Positions 1-37,019 of a stretch of DNA of 37,019 nucleotides are shown here, piece by piece. Source of the DNA: Mariprofundaceae bacterium (lineage in GTDB: Bacteria > Pseudomonadota > Zetaproteobacteria > Mariprofundales > Mariprofundaceae). The stretch's first letter is position 1. Each line of letters starts with the position of its first letter. The notes under the pieces are model-generated. The model had not been told where the DNA came from. It saw only the letters and a program-made list of their open reading frames with translations, and ran no database searches. A program made the position numbers and the translations under genes. The stretch is from NCBI GenBank assembly GCA_015488115.1, contig WFOK01000030.1, positions 1 through 37,019 of the forward strand, read 5' to 3'.

Positions 1-926
1 TCGAAGCCGAACAGCGCGATGGCCGCCGCCACGGCCAGCTCGAAGAAGTTCGACGCGCCAATCAGCGCCGAGGGGCCGGCCACCTCGTGCGCGACGCCGA
101 GCCTGCGGTTGAGCCAGTAGGCCAGCATGGAGTTGAAATAGACCTGCACCGTGATCGGAATCGCCAGCAGCAGGATCAGCAGTGGCTGGCGCACGATTTG
201 CTCGCCCTGGAAGCCGAACAGCAGCACGACCGTGATCACCAGCGCCGCCATCGACACCGGGTCCATCATGTGCAGCACCTCATCGAGCTTGCCGCGCGCC
301 AGCAATATGCTGCGCAGCGCGTAGGCAACGACCACCGGAATCACGATATACATGAGCACGGAAAGAAACAGCGTCACCCAAGGCACGGTCACCGAGGCGA
401 CGCCGAGCAACAGGCCAACGATGGGTGCAAAGGCGAAGATCATGATCACGTCGTTGAGCGACACCTGCGTGAGCGTGAACTGCGGATGGCCGTTCACGAG
501 CCGCGACCAGACAAAGACCATGGCCGTGCAAGGCGCGGCGGCCAGCAGGATCAGCCCCGCGATGTAGTCGTCGATCCGCGCCGGGTCCAACCAGTCGGCA
601 AACAGCAGGTGCAGGAAGATGAAACCCAAGAGCGCCATCGAGAACGGCTTGACGAGCCAGTTCACGGCCAGCGTCACGCCGATGCCGCGGCGATGATGCC
701 AGACCTCGTGCAGCGCCGAGTAATCGATCTTCAGCAGCATGGGCAGGATCATGGCCCAGACCAGCACCGCCACCGGCAGGTTGATGTGCGCAACCTCCAT
801 GCCACCCAGCGCATGGAACAGCCCCGGTGCGAGATTGCCGAGCGCAATGCCGGCCACGATGGCCAGGAAGACCCAAAGCGTCAGATAGCGGGCGAACAGC
901 CCCATCACCTGCCTTGTATCGCTCAT
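1..926 (-). CDS. acr3: ACR3-family arsenite efflux permease (3' end cut by window edge)
   Basis: This is a multi-pass inner-membrane protein of the ACR3 (ArsB-type 2) family, which extrudes arsenite or antimonite. About 308 codons are visible, and the frame is still open at position 1, so the C-terminus lies outside the window. The visible part is mostly hydrophobic helices. It contains the family's conserved membrane cysteine in AAAPCTAMVF (about C133) and the glutamate in the SNFFELAV stretch near the edge. Both are known to matter for metalloid transport in ACR3 proteins. The ATG at 926 is preceded by GGAGGTG (931-937), which fixes the start. The gene lies 74 bp downstream of arsR on the same strand and has its own promoter-like sequence (959-981). 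No arsC is seen and it may lie beyond the edge. Confidence 0.93.
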   Translation of the reverse strand, partial: MSDTRQVMGLFARYLTLWVFLAIVAGIALGNLAPGLFHALGGMEVAHINLPVAVLVWAMILPMLLKIDYSALHEVWHHRRGIGVTLAVNWLVKPFSMALLGFIFLHLLFADWLDPARIDDYIAGLILLAAAPCTAMVFVWSRLVNGHPQFTLTQVSLNDVIMIFAFAPIVGLLLGVASVTVPWVTLFLSVLMYIVIPVVVAYALRSILLARGKLDEVLHMMDPVSMAALVITVVLLFGFQGEQIVRQPLLILLLAIPITVQVYFNSMLAYWLNRRLGVAHEVAGPSALIGASNFFELAVAAAIALFGF

Positions 927-958
927 GCCGCACCTCCGGTCAATGGAATCGGAGGCGA

Positions 959-981
959 ATTATATTCGTCTATGCGGATAT
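959..981 (-). promoter_or_regulatory. acr3 promoter -10 with overlapping ArsR-like operator palindrome
   Basis: On the minus strand a perfect TATAAT (959-964) lies about 30 bases before the acr3 start. It overlaps an inverted repeat, ATATTCG-N6-CGGATAT on the plus strand (962-981, one mismatch between the arms). AT-rich imperfect palindromes of this kind are typical ArsR/SmtB operators, and one covering the -10 region would block RNA polymerase. No good -35 hexamer is seen at 17 bp. The site lies between arsR and acr3, not upstream of arsR, which suggests separate control of the pump. The regulatory role is inferred. Confidence 0.5.
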
Positions 982-1000
982 GTAAATGAAAGAAGGACCT

Positions 1001-1342
1001 TCAGACAGGTGTGCAGTCGCCGAGCACAGCCTGCAGGCGGCCGAAATCGGTAGCCAGCTGGACATCCTCGGTCTGCGTCACCAAGGCCGCCAGTTGGCCG
1101 GCGAGTTCTCCGGCCAGCCGGTAGTGCATCCATTTCCCATCACGCCGGGCGACCACCAGCCCCGCATGCCGGAGCACGCCCAGATGGCGAGAAACCGTGC
1201 TTTGCGGCAGTTCCAACGCCTCGGTCAGATGACAGACGCACAGCTCATCGCAGCTGGCCAACAGGTAAAACAGTCGCAGCCGCACCGGATCCCCCAGAGC
1301 CTTGAATGCCTGGACCAGAGTCATGCTACCCGCAGCCATCAT
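1001..1342 (-). CDS. arsR: ArsR-family metalloid-responsive repressor
   Basis: This is a winged helix-turn-helix repressor of the ArsR/SmtB family, about 113 residues. It has the dimerisation and HTH core (QAFKALGDPVRLRL, LPQSTVSRHLGVLRHAGLV) and the classic arsenite-binding cluster CDELCVCHL with cysteines at 31, 35 and 37. In ArsR the cysteines of the ELCVC motif bind As(III) or Sb(III) and release the protein from DNA. The position directly upstream of acr3 supports a role in arsenite sensing. The start is uncertain. I use the ATG at 1342. ATGs at 1339 and 1324 and a GTG at 1354 are in frame, and none has a strong Shine-Dalgarno sequence. Confidence 0.92.
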   Translation of the reverse strand: MMAAGSMTLVQAFKALGDPVRLRLFYLLASCDELCVCHLTEALELPQSTVSRHLGVLRHAGLVVARRDGKWMHYRLAGELAGQLAALVTQTEDVQLATDFGRLQAVLGDCTPV

Positions 1343-1365
1343 ACCCGACACCACTAGATGCTAAC

Positions 1366-1386
1366 CGGCAGGTTATGCTCCTGCCG
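1366..1386. repeat. 7-bp perfect inverted repeat upstream of arsR
   Basis: CGGCAGG and CCTGCCG are separated by a 7-base spacer, and the repeat lies 24 bp upstream of the chosen arsR start. No T-run follows on either strand, so it is not an intrinsic terminator. It may be an operator or a leader hairpin for arsR. The rest of the 1343-1575 gap holds no convincing gene or clear promoter. Confidence 0.4.
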
Positions 1387-1575
1387 CAGGTACAGCATCA
1401 TGACCAAGCAACCCGACAACATCATCGCTGCTTTCAGGACGGCGATATCCTCGCGCATCGCGCATGCAACGGTCATGCCGTTCGCGATGGCTAAAAGATC
1501 AGACAACATGCAAACAGCCCATGATTCTCTCCACTCAAGGGGGCAGTGTATCCTCATTTCCGGATGTGGAAACGT

Positions 1576-1599
1576 AAAAAAAACCGCCTGACGGCGGTT
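1576..1599 (-). terminator. Rho-independent terminator of the tmRNA gene
   Basis: Read on the minus strand, AACCGCC-GTCA-GGCGGTT forms a 7-bp stem with a 4-base loop (1582-1599). It is followed directly by a run of T residues (1576-1583 as A on the plus strand). It lies 9 bases beyond the CCA end of the tmRNA. Confidence 0.9.
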
Positions 1600-1608
1600 C
1601 TCCCGATC

Positions 1609-1957
1609 TGGTGGAGGCGGCGGGATTCGAACCCGCGTCCGAAGACCATCAGCCTGTGGTTCTACATGCTTAGTCCATTCTCAATGCACCCGCCGGAAAC
1701 TGAATGGACAAAGCAACCGGCAGGCCGGTTCGTTAAGGTCTGACTCCGCGGCCACGAGCCTCCAGCCGTCGGAGCGAGCCCATCTTGCATGTCCCTGTCC
1801 GACCAGCCGATGGGCAAGCTGTCCGGCAGGGTCACTTACGCAGCGTAAGCGAGTTCTACGTCGTCGTTGGCAGTTATTGCCAGTGGCCTTTTTAACGAGA
1901 GTGCCATCCCGGCATGCCCCACAGGGTTCAGCATCTCCGTCGAAACCGATCGCCCCC
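1609..1957 (-). ncRNA. ssrA: Transfer-messenger RNA (tmRNA), 349 nt
   Basis: tmRNA rescues ribosomes stalled on broken mRNAs and tags the nascent chain for proteolysis. The 3' end carries the tRNA-like T-arm (GCGGG-TTCGAAT-CCCGC), acceptor strand CGCCTCC, discriminator A and an encoded CCA (1609-1611). The 5' end GGGGGCG (1951-1957) pairs with that acceptor strand through one G-U pair. The 5' region also has the typical GGTTTCGACGG segment. The tag reading frame runs from 1871 to 1836 and encodes ANDDVELAYAA followed by TAA. The start fits the usual AND... pattern, but the C-terminus is AYAA where ALAA is common. The gene is one continuous piece, not a permuted two-piece form. Confidence 0.96.
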
Positions 1958-1971
1958 TGCAAGCATCTGGC

Positions 1972-2000
1972 ATTATAGGCTCAGGGCATCAGGGAAACAA
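1972..2000 (-). promoter_or_regulatory. tmRNA promoter
   Basis: On the minus strand TTGTTT (1995-2000) and a perfect TATAAT (1972-1977) are separated by exactly 17 bp. Transcription would start about 7 nt before the mature tmRNA 5' end at 1957, consistent with a short leader removed by RNase P. The promoter lies partly inside the last codons of ubiA (stop at 1989). Confidence 0.8.
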
Positions 2001-2861
2001 GCCCTCGGCAAGCAGCCCCAGCACAAACAGCAGGCCCATCCAGTGCGAACGCAGAAAAAAGGAAAACCCGAAGGACTCCCCGCGCCGGATGATTTCATAG
2101 CTCAGAAAAGCCTGATAGGCCGCAGCCAGCATCCACCCCACCCAGACCCAGAAGCCGCCATGCATCCACGCCGCAACGGCAAGCAAGGCCAGGCACCCTG
2201 CGCCCAGCATGACAATCGCCGGCACGGCCCGCTCGCCAAACCACAGCGCCGTCGATTTGACGCCAATGCGGCGATCATCCTCCCGATCAGCCAGCGCATA
2301 GGCCGTATCGTAGCAAAGCGACCAGAAGACATTGGCGAGAAAAAGCAGCCAGGGCTCGACCGCATCGAGCACCGTCCCCCGCTCCGCCGCCCAAGCCATG
2401 ACGGCGCCCCAACCAAAGGCCATGCCCAGCCACGCCTGCGGGAAATGGGTGTGACGCTTGAGGAACGGATACAGGGAGGCCAAGAAGGCGCCGACAATGG
2501 CAAGCCCCACGACCAGCACCGATGTCTGCATGACCAGCAGCAGGGCCAGCAGCATCAGCAGCACGAAACCCGCAAGGGCGGCACCCGGCGCAATGCGTCC
2601 CGCGGCTATCGGGCGATCCTTCGTGCGCTCCACATGCGGATCGAATGAGCGATCGGCGAAATCGTTGATCACGCAACCAGCCGAACGCATCAGAAACACG
2701 CCTGCAACGAAGATCACGAAATGGCGAAACTGCGGCTGCCCATGGGAAGCCGCCAGCAGCCCCCAAAGCGTGGGCCACAGCAGCAGCCAGTATCCAACGG
2801 GACGATCGATGCGCAGGAGATGAGCCCAGTCCTGCGGGCGTCCGACAGGCTGAAGCCTCAT
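1989..2861 (-). CDS. ubiA: 4-hydroxybenzoate polyprenyltransferase
   Basis: UbiA is an integral membrane prenyltransferase that joins 4-hydroxybenzoate to a polyprenyl diphosphate, the second step of ubiquinone synthesis. The 290 residues match the family length. Both aspartate-rich Mg-diphosphate motifs are present: ND(67)FAD(70)RSFD(74) near residue 66, and the second around YDTAYALADREDDRRIG (D185, D192, D196). The rest is alternating hydrophobic helices. The ATG overlaps the ubiC stop as ATGA, so the two genes are translationally coupled and supply consecutive enzymes. The 3' end overlaps the tmRNA promoter. Confidence 0.96.
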   Translation of the reverse strand: MRLQPVGRPQDWAHLLRIDRPVGYWLLLWPTLWGLLAASHGQPQFRHFVIFVAGVFLMRSAGCVINDFADRSFDPHVERTKDRPIAAGRIAPGAALAGFVLLMLLALLLVMQTSVLVVGLAIVGAFLASLYPFLKRHTHFPQAWLGMAFGWGAVMAWAAERGTVLDAVEPWLLFLANVFWSLCYDTAYALADREDDRRIGVKSTALWFGERAVPAIVMLGAGCLALLAVAAWMHGGFWVWVGWMLAAAYQAFLSYEIIRRGESFGFSFFLRSHWMGLLFVLGLLAEGLFP

Positions 2862-3421
2862 CGCGCGTAGCGCCGTCCCGAGGCGGAAATCCGCCGCCAG
2901 ATTTCCGGATGAAAGACCTCCACCACAAGCGCTCGCGTTCCCGATGGCGATTTCAGAACCGATCGTCGCGCCCAGCGCGCATTGTAGGCATCCGAGGTCT
3001 GCAGGCGCACAACGCTGAGGTCGGAGCGCGACAGCGAAAGGCCGCGATCGAGCAGAAGATTGCCCAGGGGCTTTTTGCCCTCCTCCAGCTCCGCCATCAA
3101 CTGCGCGGGCAATTCGGACAGGGGCAACACGGATTCGGCGTCAAACATGACCGACCCTCGATGCAGCAGCGAAACCCTGCGCCTGAGCCCGGTCTCCCCG
3201 GCCACGCAGCCCAGCAACTCAGCCTCATCGGGCCGGATGGCATCCACGAACTGGTCATGCAACCTGACCTCCAGGCGCATGCCGTAATGCCGTTCCAGAA
3301 AACGCGTCAACGAACCTGCCGCGCCCAGAACGGCGGCCATGTCGCGGTCAACGCCCTCTTCCTGGGGACGCCAGCGCCGCACCGGCATCCATGGCTGACC
3401 ATCCAAGGATCCAAAAAACAT
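2858..3421 (-). CDS. ubiC: Chorismate pyruvate-lyase
   Basis: UbiC converts chorismate to 4-hydroxybenzoate and pyruvate, the committed entry into ubiquinone synthesis. It is a small soluble protein of 187 residues, slightly longer than the E. coli enzyme. Family features include the basic LRRRVSLL segment near residues 79-86, which should carry the product-binding arginine. The C-terminal VVEVFHPEIW has E168 in the place of the catalytic glutamate. It is directly upstream of ubiA with a 4-base overlap. The start at 3421 lacks a clear ribosome binding site, and a second ATG 11 codons in (WMPVRRW) is possible. It is divergent from rsmE across a short intergenic region. Confidence 0.9.
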   Translation of the reverse strand: MFFGSLDGQPWMPVRRWRPQEEGVDRDMAAVLGAAGSLTRFLERHYGMRLEVRLHDQFVDAIRPDEAELLGCVAGETGLRRRVSLLHRGSVMFDAESVLPLSELPAQLMAELEEGKKPLGNLLLDRGLSLSRSDLSVVRLQTSDAYNARWARRSVLKSPSGTRALVVEVFHPEIWRRISASGRRYAR

Positions 3422-3495
3422 GTCCGCATCATCGCCGCTGCAGCCACCTGGTCAAGAACTTGCGCCGATGCCCCGCTTGCGGCGTAATCCGGGCC

Positions 3496-4218
3496 ATGAT
3501 TCCAAGGCTGTATGTCGAAGCCGAACTGGAAAGCGGCACCGCCCTCGAACTCCCGGACGAGCAGGCCCGATACCTCAGACAGGTGCTGCGTCGCCGCGCA
3601 GGCGATGCCATCGTGCTGTTCAACGGCCGGGGCGGCGAATTTCAGGCCATCATCGAGCTCCTGGACAAAAGGAATGCACGCGCCTCCATCCAGGCATTCT
3701 CCGATATATCGCGCGAACCGGAAAAGCACATGCACATCGTGCAGGCCGCCTGCCGCAATGAGAAAATCGAGTTCATGCTGCAAAAGGGCGTCGAGCTGGG
3801 CGCCGCATCGTTTCAGATCGTACACACACAGCGATCCACCCTGCGCCTTAAGGGCGCCAGGCTCAGCCAGCGCCTCAACCGCTGGAGAAAAATCATCATC
3901 GAGGCCGTCGAACAGAGCGGGCGCACCCGCATCCCCACCCTGCACTGGCGGCACTACCTTGATGAAATCGAGGCACCAGGGTTGCGCCTGTGCCTGCATC
4001 CGGCGGGAGCCCGCTCCTGGGCCGAGATGCGCAACCGGATCATGGGCGCTGAAACGATCACGCTGGCCATCGGACCCGAAGGCGGATGGAGCCCGCCAGA
4101 TCTGGACATCCTTTCCGGGCTTGGCTTTGAAGACCTGCGTTTCGGACCCCGGATCCTGCGAACGGAAACGGCCGCTCCGGCCCTGCTTGCGGCCATCCAG
4201 GCCGTTTCCCTCAATTGA
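3496..4218 (+). CDS. rsmE: 16S rRNA (uracil-1498-N3)-methyltransferase
   Basis: RsmE is a SPOUT-class methyltransferase that methylates U1498 of 16S rRNA in the assembled 30S subunit. The protein is 240 residues, the normal family length. It has an N-terminal PUA-like domain (LPDEQARYLRQVLRRRAGDAI) and the trefoil-knot AdoMet site made by EQSGR (139-143), IGPEGGW (192-198) and LRTETAAPAL (221-230). The frame is open further upstream, but the ATG at 3496 begins the conserved MIPRLYVE segment. Translation upstream of it has no family resemblance. Confidence 0.95.
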   Translation: MIPRLYVEAELESGTALELPDEQARYLRQVLRRRAGDAIVLFNGRGGEFQAIIELLDKRNARASIQAFSDISREPEKHMHIVQAACRNEKIEFMLQKGVELGAASFQIVHTQRSTLRLKGARLSQRLNRWRKIIIEAVEQSGRTRIPTLHWRHYLDEIEAPGLRLCLHPAGARSWAEMRNRIMGAETITLAIGPEGGWSPPDLDILSGLGFEDLRFGPRILRTETAAPALLAAIQAVSLN

Positions 4219-4243
4219 TGGTTCCCATTCCCGAATTTGGCGA

Positions 4244-4249
4244 TAAAAT
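4244..4249 (+). promoter_or_regulatory. Putative -10 element of the tRNA-Thr gene
   Basis: TAAAAT lies 18 bases before the tRNA 5' end and is followed by a GC-rich discriminator (GCGCGCC), a feature of stringently controlled stable-RNA promoters. The -35 region is poor (GTTCCC at 17 bp spacing), so the assignment is tentative. Confidence 0.45.
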
Positions 4250-4267
4250 GCGCGCCTCGACGCATAG

Positions 4268-4343
4268 GCCGATGTAGCTCAGCTGGTAGAGCAGCTCACT
4301 CGTAATGAGCAGGTCAGCGGTTCGAGTCCGCTCATCGGCTCCA
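4268..4343 (+). tRNA. tRNA-Thr, anticodon CGT (reads ACG)
   Basis: A full 76-nt cloverleaf is visible. The acceptor stem is GCCGATG/CATCGGC, the D-arm is GCTC...GAGC, and the anticodon stem is GCTCA/TGAGC with loop CTCGTAA, giving anticodon CGT. The T-arm contains GGTTCGAGTCC. The discriminator is T and the CCA end is encoded (4341-4343). Confidence 0.97.
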
Positions 4344-4352
4344 GTAAAATCA

Positions 4353-4380
4353 AGCACCTGCGTCTCCGCAGGTGCTTTTT
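4353..4380 (+). terminator. Rho-independent terminator after tRNA-Thr
   Basis: A perfect 10-bp stem, AGCACCTGCG-TCTC-CGCAGGTGCT (4353-4376), runs into a run of five T residues. It ends the tRNA transcript 10 bases past the CCA, and it implies that the next gene has its own promoter. Confidence 0.95.
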
Positions 4381-4463
4381 GTTTATTCACGCGAACAAGA
4401 TGGGGGGCAAAGAGAAGCGCTGCCAACTGGAAAGGGATCCATCCTGGCCGTAGCATCGCATGC

Positions 4464-5099
4464 ATGGATGCCGACGATCAGACCGAGAAGGCGACATCGC
4501 TCCAACATGCCAAGACGCAGGCAATTGCAGCGGGCATTCCTGGTCTGATTCAGGCATGGGGATTGGCCATTTGGCGTCCGCGAAAGGCCATTGCCTTGAT
4601 CATCGCAACCGACCCCAATCGTTTTCTCGTCGCCAACATTCTGATGGCCTCGGCCATCAATTGGATCGCCAAACGACAAAGCACTCCCCTGAGCCAAGAT
4701 GAAATCGCACTCGCGCTTCTTGGGCCCATCGCAACCTTTGTCTTCGTTCTGGCCGCAGCAAAGTTCATGCACTGGGTTGGGCGATGGCTGGACGGCAAGG
4801 CAGGGTTCGACGCGCTCAAGGCGGCTTTGATCTGGTCGATCCCGGCTGCAAGCATGGCCTTGCTCCCTGATATCTTGTCCAGTTTCTTTTCTCGGGCCTT
4901 GCCCTCCGTAGTCATTCACCTCCTTGGCCTGCTTGCACTTCTCTTTACGGCATGGTCGCTCATCGTGCCTGTCCTGATGGTCAGCGAAGTGCAGCGTTTT
5001 TCCATCTTGAAAGCCATCGCAAACCTGCTGCTTGCAGGACTGCTGCTCCTGCTGGTGATGCTAGCAATCGTCAGGGTAGTCATCAGCTTCACTTCCTGA
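4464..5099 (+). CDS. Yip1-domain-like integral membrane protein
   Basis: This is a 211-residue membrane protein of uncertain function. After a polar N-terminus of about 50 residues there are about five hydrophobic segments (roughly 54-70, 82-105, 118-142, 147-172 and 183-208). The pattern resembles bacterial Yip1-domain proteins: an ALKAALIWSIP segment, then a helix pair ending in a short loop before a hydrophobic C-terminus. That assignment is by pattern only. The ATG at 4464 lacks a clear Shine-Dalgarno sequence. The frame is open further upstream through the tRNA and terminator, but that part is not credible coding sequence. The gene looks more AT-rich than its neighbours and stands alone between a terminator and the next gene's leader. 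Confidence 0.7.
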   Translation: MDADDQTEKATSLQHAKTQAIAAGIPGLIQAWGLAIWRPRKAIALIIATDPNRFLVANILMASAINWIAKRQSTPLSQDEIALALLGPIATFVFVLAAAKFMHWVGRWLDGKAGFDALKAALIWSIPAASMALLPDILSSFFSRALPSVVIHLLGLLALLFTAWSLIVPVLMVSEVQRFSILKAIANLLLAGLLLLLVMLAIVRVVISFTS

Positions 5100-5198
5100 G
5101 GCGCTGGCATCTTCATTCAGCTTTGTTTCAGTAATTTCTCCTAGTTTTCGGCCTCCAAAAAAACGGCCGGGAAACGGCCTGGAAAGGGAGAAAAAGGC

Positions 5199-5795
5199 AT
5201 GAAAAAACGATTATTCCAATTCATTGCGGCGCTGGGCATGCTGACATGCTCAGCTACAGCTCAGGCCCAGGACGCCCCCTATTATGCGGGCATCGGTCTG
5301 GGCACGATCAGTGTCGACTACAAGGCCAATAGCATCGACCAGAAAAAGGCATCCGCAGGAGCATTCGCCTATCTTGGCACCAATGTGAACGACTATCTGG
5401 CCTTTGAGATGCGCATCGGCGCCACCGGCAAGGACAAAAAAACTTACGCTGGCGGCAACACACTTGCCTTCTCCAGTCCAACCTTTTTCTCATTGCTTGG
5501 AAAGTTCAAATATCCGGCAACGTCCAAGCTCGATCTATTCATGCTTGCCGGCCTGACCACCGCACGCATCAAGGGAACCTGGACCTCAGCTGCAGGAAGT
5601 ATCTCCCAGACCAAGACCAAGAGCGGCGCCAGCCTTGGCGCAGGCTTCGACTACATGGCCAATGACAACATCTCGATCGGTGCGGAATGGGTACAGTACT
5701 TGTTTCCGGTCAAGCTTGGAGCGGGCAAGGTATTCGCTCCGGGCTCAAAAGCCAGAATGTGGGGCATCACCGGCAAGGTGGCCTACCACTTCTGA
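5199..5795 (+). CDS. Outer-membrane beta-barrel protein (OmpA/OmpW-like porin fold)
   Basis: The 198-residue protein begins with a clear signal peptide (MKKRLFQFIAALGMLTCSA), with probable cleavage after AQA at residue 23. The mature part is made of alternating amphipathic strands rich in aromatic residues and glycine, such as YYAGIGLG, FSLLGKFKYP and GASLGAGFDYMANDNISIGAEW. It ends in ITGKVAYHF, with the terminal phenylalanine that the BAM machinery recognises. The size fits a small barrel of about eight strands, as in OmpW or the OmpX/OmpA transmembrane domain. Substrate and role cannot be read from the sequence. GGGAG (5187-5191) precedes the ATG. It is followed by its own terminator, so it is probably monocistronic. 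Confidence 0.85.
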   Translation: MKKRLFQFIAALGMLTCSATAQAQDAPYYAGIGLGTISVDYKANSIDQKKASAGAFAYLGTNVNDYLAFEMRIGATGKDKKTYAGGNTLAFSSPTFFSLLGKFKYPATSKLDLFMLAGLTTARIKGTWTSAAGSISQTKTKSGASLGAGFDYMANDNISIGAEWVQYLFPVKLGAGKVFAPGSKARMWGITGKVAYHF

Positions 5796-5816
5796 AGCAT
5801 GTCCTTGCGCCCATCG

Positions 5817-5860
5817 GCAAGAAGGCCCGGCGGATTGTCGCCGGGCCTTCTTGCGTTTCC
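5817..5860 (+). terminator. Strong hairpin terminator after the barrel gene
   Basis: A perfect 16-bp stem, GCAAGAAGGCCCGGCG (5817-5832), a 6-base loop and the exact complement (5839-5854) begin 21 bases after the stop codon. Only a short T-rich tail (GTTTCC) follows, but the stem is very stable. It separates the barrel gene from the nfeD operon. Confidence 0.88.
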
Positions 5861-5891
5861 CCCGCGCGGACACCTCTGCTATGCTGTTGGC

Positions 5892-7265
5892 ATGGTCCGC
5901 GCCTTCCACTGCCTCCTGGGATGGGTGCTGATATCGATCGGCTCCACAGGCGCGTTCGCCTCCACTTCCCGCGCGCTGCTTCTTGACATCCACGGGCCCA
6001 TCGGGCCGGCCACGGCCATGGACGTCGAAAAGGCCGTCGGACTGGCCGGGCAAGTACGCGCCGAGCTGCTCATTCTGCGCCTGGACACGCCGGGCGGACT
6101 GGATCAGGCCATGCGCCGCATCATTCTCGCCATCATGAACTCCAGCGTGCCGGTGGCGGCCTATGTCGCGCCATCCGGCGCACGGGCGGCCAGCGCCGGC
6201 ACCTATATCCTGTATGCCGCCCATGTCGCGGCCATGGCGCCAGCCACGAATCTCGGCGCGGCAACGCCCGTTGCCATCGGTGGACTGCCGGGGTCCGCGA
6301 AGAAACGAAAAAACGAGGGCTCATCCGATGATGACGCCATGCATCGAAAGATGGTCAATGATGCCGTGGCCTACATCCGCAGCCTTGCCGAATTGCGGCA
6401 CAGAAACGCCGACTGGGCTGAAAAGGCCGTGCGCCAGGCAGCATCGCTGTCCGCCTCCGAGGCCCTGCGCGCCGATGTCATCGACCTGATCGCCGAAAAC
6501 GTCGACGCGCTGCTGGATCGTGTCGACGGGCGCAGCATCACGCTGGCCGACGGCTCGACCAGGACGCTTCACACACGCGACGCCATCCTGGAAACCATCG
6601 AACGCGACTGGCGCAGCCGCCTGCTTGGCATGATCACCCAACCGAACATCGCCTACATCCTGCTGCTCCTGGGCCTTTACGGCCTGTTCTTCGAGCTGGC
6701 CAATCCCGGCTTCGTGCTGCCCGGCGTGATCGGCGGCATCTCGCTGCTGCTCGCCCTGTACGCCATGCAACTGCTGCCCATCGATTTCACGGGGCTGGCA
6801 CTGATCCTGCTCGGCATCGGCTTCATGATCGCCGAGGCCTTCGCTCCCAGCTTCGGCATCCTGGGGCTTGGGGGCCTCCTCGCCTTCGCCATTGGCTCGC
6901 TGATGCTCATGGACACGCAGGCCCCAGGCTTTGCCATCTCATGGCAGCTTATCCTCGGCCTGAGCCTGTCGAGTGCCGCCTTCTTCATCCTGATTGTGGG
7001 CATGGCCCTGAAAGCGCGCAGGCGGCCTGTTGTCAGCGGCGCATCCACGCTGATCGGCCAACTGGCCCGTGCAGAAAGTGACTTCGCAGCAGACGGGACC
7101 GGCACCGTCAGGCTCATGGGCGAACTGTGGAAGGCGCGCTGCGCGCTTCCCGTCAGACGCGGTGACAAGGTGCGCATCCTGGCCGTCCATGGCCTGACCC
7201 TGAACGTCGAACCGGCGGGGGGCAAAGAGCCCGTCACGACAAGCCAAAAGGAGAGCTGTCCATGA
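5892..7265 (+). CDS. nfeD: NfeD-family membrane-bound serine protease (ClpP-class)
   Basis: This is a full-length (457-residue) NfeD protein. A signal or anchor segment (about 1-24) is followed by a ClpP/SppA-like protease domain. Its AAS(101)AGT motif carries the nucleophilic serine and K153 (HRKMVNDA) fits the general-base lysine of the Ser-Lys dyad. Several membrane helices follow (about 253-375), then a C-terminal OB-fold NfeD domain (about 383-441). Long NfeD proteins cleave stomatin C-termini and are almost always paired with a stomatin-type protein, as here. The ATG at 5892 starts the signal peptide. An upstream in-frame ATG would fall inside the preceding terminator region and is unlikely. 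The stop overlaps the slipin start as ATGA. Confidence 0.93.
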
Positions 7266-8017
7266 ATGCACTGATGATCGTCCTTTTCCTGATCCTGGCC
7301 CTGCTGGCCAGCTCGCTGAAGGTACTGCGCGAATACGAGCGCGGCGTCATCTTCCAGCTTGGCCGGTTCTGGAAGGTCAAGGGGCCCGGCCTGATTCTGG
7401 TCATCCCCGTCATCCAGCAGATGGTGCGTGTGGATCTGCGCACGGTCGTCTTCGATGTCCCCACGCAGGATGTGATCAGCCGTGACAATGTTTCCGTCAA
7501 GGTCAACGCGGTCATCTATTTCCGCGTCATTGATCCGCAAAAGGCCATCATCAATGTCGAAGACTTCTTTGCCGCAACCAGCCAGCTTGCCCAGACGACC
7601 CTGCGTAGTGTTCTTGGCCAGCACGAACTCGATGAGATGCTGGCCGAACGCGACAAGCTCAACCGCGATATCCAGGAAATCCTCGACGCCCAGACGGACA
7701 GCTGGGGCATCAAGGTCAGCAATGTCGAGATCAAGCACATCGACCTCGACGAAAGCATGATCCGGGCCATGGCCCGCCAGGCTGAAGCCGAACGGGAACG
7801 GCGCGCCAAGATCATTCATGCTGAAGGCGAGAAACAGGCCGCTGACACGCTGGTGCAGGCCGCAAGGGAGCTGGCTGAACAACCGGAGTCCCTGCAACTG
7901 CGCTATCTGCAAACCCTGCTCGAAATCGCCGGCGACCGCTCCTCCACGATCGTGTTTCCGCTGCCCATGGAGCTCATCAAGCCCCTTCTCGGCGACCGGC
8001 CCTCAAAGAAGGACTGA
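7262..8017 (+). CDS. SPFH/stomatin-family slipin, NfeD partner
   Basis: This 251-residue prokaryotic stomatin (slipin) has an N-terminal membrane anchor (about 3-19) and the conserved [14 protein letters not shown] entry. The SPFH domain follows (about 20-190), with [21 protein letters not shown] and the [15 protein letters not shown] signature. The C-terminus is a helical, coiled-coil-prone oligomerisation region. Slipins form membrane-associated rings or microdomains, and the upstream NfeD protease is the usual partner. The 4-base overlap with nfeD supports co-translation. The next gene starts 3 bases after the stop. Confidence 0.94.
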
Positions 8018-8020
8018 GCC

Positions 8021-9559
8021 ATGCCGGAAAGCAAGCGATTGGTGCTTCGCCGATTGGCCATCGACACCTACCACGAAAATGTGGCCTATCTGCACCGGGA
8101 CTGCCCGCTTTATCGGACCGAAGGCTTCCAGGCCCTGAGCAAACTGGAGGTCCGACGGGGAAAACGGAGCATCCTTGCCGTGCTCAATGTCGTCGATGAT
8201 GCCCGCATCATCGAGCCACAGGAACTCGGCCTCTCCGAGCAGGCCTTCGAGCAGCTAGGCCTGAACGAAGGGGACAGGGTTGCCATCGGTCATGCCGAAC
8301 CGCCGCGCTCGATGGAAGCCGTGCGCAGAAAGCTGTCAGGAGAACGGCTGAATCAGCAGGAATACAGGGACATTGCCCAAGACATCGCGGCCAACCGCTA
8401 TTCAAAGATCGAAATGGCGGCCTTCATCGTCACCTCGGGCCAGACCGGACTGGATCGGGATGAGGTGCTTTATCTGACCCGGGCCATGGCCGAAACAGGG
8501 GAACGTTTGCAATGGGACGAGGATCTCGTGGCTGACAAGCACTGCATCGGCGGCATACCCGGCAACCGCACCTCGATGATCGTCGTCCCCATTGTCGCGG
8601 CCCATGGACTGCTGATTCCCAAAACCTCCAGTCGAGCGATCACTTCGCCAGCCGGGACGGCGGATACCATGGAGGTGCTGGCCAACGTGGAAATCGGCCC
8701 TGCGCGCATGCGAGAAATCGTTCATGCCCACCGCGGATGCCTGGCCTGGGGCGGAACGGCAAGGCTGGCGCCCGTTGACGACATCCTGATCGCCGTCGAG
8801 CGCCCTCTGGCCATGGACTCCCAGGGCCAGCTCGTGGCCTCCATCCTGGCCAAGAAGATCGCGGCCGGTTCGACGCACCTGATCATCGACATTCCCGTGG
8901 GCCCCACGGCCAAGGTACGACACATGCGCGATGCACTTCGTCTGCGCAAGCTGTTCGAATACGTGGGAGACCGAATCGGCATCCATGTCGAGGTCGTCAT
9001 CACTGACGGGCGGCAGCCCATTGGCCGCGGCATCGGCCCCGTGCTGGAAACGCGCGATGTCATGCAGGTCCTGACCAATGACCCGAAGGCGCCAGCTGAC
9101 CTCAGGGAAAAGTCCCTGCGGCTAGCCGGCAGGATCATTGAATTCGACCCGGATGTGCGGGGCGGACAGGGCTATAGCATTGCGCGGGACATCCTGGAAT
9201 CCGGTCGGGCCGCCATGCGCATGCAACAGATCATTGAAAGCCAGGGACGTGCGCCGGACGCTCCCAGGCCCGGTCGACTGCATTTCAATGTCCTGGCCAG
9301 CCGCTCCGGAACCGTCATCGGTATCGACAACAAGAACCTGGCGCGCATCGCCCGCCTGGCCGGCGCCCCCATGGACAAGGGCGCGGGCGTTGACATCCGT
9401 CGCAAGCTCGGCGATCAGGTCAATGTCGGAGACGTGCTCTACCGCGTGCATGCAGAGTTTCCGCCCGACCTGCGCTTTGCCCGCGAACTGTGCACGCAGA
9501 ACCCGGGCTATGAAATCGGCCAGGCCGAGGACATGACAATGTACAGCTACGGCTTATGA
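8021..9559 (+). CDS. Type 2 thymidine phosphorylase / AMP phosphorylase family enzyme
   Basis: The 512-residue protein belongs to the type 2 (archaeal-like) branch of the pyrimidine nucleoside phosphorylase superfamily, not the DeoA branch. It has the extra N-terminal domain of about 90 residues seen in AMP phosphorylases. The phosphate/nucleoside site is [16 protein letters not shown] (171-186) and [16 protein letters not shown] (201-216). In characterised archaeal relatives this form phosphorolyses AMP, CMP or UMP to ribose 1,5-bisphosphate plus base. Bacterial members are usually annotated only as putative thymidine phosphorylase, so the substrate here is not settled. Its stop overlaps the start of the PRPP-synthetase homologue as ATGA, pointing to linked ribose-phosphate metabolism. 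Confidence 0.9.
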
Positions 9560-10443
9560 TCCAGTTTCTCGGCTTTCCCGACTACTCGGCGCCCGCCCGC
9601 AGGCTAGCCGAGGCGCTGGGCCTGCCCTACCATGACATCGAGGTCCATCGGTTCCCGGATGGCGAGCACCGCCTTCGCCTGCCGTTGCCGCTGGCAAGCA
9701 GATTGATCATCTGCCGCAGCCTGAACAATCCGAATGCAAAACTCATCGACCTCATGCTGGCTGCGGAAACGGCCCGGGAACATGGCGCAGAGGAAATCGC
9801 GCTGGTGGCTCCTTATCTGTGCTACATGCGGCAGGACAAAGCCTTCCGGGCCGGCGAGGCCGTCAGCCAGCGCATCATCGGACAATGGCTGGCCTCCCTG
9901 TTTGACGCCCTGTTGACCGTGGACCCGCACCTCCATCGCATCCAGCGCCTCGAACAGACCATCCCCATGAAGAAGACCCTGGCCATTTCGGCATCCGAGG
10001 CCATCGCCTCCATGCTACGCGAACAGGACCCAAACGCGTGCCTCCTGGTTGGACCCGATGAGGAATCCGAGCCATGGGTGGCCGCCCTGGCCGCCCGCTG
10101 CCAACTGGATTATCTCGTTGGCCGCAAGCTTCGGCTTGCCGACCGTGACGTGATCGTCGATTTCCCCGAAGCCCCGATTACGGGGCGCCATTGCATCCTT
10201 GTCGATGACATCATCAGCAGCGGCGAAACCCTGGCGCAGGCTGCCGAGACGCTGAGGGGCCTTGGTGCGCGCAGCATCGAATGCGTGGTAACCCATTGCC
10301 TGGCCGATAGAGCGGGCATCAGGCGTCTTCATCGGGCCGGCATCCAGGCTATCCACAGCACGGACTCCGTGCCCCATGACACGGCTTGCATCCAGCTTGC
10401 CCCCTGGCTGGCCGTCGGCCTGCGCCAATTGGGCTGGCCCTGA
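9556..10443 (+). CDS. Ribose-phosphate pyrophosphokinase homologue (archaeal-like)
   Basis: This 295-residue PRPP synthetase-type protein has two phosphoribosyltransferase folds. It keeps the N-terminal FPDGE, the ATP-binding [12 protein letters not shown] (86-97), VDPHLHR (122-128) and the PRPP loop [10 protein letters not shown] (216-225). The loop ends in SSGET rather than DTAGT of ordinary bacterial PrsA, closer to archaeal class III enzymes. The short length also fits that group. It is probably a second Prs in this genome. It normally makes PRPP from ribose 5-phosphate and ATP, but a modified substrate range linked to the upstream phosphorylase is possible. It overlaps that gene by 4 bases. 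Confidence 0.85.
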
Positions 10444-10471
10444 ACCGAAACCCTGTGCAGGCCTTGCGCTG

Positions 10472-10849
10472 ATGGGCGTCATCGAATGGCTGGCGGAGCG
10501 AAAGATCCGTGAGGCCCTGGAACGGGGCGAATTGGATCATTTGCCGGGGGCGGGACGTCCGCTGCGGCTCGAAGATGACGATCCGTTCATGCCGGCCGAG
10601 TTGCGCATGAGCTACAGGGTGCTGAAAAACGCCGGCTTTGTTCCTCCCGAGGTCGCCCTGCGCAGGGAGATCCATTCGATCGAGCAGCTCCTGGCCCTGA
10701 CCGAAGAACGCGACGAGCAGGCGAGGCTCTCGAAAAGGCTGGAAATGCTGAAGTTGCGCCTGGGTTGCTCGCGACCCGGCGCACCCTCGACCCTGGATGA
10801 TCCCGCATACAGGGAGAAACTTGGCAAACGGCTCGACCGCAGCCGCTGA
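10472..10849 (+). CDS. DUF1992 (DnaJ-homologue subfamily C member 28-like) protein
   Basis: This 125-residue soluble protein has the DUF1992 signature: WLAERKIREALERGELDHLPGAGRPLRLEDD in residues 6-36, then the conserved helical part with MSYRVLKNAGFVPPE (46-60). This domain is found alone in bacteria and in DNAJC28-like proteins, and its function is unknown. I chose the ATG at 10472 because homology begins exactly there. An earlier in-frame ATG would overlap the preceding gene by 68 bases. It is the last gene of the nfeD operon, and its stop directly abuts the stop of the convergent feoB. Confidence 0.88.
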   Translation: MGVIEWLAERKIREALERGELDHLPGAGRPLRLEDDDPFMPAELRMSYRVLKNAGFVPPEVALRREIHSIEQLLALTEERDEQARLSKRLEMLKLRLGCSRPGAPSTLDDPAYREKLGKRLDRSR

Positions 10850-12907
10850 TCAGGGCCAAAGCAAGCGCCATGTCTCGAGCAACAAACGCACGATGGTGGC
10901 GCAAACCAGAGCCACGCCGATGGACAATATGATGGAGAACAGGGCCTCCCTGCGGCCGATCGTGCGCAGCATGACCGCAAACGTCGAAATGCAGGGCACA
11001 TAAAACATCAGAAACACCAGAAAGACGCTGATCTGGACCCAGTCGAGCACGGCTCCCACATCAAAGGTGCCAAGCGCCTGATAGACCATCAGCAGGGACA
11101 GCTCCTTGCGCAGCACGCCAAACAGGATGGGCACCCCCAGCTCCTCCGGAAGCCCAAGAACCCAATGTGTCACCGGGGAAAACGCCATGTTGATCCAGGC
11201 ATCGGCGCCATAAAAATGCAGCAGGGCCAACACGACTGAACCGGCAACCAGCAAGGGCGTCACGATGGTCAGGATATCCTGTGTGCGCTGCCAGGTGGCC
11301 CGCAGCACCCGGGACAGACGGGGCCAGGCATAGGGAGGAATCTCCTGGATCAGGCCGGGAGCAATCTCCGGATACCGGCGCACCAGCAGCTTGCCAAGCA
11401 GGGCGATGATCAGAAGATCCAGCATGAACACGCCGAACACGCCGAGGCCACCGAGATACTTGCCGCCAAGCGCCAGCACGATGGCCGAACGCGCGGAACA
11501 GGGAACAAATGTGATCAGCAGGGAGGCAACGATCCGGTCCCTGCCAGCCACGACGCCGCGCGTGGATGCAATGGCCGGAACATTGCAGCCCAGGCCCAGC
11601 AGGAACGGCACGGCGACCTTGCCATGCAGACCGATATAATGAAAGAACCTGTCGACCACGAAGGCCACGCGCTGCATGACCCCCGATTCCTCCAGCATCA
11701 CCAGCATCAACACCAGCGGCAGCATGTAAGGAATCACGATGCCGACCAGGCCCACCAGGCCATCGACGACGGCCCGGCCAACGATGCCAATGGCATCCCG
11801 GGGTTCCCACTGCGCCACCCACTCGGCAAGCCGGGCCGCGGTCATGGCATCGATGGTCGTGCTCACCTCGAAGACCAGAAACATGACCAGCGCGAACAGT
11901 CCCAGGCTGCCGACCAGCCCCCACCGGGGATGAAGAAACAGCGCATCCAGCCTGTCCTCCCAGGTGATGGTCCTCGAGCGGTCGGTAATCTCGGCTGCAC
12001 TGGCAAACAGGCGTGCCGCGCGATCATGGTAATCCGCCGCAACCTCATCATGCAGGGGGCGTTGCAGGGCCGCTTTCGCCCTGGCATGGATCTGCTCGAG
12101 GCGTTCCGCCAGCGCTGGGAAATGACCTCGTAGCTCCTGCATGAAATACCTGTCCTTTTGCTTGAGCTGGCGAACCAGGAAAGGCAACGGCACGCGGAAG
12201 GCGCGGTGCACCTCGGGCCGATCGACGACGCGCCGAATATCCTCCGCCCATTGACGAATATGCGGACTTGAAGGCTGCGGCAACGGGTTTTGCCCGTTGC
12301 GCACGACCTTGACGGCCGTTTCGAACAGTCTCGCAATGCCCAGGCCCTTGATCGCGGTCATCGGCACGACCGGAATACCCAGTTCCCGCTCCAGCGCGGC
12401 AACATCGATGCGCACGCCCTTGCGTCTGGCTTCATCCATCATGTTCAGGCCGAGCACGATGGGCAAACCAAGCTCAATGAGCTCCAGCGTAAGCTCCAGA
12501 TGGCGATGCAGCGTGCTGGCATCGACGATATGGATCAACACATCGGGCCGGGAAAACGAAGGCAGGGGCTCCCGCCCCTCATGCGCGGACACCTCGGGAC
12601 GGGCATCGCCCCAGAGCAGATATTTCAACCCCTCGAGATCGTCACCGCTCAGGTTACGCAGCGTCACCAGCGAGGGAAGATCGACGAGCTCGACTTCATC
12701 CATGCCGATCTGAACCACGCAACGCTGATAGGCCTTGTCCGTTCCCGGCAGCCGGCCATGATCGACGCTGGTGCTGGCCACGGCGTCAAACAGCGTGCTC
12801 TTGCCGCTGTTGGGCTGCCCAATCAGCGCAATCCGCAGCCGCTTGCTGCCCCGGAAAAACGGCCCCTTCAGAGGAATGGACGTCGGACCCTGCGTTTCTG
12901 CCTTCAT
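10850..12907 (-). CDS. feoB: FeoB-type ferrous iron transporter
   Basis: This 685-residue protein has an N-terminal G-protein domain, a helical spacer and a polytopic membrane domain. The G1 motif is GQPNSGKST (30-38) and G4 is NMMD (155-158). G3 reads DLPS (76-79) where FeoB normally has DLPG. The membrane part keeps the cysteine-containing gate motifs LGLGCNVPA, FVPCSARSA and YVPCISTFA and both nucleoside-recognition-like Gate segments. It should move Fe(II) into the cytoplasm. No feoA or feoC lies nearby. It is divergent from sulP and ends exactly where the convergent DUF1992 gene ends. The altered G3 motif may lower or change GTP hydrolysis. Confidence 0.9.
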   Translation of the reverse strand: MKAETQGPTSIPLKGPFFRGSKRLRIALIGQPNSGKSTLFDAVASTSVDHGRLPGTDKAYQRCVVQIGMDEVELVDLPSLVTLRNLSGDDLEGLKYLLWGDARPEVSAHEGREPLPSFSRPDVLIHIVDASTLHRHLELTLELIELGLPIVLGLNMMDEARRKGVRIDVAALERELGIPVVPMTAIKGLGIARLFETAVKVVRNGQNPLPQPSSPHIRQWAEDIRRVVDRPEVHRAFRVPLPFLVRQLKQKDRYFMQELRGHFPALAERLEQIHARAKAALQRPLHDEVAADYHDRAARLFASAAEITDRSRTITWEDRLDALFLHPRWGLVGSLGLFALVMFLVFEVSTTIDAMTAARLAEWVAQWEPRDAIGIVGRAVVDGLVGLVGIVIPYMLPLVLMLVMLEESGVMQRVAFVVDRFFHYIGLHGKVAVPFLLGLGCNVPAIASTRGVVAGRDRIVASLLITFVPCSARSAIVLALGGKYLGGLGVFGVFMLDLLIIALLGKLLVRRYPEIAPGLIQEIPPYAWPRLSRVLRATWQRTQDILTIVTPLLVAGSVVLALLHFYGADAWINMAFSPVTHWVLGLPEELGVPILFGVLRKELSLLMVYQALGTFDVGAVLDWVQISVFLVFLMFYVPCISTFAVMLRTIGRREALFSIILSIGVALVCATIVRLLLETWRLLWP

Positions 12908-12978
12908 TGGCCCTTAGCCTAGCCTTGCCCGCCGGCAACGTCGAAGGCTGTCGAAGCCGCCGGATGGAGCGGCTGCTG

Positions 12979-13006
12979 TTGAGATCGGGCCAGGGACGGC
13001 TAGAGT
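12979..13006 (+). promoter_or_regulatory. Putative sigma-70 promoter of the SulP gene
   Basis: TTGAGA (12979-12984) and TAGAGT (13001-13006) are separated by 16 bp in the feoB/sulP divergent region. Transcription would begin near 13013, giving a leader of about 30 nt that contains the AGGAG ribosome binding site (13032-13036). Confidence 0.5.
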
Positions 13007-13042
13007 GCGCCGCCCCGCGACACAAAGGACGCAGGAGATGCT

Positions 13043-14587
13043 ATGTTTCAATTATACTATGACCATGCCGCGCGTGCCAGGGACGATATCCTTTCCGGCC
13101 TGACCGTCGCCTTTGCCCTGGTACCCGAGGCCGTGGCCTTTGCCTTCGTGGCCGGGGTCAACCCGCTGGTCGGCCTGTATGGCGCTTTCCTGATGGGGCT
13201 TGTGACCTCACTGATCGGAGGGCGACCGGGCATGATCTCGGGCGCCACCGGATCCATGGCCGTGGTCATGGTTGCACTGGTCAAGCAGCATGGTGTGGAA
13301 TACCTGTTTGCCACCATCATGCTCGCAGGTCTGCTGCAGATCGCATTCGGTGCCGCCAGGTTCGGCAAATACATCCGCATGGTTCCCCATCCGGTCATGC
13401 TCGGCTTCGTCAACGGCCTGGCCATCGTGATCTTCCTGGCCCAGCTCGACCATTTCCGCATCGAGGATGCGGATGGTGTCAGCCACTGGATGTCCGGGCA
13501 TGAGCTGTTCACGATGCTCGGGCTAGTCGCGCTGACCATGGCCATCATGTTCCTGCTGCCAAGGCTCACGCGCGCCATTCCCGCAGGCCTGGCCGCAATC
13601 ATCGCCATCTCGGCCATTGTCATCCTCGGCCATGTCGATACGCGAACGGTCGGCGACATCGCCGACATCAGCGGCGGATTCCCCGCGTTTCATATACCCG
13701 ATGTGCCATGGAACCTCGATACCCTGGTCGTCATCCTGCCCTATGCCTTCATCCTGGCCGGCGTGGGCCTGATCGAATCCCTGCTGACGATGACCGTCGT
13801 GGATGAAATGACGGGCACACGCGGGCAGGGCAACCGGGTGTCCATCGGTCAAGGCGTCGCGAACCTGGTCAACGGCTTCTTCGGCGGCATGGGCGGATGC
13901 GCGATGATCGGCCAGACCATGATCAATGTCTCATCGGGCGGCCTGCGCAACCTTTCCGGCATCGCCGCCGCGCTCTTCCTGCTCATGTTCATCATGTTTG
14001 CCTCCGACTGGATCGAAATGGTCCCCATTGCGGCCCTGGTCGGCCTGATGTTCATGGTCGTCCTGGCCACGTTCGAGTGGGGCAGCTTCAACCTGCTGAA
14101 CAAAATCCCTCCCGAGGACTCCTTCGTCGGCATTCTGGTTGCGGTCGTCACCGTATTCTCGGATCTGGCCACGGCGGTCATCATCGGGGTCATCGCATCC
14201 GCGCTCGTGTTCGCCTGGAAACAGGCCCGCCATATCCACGTCACGCAGCGAACCGAAACAACCGAGCAGGGCTCCCGCGTGCGCGTCTATGAACTCCACG
14301 GCCCCCTGTTCTTCGCCTCGACGCACCGCTTCGCCGAGCTGTTCAACCCGGCCGAGGACCCGGAAGAGGTCATTATTGATTTCGCCCATTCGCGCGTTGC
14401 CGATCACTCGGCCATTGAGGCCATCGACAATCTTGCCGAAAAATACACCAGGGCCGGCAAGCAGTTGCGCCTGCGACATCTGTCTCCGGAATGCCGGCTG
14501 CTGTTGGAAAAGGCGGGGGAGCTCGTCGAGGTCAATGTCGAGGAGGATCCGACCTATCACGTCGCCGATGACAAACTGGCCGGCTAG
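13043..14587 (+). CDS. SulP-family anion permease with STAS domain
   Basis: The 514-residue transporter has a SulP membrane domain (about 1-395). The start segment reads DDILSGLTVAFALVPEAVAFAFVAGVNP, and the GRPGMISGATGSMAVVM region is typical. A cytoplasmic STAS domain follows at about 405-505, with FAHSRVADHSAIEAI as its conserved loop. SulP proteins carry sulfate, bicarbonate, dicarboxylates or other anions, and the substrate cannot be decided from sequence. AGGAG precedes the ATG. The stop codon TAG (14585-14587) lies inside the left CTAG copy flanking the inserted element, so the C-terminus escaped disruption. Confidence 0.92.
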   Translation: MFQLYYDHAARARDDILSGLTVAFALVPEAVAFAFVAGVNPLVGLYGAFLMGLVTSLIGGRPGMISGATGSMAVVMVALVKQHGVEYLFATIMLAGLLQIAFGAARFGKYIRMVPHPVMLGFVNGLAIVIFLAQLDHFRIEDADGVSHWMSGHELFTMLGLVALTMAIMFLLPRLTRAIPAGLAAIIAISAIVILGHVDTRTVGDIADISGGFPAFHIPDVPWNLDTLVVILPYAFILAGVGLIESLLTMTVVDEMTGTRGQGNRVSIGQGVANLVNGFFGGMGGCAMIGQTMINVSSGGLRNLSGIAAALFLLMFIMFASDWIEMVPIAALVGLMFMVVLATFEWGSFNLLNKIPPEDSFVGILVAVVTVFSDLATAVIIGVIASALVFAWKQARHIHVTQRTETTEQGSRVRVYELHGPLFFASTHRFAELFNPAEDPEEVIIDFAHSRVADHSAIEAIDNLAEKYTRAGKQLRLRHLSPECRLLLEKAGELVEVNVEEDPTYHVADDKLAG

Positions 14588-14818
14588 CCCGGATTTTTCA
14601 TGACTGCCATTGAAGGAAGGGATTTGGGGGAAGTTTACTGACGGCGAGGCTCGTGGTCTGGCTGCTCGTTTGGGCGAGAATGGCGCTTACTGGGTTTGAC
14701 GGAACGGATTGAGGGTCATTTTTGCTCTGATGGGCATATTTCAGGCGAGGGCAATGCAGCCCCTTTTTGGGTTTCGACATTTCAAATCCCGGCGCATGGT
14801 CATCATGAAACGTCCGGG
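14588..14818. mobile_element. 231-bp MITE-like element with TIRs and 4-bp CTAG target duplication
   Basis: The element starts CCCGGATTTTTCATGA and ends in the inverted sequence CCCGGACGTTTCATGA, with 14 of the outer 16 bases matching. CCAT is shared again at positions 20-23 of each end, and GGGATTTG occurs about 30 bases in on both sides. It is flanked by CTAG at 14584-14587 and 14819-14822. The inside has no credible gene: a 60-codon minus-strand frame shows no domain. It is visibly richer in A/T than its surroundings. This is the expected form of a non-autonomous transposon (MITE). Four-base duplications at CTAG fit IS5-group targeting, and IS1380-type elements also give short duplications. 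The parent family is not determined. Confidence 0.82.
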
Positions 14819-16723
14819 CTAGCTGGCGGGCACGATTTCGCCGTTGGCGATCCTGTACATGATCATGCGTTTCTGACCGGCGCCAAGGGCATCAAACGTC
14901 ACCTCGCCGGTCACGGCAGGGAAGCCCGTTTGATCATGCAGCGCCCTGATCGCCTGGCGCCCCGACAGTCCGAGGCGGCCTGCAACGACAATGGCGAGCT
15001 GGGCCGTATCATAGGCCAGAAGCGACAGCTTGCCGGGCTGCCCCTTTCCCCATGCCTGCCGATACAGGAAGCGGATCTCGCGAAGCCGGGACTCGATCGA
15101 GGCATCCTCGGCCGGCCGCGCAAAGCGCGCGCGGTTCAGATAGCGACCGCGATCATCAAGAAGATGGCCATCATCCCAAAGACTGCTGCCGAACAGCATG
15201 ATGCCGGTCAGGTCGGAATAAGCCAACTGGCCGGCGATCAGGGCCACCCTGCGTCCGGGCATGGCCAAATACAGGGCATCCAGCATCGTGGGCACGCGCG
15301 GTTCGAGGGCCGCCTCGGGCAGGAAGACATCCAGTTCCTCATCCAGCTCCGCAAGCCTCTGCTCATCATCGGTCCGCATCTTCAGTTCGCTCAGCCGGTC
15401 GCGGACATCAATCTCATCGACGGGCAACACGAGCGTGTCCAGAACTTCACCGCCCATGGCCTCAAGCGTTTGCGCAAAACGATCGCCTTCCTGCCTGCTG
15501 CCCGGTCTGTCCAGCTCGATGACCGCAAACCGATGCACCCCATGCTCCAAGGCATGGGCTGCAATGAATTGGGCCTGCGCCAGAGGCGAAAGCGTATGCA
15601 CAAACAGGGCCGGTGAACTTCCCGCGAGATCGACGGCATTGGTCAGCGCAATCACGGGCACATCGCCATGCAGGTGACCGGCAAGCGCCTGCGTGCTCGA
15701 CTTCAGCAACGGACCAACGATGATATCCACGTTTTCCCCATGCAGCCGCTCATAGGCGGCCACGCAACGGGCTGGATCGCCGGCCGTATCCTCGATGCGC
15801 AGCACGGCCTGTTCCCGACCACCGGCCAGGGCCATGCGCATGCCGCGCAAGGCAGCCCATCCATACCGGGCATATGCCCCCGTCAGGGGAAGCAGAACGC
15901 CGATCCTTGCCGGCCTCGAAACGCCGGAAGCCCAACGATGGACCTGGCGACGCCATGCCCGTGGGGCAGGCAGGCCTGCCAACCAATCATCAATGCGGCG
16001 CACCATGTCCATTCTTCCCTGCATGAGAAAGCGACGCGCCAACTGGACATCAAGCCCGGCCAGAAGGGCGGCATCCAGGTCGCCTCGCTCATGCAACTGC
16101 GCGAGGTCCTCGGCGCTGATCCGCCGACTGGCCAGCCGCAACCACTCCTCGCGCCTCGTGACGTCAAGGCTGGCCGCGGTCAACAGCCAGGCCACGGCCT
16201 CCTGAGCATCGACCTGCTCGCTACTTGAGGCGCCCAGGCCCAGGGCTCTTTCCGCCAGCTCGGCGGTCAGGGCCGGATGGCGCAGAACGCCCTCAAGCTC
16301 ATGCAGGGCCCGCTCGTGGTTATCTTGTTCGGCCCACCACCGGGCAAGCCAAAACCGGGCATACGGGGCCAGGGCATGCCCGGGCAATTCGGCCAGGACG
16401 ATCTGGGCCTCGCGATAGGCGCCCGGCACATGCTGCTCCAGCATGACCTGAACCCTGCGATATCGCGCCTCATCGCGCAGAACAGGGTCATCTCCCAGAA
16501 TGTAGGCATCGAAAGCAGGCAGCAGATCGGCCACATCTTCCGCAACCCTTGCCTGCTCAACCAAAGCCATCAGGGCGCGCGACTTGCGGGGAGGCGGTGC
16601 CAGTGTCACCGACGGCGATGGCTGCTTGGGCGTGATCACCAGGGCCGGCTTTTTCGGCCCGCAGGAGGCGGCCATGAGCGCTAGCCCCAGCCCCATGCCC
16701 AGCATGAGCAATCGCTTCAGCAT
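14819..16723 (-). CDS. lpoA: Penicillin-binding protein activator lipoprotein LpoA (LppC/YraM)
   Basis: This 634-residue outer-membrane lipoprotein activates PBP1A from the periplasmic side. The signal peptide ends in the lipobox MAASC with C21. A TPR-like helical domain (about 45-250) is followed by a periplasmic-binding-protein fold (about 260-625), starting ARIGVLLPLTGAYARYGWAALRGM and containing NVDIIVGPLLKSS. The start at 16723 follows GGGAGG on the minus strand. A longer open frame exists upstream but lies antisense to rsmI. The position next to divergent rsmI and yraN matches the E. coli yraM locus. The stop TAG comes from the right CTAG copy of the adjacent element. Confidence 0.93.
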   Translation of the reverse strand: MLKRLLMLGMGLGLALMAASCGPKKPALVITPKQPSPSVTLAPPPRKSRALMALVEQARVAEDVADLLPAFDAYILGDDPVLRDEARYRRVQVMLEQHVPGAYREAQIVLAELPGHALAPYARFWLARWWAEQDNHERALHELEGVLRHPALTAELAERALGLGASSSEQVDAQEAVAWLLTAASLDVTRREEWLRLASRRISAEDLAQLHERGDLDAALLAGLDVQLARRFLMQGRMDMVRRIDDWLAGLPAPRAWRRQVHRWASGVSRPARIGVLLPLTGAYARYGWAALRGMRMALAGGREQAVLRIEDTAGDPARCVAAYERLHGENVDIIVGPLLKSSTQALAGHLHGDVPVIALTNAVDLAGSSPALFVHTLSPLAQAQFIAAHALEHGVHRFAVIELDRPGSRQEGDRFAQTLEAMGGEVLDTLVLPVDEIDVRDRLSELKMRTDDEQRLAELDEELDVFLPEAALEPRVPTMLDALYLAMPGRRVALIAGQLAYSDLTGIMLFGSSLWDDGHLLDDRGRYLNRARFARPAEDASIESRLREIRFLYRQAWGKGQPGKLSLLAYDTAQLAIVVAGRLGLSGRQAIRALHDQTGFPAVTGEVTFDALGAGQKRMIMYRIANGEIVPAS

Positions 16724-16762
16724 TTGATGCCACCTCCCATCAGCGGTATGGTCTTCCTGCCT

Positions 16763-17617
16763 ATGAATTCGGATTCTAGTCAGCCAACAGCCGGTGGCCA
16801 ACTGTTCATCGTGGCCACCCCGATTGGAAACCTTGCGGACATCACGTTCCGTGCGGTCGAGATCCTGAAGCGGGTCCATCTCATTGCCGCCGAGGACACC
16901 CGGACCACGGGAAGGCTGCTTCGGCGCTATGGAATCAAGACCCCAATGGTCGCCTTGCATGAACACAACGAGGCCTCCATGAGCCAGCGCATTCTGCGCG
17001 TGCTTCAGGACGGCGAGGACGTGGCTCTGGTCTCCGACGCCGGCACACCGCTGATGAGCGATCCCGGTTATCATCTCGTGGCCGCAGCCAGGCGAGCCGA
17101 CCTGCGCATCGTGCCCGTGCCGGGGCCATCGAGCATCACGGCCGCGCTGTGCGCCAGCGGCCTTCCTCCGCAGCCCTTCCGCTTCCACGGCTTCCTGCCC
17201 CGCTCCGGGCGCAACCGGCGGCTGATCCTGCAAGAGATGGCCGGAGATACGGCAACACAGATCTTTTTCGAGTCGCCACACCGGTTGCTGAACACATTGC
17301 GTGACCTCTCCGGGATCTGCGGCCCGGAACGCCTGGCCTGCGTGGCGCGTGAGCTGACCAAGCTGCACGAGGAAATCGTGACCCTACCCATTGGCAGGCT
17401 GATCCGGCATTTCGAAGAACGGACCGTTCGCGGCGAATGCGTCGTCCTGCTGGCTCCGGCGGGGAAAACCGAAGAGGTTGACGACGAAGCCATCGTGGAG
17501 CACTTGAACGATGAATCCCTGCGTCGGCTGCCCGCTTCCGTCAGGGCCAGGGAAGTAGCCGCCCGTCTGGGCATCTCGAAAAGGCGCGTCTATGCGCTGA
17601 TGCACGACCGAGAATGA
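16763..17617 (+). CDS. rsmI: 16S rRNA (cytidine-1402-2'-O)-methyltransferase
   Basis: RsmI is a tetrapyrrole-methylase-fold enzyme that 2'-O-methylates C1402 in the ribosomal decoding centre. Family motifs are all present: LFIVATPIGNLADIT at the N-terminus, IAAEDTRTTGRLL, ALVSDAGTPLMSDPGY and VPVPGPSSITAALCASGLP. The C-terminal helical domain ends SKRRVYALMHDRE. It is 284 residues from the ATG at 16763. ATGs at 16724 and 16748 are also in frame, and none has a good ribosome binding site. The stop overlaps the yraN start as ATGA. It is divergent from lpoA, as in many gammaproteobacteria. Confidence 0.94.
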   Translation: MNSDSSQPTAGGQLFIVATPIGNLADITFRAVEILKRVHLIAAEDTRTTGRLLRRYGIKTPMVALHEHNEASMSQRILRVLQDGEDVALVSDAGTPLMSDPGYHLVAAARRADLRIVPVPGPSSITAALCASGLPPQPFRFHGFLPRSGRNRRLILQEMAGDTATQIFFESPHRLLNTLRDLSGICGPERLACVARELTKLHEEIVTLPIGRLIRHFEERTVRGECVVLLAPAGKTEEVDDEAIVEHLNDESLRRLPASVRAREVAARLGISKRRVYALMHDRE

Positions 17618-17976
17618 GCACAAGCATCGGTCGCCGGGGAGAGGACATGGCAGCGCGTCATCTTCGGCGTCGGGGATACCGCATCCTGGATCGCAACGTG
17701 CGGGGCGGTCGTGGAGAGCTCGACCTGGTCGCACTCAAGGGCGAGTTGCTGGTATTCGTCGAGGTCAAGACGCACCGCAACCGGGAGTCCGCCCTGCTGG
17801 CCATGGACGAGGACAAATGCTCGCGCATCGTCTCCGCGGCACGGGCATGGTTGAGCAGGCATCCGCAATATACGGCATTGCAATGCCGTTTTGATTTGAT
17901 CATGCTCACGCCAATGGAAGGATGGCGCACATGGTTCGGCCCGCGCGTCGAACATATCAAGGACATCATCAGGTAA
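17614..17976 (+). CDS. yraN: YraN/UPF0102 family nuclease-like protein
   Basis: This small (120-residue) protein of the UPF0102 family has a Holliday-junction-resolvase-like endonuclease fold. It has the GRRGEDMAARHLRRRGYRIL start and the metal-site pattern E10, GELDLV (D37) and FVEVK (E50, K52). No firm function is known for the family. It overlaps rsmI by 4 bases and is followed 3 bases later by the sugar isomerase gene, the same order as yraL-yraN-yraO in E. coli. Confidence 0.92.
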   Translation: MSTSIGRRGEDMAARHLRRRGYRILDRNVRGGRGELDLVALKGELLVFVEVKTHRNRESALLAMDEDKCSRIVSAARAWLSRHPQYTALQCRFDLIMLTPMEGWRTWFGPRVEHIKDIIR

Positions 17977-17979
17977 ACC

Positions 17980-18561
17980 ATGGAGCAACTGATCACCCAG
18001 GCCCTGGAAGACGGCATCGCACTGCGTCAGGCATGCTTGAACCTACTGCCCGGTCCACTGATGCGCGCCTCGGAAATGCTGGTTTCATGTCTTCGAAACG
18101 GAGGCAAGATTCTTGCCTGTGGCAACGGCGGCTCGGCCGCGGATGCTCAGCATTTTGCTGGAGAGCTGGTTAACCGCTTTGAAATGAACCGGCGCGGGTT
18201 GCCGGCCATCGCGCTGACGCATGATGCCTCCGTGATCACGAGCATCGCCAATGATTTTTCGTTTGACGAGGTCTACGCTCGACAAATCGAGGCTCTTGGC
18301 TGCAATGGTGACGTACTGCTGGCCATCTCCACGAGTGGCGATTCGAAGAACGTGCTGAAGGCTGCGCGGCAGGCCGCCCGCCAGGGCATGGGCGTCATTG
18401 CGCTCACCGGCCGGGATGGCGGCAAGCTGGGACGCTTGCCCGGCATTATTCACCTGAACATCCCGCATGCATCGACACCCCGCGTCCAGGAGATGCATAT
18501 CACCTGCCTGCACGTGCTCTGCACGCTGCTGGATGAAAGCATGTTTGGAGACAAGACATGA
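17980..18561 (+). CDS. gmhA: SIS-domain phosphoheptose isomerase (GmhA; DiaA position)
   Basis: This is a single SIS-domain protein of 193 residues with CGNGGSAADAQHFAGELVNRF (47-67) and ISTSGDSKNV (116-125). The gene occupies the place of E. coli diaA, a DnaA regulator, but the metal ligands of GmhA (H61, E65, Q172, H180 in E. coli GmhA) have counterparts at H58, E62, Q170 and H178. From memory, E. coli DiaA has lost the glutamate and the last histidine. It is therefore more likely an active sedoheptulose 7-phosphate isomerase, the first step of ADP-heptose synthesis. The presence of hldC in the same operon agrees. A dual role cannot be excluded. The stop overlaps the next start as ATGA. Confidence 0.85.
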   Translation: MEQLITQALEDGIALRQACLNLLPGPLMRASEMLVSCLRNGGKILACGNGGSAADAQHFAGELVNRFEMNRRGLPAIALTHDASVITSIANDFSFDEVYARQIEALGCNGDVLLAISTSGDSKNVLKAARQAARQGMGVIALTGRDGGKLGRLPGIIHLNIPHASTPRVQEMHITCLHVLCTLLDESMFGDKT

Positions 18562-19514
18562 GAACGCAGCGCCCCCTTTCATTCAAGTCGCTGAAAACAG
18601 CGCCATTGAGGGACAAGAAGGTCAACCACCGCGAACGGGACTTCGGCGCGCCTTATCGGAGCGGAGGCTCCCTCTCAGACTTCCTGTGCAGCCTGCCGAA
18701 CCTTGGCGTCGCGGCCGAACTGTTTACGGTCCGCGACCGCATCGTCGAGGCGCATCGCGCCGGACGGAACATCATTCTTGCCTGTGGCGGACAGCTTTTC
18801 GACGCCGGACTGAGCCCCTTGCTGACCCGGCTGATCGAGCTCAGACTCATCACCGGCGTGGCCATGACCGGCGCTGCGCTGCTGCGCGATGTCGAGATCG
18901 CCCTGACCGGCAACACGTTTACCTCCAGCCTGGGCGCCATTCGCAATGGCACGTTCATCATGCCCGATGAAACGGGACAGTTGATCAACGATGCCATCAA
19001 CCTCGGCGCCAGCGAGGGCTGGGGCATCGGAAGAAGCGTCGGTCAGCGACTGATCGATGCCAAATGGGAACACCTGGAGCACTCGGTCGTTTACACCGCC
19101 GTCAAGCTGGGCACACCGGTCACCGTGCATACGGCCATGGGGGCCGACACGTTCCATTTTCATCCCAGCGCGCACGGAGAGTCCATTGGCTCCGCGGCCA
19201 TGATGGACATTCGCCAACTTGCCGGCCTGATGGCCGGGAGTTCCGATGGCGTCGTGCTGAACATCGCCTCCAATGCCGTCATGCCGCAGGTCCTGCTCAT
19301 GGCGCTCGCCGCGGCGCGGAATCTCGGCCATGCGGTCGGACGGTTGACGACCGTACTCATCGACCGTGACACGCTGCCCCATAATGCCTTGGGCAGCATG
19401 AAACGTCTGGCCCGGCCGGACGGGCGGGACGTGCATCTGCAGGGGCCGGTTGAAATCATGCTGCCTCTTTTGTTTGCTTCAGTGCTGGAAGCGCTGGGCA
19501 ACGAACTGACATAA
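18558..19514 (+). CDS. Deoxyhypusine-synthase-like protein in heptose/LPS operon
   Basis: This 318-residue soluble protein has no classical function I can assign. It has a Rossmann-like look and features recalling deoxyhypusine/homospermidine synthase relatives: MTGAALLRDVEIALTGNT (103-120), a MPDETGQLINDAIN stretch (135-148), VTVHTAMGADTFHFHPSAHG (188-207) and GVVLNIASNAVMPQVLLMAL (231-250). As I recall, bacterial members of this group occur in LPS heptose clusters. The histidine-rich TFHFHP element could bind metal or substrate. The 4-base overlap with gmhA and the downstream dolP-hldC point to a role in envelope or heptose metabolism. Deoxyhypusine formation itself is not expected, because bacteria lack eIF5A. 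Confidence 0.7.
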   Translation: MRTQRPLSFKSLKTAPLRDKKVNHRERDFGAPYRSGGSLSDFLCSLPNLGVAAELFTVRDRIVEAHRAGRNIILACGGQLFDAGLSPLLTRLIELRLITGVAMTGAALLRDVEIALTGNTFTSSLGAIRNGTFIMPDETGQLINDAINLGASEGWGIGRSVGQRLIDAKWEHLEHSVVYTAVKLGTPVTVHTAMGADTFHFHPSAHGESIGSAAMMDIRQLAGLMAGSSDGVVLNIASNAVMPQVLLMALAAARNLGHAVGRLTTVLIDRDTLPHNALGSMKRLARPDGRDVHLQGPVEIMLPLLFASVLEALGNELT

Positions 19515-19527
19515 GACAATCCCTTGA

Positions 19528-19534
19528 AAAGGAG
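19528..19534 (+). promoter_or_regulatory. Ribosome binding site deciding the dolP start
   Basis: AAAGGAG lies only 2 bases before the first in-frame ATG (19537) but 8 bases before the second (19543). The second spacing is the normal one, so translation most likely starts at 19543. Confidence 0.7.
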
Positions 19535-19542
19535 AAATGCCG

Positions 19543-20115
19543 ATGCGTTGGATCCTGCCAACCCTGCTCATCCTCGGCGCCATTCAAATGCAAGGTTGCG
19601 TGACGACGGCCGTCGTCGGCGCAACGGCCGCCAGCGCCGCCTTCGATGAGCGCACCGTGGGCCGCCATGCGGACGATGTGGCCATCGCCACGAAGGTGGA
19701 CGCCAAGCTCATCGCCGAAAAGGACATGCCTGCCCGCTGGGTCAGCGTGGAGGTTGTCGATGGCGTCGTTTACCTGACCGGCTTTCTGCCCAGCCGGGAG
19801 CATATCCGGCGCGCCGTCTACATCGCGAGCCGGGTCAAGGGCGTTCGTCAAGTCAATGCGGACAACCTGAAGGTTGGCGAGCCAAGCGCACTGGCCACGG
19901 TCAGCGACTCATGGATCACGACGAAGATCAAGAGCAAGCTGCTGGCCGATCCGGTGGTCTCGGGCTTCACCATCCATGTTGAAACGGTCAATGGCAAGGT
20001 TTACCTGACCGGCATCGTGGGCAACCGTTCCCACCGTCAGCGGGCCATCGACATTGCCCGCGCCACGGCCGGCGTGACGGCGGTCATTGACCTGATGCAA
20101 GACCGGCAGCATTGA
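19543..20115 (+). CDS. dolP: Dual-BON-domain outer-membrane lipoprotein (DolP/YraP)
   Basis: DolP is an outer-membrane lipoprotein that supports envelope integrity and BAM function. The 190-residue product has a short signal peptide ending in MQGC (lipidated C19). Two BON domains follow (about 48-112 and 118-185), each with the typical pattern DxxIxxKVxxxL...VxVEVVDGVVYLTGFLPSR, and the second containing VNGKVYLTGIVGNR. The position after the SIS-domain gene matches E. coli yraO-yraP, apart from the inserted gene between them. Its stop TGA overlaps the TTG start of hldC. Confidence 0.92.
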   Translation: MRWILPTLLILGAIQMQGCVTTAVVGATAASAAFDERTVGRHADDVAIATKVDAKLIAEKDMPARWVSVEVVDGVVYLTGFLPSREHIRRAVYIASRVKGVRQVNADNLKVGEPSALATVSDSWITTKIKSKLLADPVVSGFTIHVETVNGKVYLTGIVGNRSHRQRAIDIARATAGVTAVIDLMQDRQH

Positions 20116-20594
20116 ACGAAACGCGCATCCTGACGAGAGAGAGGGCTGCCGACCGGGTAAAGAGCTGGCGTGAACAGGGACTGAGCATCGTGTTCACGAA
20201 CGGCTGCTTTGATTTGTTGCATCCGGGACATGTCGACTACCTCGAACGGGCCGGCAGACTGGGCGATCGCCTCGTCATCGGCATCAACGACGATGCATCC
20301 GTACGCCGCCTGAAGGGGCCCGAAAGACCCATCAACCCCCTGCGAGACCGGGCACGCATGCTGGCAGCCCTGCGTTGCGTGGATCTTGTCGTGCCATTCG
20401 CGGAAGACACGCCCCTGGAACTGATACGCTCCCTGATGCCCGATGTCCTCGTCAAGGGAGGCGATTATCGTCCGGAGGAAATCGTCGGCAGCGAACTTGT
20501 CCGCAGACATGGCGGGCGAACCGTTGTCATGCCATTTCTGCGCGGTTATTCGTCCACGTCCCTGATCGAACGCATCCGAAACATGCCCGCATGA
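20112..20594 (+). CDS. hldC: Stand-alone D-glycero-beta-D-manno-heptose 1-phosphate adenylyltransferase
   Basis: This 160-residue nucleotidyltransferase corresponds to the C-terminal half of HldE (RfaE domain II). It makes ADP-heptose from heptose 1-phosphate and ATP for LPS inner core synthesis. FTNGCFDLLHPGHVDYL contains the HxGH motif (H37, H40), and KGGDYRPEEIVG and RGYSSTSLIERI are also family segments. The start is a TTG at 20112 that overlaps the dolP stop as TTGA. The next in-frame ATG or GTG candidates would remove the region before the HxGH motif. A separate HldA kinase must be encoded elsewhere. The stop overlaps pdxB as ATGA. Confidence 0.9.
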   Translation: MNETRILTRERAADRVKSWREQGLSIVFTNGCFDLLHPGHVDYLERAGRLGDRLVIGINDDASVRRLKGPERPINPLRDRARMLAALRCVDLVVPFAEDTPLELIRSLMPDVLVKGGDYRPEEIVGSELVRRHGGRTVVMPFLRGYSSTSLIERIRNMPA

Positions 20595-21778
20595 AAAGAC
20601 TGCGCATCATCGCTGACGCCCATGTCTGGGGGGCCAATGAGGCCTTCGCTGCGCTGGACGGCTTCAAGGTCGATTTGCGGCTGGTCGAACACGCCGACAT
20701 CACGCCCGAACGGCTGAAGGATGCGGATGTGCTCATTGCCCGCTCATCCACGCGCGTTGACGCCCGACTTCTCGGGCGCACGCCGGTCCGTTTTGTCGCC
20801 ACGGCCACCATCGGCGATGACCATGTCGACAAATCATGGCTGAAACGCCGCGGCATTGTCTTTGCCAATGCCGCCGGCTCCTCCACGGGTTCGGTGCTTG
20901 AATACATGTGGGCTGTTCTGCTCGAGCTGCATGCCATGGAGACCATTCGGCTGCCTGGTCTGAGGCTGGGCGTGATAGGCGCTGGACGCATTGGCGAGCG
21001 GCTTGCCCGCACGGCCCGTCAGCTTGGCCTCAAGGTCATGCGATGCGATCCCCCGCGGGCGCAAAAGGAAGGCCCGGCCAGCTTTCACGGACTTGATGAT
21101 CTGCTTGAGCAAACCGATATCATCTCCCTGCACACGCCGTTGACCCGAGATGGTCCCTGCCCCACGTTCCACCTCATCGGGAGGAAGCAACTCTGCCGCT
21201 TCAAGGGCATCGGTCTCATCAACGCCGCCCGGGGCGCATGCGTTGACAACCATGCCCTGGAGGCATGGCTGGAGGAGGACAGCAGACACTTCGCCGTTCT
21301 CGATTGCTGGGAAAACGAACCAACCCCCAGGCGAAGCCTGATCGCGCATGCGGGCGTCAAGCTGGCCACGCCGCATATCGCGGGACATTCGGTGGATGGC
21401 AAGGCCGCCAATACCTGGTTCGTTTATGCGGCGCTGTGCCAATGGCTGGGAGTCCGGCCCCGATGGCACCCGCCGCTGGAGCAGGAGCCGCCGGTCAGGA
21501 TCGAAGCCCAGTGCACGGCCGACCCATGGAGGAATGCGAGGCTGGCTGTCCGGCATGTCTATGAGGTCGCCCGCGACCATCGGAGCATGCGCAGCTGGGC
21601 GACGCTGGGCGAAGAAGAGCTTGCAGGGGCCTTTACCCGCTACAGGCGGTACTATCCCCCCCGCCGCGCCTGGCATGCCCATCCGCTGTACTGGCCAGGC
21701 GTGGATGACGCCACCCGCAGCATTGCGCGAGCGATCGGCTTGCGCCTGCTCGAACCGCAACATGTTCCTTTGCGATGA
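20591..21778 (+). CDS. pdxB: Erythronate-4-phosphate dehydrogenase
   Basis: PdxB oxidises 4-phosphoerythronate in the DXP-dependent pyridoxal 5'-phosphate pathway of gammaproteobacteria. The 395 residues have the family length. The NAD-binding loop is [12 protein letters not shown] (127-138). Active-site residues by alignment to E. coli are R214 in NAARGA, E243 in WENEP and H262 in TPHIAGHS. The C-terminal PdxB-specific dimerisation domain is present ([24 protein letters not shown]). This tail separates it from general 2-hydroxyacid dehydrogenases. The ATG overlaps the hldC stop. Confidence 0.95.
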
Positions 21779-21843
21779 GCGAAGGCCCGCCGTCTGGACG
21801 TGAGGGATTTCCAACGGCCCTGGCCATGTCTACCATAGCGGGC

Positions 21844-22392
21844 ATGAGCTCAGGCAAGCCGAATCATCTCGTTTGGATGGATCTGGAAATGACCGGGCTG
21901 GACCCGGCCCATGACACGATCCTTGAAATCGCCACCATCATCACCGACAACGAGCTGAACATCGTGGCCGAAGGCCCCAATCTGGCAATTCACCAGCCGG
22001 ATGAGGTGCTTGCATCCATGGATGCCTGGTGCCGGGAGCATCATGGGCGATCGGGCCTGACCGACCGGGTACGGGCTTCCCGCATCAGCATGCATGAAGC
22101 CGAGCGCATGACACTCGACTTCATCCGGCGGCACGTGCCGGAACGCAGTTCACCGCTTTGCGGAAATTCCGTTCATCAGGACAGACGCTTCCTCGTTCGC
22201 CATATGCCCGCCCTTGAAGCCTGGCTGCATTACCGGATCATCGACGTCAGCACGATCAAGGAGCTCGCCCGGCGCTGGTTCCCGGAACTGAAGCCTCCGG
22301 CGAAGAAGGAGGCCCATCTGGCCCTGGCGGACATCAGGGAATCCATCGCCGAGCTTCGCTTTTACCGGGAAACCCTGTTTCGCAGGCCCTAA
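21844..22392 (+). CDS. orn: Oligoribonuclease
   Basis: Orn is a DEDDh 3'-5' exoribonuclease that degrades 2-5 nt RNAs and linear c-di-GMP products such as pGpG. From the ATG at 21844 the 182-residue protein places the catalytic residues at D13, E15 ([10 protein letters not shown]), D113 (NSVHQDRRF), H158 and D163 ([12 protein letters not shown]). This is nearly the E. coli numbering. In-frame ATGs at 21775 (overlapping the pdxB stop as ATGA) and 21826 could give a longer N-terminus, but it would have no family match. It is convergent with the AsmA-like gene with only 2 bp between stop codons. Confidence 0.95.
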
Positions 22393-22394
22393 CG

Positions 22395-24950
22395 TTACGG
22401 CTCCATCCTCCAGGCGGGTCTTGGCCAGACGCCACCGAGCAACAGCGTCTGTGCTCCAGAGGTCAGCTTCCCCTGAATCGAACCATCCACGGCAAGAACC
22501 ACGTCGCCATGGAAGCGATGCGCACCCTGCCTGACCACGACCTGTGAGAGCCTGCAGCCCTGTTCGTCCATATGCAGGCGCGCGGACACATGCCCCAGTG
22601 AGAAAGGCGGACGCTGGTCATCCTCCGTCGGCTTCCAGGCCGCATCCCCCAGCGTAAGATCCCCGTCCAGCTGCACATCGCTCCATCGCGTCGCGGGCAG
22701 GGAAAGCGTTCCCTTCATCCTCAGACCCAGCCTACCCCGCAATTGCGGCTGTCCGATCCAGGCTGTCAGCTCGGCGGCCTCGGCAAGCGAGAGACCATCC
22801 AGTTGCATATCGCCTGACAGCCGCAGTCCCCATTCCCCGAACTGGATACGCATCTGCCGACCATGTACGTCTGCCTTGTGCCAGGCCGCCTGCCATGTCC
22901 CCAGGCGCAATCCTTCCTCGTCCCAGGTGAAGGGGGCCTGAAGATTTCGCCACTCCCAAGCCCCATGGTGCAGCGCTAGACCGGACAGCCGCCCCTCCAT
23001 GCGGCGCCCCTTCATCCATGCCGCCAGGGATCCGATCGTCAGCGGATCAATCTGACCGTTCAGCAGAATCAGGCGCCCCCGCCTTCCCCTAGCATCATAG
23101 CGGACGCCCAGATTGGCATAGCCACTTTCCCATTTGAGGAAAAGGTGTTGGCTCTGAATGACTCCCCGCTTCGCCGAGACGTGGCCATCGGCCGTGAGCC
23201 CATTGCAGCCAAAGCCATGCAGATCGACCCCTCCATCGGCCGCCGTCAGCCATGTTTCCCAGGTCGCATTCGGATCCACCTCCAAGGCGAAGGATCCCTC
23301 CAGCCTCCCGTGCCAGCCACATCCCCCGGGGCTGTACAGACGCACACCAATGTCGTCGGTCAGCTGACCGAAGTCGAAGGATCCGCCCTCGACCCTGATA
23401 CCTTGCCGGGTGCCATCGCGCCACCAGTCCAGTCGCTCGACACCCGAACCGCCGAGATGGCAGCCCCGCATTTCCCATGCATCCCGCTGGTCATCATGAT
23501 GAATGCTCCATGTACACCGGGCCGGCATGCGCATCGGCTTGCTCCAGCTCCCATACGCGATCCTGGCTTCCGTGGCATCCATGCGGAGCGAGATCCGATA
23601 TCCCTCCCGCTGCTCAAGGTGCATCGAACCAGTCAACCGCCCCTGGCCCCGCAGCTCCCCATCCTCGCCAAGCGAGGCCAGCACAAGATTGCCCAGAGGC
23701 ACCCAGATGCGGGACAGCCCCTCCTCACTGCCCAAGTCGGCAACGAGTCCAGCTCGTTTCTCATAATCGGCGGATGCATCCAGACGGTCATCGAATCCTG
23801 GCGCGCGCAGTCTGGTGGCGCGTAGATGCCACTGCATGCCTTCACCCCGCACATCGCCGATCTGACCCACAATTTCCGGCCAGACAATGACACGCGATCC
23901 ATAATGAAACTGGGGCCCACGCGCCTTGAACGATCCCCGGCCATGCCAGTGCCTGCCTTGCCAATGGACCAGGGCATGCACCAGTACCTCTCCATCGATG
24001 CGGTCAGGTTTGCGCGCTTGATCAGCCCATGCCTCACGCAGCCAGTCCAGCGGCAAATGCTTCCCCTGCATGCTCGTGCTGCACGCTCCCTGGCCACACT
24101 GCCCCTGCAAGCCGATCACGCCCCGCTTCCCGATATGCACAAAGGCGTCACGCCAGAGCAGAACATTTGCGCGCGGATGTTCGAGCTTGCCCCGAAACCG
24201 CAGCAGCATCTGGCCCGACCGCTGCAGCCCACCCTCGCCGAAAAGCGTCCAGTTCTCCCGTGAACTCATGTTGAACGTGGCCGAGCCGCTGAATTGCTCG
24301 CCTCCCAGCAAACGCGCCGCAAGGGGAGACGGCAACAGATGTCGCCATCGCGAGACCGGCACCTGCTCGAACTTGATCTTGCCGAAGCTGTTGACCACCC
24401 TGCCCTGACGGAAGGAAACGCGACCATTGGAACGCAGCAGATGCCCCTCGATCAGGGTCTGCAACTCCCACAGCGTATCCCGATTGATCCCGATGTCGCG
24501 TACATCGAAGAAGACGTCCTGCAGCAGCAATTCCGTTCCGAGGAAGAAACGGCCCTGGGAGACGAGAATGCGGGAAAGCGGAAGCCTTGCAATCTGGCTG
24601 AACGATGCCGGGAAGGAGAGTCGGTCGTCCATGTGCACGCTGGCCTGCTGGAAATGAAGCGTGTCCAGCTCGACCTTGCCGAACAACAGCGGCACGATGC
24701 TGGCGTGCACGAGCAGGGAGTGGGCATCGACGCTGAGACCCGGCCACTGAAGACGCACCTCGTCCATACGGATGCCCGGCTTCGGAAACCATACCCATGT
24801 CGCCTGCCGTGAACTGAGCTGAACCCCGGTGCGATCACTCACCTGGGCCGCAAGCACCTCGACATTCAGGCTCGACAGGCGATACCCGAGCAGCGCCAAG
24901 GTCAAGACAAGGACCAGCAGCATCAGAAGGGTGCGCTGCATGCCGATCAT
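22395..24950 (-). CDS. Large AsmA/TamB-type periplasmic protein
   Basis: This 851-residue protein has one N-terminal membrane anchor (about 5-24) and a long periplasmic beta-rich body. It looks like the AsmA/YhdP/TamB group, whose repeats form a groove carrying phospholipid between membranes. The N-terminal region (VSDRTGVQLSSRQATW...VRLQWPGLSVDAHSLLVHA) matches the AsmA opening pattern. The C-terminal part resembles the AsmA-like C-terminal domain, with pieces such as RLSGDMQLDGLSLAEAAEL. The exact family member is not clear. It lies 39 bp downstream of gatB on the same strand and may be the last gene of that operon. An ATG at 24941 is an alternative start. Confidence 0.75.
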   Translation of the reverse strand: MIGMQRTLLMLLVLVLTLALLGYRLSSLNVEVLAAQVSDRTGVQLSSRQATWVWFPKPGIRMDEVRLQWPGLSVDAHSLLVHASIVPLLFGKVELDTLHFQQASVHMDDRLSFPASFSQIARLPLSRILVSQGRFFLGTELLLQDVFFDVRDIGINRDTLWELQTLIEGHLLRSNGRVSFRQGRVVNSFGKIKFEQVPVSRWRHLLPSPLAARLLGGEQFSGSATFNMSSRENWTLFGEGGLQRSGQMLLRFRGKLEHPRANVLLWRDAFVHIGKRGVIGLQGQCGQGACSTSMQGKHLPLDWLREAWADQARKPDRIDGEVLVHALVHWQGRHWHGRGSFKARGPQFHYGSRVIVWPEIVGQIGDVRGEGMQWHLRATRLRAPGFDDRLDASADYEKRAGLVADLGSEEGLSRIWVPLGNLVLASLGEDGELRGQGRLTGSMHLEQREGYRISLRMDATEARIAYGSWSKPMRMPARCTWSIHHDDQRDAWEMRGCHLGGSGVERLDWWRDGTRQGIRVEGGSFDFGQLTDDIGVRLYSPGGCGWHGRLEGSFALEVDPNATWETWLTAADGGVDLHGFGCNGLTADGHVSAKRGVIQSQHLFLKWESGYANLGVRYDARGRRGRLILLNGQIDPLTIGSLAAWMKGRRMEGRLSGLALHHGAWEWRNLQAPFTWDEEGLRLGTWQAAWHKADVHGRQMRIQFGEWGLRLSGDMQLDGLSLAEAAELTAWIGQPQLRGRLGLRMKGTLSLPATRWSDVQLDGDLTLGDAAWKPTEDDQRPPFSLGHVSARLHMDEQGCRLSQVVVRQGAHRFHGDVVLAVDGSIQGKLTSGAQTLLLGGVWPRPAWRMEP

Positions 24951-24989
24951 CGGGGGGCGAGCCCTCGCAAACAGCGCATCATGCCGCCA

Positions 24990-26420
24990 TTATTCCCGGA
25001 GCAGAACCTTCAGGCGTTCATTGACCATCGCCGGATTGGCCTTGCCACGCGAGGCCTTCATGACCTGGCCGACAAAAAATCCGAACAGCTTTTCCTTACC
25101 GGCCTTGTACTGCGCGACCTGCTCGGGATTGGCGGCCATGACCTCGCGGATCATGTCGTCGATGGCCGTGGTATCGGTCACCTGCTTCAGTCCCCGCGCC
25201 TCGATGATCGCATCCGCATCCTCGCCGGATTCGATCATCGCATCGAGCACATCCTTGGCGATCTTGCCGGATATCGTGTTGTCCGCGATGCGATCGAGCA
25301 GACCGGCTAGCTGCTGCGCACTCACCGGCGAGTCGACAATGTCCCTGCCTGACTCCTTCAGCCGCCCGAGCAGCTCATTGGCCAGCCAATTGGCGCAACG
25401 CTTGGGATCAGCCGGATGCGCGGCCGCAAGCGACTCGTACCAGGCTGCCAGTTCGCGGGTTTGCGTCAGCACCTCGGCATCATAGGACGAAAGGCCATAT
25501 TCCTGCTCGAAGCGCCGTCTCATCTGTGCGGGCAACTCGGGCATCCCGCGGCGGATCTGCTCCACCTGCTCCCGTTCCAGGCGCAAGGGAGGAAGATCCG
25601 GTTCGGGAAAATAGCGATAGTCATGAGCCTCTTCCTTGCTGCGCATGGAGCGGGTCACGCCCTTGGTCGAATCGAACAGGCGCGTTTCCTGAACGACCTT
25701 GCCGCCATCCTCGATCAGTTCGATCTGCCGCATGGCCTCATATTCGATGGCCTGCTTGATGAAGCGGAACGAATTCAGGTTCTTCAGCTCGGTGCGCGTG
25801 CCGAACGGCTGCCCGGGCCGGCGCACCGATACATTCGCATCGCAGCGAAACTGCCCCTTTTCCATGTCCGCGTCGGAAACATCGAGGAAGCGTACAAGCT
25901 GGTGCAGCTGTTTCAGATAGGCCACGGCCTCGTCCGCGGAGCGCATGTCCGGCTCGGACACGATCTCCATAAGCGGAATACCCGAACGATTGAGATCGAT
26001 ATGGGAAACCCCCTCGAGCCCCTCATGCAGGGACTTGCCCGCATCCTCCTCCAGATGGATGCGGGTGATGCCGATGCGCTTCTCGCCACCGCCGACGGGT
26101 ATGTCCAGATGGCCATGCTCGACCAGCGGGATGGCGAACTGACTGATCTGATATCCCTTGGGCAGGTCCGGATAGAAGTAATTCTTGCGATCGAAACGGG
26201 ACTCCAGGTTGATGGTGGCATCAATGGCCAGCCCCGTGAGCACGGTCTTGGTCACGGCATCCATGTTGAGCACGGGAAGCTGCCCCGGCATGCCAAGACA
26301 AACGGGGCAGGTCTGCGTATTGGGCTCGGCGCCGAACGCCGTCGAACAGCCGCAAAAGGCCTTGGTCTTCGTGTTGACCTGGACGTGAACCTCCAGGCCG
26401 ATGACGACTTCCCAACTCAT
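24990..26420 (-). CDS. gatB: Asp-tRNA(Asn)/Glu-tRNA(Gln) amidotransferase subunit B
   Basis: GatB is the kinase and tRNA-binding subunit of GatCAB, which amidates mischarged Asp-tRNA(Asn) or Glu-tRNA(Gln). The 476 residues start [21 protein letters not shown] zinc-binding set of cysteines (C23, C25, C38, C41) lies in CGCS...CPVC. The cradle domain ([34 protein letters not shown]) and the C-terminal YqeY-like tail follow, ending [11 protein letters not shown]. The frame is open further upstream into gatA, but the ATG at 26420 overlapping the gatA stop (ATGA) is the family start. Confidence 0.96.
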
Positions 26421-27883
26421 GCCATAGCCTCCAGTTCGGGGGTGCGCGACAACCAATCCGTTGCCTTCTCGTAGGCGGCGGCAGCGGAAAGCAGACGGTC
26501 CTCTCTCCATGCCGGCGCAATCCACTGCAGGCCGACCGGCAGGCCATCGACAAAACCGCAGGGCTGGGAAAGCGCCGGCAGGCCCGCGAGATTCACCGCG
26601 ATCGTGAACACATCGGCCAGATACATGGTCAGCGGATCATTCGTCTTCTCGCCGATGCGGAAGGCCGTGACCGGCGAGGTTGGGGTCGCAATGACATCCA
26701 CCTGCTCGAAGGCGCGCAGAAAGTCCTGGCGGATCAGCGTGCGGACCTTCTGTGCCTTCAGGTAATAGGCATCATAGTATCCCGAGGACAAGGCAAACGT
26801 TCCGGTCAGGATGCGGCGCTTGACCTCCGGCCCAAAGCCCTCGTCGCGGGTCCGCGTGTACAGGTCCAGCAGATCCCGCGGCTGCTCGCAGCGGTGACCA
26901 AAGCGAACGCCATCGTAACGGGCCAGGTTCGCCGATGCCTCGGAGGGAGCGATCACATAGTAGGTGGCCACGGCGGCCTCGGTATGCGGCAGGGAGATGT
27001 CGACGATCTCCGCACCCAAGCCCTGGCAGCATTCCAGCGCCCGCTCCACGCAGCCAAGCACGCCGGCATCCATGCCCTCGCTGAAATACTCGCGGGGCCT
27101 TCCGATACGCACGCCTTTCAGGTCCTGCCGGCCGACGGCCGCCTTCCAGTCGATCTGCGGCACATTCGACACGCTGGTCGCATCGGCGGGATCATGGCCG
27201 CACAACACGGAGGCCAGGAGCGCAGCATCCTCGACCGAGCGCGTCATGGGTCCAGCCTGGTCCAGGGATGAGGCGAATGCGATGATCCCGCGCCGCGAGA
27301 CCCGTCCGTATGTGGGCTTGAGGCCCGTGATGCCGCACAACGAGGCAGGCTGCCGGATCGAGCCACCCGTATCCGTTCCGAGGGCGGCCGGCGCAAGCCC
27401 GGCCGCGACTGCACAGGCCGAGCCTCCGGAAGAGCCGCCAGGGATGCGCTCGGCATCCCACGGATTCCTGCAGGGTCCGAACGCGGACGTCTCATTCGAG
27501 GAGCCCATTGCGAATTCGTCCATGTTGGTCTTGCCGAACAACACGGCGCCGGCCTCCTTCAACAGCGTGATCACATGAGCATCATAGGGCGCCTGATAGC
27601 CCCTCAGGATGTTCGAGCAGCATTGGGTCGGCCCCTCGCGCGTGCAGAAGATGTCCTTGATCGCAATGGGAAGCCCCTCAAGGGCCCGGGCGCCGTGCTT
27701 CGCCCTGTGGGCATCGGAGGCGGCGGCCTGTTCAAGGATGGCCTCCTCGTCATGATGCACAAACGCATTGAGCCGCCCATTGTATCGGGCGACACGCTCC
27801 AGATAGAGTCGAGCAAGCTCGACGGCGCTGATCTCGCCGGCCGAAAGCCGGCGGCTCCATTCGCACAGTGAGGTAAACGGCAT
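26417..27883 (-). CDS. gatA: Asp-tRNA(Asn)/Glu-tRNA(Gln) amidotransferase subunit A
   Basis: GatA is the amidase subunit of GatCAB and releases ammonia from glutamine. The 488-residue amidase-signature protein has the Ser-cisSer-Lys triad at K76 (IAIKD), S151 ([10 protein letters not shown]) and S175 ([12 protein letters not shown]). The start at 27883 overlaps the gatC stop as TGATG. A GTG three bases upstream is also possible. Order and spacing in gatC-gatA-gatB are typical of a single transcript. Confidence 0.96.
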
Positions 27884-28161
27884 CACTCAATCACCTTCGG
27901 AACAACATACAATCCATTCTCGACCTCGGGCGCGGGCGCCAACAGCTCATCGCGCCTGTTCCCGTTGCTGACCACATCGGCACGCAGAGGCATCGCGACA
28001 TCATGGGGGTGGGCCGTCGGTGGAACATCCTCGGTGTCGATCCCGGACAGCTTGTCAACGTAGGCCAGAATCTTGTTCAACTGAGGCCCGAGCTCATCCG
28101 CCTCATCCTTGGTCAGCCGGATGCGCGCAAGCATCGCGACCTTCATGACATCAACATTCAT
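27883..28161 (-). CDS. gatC: Asp-tRNA(Asn)/Glu-tRNA(Gln) amidotransferase subunit C
   Basis: GatC is the small belt subunit that holds GatA and GatB together. The 92-residue protein shows the family pattern: [48 protein letters not shown], then LRADVV, and a C-terminal [11 protein letters not shown]. The open frame extends upstream, but homology begins at the ATG at 28161. It is divergent from murI across a 158-bp region in which I see no certain promoter. Confidence 0.93.
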
Positions 28162-28319
28162 CGCATCAAAGCCCCTGTCACTCGAGGGCCGCATGGCCGC
28201 CCCCGTTCGAATTCGCGCGCAAGCATAGCCAATCTGCCCCGAGGTCTCCATATTCGATCGATCGCATGACCTGTCAGCGCAACGTTGCACTCGCCCATTC
28301 AAGCCGGAAGCATGGGCGC

Positions 28320-29162
28320 ATGCGCAACGATCGATTCCGACCGATTGGCATTCTCGACTCTGGCATCGGCGGCCTGACCGTCGCCGGAGAGATACGAGAC
28401 CTGCTGCCCCATGAGCGCCTGGTTTATCTGGCCGATCAGAGCATGATCCCCTACGGTAATAAGGACGAGGCCTGGATTCGGGAACGAGCCCTGCTTCTGG
28501 GGCATTGGCTGCATCAGGAGCAAGGGATCAAAATGCTTGTCGTGGCCTGCAACACGGCCACGGCCGCCGCCATCGCCACCCTGCGCCAGGCGCTGCCCTT
28601 CCCCGTGGTGGGCATGGAACCCGCCGTCAAGCCGGCCACCAGGGTCACGCGCAACCGAAGAATCGGCATTCTGGCCACGGAAGGCACGCTGAAAAGCGCC
28701 CGTTTCTCGGGGCTATTGCGCACCTTCGCGGAAGGCATGCAGGTCTTCACGCAGCCCTGCATCGGTCTGGTGGAAGCCATCGAGCAGGGCAACGAGGAAC
28801 GCATCGACGCGCTGCTTGAAATCTATGTGAAACCGCTCCTGCATCAGCAAGTGGACACCATCGTGCTGGGCTGCACCCATTATCCGCTCGTTCGCGGCAA
28901 CATCGCGGCACTGACCGGATCGGACATCACCATCATTGACACTGGCCCTGCCGTGGCGCGGCAGACGCGCCGACAGCTTCTGCTCCATGCGCTCAGAAAC
29001 ACGGAAAACAATTGCCCGCCGCTGGCCCTGTTCAGCACCGCCTCAGCGGCCCTGCTGCAGCGAGCCGTTGAACGGATGCTGCCGCATCATCCTCCGGCGA
29101 CCTATGCCTGCGCGGACTTCGCCGACATCTCGTCCGTGACGGACTCAAAGGCCTCCAGCTGA
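28320..29162 (+). CDS. murI: Glutamate racemase
   Basis: MurI makes D-glutamate for peptidoglycan in the cytoplasm. The 280-residue protein has ILDSGIGGLTV (11-21) and both catalytic cysteines, C77 in VVACNTATA and C185 in LGCTHYPL. The ATG at 28320 places the start ten residues before the first motif. An earlier ATG at 28266 would add an unlikely basic leader. Its last 61 bases overlap the 3' end of the convergent monooxygenase gene. Confidence 0.94.
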   Translation: MRNDRFRPIGILDSGIGGLTVAGEIRDLLPHERLVYLADQSMIPYGNKDEAWIRERALLLGHWLHQEQGIKMLVVACNTATAAAIATLRQALPFPVVGMEPAVKPATRVTRNRRIGILATEGTLKSARFSGLLRTFAEGMQVFTQPCIGLVEAIEQGNEERIDALLEIYVKPLLHQQVDTIVLGCTHYPLVRGNIAALTGSDITIIDTGPAVARQTRRQLLLHALRNTENNCPPLALFSTASAALLQRAVERMLPHHPPATYACADFADISSVTDSKASS

Positions 29163-29434
29163 CTGGGGGCGGCGAACCATTCCTTTGGCGTCCTGCCGGC
29201 CCTGGCATGCGCCTTGCGGAAAGCCTCAGACTGCGTCCAGCTCCGAAAGGCTTCTCGAGACTCCCAGATGGTCATGACGACATGATGCTCGCCGGCGCCC
29301 TCGACGGGGCGCAGCACCATGTTGCGCACGAAGCCGGGCACCTCGGCCAACAGGCTCTCTCTGGAGCGGAAACGTTCCTCGAAGTCTTCCCAGAACTCGG
29401 GCCTGATGCGAAAGCGGTTCATCGTGACAAACAT
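29102..29434 (-). CDS. IsdG/HmoA-like antibiotic-biosynthesis-monooxygenase-fold protein
   Basis: This 110-residue ABM ferredoxin-like protein resembles heme-degrading monooxygenases. N6 (FVTMNRF), W66 (AFRSWTQSEAF) and H76 (FRKAHARAG) fall at the positions of the catalytic Asn, Trp and His of IsdI/IsdG. The segment TIWESREAFRSW is also typical. It could open heme to release iron, or it may be one of the many related quinone or antioxidant ABM proteins. Its start overlaps the citrate synthase stop as TGATG, so it is the second gene of that operon. Its 3' end overlaps murI by 61 bases on the opposite strand. Confidence 0.82.
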   Translation of the reverse strand: MFVTMNRFRIRPEFWEDFEERFRSRESLLAEVPGFVRNMVLRPVEGAGEHHVVMTIWESREAFRSWTQSEAFRKAHARAGRTPKEWFAAPSQLEAFESVTDEMSAKSAQA

Positions 29435-30597
29435 CAGCCGCGCTCATTCATGGGAATGTAGGGCTTGTTGTGCTCGCCGACATAAATCTGCTGGGGCCGG
29501 TAGATGCGGCTCCTGCCTAGCTGCTCCTTCCAGTGAGCCAGCCAACCGGCCACGCGCGCAATGGCGAAGATCGGCGTGAACAGGTCCGTGGGAATACCGA
29601 GCTTGCGATAGACGATGCCCGAATAAAAATCGACATTCGGACAGACGCCCTTGGCGCCCAGCGTATCACGGGACAGCTCCTCGATCTTTCTCGCGATATC
29701 GTAGGTCGGGTCGCCGCCCATCTTCTCCGTCAGGCGCACGTAAAGCTCCTGCAACAGCGTGGCGCGTGGATCCTTGGTCTTGTAGACGCGGTGGCCGAGC
29801 CCAGGAATCTTTTCCTTGTTGGCCAGCTTGCGCTGCAGGTACTCCTCGACCCTGTCCACCGAGCCAATCTCATCGAGCATGCGCAGCACGTCCTCGTTCG
29901 CACCGCCATGCAACGGCCCCGAAAGCGCCCCGATGGCGGCGCTGATGCAGGTGTAAGGGTCCGCCCTGGTCGAGGCTGTGACCAGGGTCGAGAATGTGCT
30001 CGCGTTCATCGTGTGCTCGGCATGCACGATCAGGGCCACGTCCATGATGCGGGCCGTCAATGCATAGGGCTCCTTTCCTGTGAGCATGTAGAAGAAATTG
30101 GCCGCGTGCGGCAGGTCATCCCGCGGAGGTATCGGATCATCGCCATGGCGCATGCGGGCATGTGCGGCCACCAGCGTGGGAAGCTTGGCGATCAGGTTGA
30201 CGCAAACACGGCGAACCGTGGCCTCGTCGAGCCTGCCATCCAAAGTATGGGGCAGCGGATAAAACATGCCCAGCACGGCAACGGTGGCCTGAAGCGCATC
30301 CATCGGATGCGCGCTCTCCGGGAAGTGCTTCATGATGTCGCGGATGCGGAACTTGATCCGGCGATGCTCGCGCAGCTCGGCATCAAAGGCCTCGAGCTCC
30401 TCTGCCTTGGGAAGGCGTCCATAGAGCAGCAACCACGCCGTCTCCTCGAACGAGGACTTCTCCGCCAGCTCCTCGATGTCGATGCCGCGATATTCGAGAT
30501 GCCCACGCTGACCATCGACATAGGAAATGGCCGATTCAGCGACCGGAATGCCGGCCAAGCCCGGAGAATAACATGGTATGTCAGGGCGCTGCTGCAT
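29434..30597 (-). CDS. gltA: Citrate synthase
   Basis: This is a citrate synthase of 387 residues, the shorter form also used by 2-methylcitrate synthases. Catalytic residues are H230 (SGPLHGGANEDV), H269 (GLGHRVYKTKDPRA) and D323 (NVDFYSGI). The absence of other prp genes in the window favours citrate over 2-methylcitrate, but the two cannot be separated by motif alone. The ATG at 30597 is preserved behind GGAGGTG with a 6-base gap, and an upstream ATG (30612) lies at the edge of that ribosome binding site. The gene is coupled to the ABM monooxygenase. Confidence 0.93.
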   Translation of the reverse strand: MQQRPDIPCYSPGLAGIPVAESAISYVDGQRGHLEYRGIDIEELAEKSSFEETAWLLLYGRLPKAEELEAFDAELREHRRIKFRIRDIMKHFPESAHPMDALQATVAVLGMFYPLPHTLDGRLDEATVRRVCVNLIAKLPTLVAAHARMRHGDDPIPPRDDLPHAANFFYMLTGKEPYALTARIMDVALIVHAEHTMNASTFSTLVTASTRADPYTCISAAIGALSGPLHGGANEDVLRMLDEIGSVDRVEEYLQRKLANKEKIPGLGHRVYKTKDPRATLLQELYVRLTEKMGGDPTYDIARKIEELSRDTLGAKGVCPNVDFYSGIVYRKLGIPTDLFTPIFAIARVAGWLAHWKEQLGRSRIYRPQQIYVGEHNKPYIPMNERG

Positions 30598-30602
30598 GAC
30601 AA

Positions 30603-30640
30603 ACACCTCCATCCGTTGACGAAAGGTCGGAAGTATAACA
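30603..30640 (-). promoter_or_regulatory. Extended -10 promoter and ribosome binding site of the citrate synthase gene
   Basis: On the minus strand TGTTATACT forms an extended -10 element (TATACT at 30632-30637 with TG one base upstream). A start of transcription near 30625 would give a leader of about 28 nt that includes GGAGGTG (30604-30610). No convincing -35 is present, as is usual for extended -10 promoters. Confidence 0.55.
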
Positions 30641-30674
30641 CCCTCCTGGCCTCATGGCTTCCTCCGCTTCCTTC

Positions 30675-31577
30675 TTAGTCCCCACCTAGCGGATGATGGC
30701 GCTCGACCAGGTCGTGAAGGCGCGCCTTGGCCACATGCGTGTAGATCTCCGTCGTCGAGATATTCGCATGACCGAGCAACAGCTGAACCGCTCTGAGATC
30801 CGCACCATGGCTGAGCAGATGGGTCGCAAATGCATGGCGCAACGTGTGTGGAGACGGCGGCGGCGAAATACCCGCCTGGGCCGCGTAGCGCCGCAGATGC
30901 TGCCAGAAGTTTTGTCGGCTCATCATGCGTCCGTGCCGCCCCGGGAACAGGTACGGCGAAGGCGGGCTGGACGGCCTTGCCGCCAGCCAGCGCTCGATCC
31001 ATTCGCCGGCGACCTCGCCATAGGGAACAACGCGTTCCTTGTCGCCCTTGCCGACCACCCGCACCCATCCGGCGGCCCGATCCAGGGCAGCAAGCGGCAG
31101 GGCGACGAGCTCACTGACGCGCAGTCCCGTGGCATAAAGCAATTCGAGCATGCACCGGTCCCTGATGCCGGTTCTTGTCGAGACATCTGGCTGCTCAAGC
31201 AAGCGTTCCACCGATCCTTCCCCCATGACCTTGGGCAAAGGCCTGGCTTTGCGCATGGCGGGCAAGGCATGCGTAGGATCATCCTCGCGCCAACCCTGAT
31301 CCATGAGAAAGGTATACCATGTGGACAGCGCACTGCGCCGACGCCGGATCGTGGTCTGCTTCCTGCCGTCGCGCATGAGCTTCCCCAGGTAGCTCAGAAG
31401 ATCGTCCCGGTCCGCCGTGAACAGATCGCGGCCACGGCGTCGCAAATAGGCCTGCGCATCCCTGAGATCGGCGGCATAGCTGCTTCGCGTGGCCGGCGAC
31501 CAGCCGCGCAGCATGGCAAGCCGTGCCAGCATGCCTTCCCAGTCCGCCCTCTGCTCAGGCATCGGAGATCTTCCCAT
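30675..31577 (-). CDS. xerD: Site-specific tyrosine recombinase XerD
   Basis: XerD resolves chromosome dimers at dif together with XerC. The 300-residue protein has an N-terminal SAM-like domain and a C-terminal catalytic domain. The full active-site set is present: R153 (ATGLRVSEL), K177 (VGKGDKERVVP), H244 and R247 (HTLRHAFATHLL), H270 (LLGHANISTT) and Y279 (EIYTHV). The HHPLGGD ending fits XerD rather than an integrase. The start overlaps the STAND ATPase gene by 23 bases. An ATG at 31562 is an alternative. No phage or integron genes lie nearby, so it is the housekeeping enzyme, transcribed in an unusual company. Confidence 0.93.
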   Translation of the reverse strand: MGRSPMPEQRADWEGMLARLAMLRGWSPATRSSYAADLRDAQAYLRRRGRDLFTADRDDLLSYLGKLMRDGRKQTTIRRRRSALSTWYTFLMDQGWREDDPTHALPAMRKARPLPKVMGEGSVERLLEQPDVSTRTGIRDRCMLELLYATGLRVSELVALPLAALDRAAGWVRVVGKGDKERVVPYGEVAGEWIERWLAARPSSPPSPYLFPGRHGRMMSRQNFWQHLRRYAAQAGISPPPSPHTLRHAFATHLLSHGADLRAVQLLLGHANISTTEIYTHVAKARLHDLVERHHPLGGD

Positions 31578-33363
31578 TCAGCAGATCCCTCCCCCTGGCG
31601 ATCAATTCCTCCACGGAACCGGCCCAGGCCTCGAAACCCTTGCGGGTCATCGGGTGGGCGCGACCAAGACGCTCGCCCAGCAGGCATGTCCAGCTCCGAA
31701 GCCAGACAATGCGCAAATCCAGCATGCACCCGCCGTATTCCTCGGCCCATCGACGGAACAAGCCGTAGGCTTCCTCTTCGGGTACAAGCCCCACCCGCAC
31801 CGCATGCATGAGCATGTTGTTTGCATGTTCAAAGGCCTTCCGGCGCAACGGGATATTCTCGGATTCCATGAGCTTTTCGAAATGCTCGCAAAGGGCCGAG
31901 AATGCGGCGTCCCTGAAGATCTTCCTCTGCGAGGCATCCACGGTTCGCAGCCAGGTCATCAGGGACTGCTGCATCAGGCGATTGAACTGCCAGCAGGAAG
32001 GCTGGTCGCATTCCACGATATAGGAATGCCTGTCGACAAACTCGAGAAACGCTGTTCGGGTCATCGGGCCAATGACGCCCCTGCGCTGCAGGGCATGAAC
32101 CAGGTCCCAGTCGAAGCGCACGGCCAAGCTCAGCACAAGATGCATGTGCAGCTCGTGCCTGTCCATGTACTTGAAAAAGCGGTTCATCAACTCCTTCGGG
32201 GTCAGGCCGAGATGCAACTTCGGGTCAAATGCATCCCCGATGCCCTCCACCATGTTCAGGCAGATATCGAGATAGAAGGGATGATACGTGGCCTCTCCGT
32301 CCGGGTGTTCGCGGCAGGCCTGCTTGATGGCCTCGCGATGGACATCCAGCGCCCGGGCGACGTCCTCCCTTCCCAGCCGGCGATAAAAGGCGCAAGCAGC
32401 CGTCAGGTATGCATCGGCGTGCCTGTCCGAAAAGCCGCGAACAGACAGATGTTGGATGTAATCGGCGTTCCAGCGATGCTCGTCGGTCGGATCGTCATAG
32501 GCCGACCAGTCGGTTCGCTCCCGGCCGAGCAACACCATGCCGGCCCGCCTGGAAAAGGCCTCGTCCAGCAGCAGACAGGCCGCGAAGGACTCGACGAAGG
32601 CCTGTTCGGTCTTCTCATTCAACCGCTCATAGCCGTCAATGATCAGCAACATGGAACTTTCCCGTTCCTCGAGAAGCAGCCCCAGGTCCTCCGCCAGCAG
32701 TTGCGGCAGCAGCAGCTCGATATCACCAGCCGTCCAATCGTCGATCTCGGCCAGGTCGATGCCCAGCTCGGCCATGAGCCTTTTCTCACGCGCGGAATCG
32801 CGAACATAGGCCCAGGCGGCATTGAGAACGGCGCCCACGGGCAGGGCCTGAACCACCTGCCCCACACCACCGAGCAATCCGGCAAGGGCACCATCCCGCT
32901 TGGAAACCCGTCCGATGAAGTCCTGAATCGGGGCATCCGCATAGGGAACGGGCTCGTGCGCCTTCTCCAGATACTTCATGTACACATAATCAAAGGCCAG
33001 CAGGGGTTCGGCCAGTTGCTGGTGGATATGCATGCGCAGAAACCAGAAAAACTCGACCACGCGCATCGACCCGGCCTTGTCGGAATCGATGTCCAGATGA
33101 ACGCGCACCACGTCATGATCAGGCTTGGCCTGTTCGAATTCCTCCCATACCCATTGCAGCAAGGTACTCTTGCCCACGCCACCGATGCCATGGATGCTCA
33201 CGATGGGTTTCTCGGGCGCCCGGCCGGGATTGGCGACATCCTCCAGAAAGCGATGCAACAGCGCCCGTTCGGCTTCACGGTTCGTGCGCAGGCTGCGCAG
33301 GCGAAGGCGTCGAGCGGCCTGCCGCTGTGCGACGCTGCGCCGGATCGAGCGTTTGCCTGCCAT
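31555..33363 (-). CDS. STAND-type P-loop NTPase of unknown function, coupled to a two-component system
   Basis: This 602-residue protein has a basic N-terminus (about 1-30) and a STAND/NACHT-like NTPase core. Walker A is GIGGVGKST (59-67), Walker B is MLLIIDGYERL (238-248), and LLGRERTDW (278-286) looks like a sensor arginine segment. YHPFYLDICL (360-369) resembles the conserved proline of the GxP winged-helix motif. The last about 190 residues are helical with no domain I recognise, so effector and sensor parts are unknown. STAND proteins act as switches that oligomerise upon ligand binding. Its start overlaps the response regulator stop (TGATG). No protease, nuclease, TIR or other known effector motif is seen. 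Confidence 0.8.
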   Translation of the reverse strand: MAGKRSIRRSVAQRQAARRLRLRSLRTNREAERALLHRFLEDVANPGRAPEKPIVSIHGIGGVGKSTLLQWVWEEFEQAKPDHDVVRVHLDIDSDKAGSMRVVEFFWFLRMHIHQQLAEPLLAFDYVYMKYLEKAHEPVPYADAPIQDFIGRVSKRDGALAGLLGGVGQVVQALPVGAVLNAAWAYVRDSAREKRLMAELGIDLAEIDDWTAGDIELLLPQLLAEDLGLLLEERESSMLLIIDGYERLNEKTEQAFVESFAACLLLDEAFSRRAGMVLLGRERTDWSAYDDPTDEHRWNADYIQHLSVRGFSDRHADAYLTAACAFYRRLGREDVARALDVHREAIKQACREHPDGEATYHPFYLDICLNMVEGIGDAFDPKLHLGLTPKELMNRFFKYMDRHELHMHLVLSLAVRFDWDLVHALQRRGVIGPMTRTAFLEFVDRHSYIVECDQPSCWQFNRLMQQSLMTWLRTVDASQRKIFRDAAFSALCEHFEKLMESENIPLRRKAFEHANNMLMHAVRVGLVPEEEAYGLFRRWAEEYGGCMLDLRIVWLRSWTCLLGERLGRAHPMTRKGFEAWAGSVEELIARGRDLLNGKISDA

Positions 33364-33854
33364 CACTTATCCCCCTGCTCCTCCAGGCTCTTCAGGTCCA
33401 GGAATTCCTTCATGGCTGCAAGCTCCAGGGAACACTGGTCCAGGATACGCTCCAGAAGCAGCGTCTGCTTGTACAAGCGCAGGTGATTGCGCACCCTGGC
33501 CTTGACGATGGCTGGCTGCACCGGCTTGGTCAGGTAGTCAACGGCGCCAAGCTCCAGGCCCTTCACCTCATCGCCGACCTCATTCATGGCCGTGACGAAG
33601 ATGACCGGAATCCTCCGCGTTTGCGGATCCTGCTTCAGCCGCCGGCAGACCTCATAACCATCCATGCCGGGCATCATGACATCCAGCAGGATCAGGTCCG
33701 GTCTGGGTTCGGCCTGACAAAGCTCGATGGCCTTATCACCCCGCGTCGCGACCTTGAGCGCGTAATCCTCCGACAGGATGGCCCGAAGCACATCGATGTT
33801 CTCTGGCGTGTCATCCACGATCAACACGATGGGCTTGCCCTGTGCCTGCTGCAT
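33363..33854 (-). CDS. Single-domain response regulator with C-terminal helical tail
   Basis: This 163-residue receiver protein has an intact phosphoacceptor site: D14-D15 ([10 protein letters not shown]), D58 ([13 protein letters not shown]), T88 (FVTAMNE) and K110 (DYLTKPV). A helical, probably coiled-coil tail of about 40 residues follows ([19 protein letters not shown]). There is no DNA-binding or enzymatic output domain, so it must signal by protein contact. The STAND ATPase encoded immediately downstream is the obvious candidate. I use the ATG at 33854, which follows GGGAG, and a GTG at 33860 is possible. It lies 2 bases after the kinase stop. Confidence 0.93.
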
Positions 33855-33856
33855 GT

Positions 33857-36800
33857 TCACTCTCCCTGATCAGTCTCATCCGATGCTGGCAGACGCCGAA
33901 TGAGCTCGTCCAGCGCCTCGAGCGCCTCGTCAAAGGCATACCGGTGAATCAGACCGGCCAGCGATTCGAGTTCGCCGGCCCGGACATGCCCGGCCAGCGC
34001 CTCATGCAGCTCATCCAGCACATCCACGGCATGGGCATCGGAATCCATCAGCAGCTGCCGCAACCGCAACAGCTCGGCCTTCAGCATCGAAACGTCAGTG
34101 CATGCCTCCGATCCACCGGAGCCCACATCCGGATGTCTGCACCAATGTTCCAGCTCCCGCAACAGCTTATCCAGCTTTTCTCCCAGCTCCACCAGCGCCT
34201 GATCGACATCCCAAGCCTTCGCATCCTGCCGCAGCCTGCTCTCGATCCGCGCGGCCATCGATGCAATCTCCCTAGCCCCGATGTTGGCCGCCACCCCCTT
34301 GAGCGCATGCAGGATGCGCTCCAGTGCGGAACGGTCCCGTCTCTGTCGCAGATCCTCGATCCGGCGAGGAAGATTGGCATGATGCTGGACGAATTTGGCC
34401 AGGATGGCGGCATACGCCCTTGCGTCTCCCGCAACCCGCTGCAGGCCGTCGGCCACATCCAGTCCGGCGACTTGCGGCAGCGCCGTCATGTTCGAGGCAA
34501 GGGCTACAGATCCGGTTGAGCGGACCGACCCCTTGGCGGGAACGAGCCGGCTCAACACGGCATAGAGCGCGGCTGGCGAAACGGGCTTCCCGATATGACC
34601 GTCCATGCCCGCCCCGAGGCATTTCTGGCGCTCCTCGGCCGTTGCATTGGCCGTCACGGCAATGATGGGCATGGCGGACCATTGTTCATGTCGCCGGACC
34701 TGCCGGGCCACGCTCAGGCCATCCAGGCCGGGCATCTGCACATCCAGCAGCAGCGCGTCATAATGCTGGGACTGCAGCGCCGGCAGCACCTTGCGTCCGT
34801 CATCAACGACAACAACATCCGCGCCGGCCCGCCGCAGCAACCCGACGAGCACCTGCTGATTGATCTCATTGTCCTCGGCCACGAGAACCCGGATGCCCGC
34901 AAGGCGGTCGGGAGGCTCGACAATGCTCGGCCTTGCCATGGACGGCAACCCCGGCAGCTCGGCCTTCAGGCCGAAAAGCTCATGCAACGCGGCAAAAAGC
35001 CTTGTGGGCAGCACCGGCCGGGCCAGATAGCCATCCACCCCGAGCACCTCGCCCTGGCGACGCGCGACCTCCTGATCCATCGGCAGCAGCACCAGGATTT
35101 TTGGCCTCGGCACGGATGCGGGCTCGCGCAGGGCTTCGCACAGGCCGCGTGCGTCATCCATGGTCCAGTCCATGACAAGGACGTCCGGCGCCGCGCCTGC
35201 GGCCATTCGCTGACGGATCTGCGCTATCTCCCCGAAGCCCAGGGCCTCAAAGCCGAAGGTCCGCACATACCGCACAAGAATTTCGCGCGACCTGGGATTG
35301 TCATCAGCCACCCAGATGCTCAGTTGCCGAAGGCTTGGCGGCTTGCGCCAGTGAAAACCGACATCCCCCTTGTAGCCGAAACGGGCGCTGAACCAGAATC
35401 TGCTGCCCTGCCCGGGCTCGCTTTCCACCCCAATCTCGCCCCGCATCAGACTCACGAGCTGGCGGCAAATGGCCAGGCCAAGGCCCGTTCCACCGTATTT
35501 GCGCGTCGTCGAGGCATCGGCCTGCGTGAACGAGGCGAAGATGCGCCCGGTTTGCTCCTTGTCCATGCCAATGCCGGTATCCTCCACCGTGAATCGGAGC
35601 ACCACCTCGTCCTTTTGCTGAATGACATTCTCGACGGAAACGACGATCTGCCCGGTGTCGGTAAACTTGACCGCATTGTTGATCAGGTTGGCCAGCACCT
35701 GCCCGAGCCGCAGGGGATCCCCATGCAGGTGCATGGGCACATCGGAGGCGCAGTCGACAATGAAATCGAGTCCCTTCTCGCCCACCTTGACGGCAAGCAC
35801 GCCGGTCAGCCGCTCCAGCAGATCGGCAAGGTTGAAATCGGTCCGCTCAAGCTCCATGCGCCCTGCCTCGATCTTCGAAAAGTCGAGAATGTCGTTGATG
35901 ATCGTCAGCAGGGCCTCGGCCGCGGTTAGGATCTTTGTCAGGTAGTCCCTCTGCTGGCGCGTCAGCTCGGTATCAAGCAGCAGATGGGTCAGCCCGATCA
36001 CGGCATTCAAGGGCGTTCTGATCTCGTGACTCATGTTGGCCAGAAACTCACTCTTGGCCCGATTGGCGGCCATGGCCTGATCCCTGGCCTCGGCAAGTTC
36101 ACGCGTGCGCTCGGCAACCTTGTCCTCCAGTCGTTCGTAGAAGGCCTTGAGATTACGCCCCATCTCCTCGATGCTGGCCGCCAGCGCGCCGATCTCGTCG
36201 TCCGTGTGGATGCTGATGTGCGGATCGGCTGAAAAATGCCCCTGGGAGAGCTCCCTGGAATACTGCATGAGCTTGCGCACCGGCCTTGTCCAACGCCCGG
36301 CCAGCCAGATCATGACCAGCGAACCGACGATCAGGAAGGCAACGGCCGAGATCACGGCCTGGACGATCATGTCACGTATCTTCTGTTCAATGTACAGCCT
36401 GGAAGCCTCAAGCTCCTGATTCAGGGCATCCAGGCCAAAGCCAAGCCTGAGCGAGCCCCAGTAATCATCTCCGAGCTTCAGTGGAACAATCTTTTCAAGA
36501 AATGCATGCCCGCCGACCTGAAACTCATGCGTCGTTTCCTTGATCTGTCGACGTGCAAACGCGCCGACATCACCAACCATGATTTCCCGGCGCAGCTCCG
36601 GGCTGAGATCCACCCCATATGCGATGACCGGCACCTTGTCCCGCATCAGAATGACATAGCGAAGCTCGTCGAAATCCCGCACAGCGCCCTGAATGTAACG
36701 ACGAACGAGATCGGGGTCGAAAGCCCCGATCATGTCCTGGATCCGTTCGCGCATCCGGCCTGCAAGGCGTTCCGATTTTTCCTGGCGGACCTGAAGCAGA

Positions 36801-36970
36801 AACGTCGTGTGACGAGACAGGGCATCCTCAAGACTCTGCTTCTGGTTTCGAATCTGCAGGGCCGTCAGCAGCGAGACAAGCGCCACGATCAGGGCCAGCG
36901 TGGCCACGATGAGCTTGCCCCGAACGCCCATGTGGATCGGGAAAGCTTCCGGAATCATGCGCTCGCTCAT
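33857..36970 (-). CDS. Hybrid sensor histidine kinase (BarA-like: HAMP-HisKA-HATPase-REC-REC-HPt)
   Basis: This membrane phosphorelay kinase has about 1037 residues. Two membrane helices (about 19-38 and 202-224) flank a periplasmic sensor region. HAMP (about 225-280), HisKA with H315 ([10 protein letters not shown]) and HATPase with the N-box (LINNAVKF), DTGIGM and GGTGLGL follow. Receiver 1 (about 551-668) keeps D601 but has R651 in the place of the conserved lysine. Receiver 2 (about 694-810) is canonical (D743, K795). An HPt domain has H888 ([12 protein letters not shown]), and a further helical tail follows. The start is uncertain because the frame is open to the window edge. ATGs at 36970, 36958 and 36931 and a TTG at 37006 are possible. 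It is followed 2 bases later by the response regulator. Confidence 0.92.
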
Positions 36971-37019
36971 GAAGCTCAGGCTATCGATCCGGAGACGGGC
37001 TAGCAAACCCGGGGCGGAA

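Follow-up and report, generated by a model that had tools for sequence, protein, structure and literature searches.

A predicted distant relative of deoxyhypusine synthase beside gmhA in a Mariprofundaceae genome

Gene order and selection at the locus

The window, here meaning the whole stretch of 37,019 nucleotides that was analysed, carries a run of genes from rsmI to hldC which all lie on the plus strand, overlapping or separated by short gaps:

16724-17617, plus strand: rsmI, 16S rRNA C1402 methyltransferase (PF00590 TP_methylase, 113.7 bits); opens a conserved gene run whose order is kept in relatives
17614-17976, plus strand: yraN, UPF0102 (PF02021, 83.7 bits)
17980-18561, plus strand: gmhA-like phosphoheptose isomerase with SIS domain (PRK13936, 254.9 bits, cut-off 276; TIGR00441, 205.7 bits, cut-off 209.45)
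18558-19514, plus strand: predicted GSU2086-family gene, deoxyhypusine synthase/ornithine cyclodeaminase-like, 318 amino acids, ATG start (NF052581, 279.7 bits, above the cut-off of 250)
19537-20115, plus strand: dolP-like BON-domain lipoprotein (PF04972, two BON stretches; PRK11023, 116 bits, below the cut-off of 184)
20112-20594, plus strand: hldC, heptose-1-phosphate adenylyltransferase (TIGR02199, 205.0 bits, above the cut-off of 181.5)

The 318-codon gene, its four-base overlap with gmhA (ATGA) and the presence of hldC downstream had been described in a sequence-only reading of this DNA, and the open reading frame coordinates and the TIGR02199 score bear this out; a GGAG precedes the gene. 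The SIS gene, with scores just under both GmhA cut-offs and 187.7 bits against a cut-off of 352 for the DiaA model, is predicted to be GmhA-like, and one full-length gmhA copy was found in the window's own genome. The same reading had called the flanking order that of E. coli. The succession of rsmI, yraN, SIS gene and dolP stands, but the E. coli order is rsmI (minus strand), lpoA, yraN, diaA, dolP, so that lpoA comes between rsmI and yraN and the SIS gene is diaA. At 14819-16768 on the minus strand, divergent from rsmI as lpoA is in E. coli, the window has a gene for an LppC/LpoA-like lipoprotein with a Peripla_BP_6 match.

A close relative of the organism is a Zetaproteobacteria MAG (record RFGS01000043.1), whose corresponding protein is 89% identical. 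Measured against this relative, dN/dS of the 318-codon gene is 0.076, which is as low as in its neighbours (gmhA 0.089, dolP 0.044, hldC 0.068, yraN 0.055 and rsmI 0.114). The gene is thus under purifying selection, as are its neighbours, and is a real gene and no chance reading frame.

Relationship to deoxyhypusine synthase and ornithine cyclodeaminase

The window protein matched NF052581 over profile positions 1-300 of 301 and is by this match assigned to the NCBIfam 'GSU2086 family', which is named but has no assigned function. Its match to the deoxyhypusine synthase (DHS) family PF01916 (DS) is 19.6 bits, below the cut-off of 27, and spans residues 65-122 only. PF01916 was matched by 18/27 family members with a best E-value of 1e-7, some relatives such as L053 (28.1 bits) exceeding the cut-off. 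PF21570, which models the Rossmann domain of ornithine cyclodeaminase (OCD) of the ArgZ type, was matched by nine of the 27, with L042 (31.6 bits) and L044 (29.0 bits) above the cut-off of 27. The window protein gave no TIGR00300 or PF21570 match at E 0.01, and the TIGR00300 cut-off was passed by none of the scanned family members, the match being 23.7 against 410.8 bits over about 70 residues.

Profile-profile comparison was made between an alignment of 27 GSU2086-family members (A1) and one of nine DHS proteins from the same phylum (A2), the latter built from 9 of 13 DHS loci (L099-L111), since the other four had no match to the seed protein. The two profiles matched at 95.6% over 244 columns (E 1.1e-8), and seven unrelated control families drawn from the same loci gave 0.10-1.01%. 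The earlier description of the gene as DHS-like is upheld in this form, and the resemblance appears genuine but distant. At the profile level it extends over residues 67-315 of the window protein, including a TGA segment in the Rossmann-like half; the similarity to DHS and OCD is concentrated in residues 67-122, and it is the profile alignment that supports the C-terminal half. The ArgZ/AgrE and LOR-SDH type OCD (PF21570, TIGR00300) have a D-x-E stretch of the Rossmann-like half in common with the GSU2086 family, whose genes differ in standing outside an amino-acid pathway context.

Sequence matches of the family profiles in the PDB were weak, with chains of 3c2q, 6juy, 6lrh and 6lrf aligning at the same segment. 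These entries are named Sll1336 and Alr4995 (6juy, 6lrh, 6lrf) and 'uncharacterized conserved protein' (3c2q); we take the former three to be ArgZ/AgrE and the latter a related archaeal protein. AlphaFold2, run on a two-sequence alignment of the window protein and its L002 relative, gave a mean pLDDT of 36.9 and a pTM of 0.35, a confidence too low for the model to be of use. On the profile matches, the GSU2086 family very probably belongs to the DHS/OCD fold group, in which it would form a third branch next to DHS and the ArgZ/LOR-SDH type OCD.

Conserved residues and the missing transfer loop

Three parts of the window protein bear on its chemistry:

18756-18923, plus strand: Rossmann-like half, residues 67-122, common to DHS and ornithine cyclodeaminase; TGA (104-106), invariant D111 and near-invariant E113
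19128-19166, plus strand: H191-x3-G195-x-D197 plus TFHFHP, residues 191-203; H191 26/27, G195 and D197 27/27, H202 23/27, H200 11/27
19389-19406, plus strand: expected site of the DHS Glu/Trp/Lys transfer loop, residues 278-283; loop missing

Polar residues invariant in all 27 aligned members are D111, E138, D197 and S238, and those nearly so are E113, S176, H191 and N235 (26/27 each) and H172 (25/27). G195 was likewise kept in 27/27. The histidine-rich TFHFHP element pointed out earlier is present at residues 198-203, and its second histidine, H202, is kept in 23/27, but the first, H200, in only 11/27. His191 of the window protein stands in the column of an Asp, D204, that all A2 sequences share.

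In the nine DHS proteins of A2 the named residues of an S-x-x-T-x-x-E-x-x-x-W-x-K stretch are invariant. Its E301, W305 and K307 (numbering of the first row of A2) were paired by spacing with human Glu323, Trp327 and Lys329 which, together with Asp316, are given as catalytic or spermidine-binding residues of human DHS (PMC9117371). The window protein has neither this loop nor the GGG motif of DHS. The catalytic lysine, proposed earlier as a point of comparison with DHS, has no general counterpart, the aligned K282 occurring in 2/27 members. Lacking the Glu/Trp/Lys loop for substrate binding and transfer, the window protein is judged not to be a DHS, in agreement with the suggestion that its role is other than hypusine formation. 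A PWKT segment is found in the five members that make up alignment A3; neither the window protein nor any other member beyond A3 has it. In the A3 members a lysine may persist by a different route, via PWKT near the missing DHS segment.

Distribution and gene neighbourhoods

A profile search of 299 genomes of the phylum gave matches in 57, of which 49 were over the cut-off; a search of viral contigs gave no relatives of the protein. Neighbourhoods were examined in 28 of 49 other zetaproteobacterial carriers, all from the family or order to which the window's genome belongs. In 27 of these 28 loci gmhA lies directly upstream, and the remaining locus is cut by a contig end; dolP comes next in 25, and hldC is within the stretch in 25. 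The association with heptose genes that the sequence-only reading had put forward for survey was thus recovered, and it recurs outside this class with an HldE-type partner and in Geobacter with hldE and gmhA.

In G001, a deep relative of another class, gmhA is also upstream of the GSU2086-family gene. In G081 the gene is found between the gene of an HldE-like enzyme whose domains are in reversed order and a GmhA-like SIS gene, after which come genes for a radical SAM protein, an RmlA-like nucleotidyltransferase and an epimerase. An HldE-like gene adjoins the family gene in G101, and in G041 both lie at contig ends; the family gene is apart from gmhA and HldE-type genes in G045 and G073, and the contig of G153 is too short for its neighbours to be seen. 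The gmhA or HldE-type neighbours of G001, G081 and G101 are accompanied by no dolP match nearby.

The GSU2086-family gene occurs in 6/48 genomes of the class of G041. A close HldE-like form (57-100% identity) was found in all six carriers, that of G153 being a piece of 123 residues, and in 1/42 non-carriers (G097). Five of the six carriers are of one genus, so that the cases are not independent, and the 57% split was set after the result had been seen. Most other genomes of the class hold only an HldE-like paralogue of 38-44%.

As separate observations, most genomes of this class have, in addition to other HldE-type matches, an HldE-like protein with the domains in reversed order, for example at L044 7188-8741. 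The cluster of G081 (L041 3117-9418) comprises the epimerase, the RmlA-like nucleotidyltransferase, the radical SAM protein (radical SAM/SPASM), the GmhA-like SIS gene, the GSU2086-family gene and the HldE-like enzyme, in which the adenylyltransferase domain comes first and the kinase domain second. Its gene content suggests a second heptose pathway in altered form.

Loss of the gene within the class

The sequence-only reading had taken the gene to be an addition inserted between gmhA and dolP. In 20 genomes of the same family without a match to the GSU2086-family protein, gmhA was matched in 19, one as a fragment, and the loci lacking the gene showed gmhA followed by dolP in five and by hldC in thirteen. 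In L082 and L098, about 70 bases of the gene start and about 48 of the gene end lie side by side between gmhA and dolP, and these ends align with the undisrupted copy in a sister genome at 75-76% and 86-88%. In these bacteria, then, the remaining heptose genes are retained in the absence of the GSU2086-family gene. A gmhA tree was made with 46 rows, namely 28 carrier loci and 18 non-carrier loci with a gmhA match above 180 bits, L002 being excluded as it is apparently the same contig as L071. Six changes of presence and absence were needed on this tree, in which long branches and weak deep forks leave the number of losses uncertain. Presence of the gene looks ancestral within the window's class, and with deletion scars in two relatives and losses in others, recent insertion was rejected for this class. 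In relatives of genus g2 (L080, L081, L084, L086, L087 and L089-L092), gmhA is directly followed by hldC, with neither the GSU2086-family gene nor dolP in between.

The heptose pathway and Geobacter genetics

The window's own genome also has hldA (358.9 bits, cut-off 345), hldD (313.6 bits, cut-off 274.6) and a GmhB-type phosphatase just under its cut-off (PRK08942, 173.3 against 178 bits). Together with gmhA and hldC the standard steps are all present besides the GSU2086-family gene, which shares their neighbourhood and replaces none of them, and so fills no gap. That it might fill a missing heptose step was also rejected across genomes, hldA and hldD matches being found in 44/44 (30 carriers and 14 non-carriers). 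Over the cut-offs were hldA in 40 and hldD in 39 of these, and a GmhB-like match was found in 43/44, over the TIGR00213 cut-off in one. Many of the additional hldD matches that fall below the cut-off will belong to other sugar epimerases. The role that fits best is an additional or modifying one, either towards a different heptose or in control of the GmhA step.

The Geobacter member of the family has the same partners, gmhA and hldE. In a Tn-seq experiment of Geobacter sulfurreducens on electrodes, the scores listed were -3.1 for GSU2085 (hldE), -3.2 for GSU2086 and -3.7 for GSU2087 (gmhA) (PMC5585712). These scores are the best indication that the protein and its neighbours work together. 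They come from a single condition, GSU2086 is assigned to the family by its NCBIfam name, and polarity within the GSU2085-GSU2087 operon may contribute, although according to the authors polar effects are relieved by read-through from the cassette (PMC5585712). In the open-licence literature searched, GSU2086 was found in this paper only, as a table row. Nothing was found there that joined DHS, heptose and lipopolysaccharide, Geobacter sulfurreducens, heptose and gmhA, Mariprofundus, lipopolysaccharide and heptose, or nickel-pincer nucleotide and ornithine cyclodeaminase.

Possible functions

Heptose is a sugar of the bacterial surface, and the heptose branch of lipopolysaccharide synthesis is a textbook pathway. 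A conserved extra protein whose gene overlaps gmhA, and whose Geobacter counterpart scores like gmhA and hldE, suggests an unrecognised step or control. Given the gene neighbourhoods and the Geobacter scores, the GSU2086-family protein probably works in the heptose pathway, where the window protein would act beside GmhA. Most likely it would be an enzyme, whose conserved N-terminal half may bind a hydride-carrying cofactor, by analogy NAD, and in which D111, E113, E138, H172, H191, D197 and H202 may be used in place of the DHS lysine. Since the DHS reaction is described as an NAD-dependent dehydrogenation followed by re-reduction (PMC9117371) and the Rossmann-like half is conserved, a redox-neutral hydride transfer is proposed, by which a heptose or sedoheptulose phosphate would be oxidised and then re-reduced to give an epimerised or otherwise altered heptose. 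This reaction, with its cofactor, substrate and product, is put forward tentatively and is somewhat more likely to be wrong than right. Counting against a heptose-phosphate enzyme, the steps of the standard ADP-heptose pathway are all there even when the window protein is left aside, and the gene is lost in lineages retaining gmhA and hldC and stands apart from gmhA and HldE-type genes in G045 and G073.

The protein could instead be a partner that regulates GmhA or at least has no catalysis of its own. As a pseudo-enzyme, it would either bind the isomerase or respond to NAD or a sugar phosphate, and so set the flux into ADP-heptose. The reading frame that overlaps gmhA, the near-constant gmhA neighbour and the dispensability of the gene in several lineages would be in keeping with such a partner, as would Tn-seq scores that match those of hldE and gmhA (PMC5585712). 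However, the strictly kept polar residues (D111, E138, D197 and S238, with H191, E113, S176 and N235) look like an active site, and the copies of G045 and G073 are not beside gmhA; a purely regulatory role is considered unlikely. That the gene serves a different cell-envelope function along with dolP and yraN, and is a mere passenger beside gmhA, is less probable still. The frequent dolP neighbour in the zetaproteobacterial loci and the joint absence of dolP and the family gene between gmhA and hldC in genus g2 speak for it, but in G001, G081 and G101 it is the gmhA or HldE-type neighbours that are kept, some lineages keep dolP having lost the family gene, and the Geobacter gene is listed between hldE and gmhA (PMC5585712).

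Activity on polyamines, as a genuine deoxyhypusine or homospermidine synthase, is very improbable. Polyamine had been suggested as one substrate, and PF01916 matches in two thirds of the aligned members and the published bacterial homospermidine synthases (reported in PMC10981699) are in its favour, but the loop that binds spermidine and carries the lysine in DHS is missing, which makes such a substrate unlikely; the protein fails on the defining residues of these enzymes, and its linkage is to heptose genes and not to polyamine genes. Modification of EF-P (the eIF5A homologue of bacteria) or a comparable protein by an enzyme kept in a heptose operon for historical reasons is hardly credible, for although the family has DHS ancestry and EF-P is among the functions listed as needed on electrodes (PMC5585712), the transfer lysine is missing and linkage to heptose-type genes is repeated.

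If the preferred role on heptose phosphates holds, a fold group of polyamine and ornithine chemistry would be extended to sugars. A bolder form of it, which we regard as speculative and improbable as a whole, is that the GSU2086 family represents a novel kind of epimerase or oxidoreductase for sugar phosphates on the DHS/OCD fold. With NAD kept bound to the protein, or even with a nickel-pincer nucleotide in its place, such an enzyme might convert a GmhA-linked sedoheptulose or heptose phosphate to a heptose new to these lipopolysaccharides, which in some bacteria would then be activated by the reversed HldE-like enzyme. The cyclodeaminase cousin is nickel-pincer-nucleotide dependent according to its NCBIfam description.

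Elsewhere in the window, at 22395-24950 on the minus strand, lies a large reading frame of 851 codons with a weak AsmA match below the cut-off.
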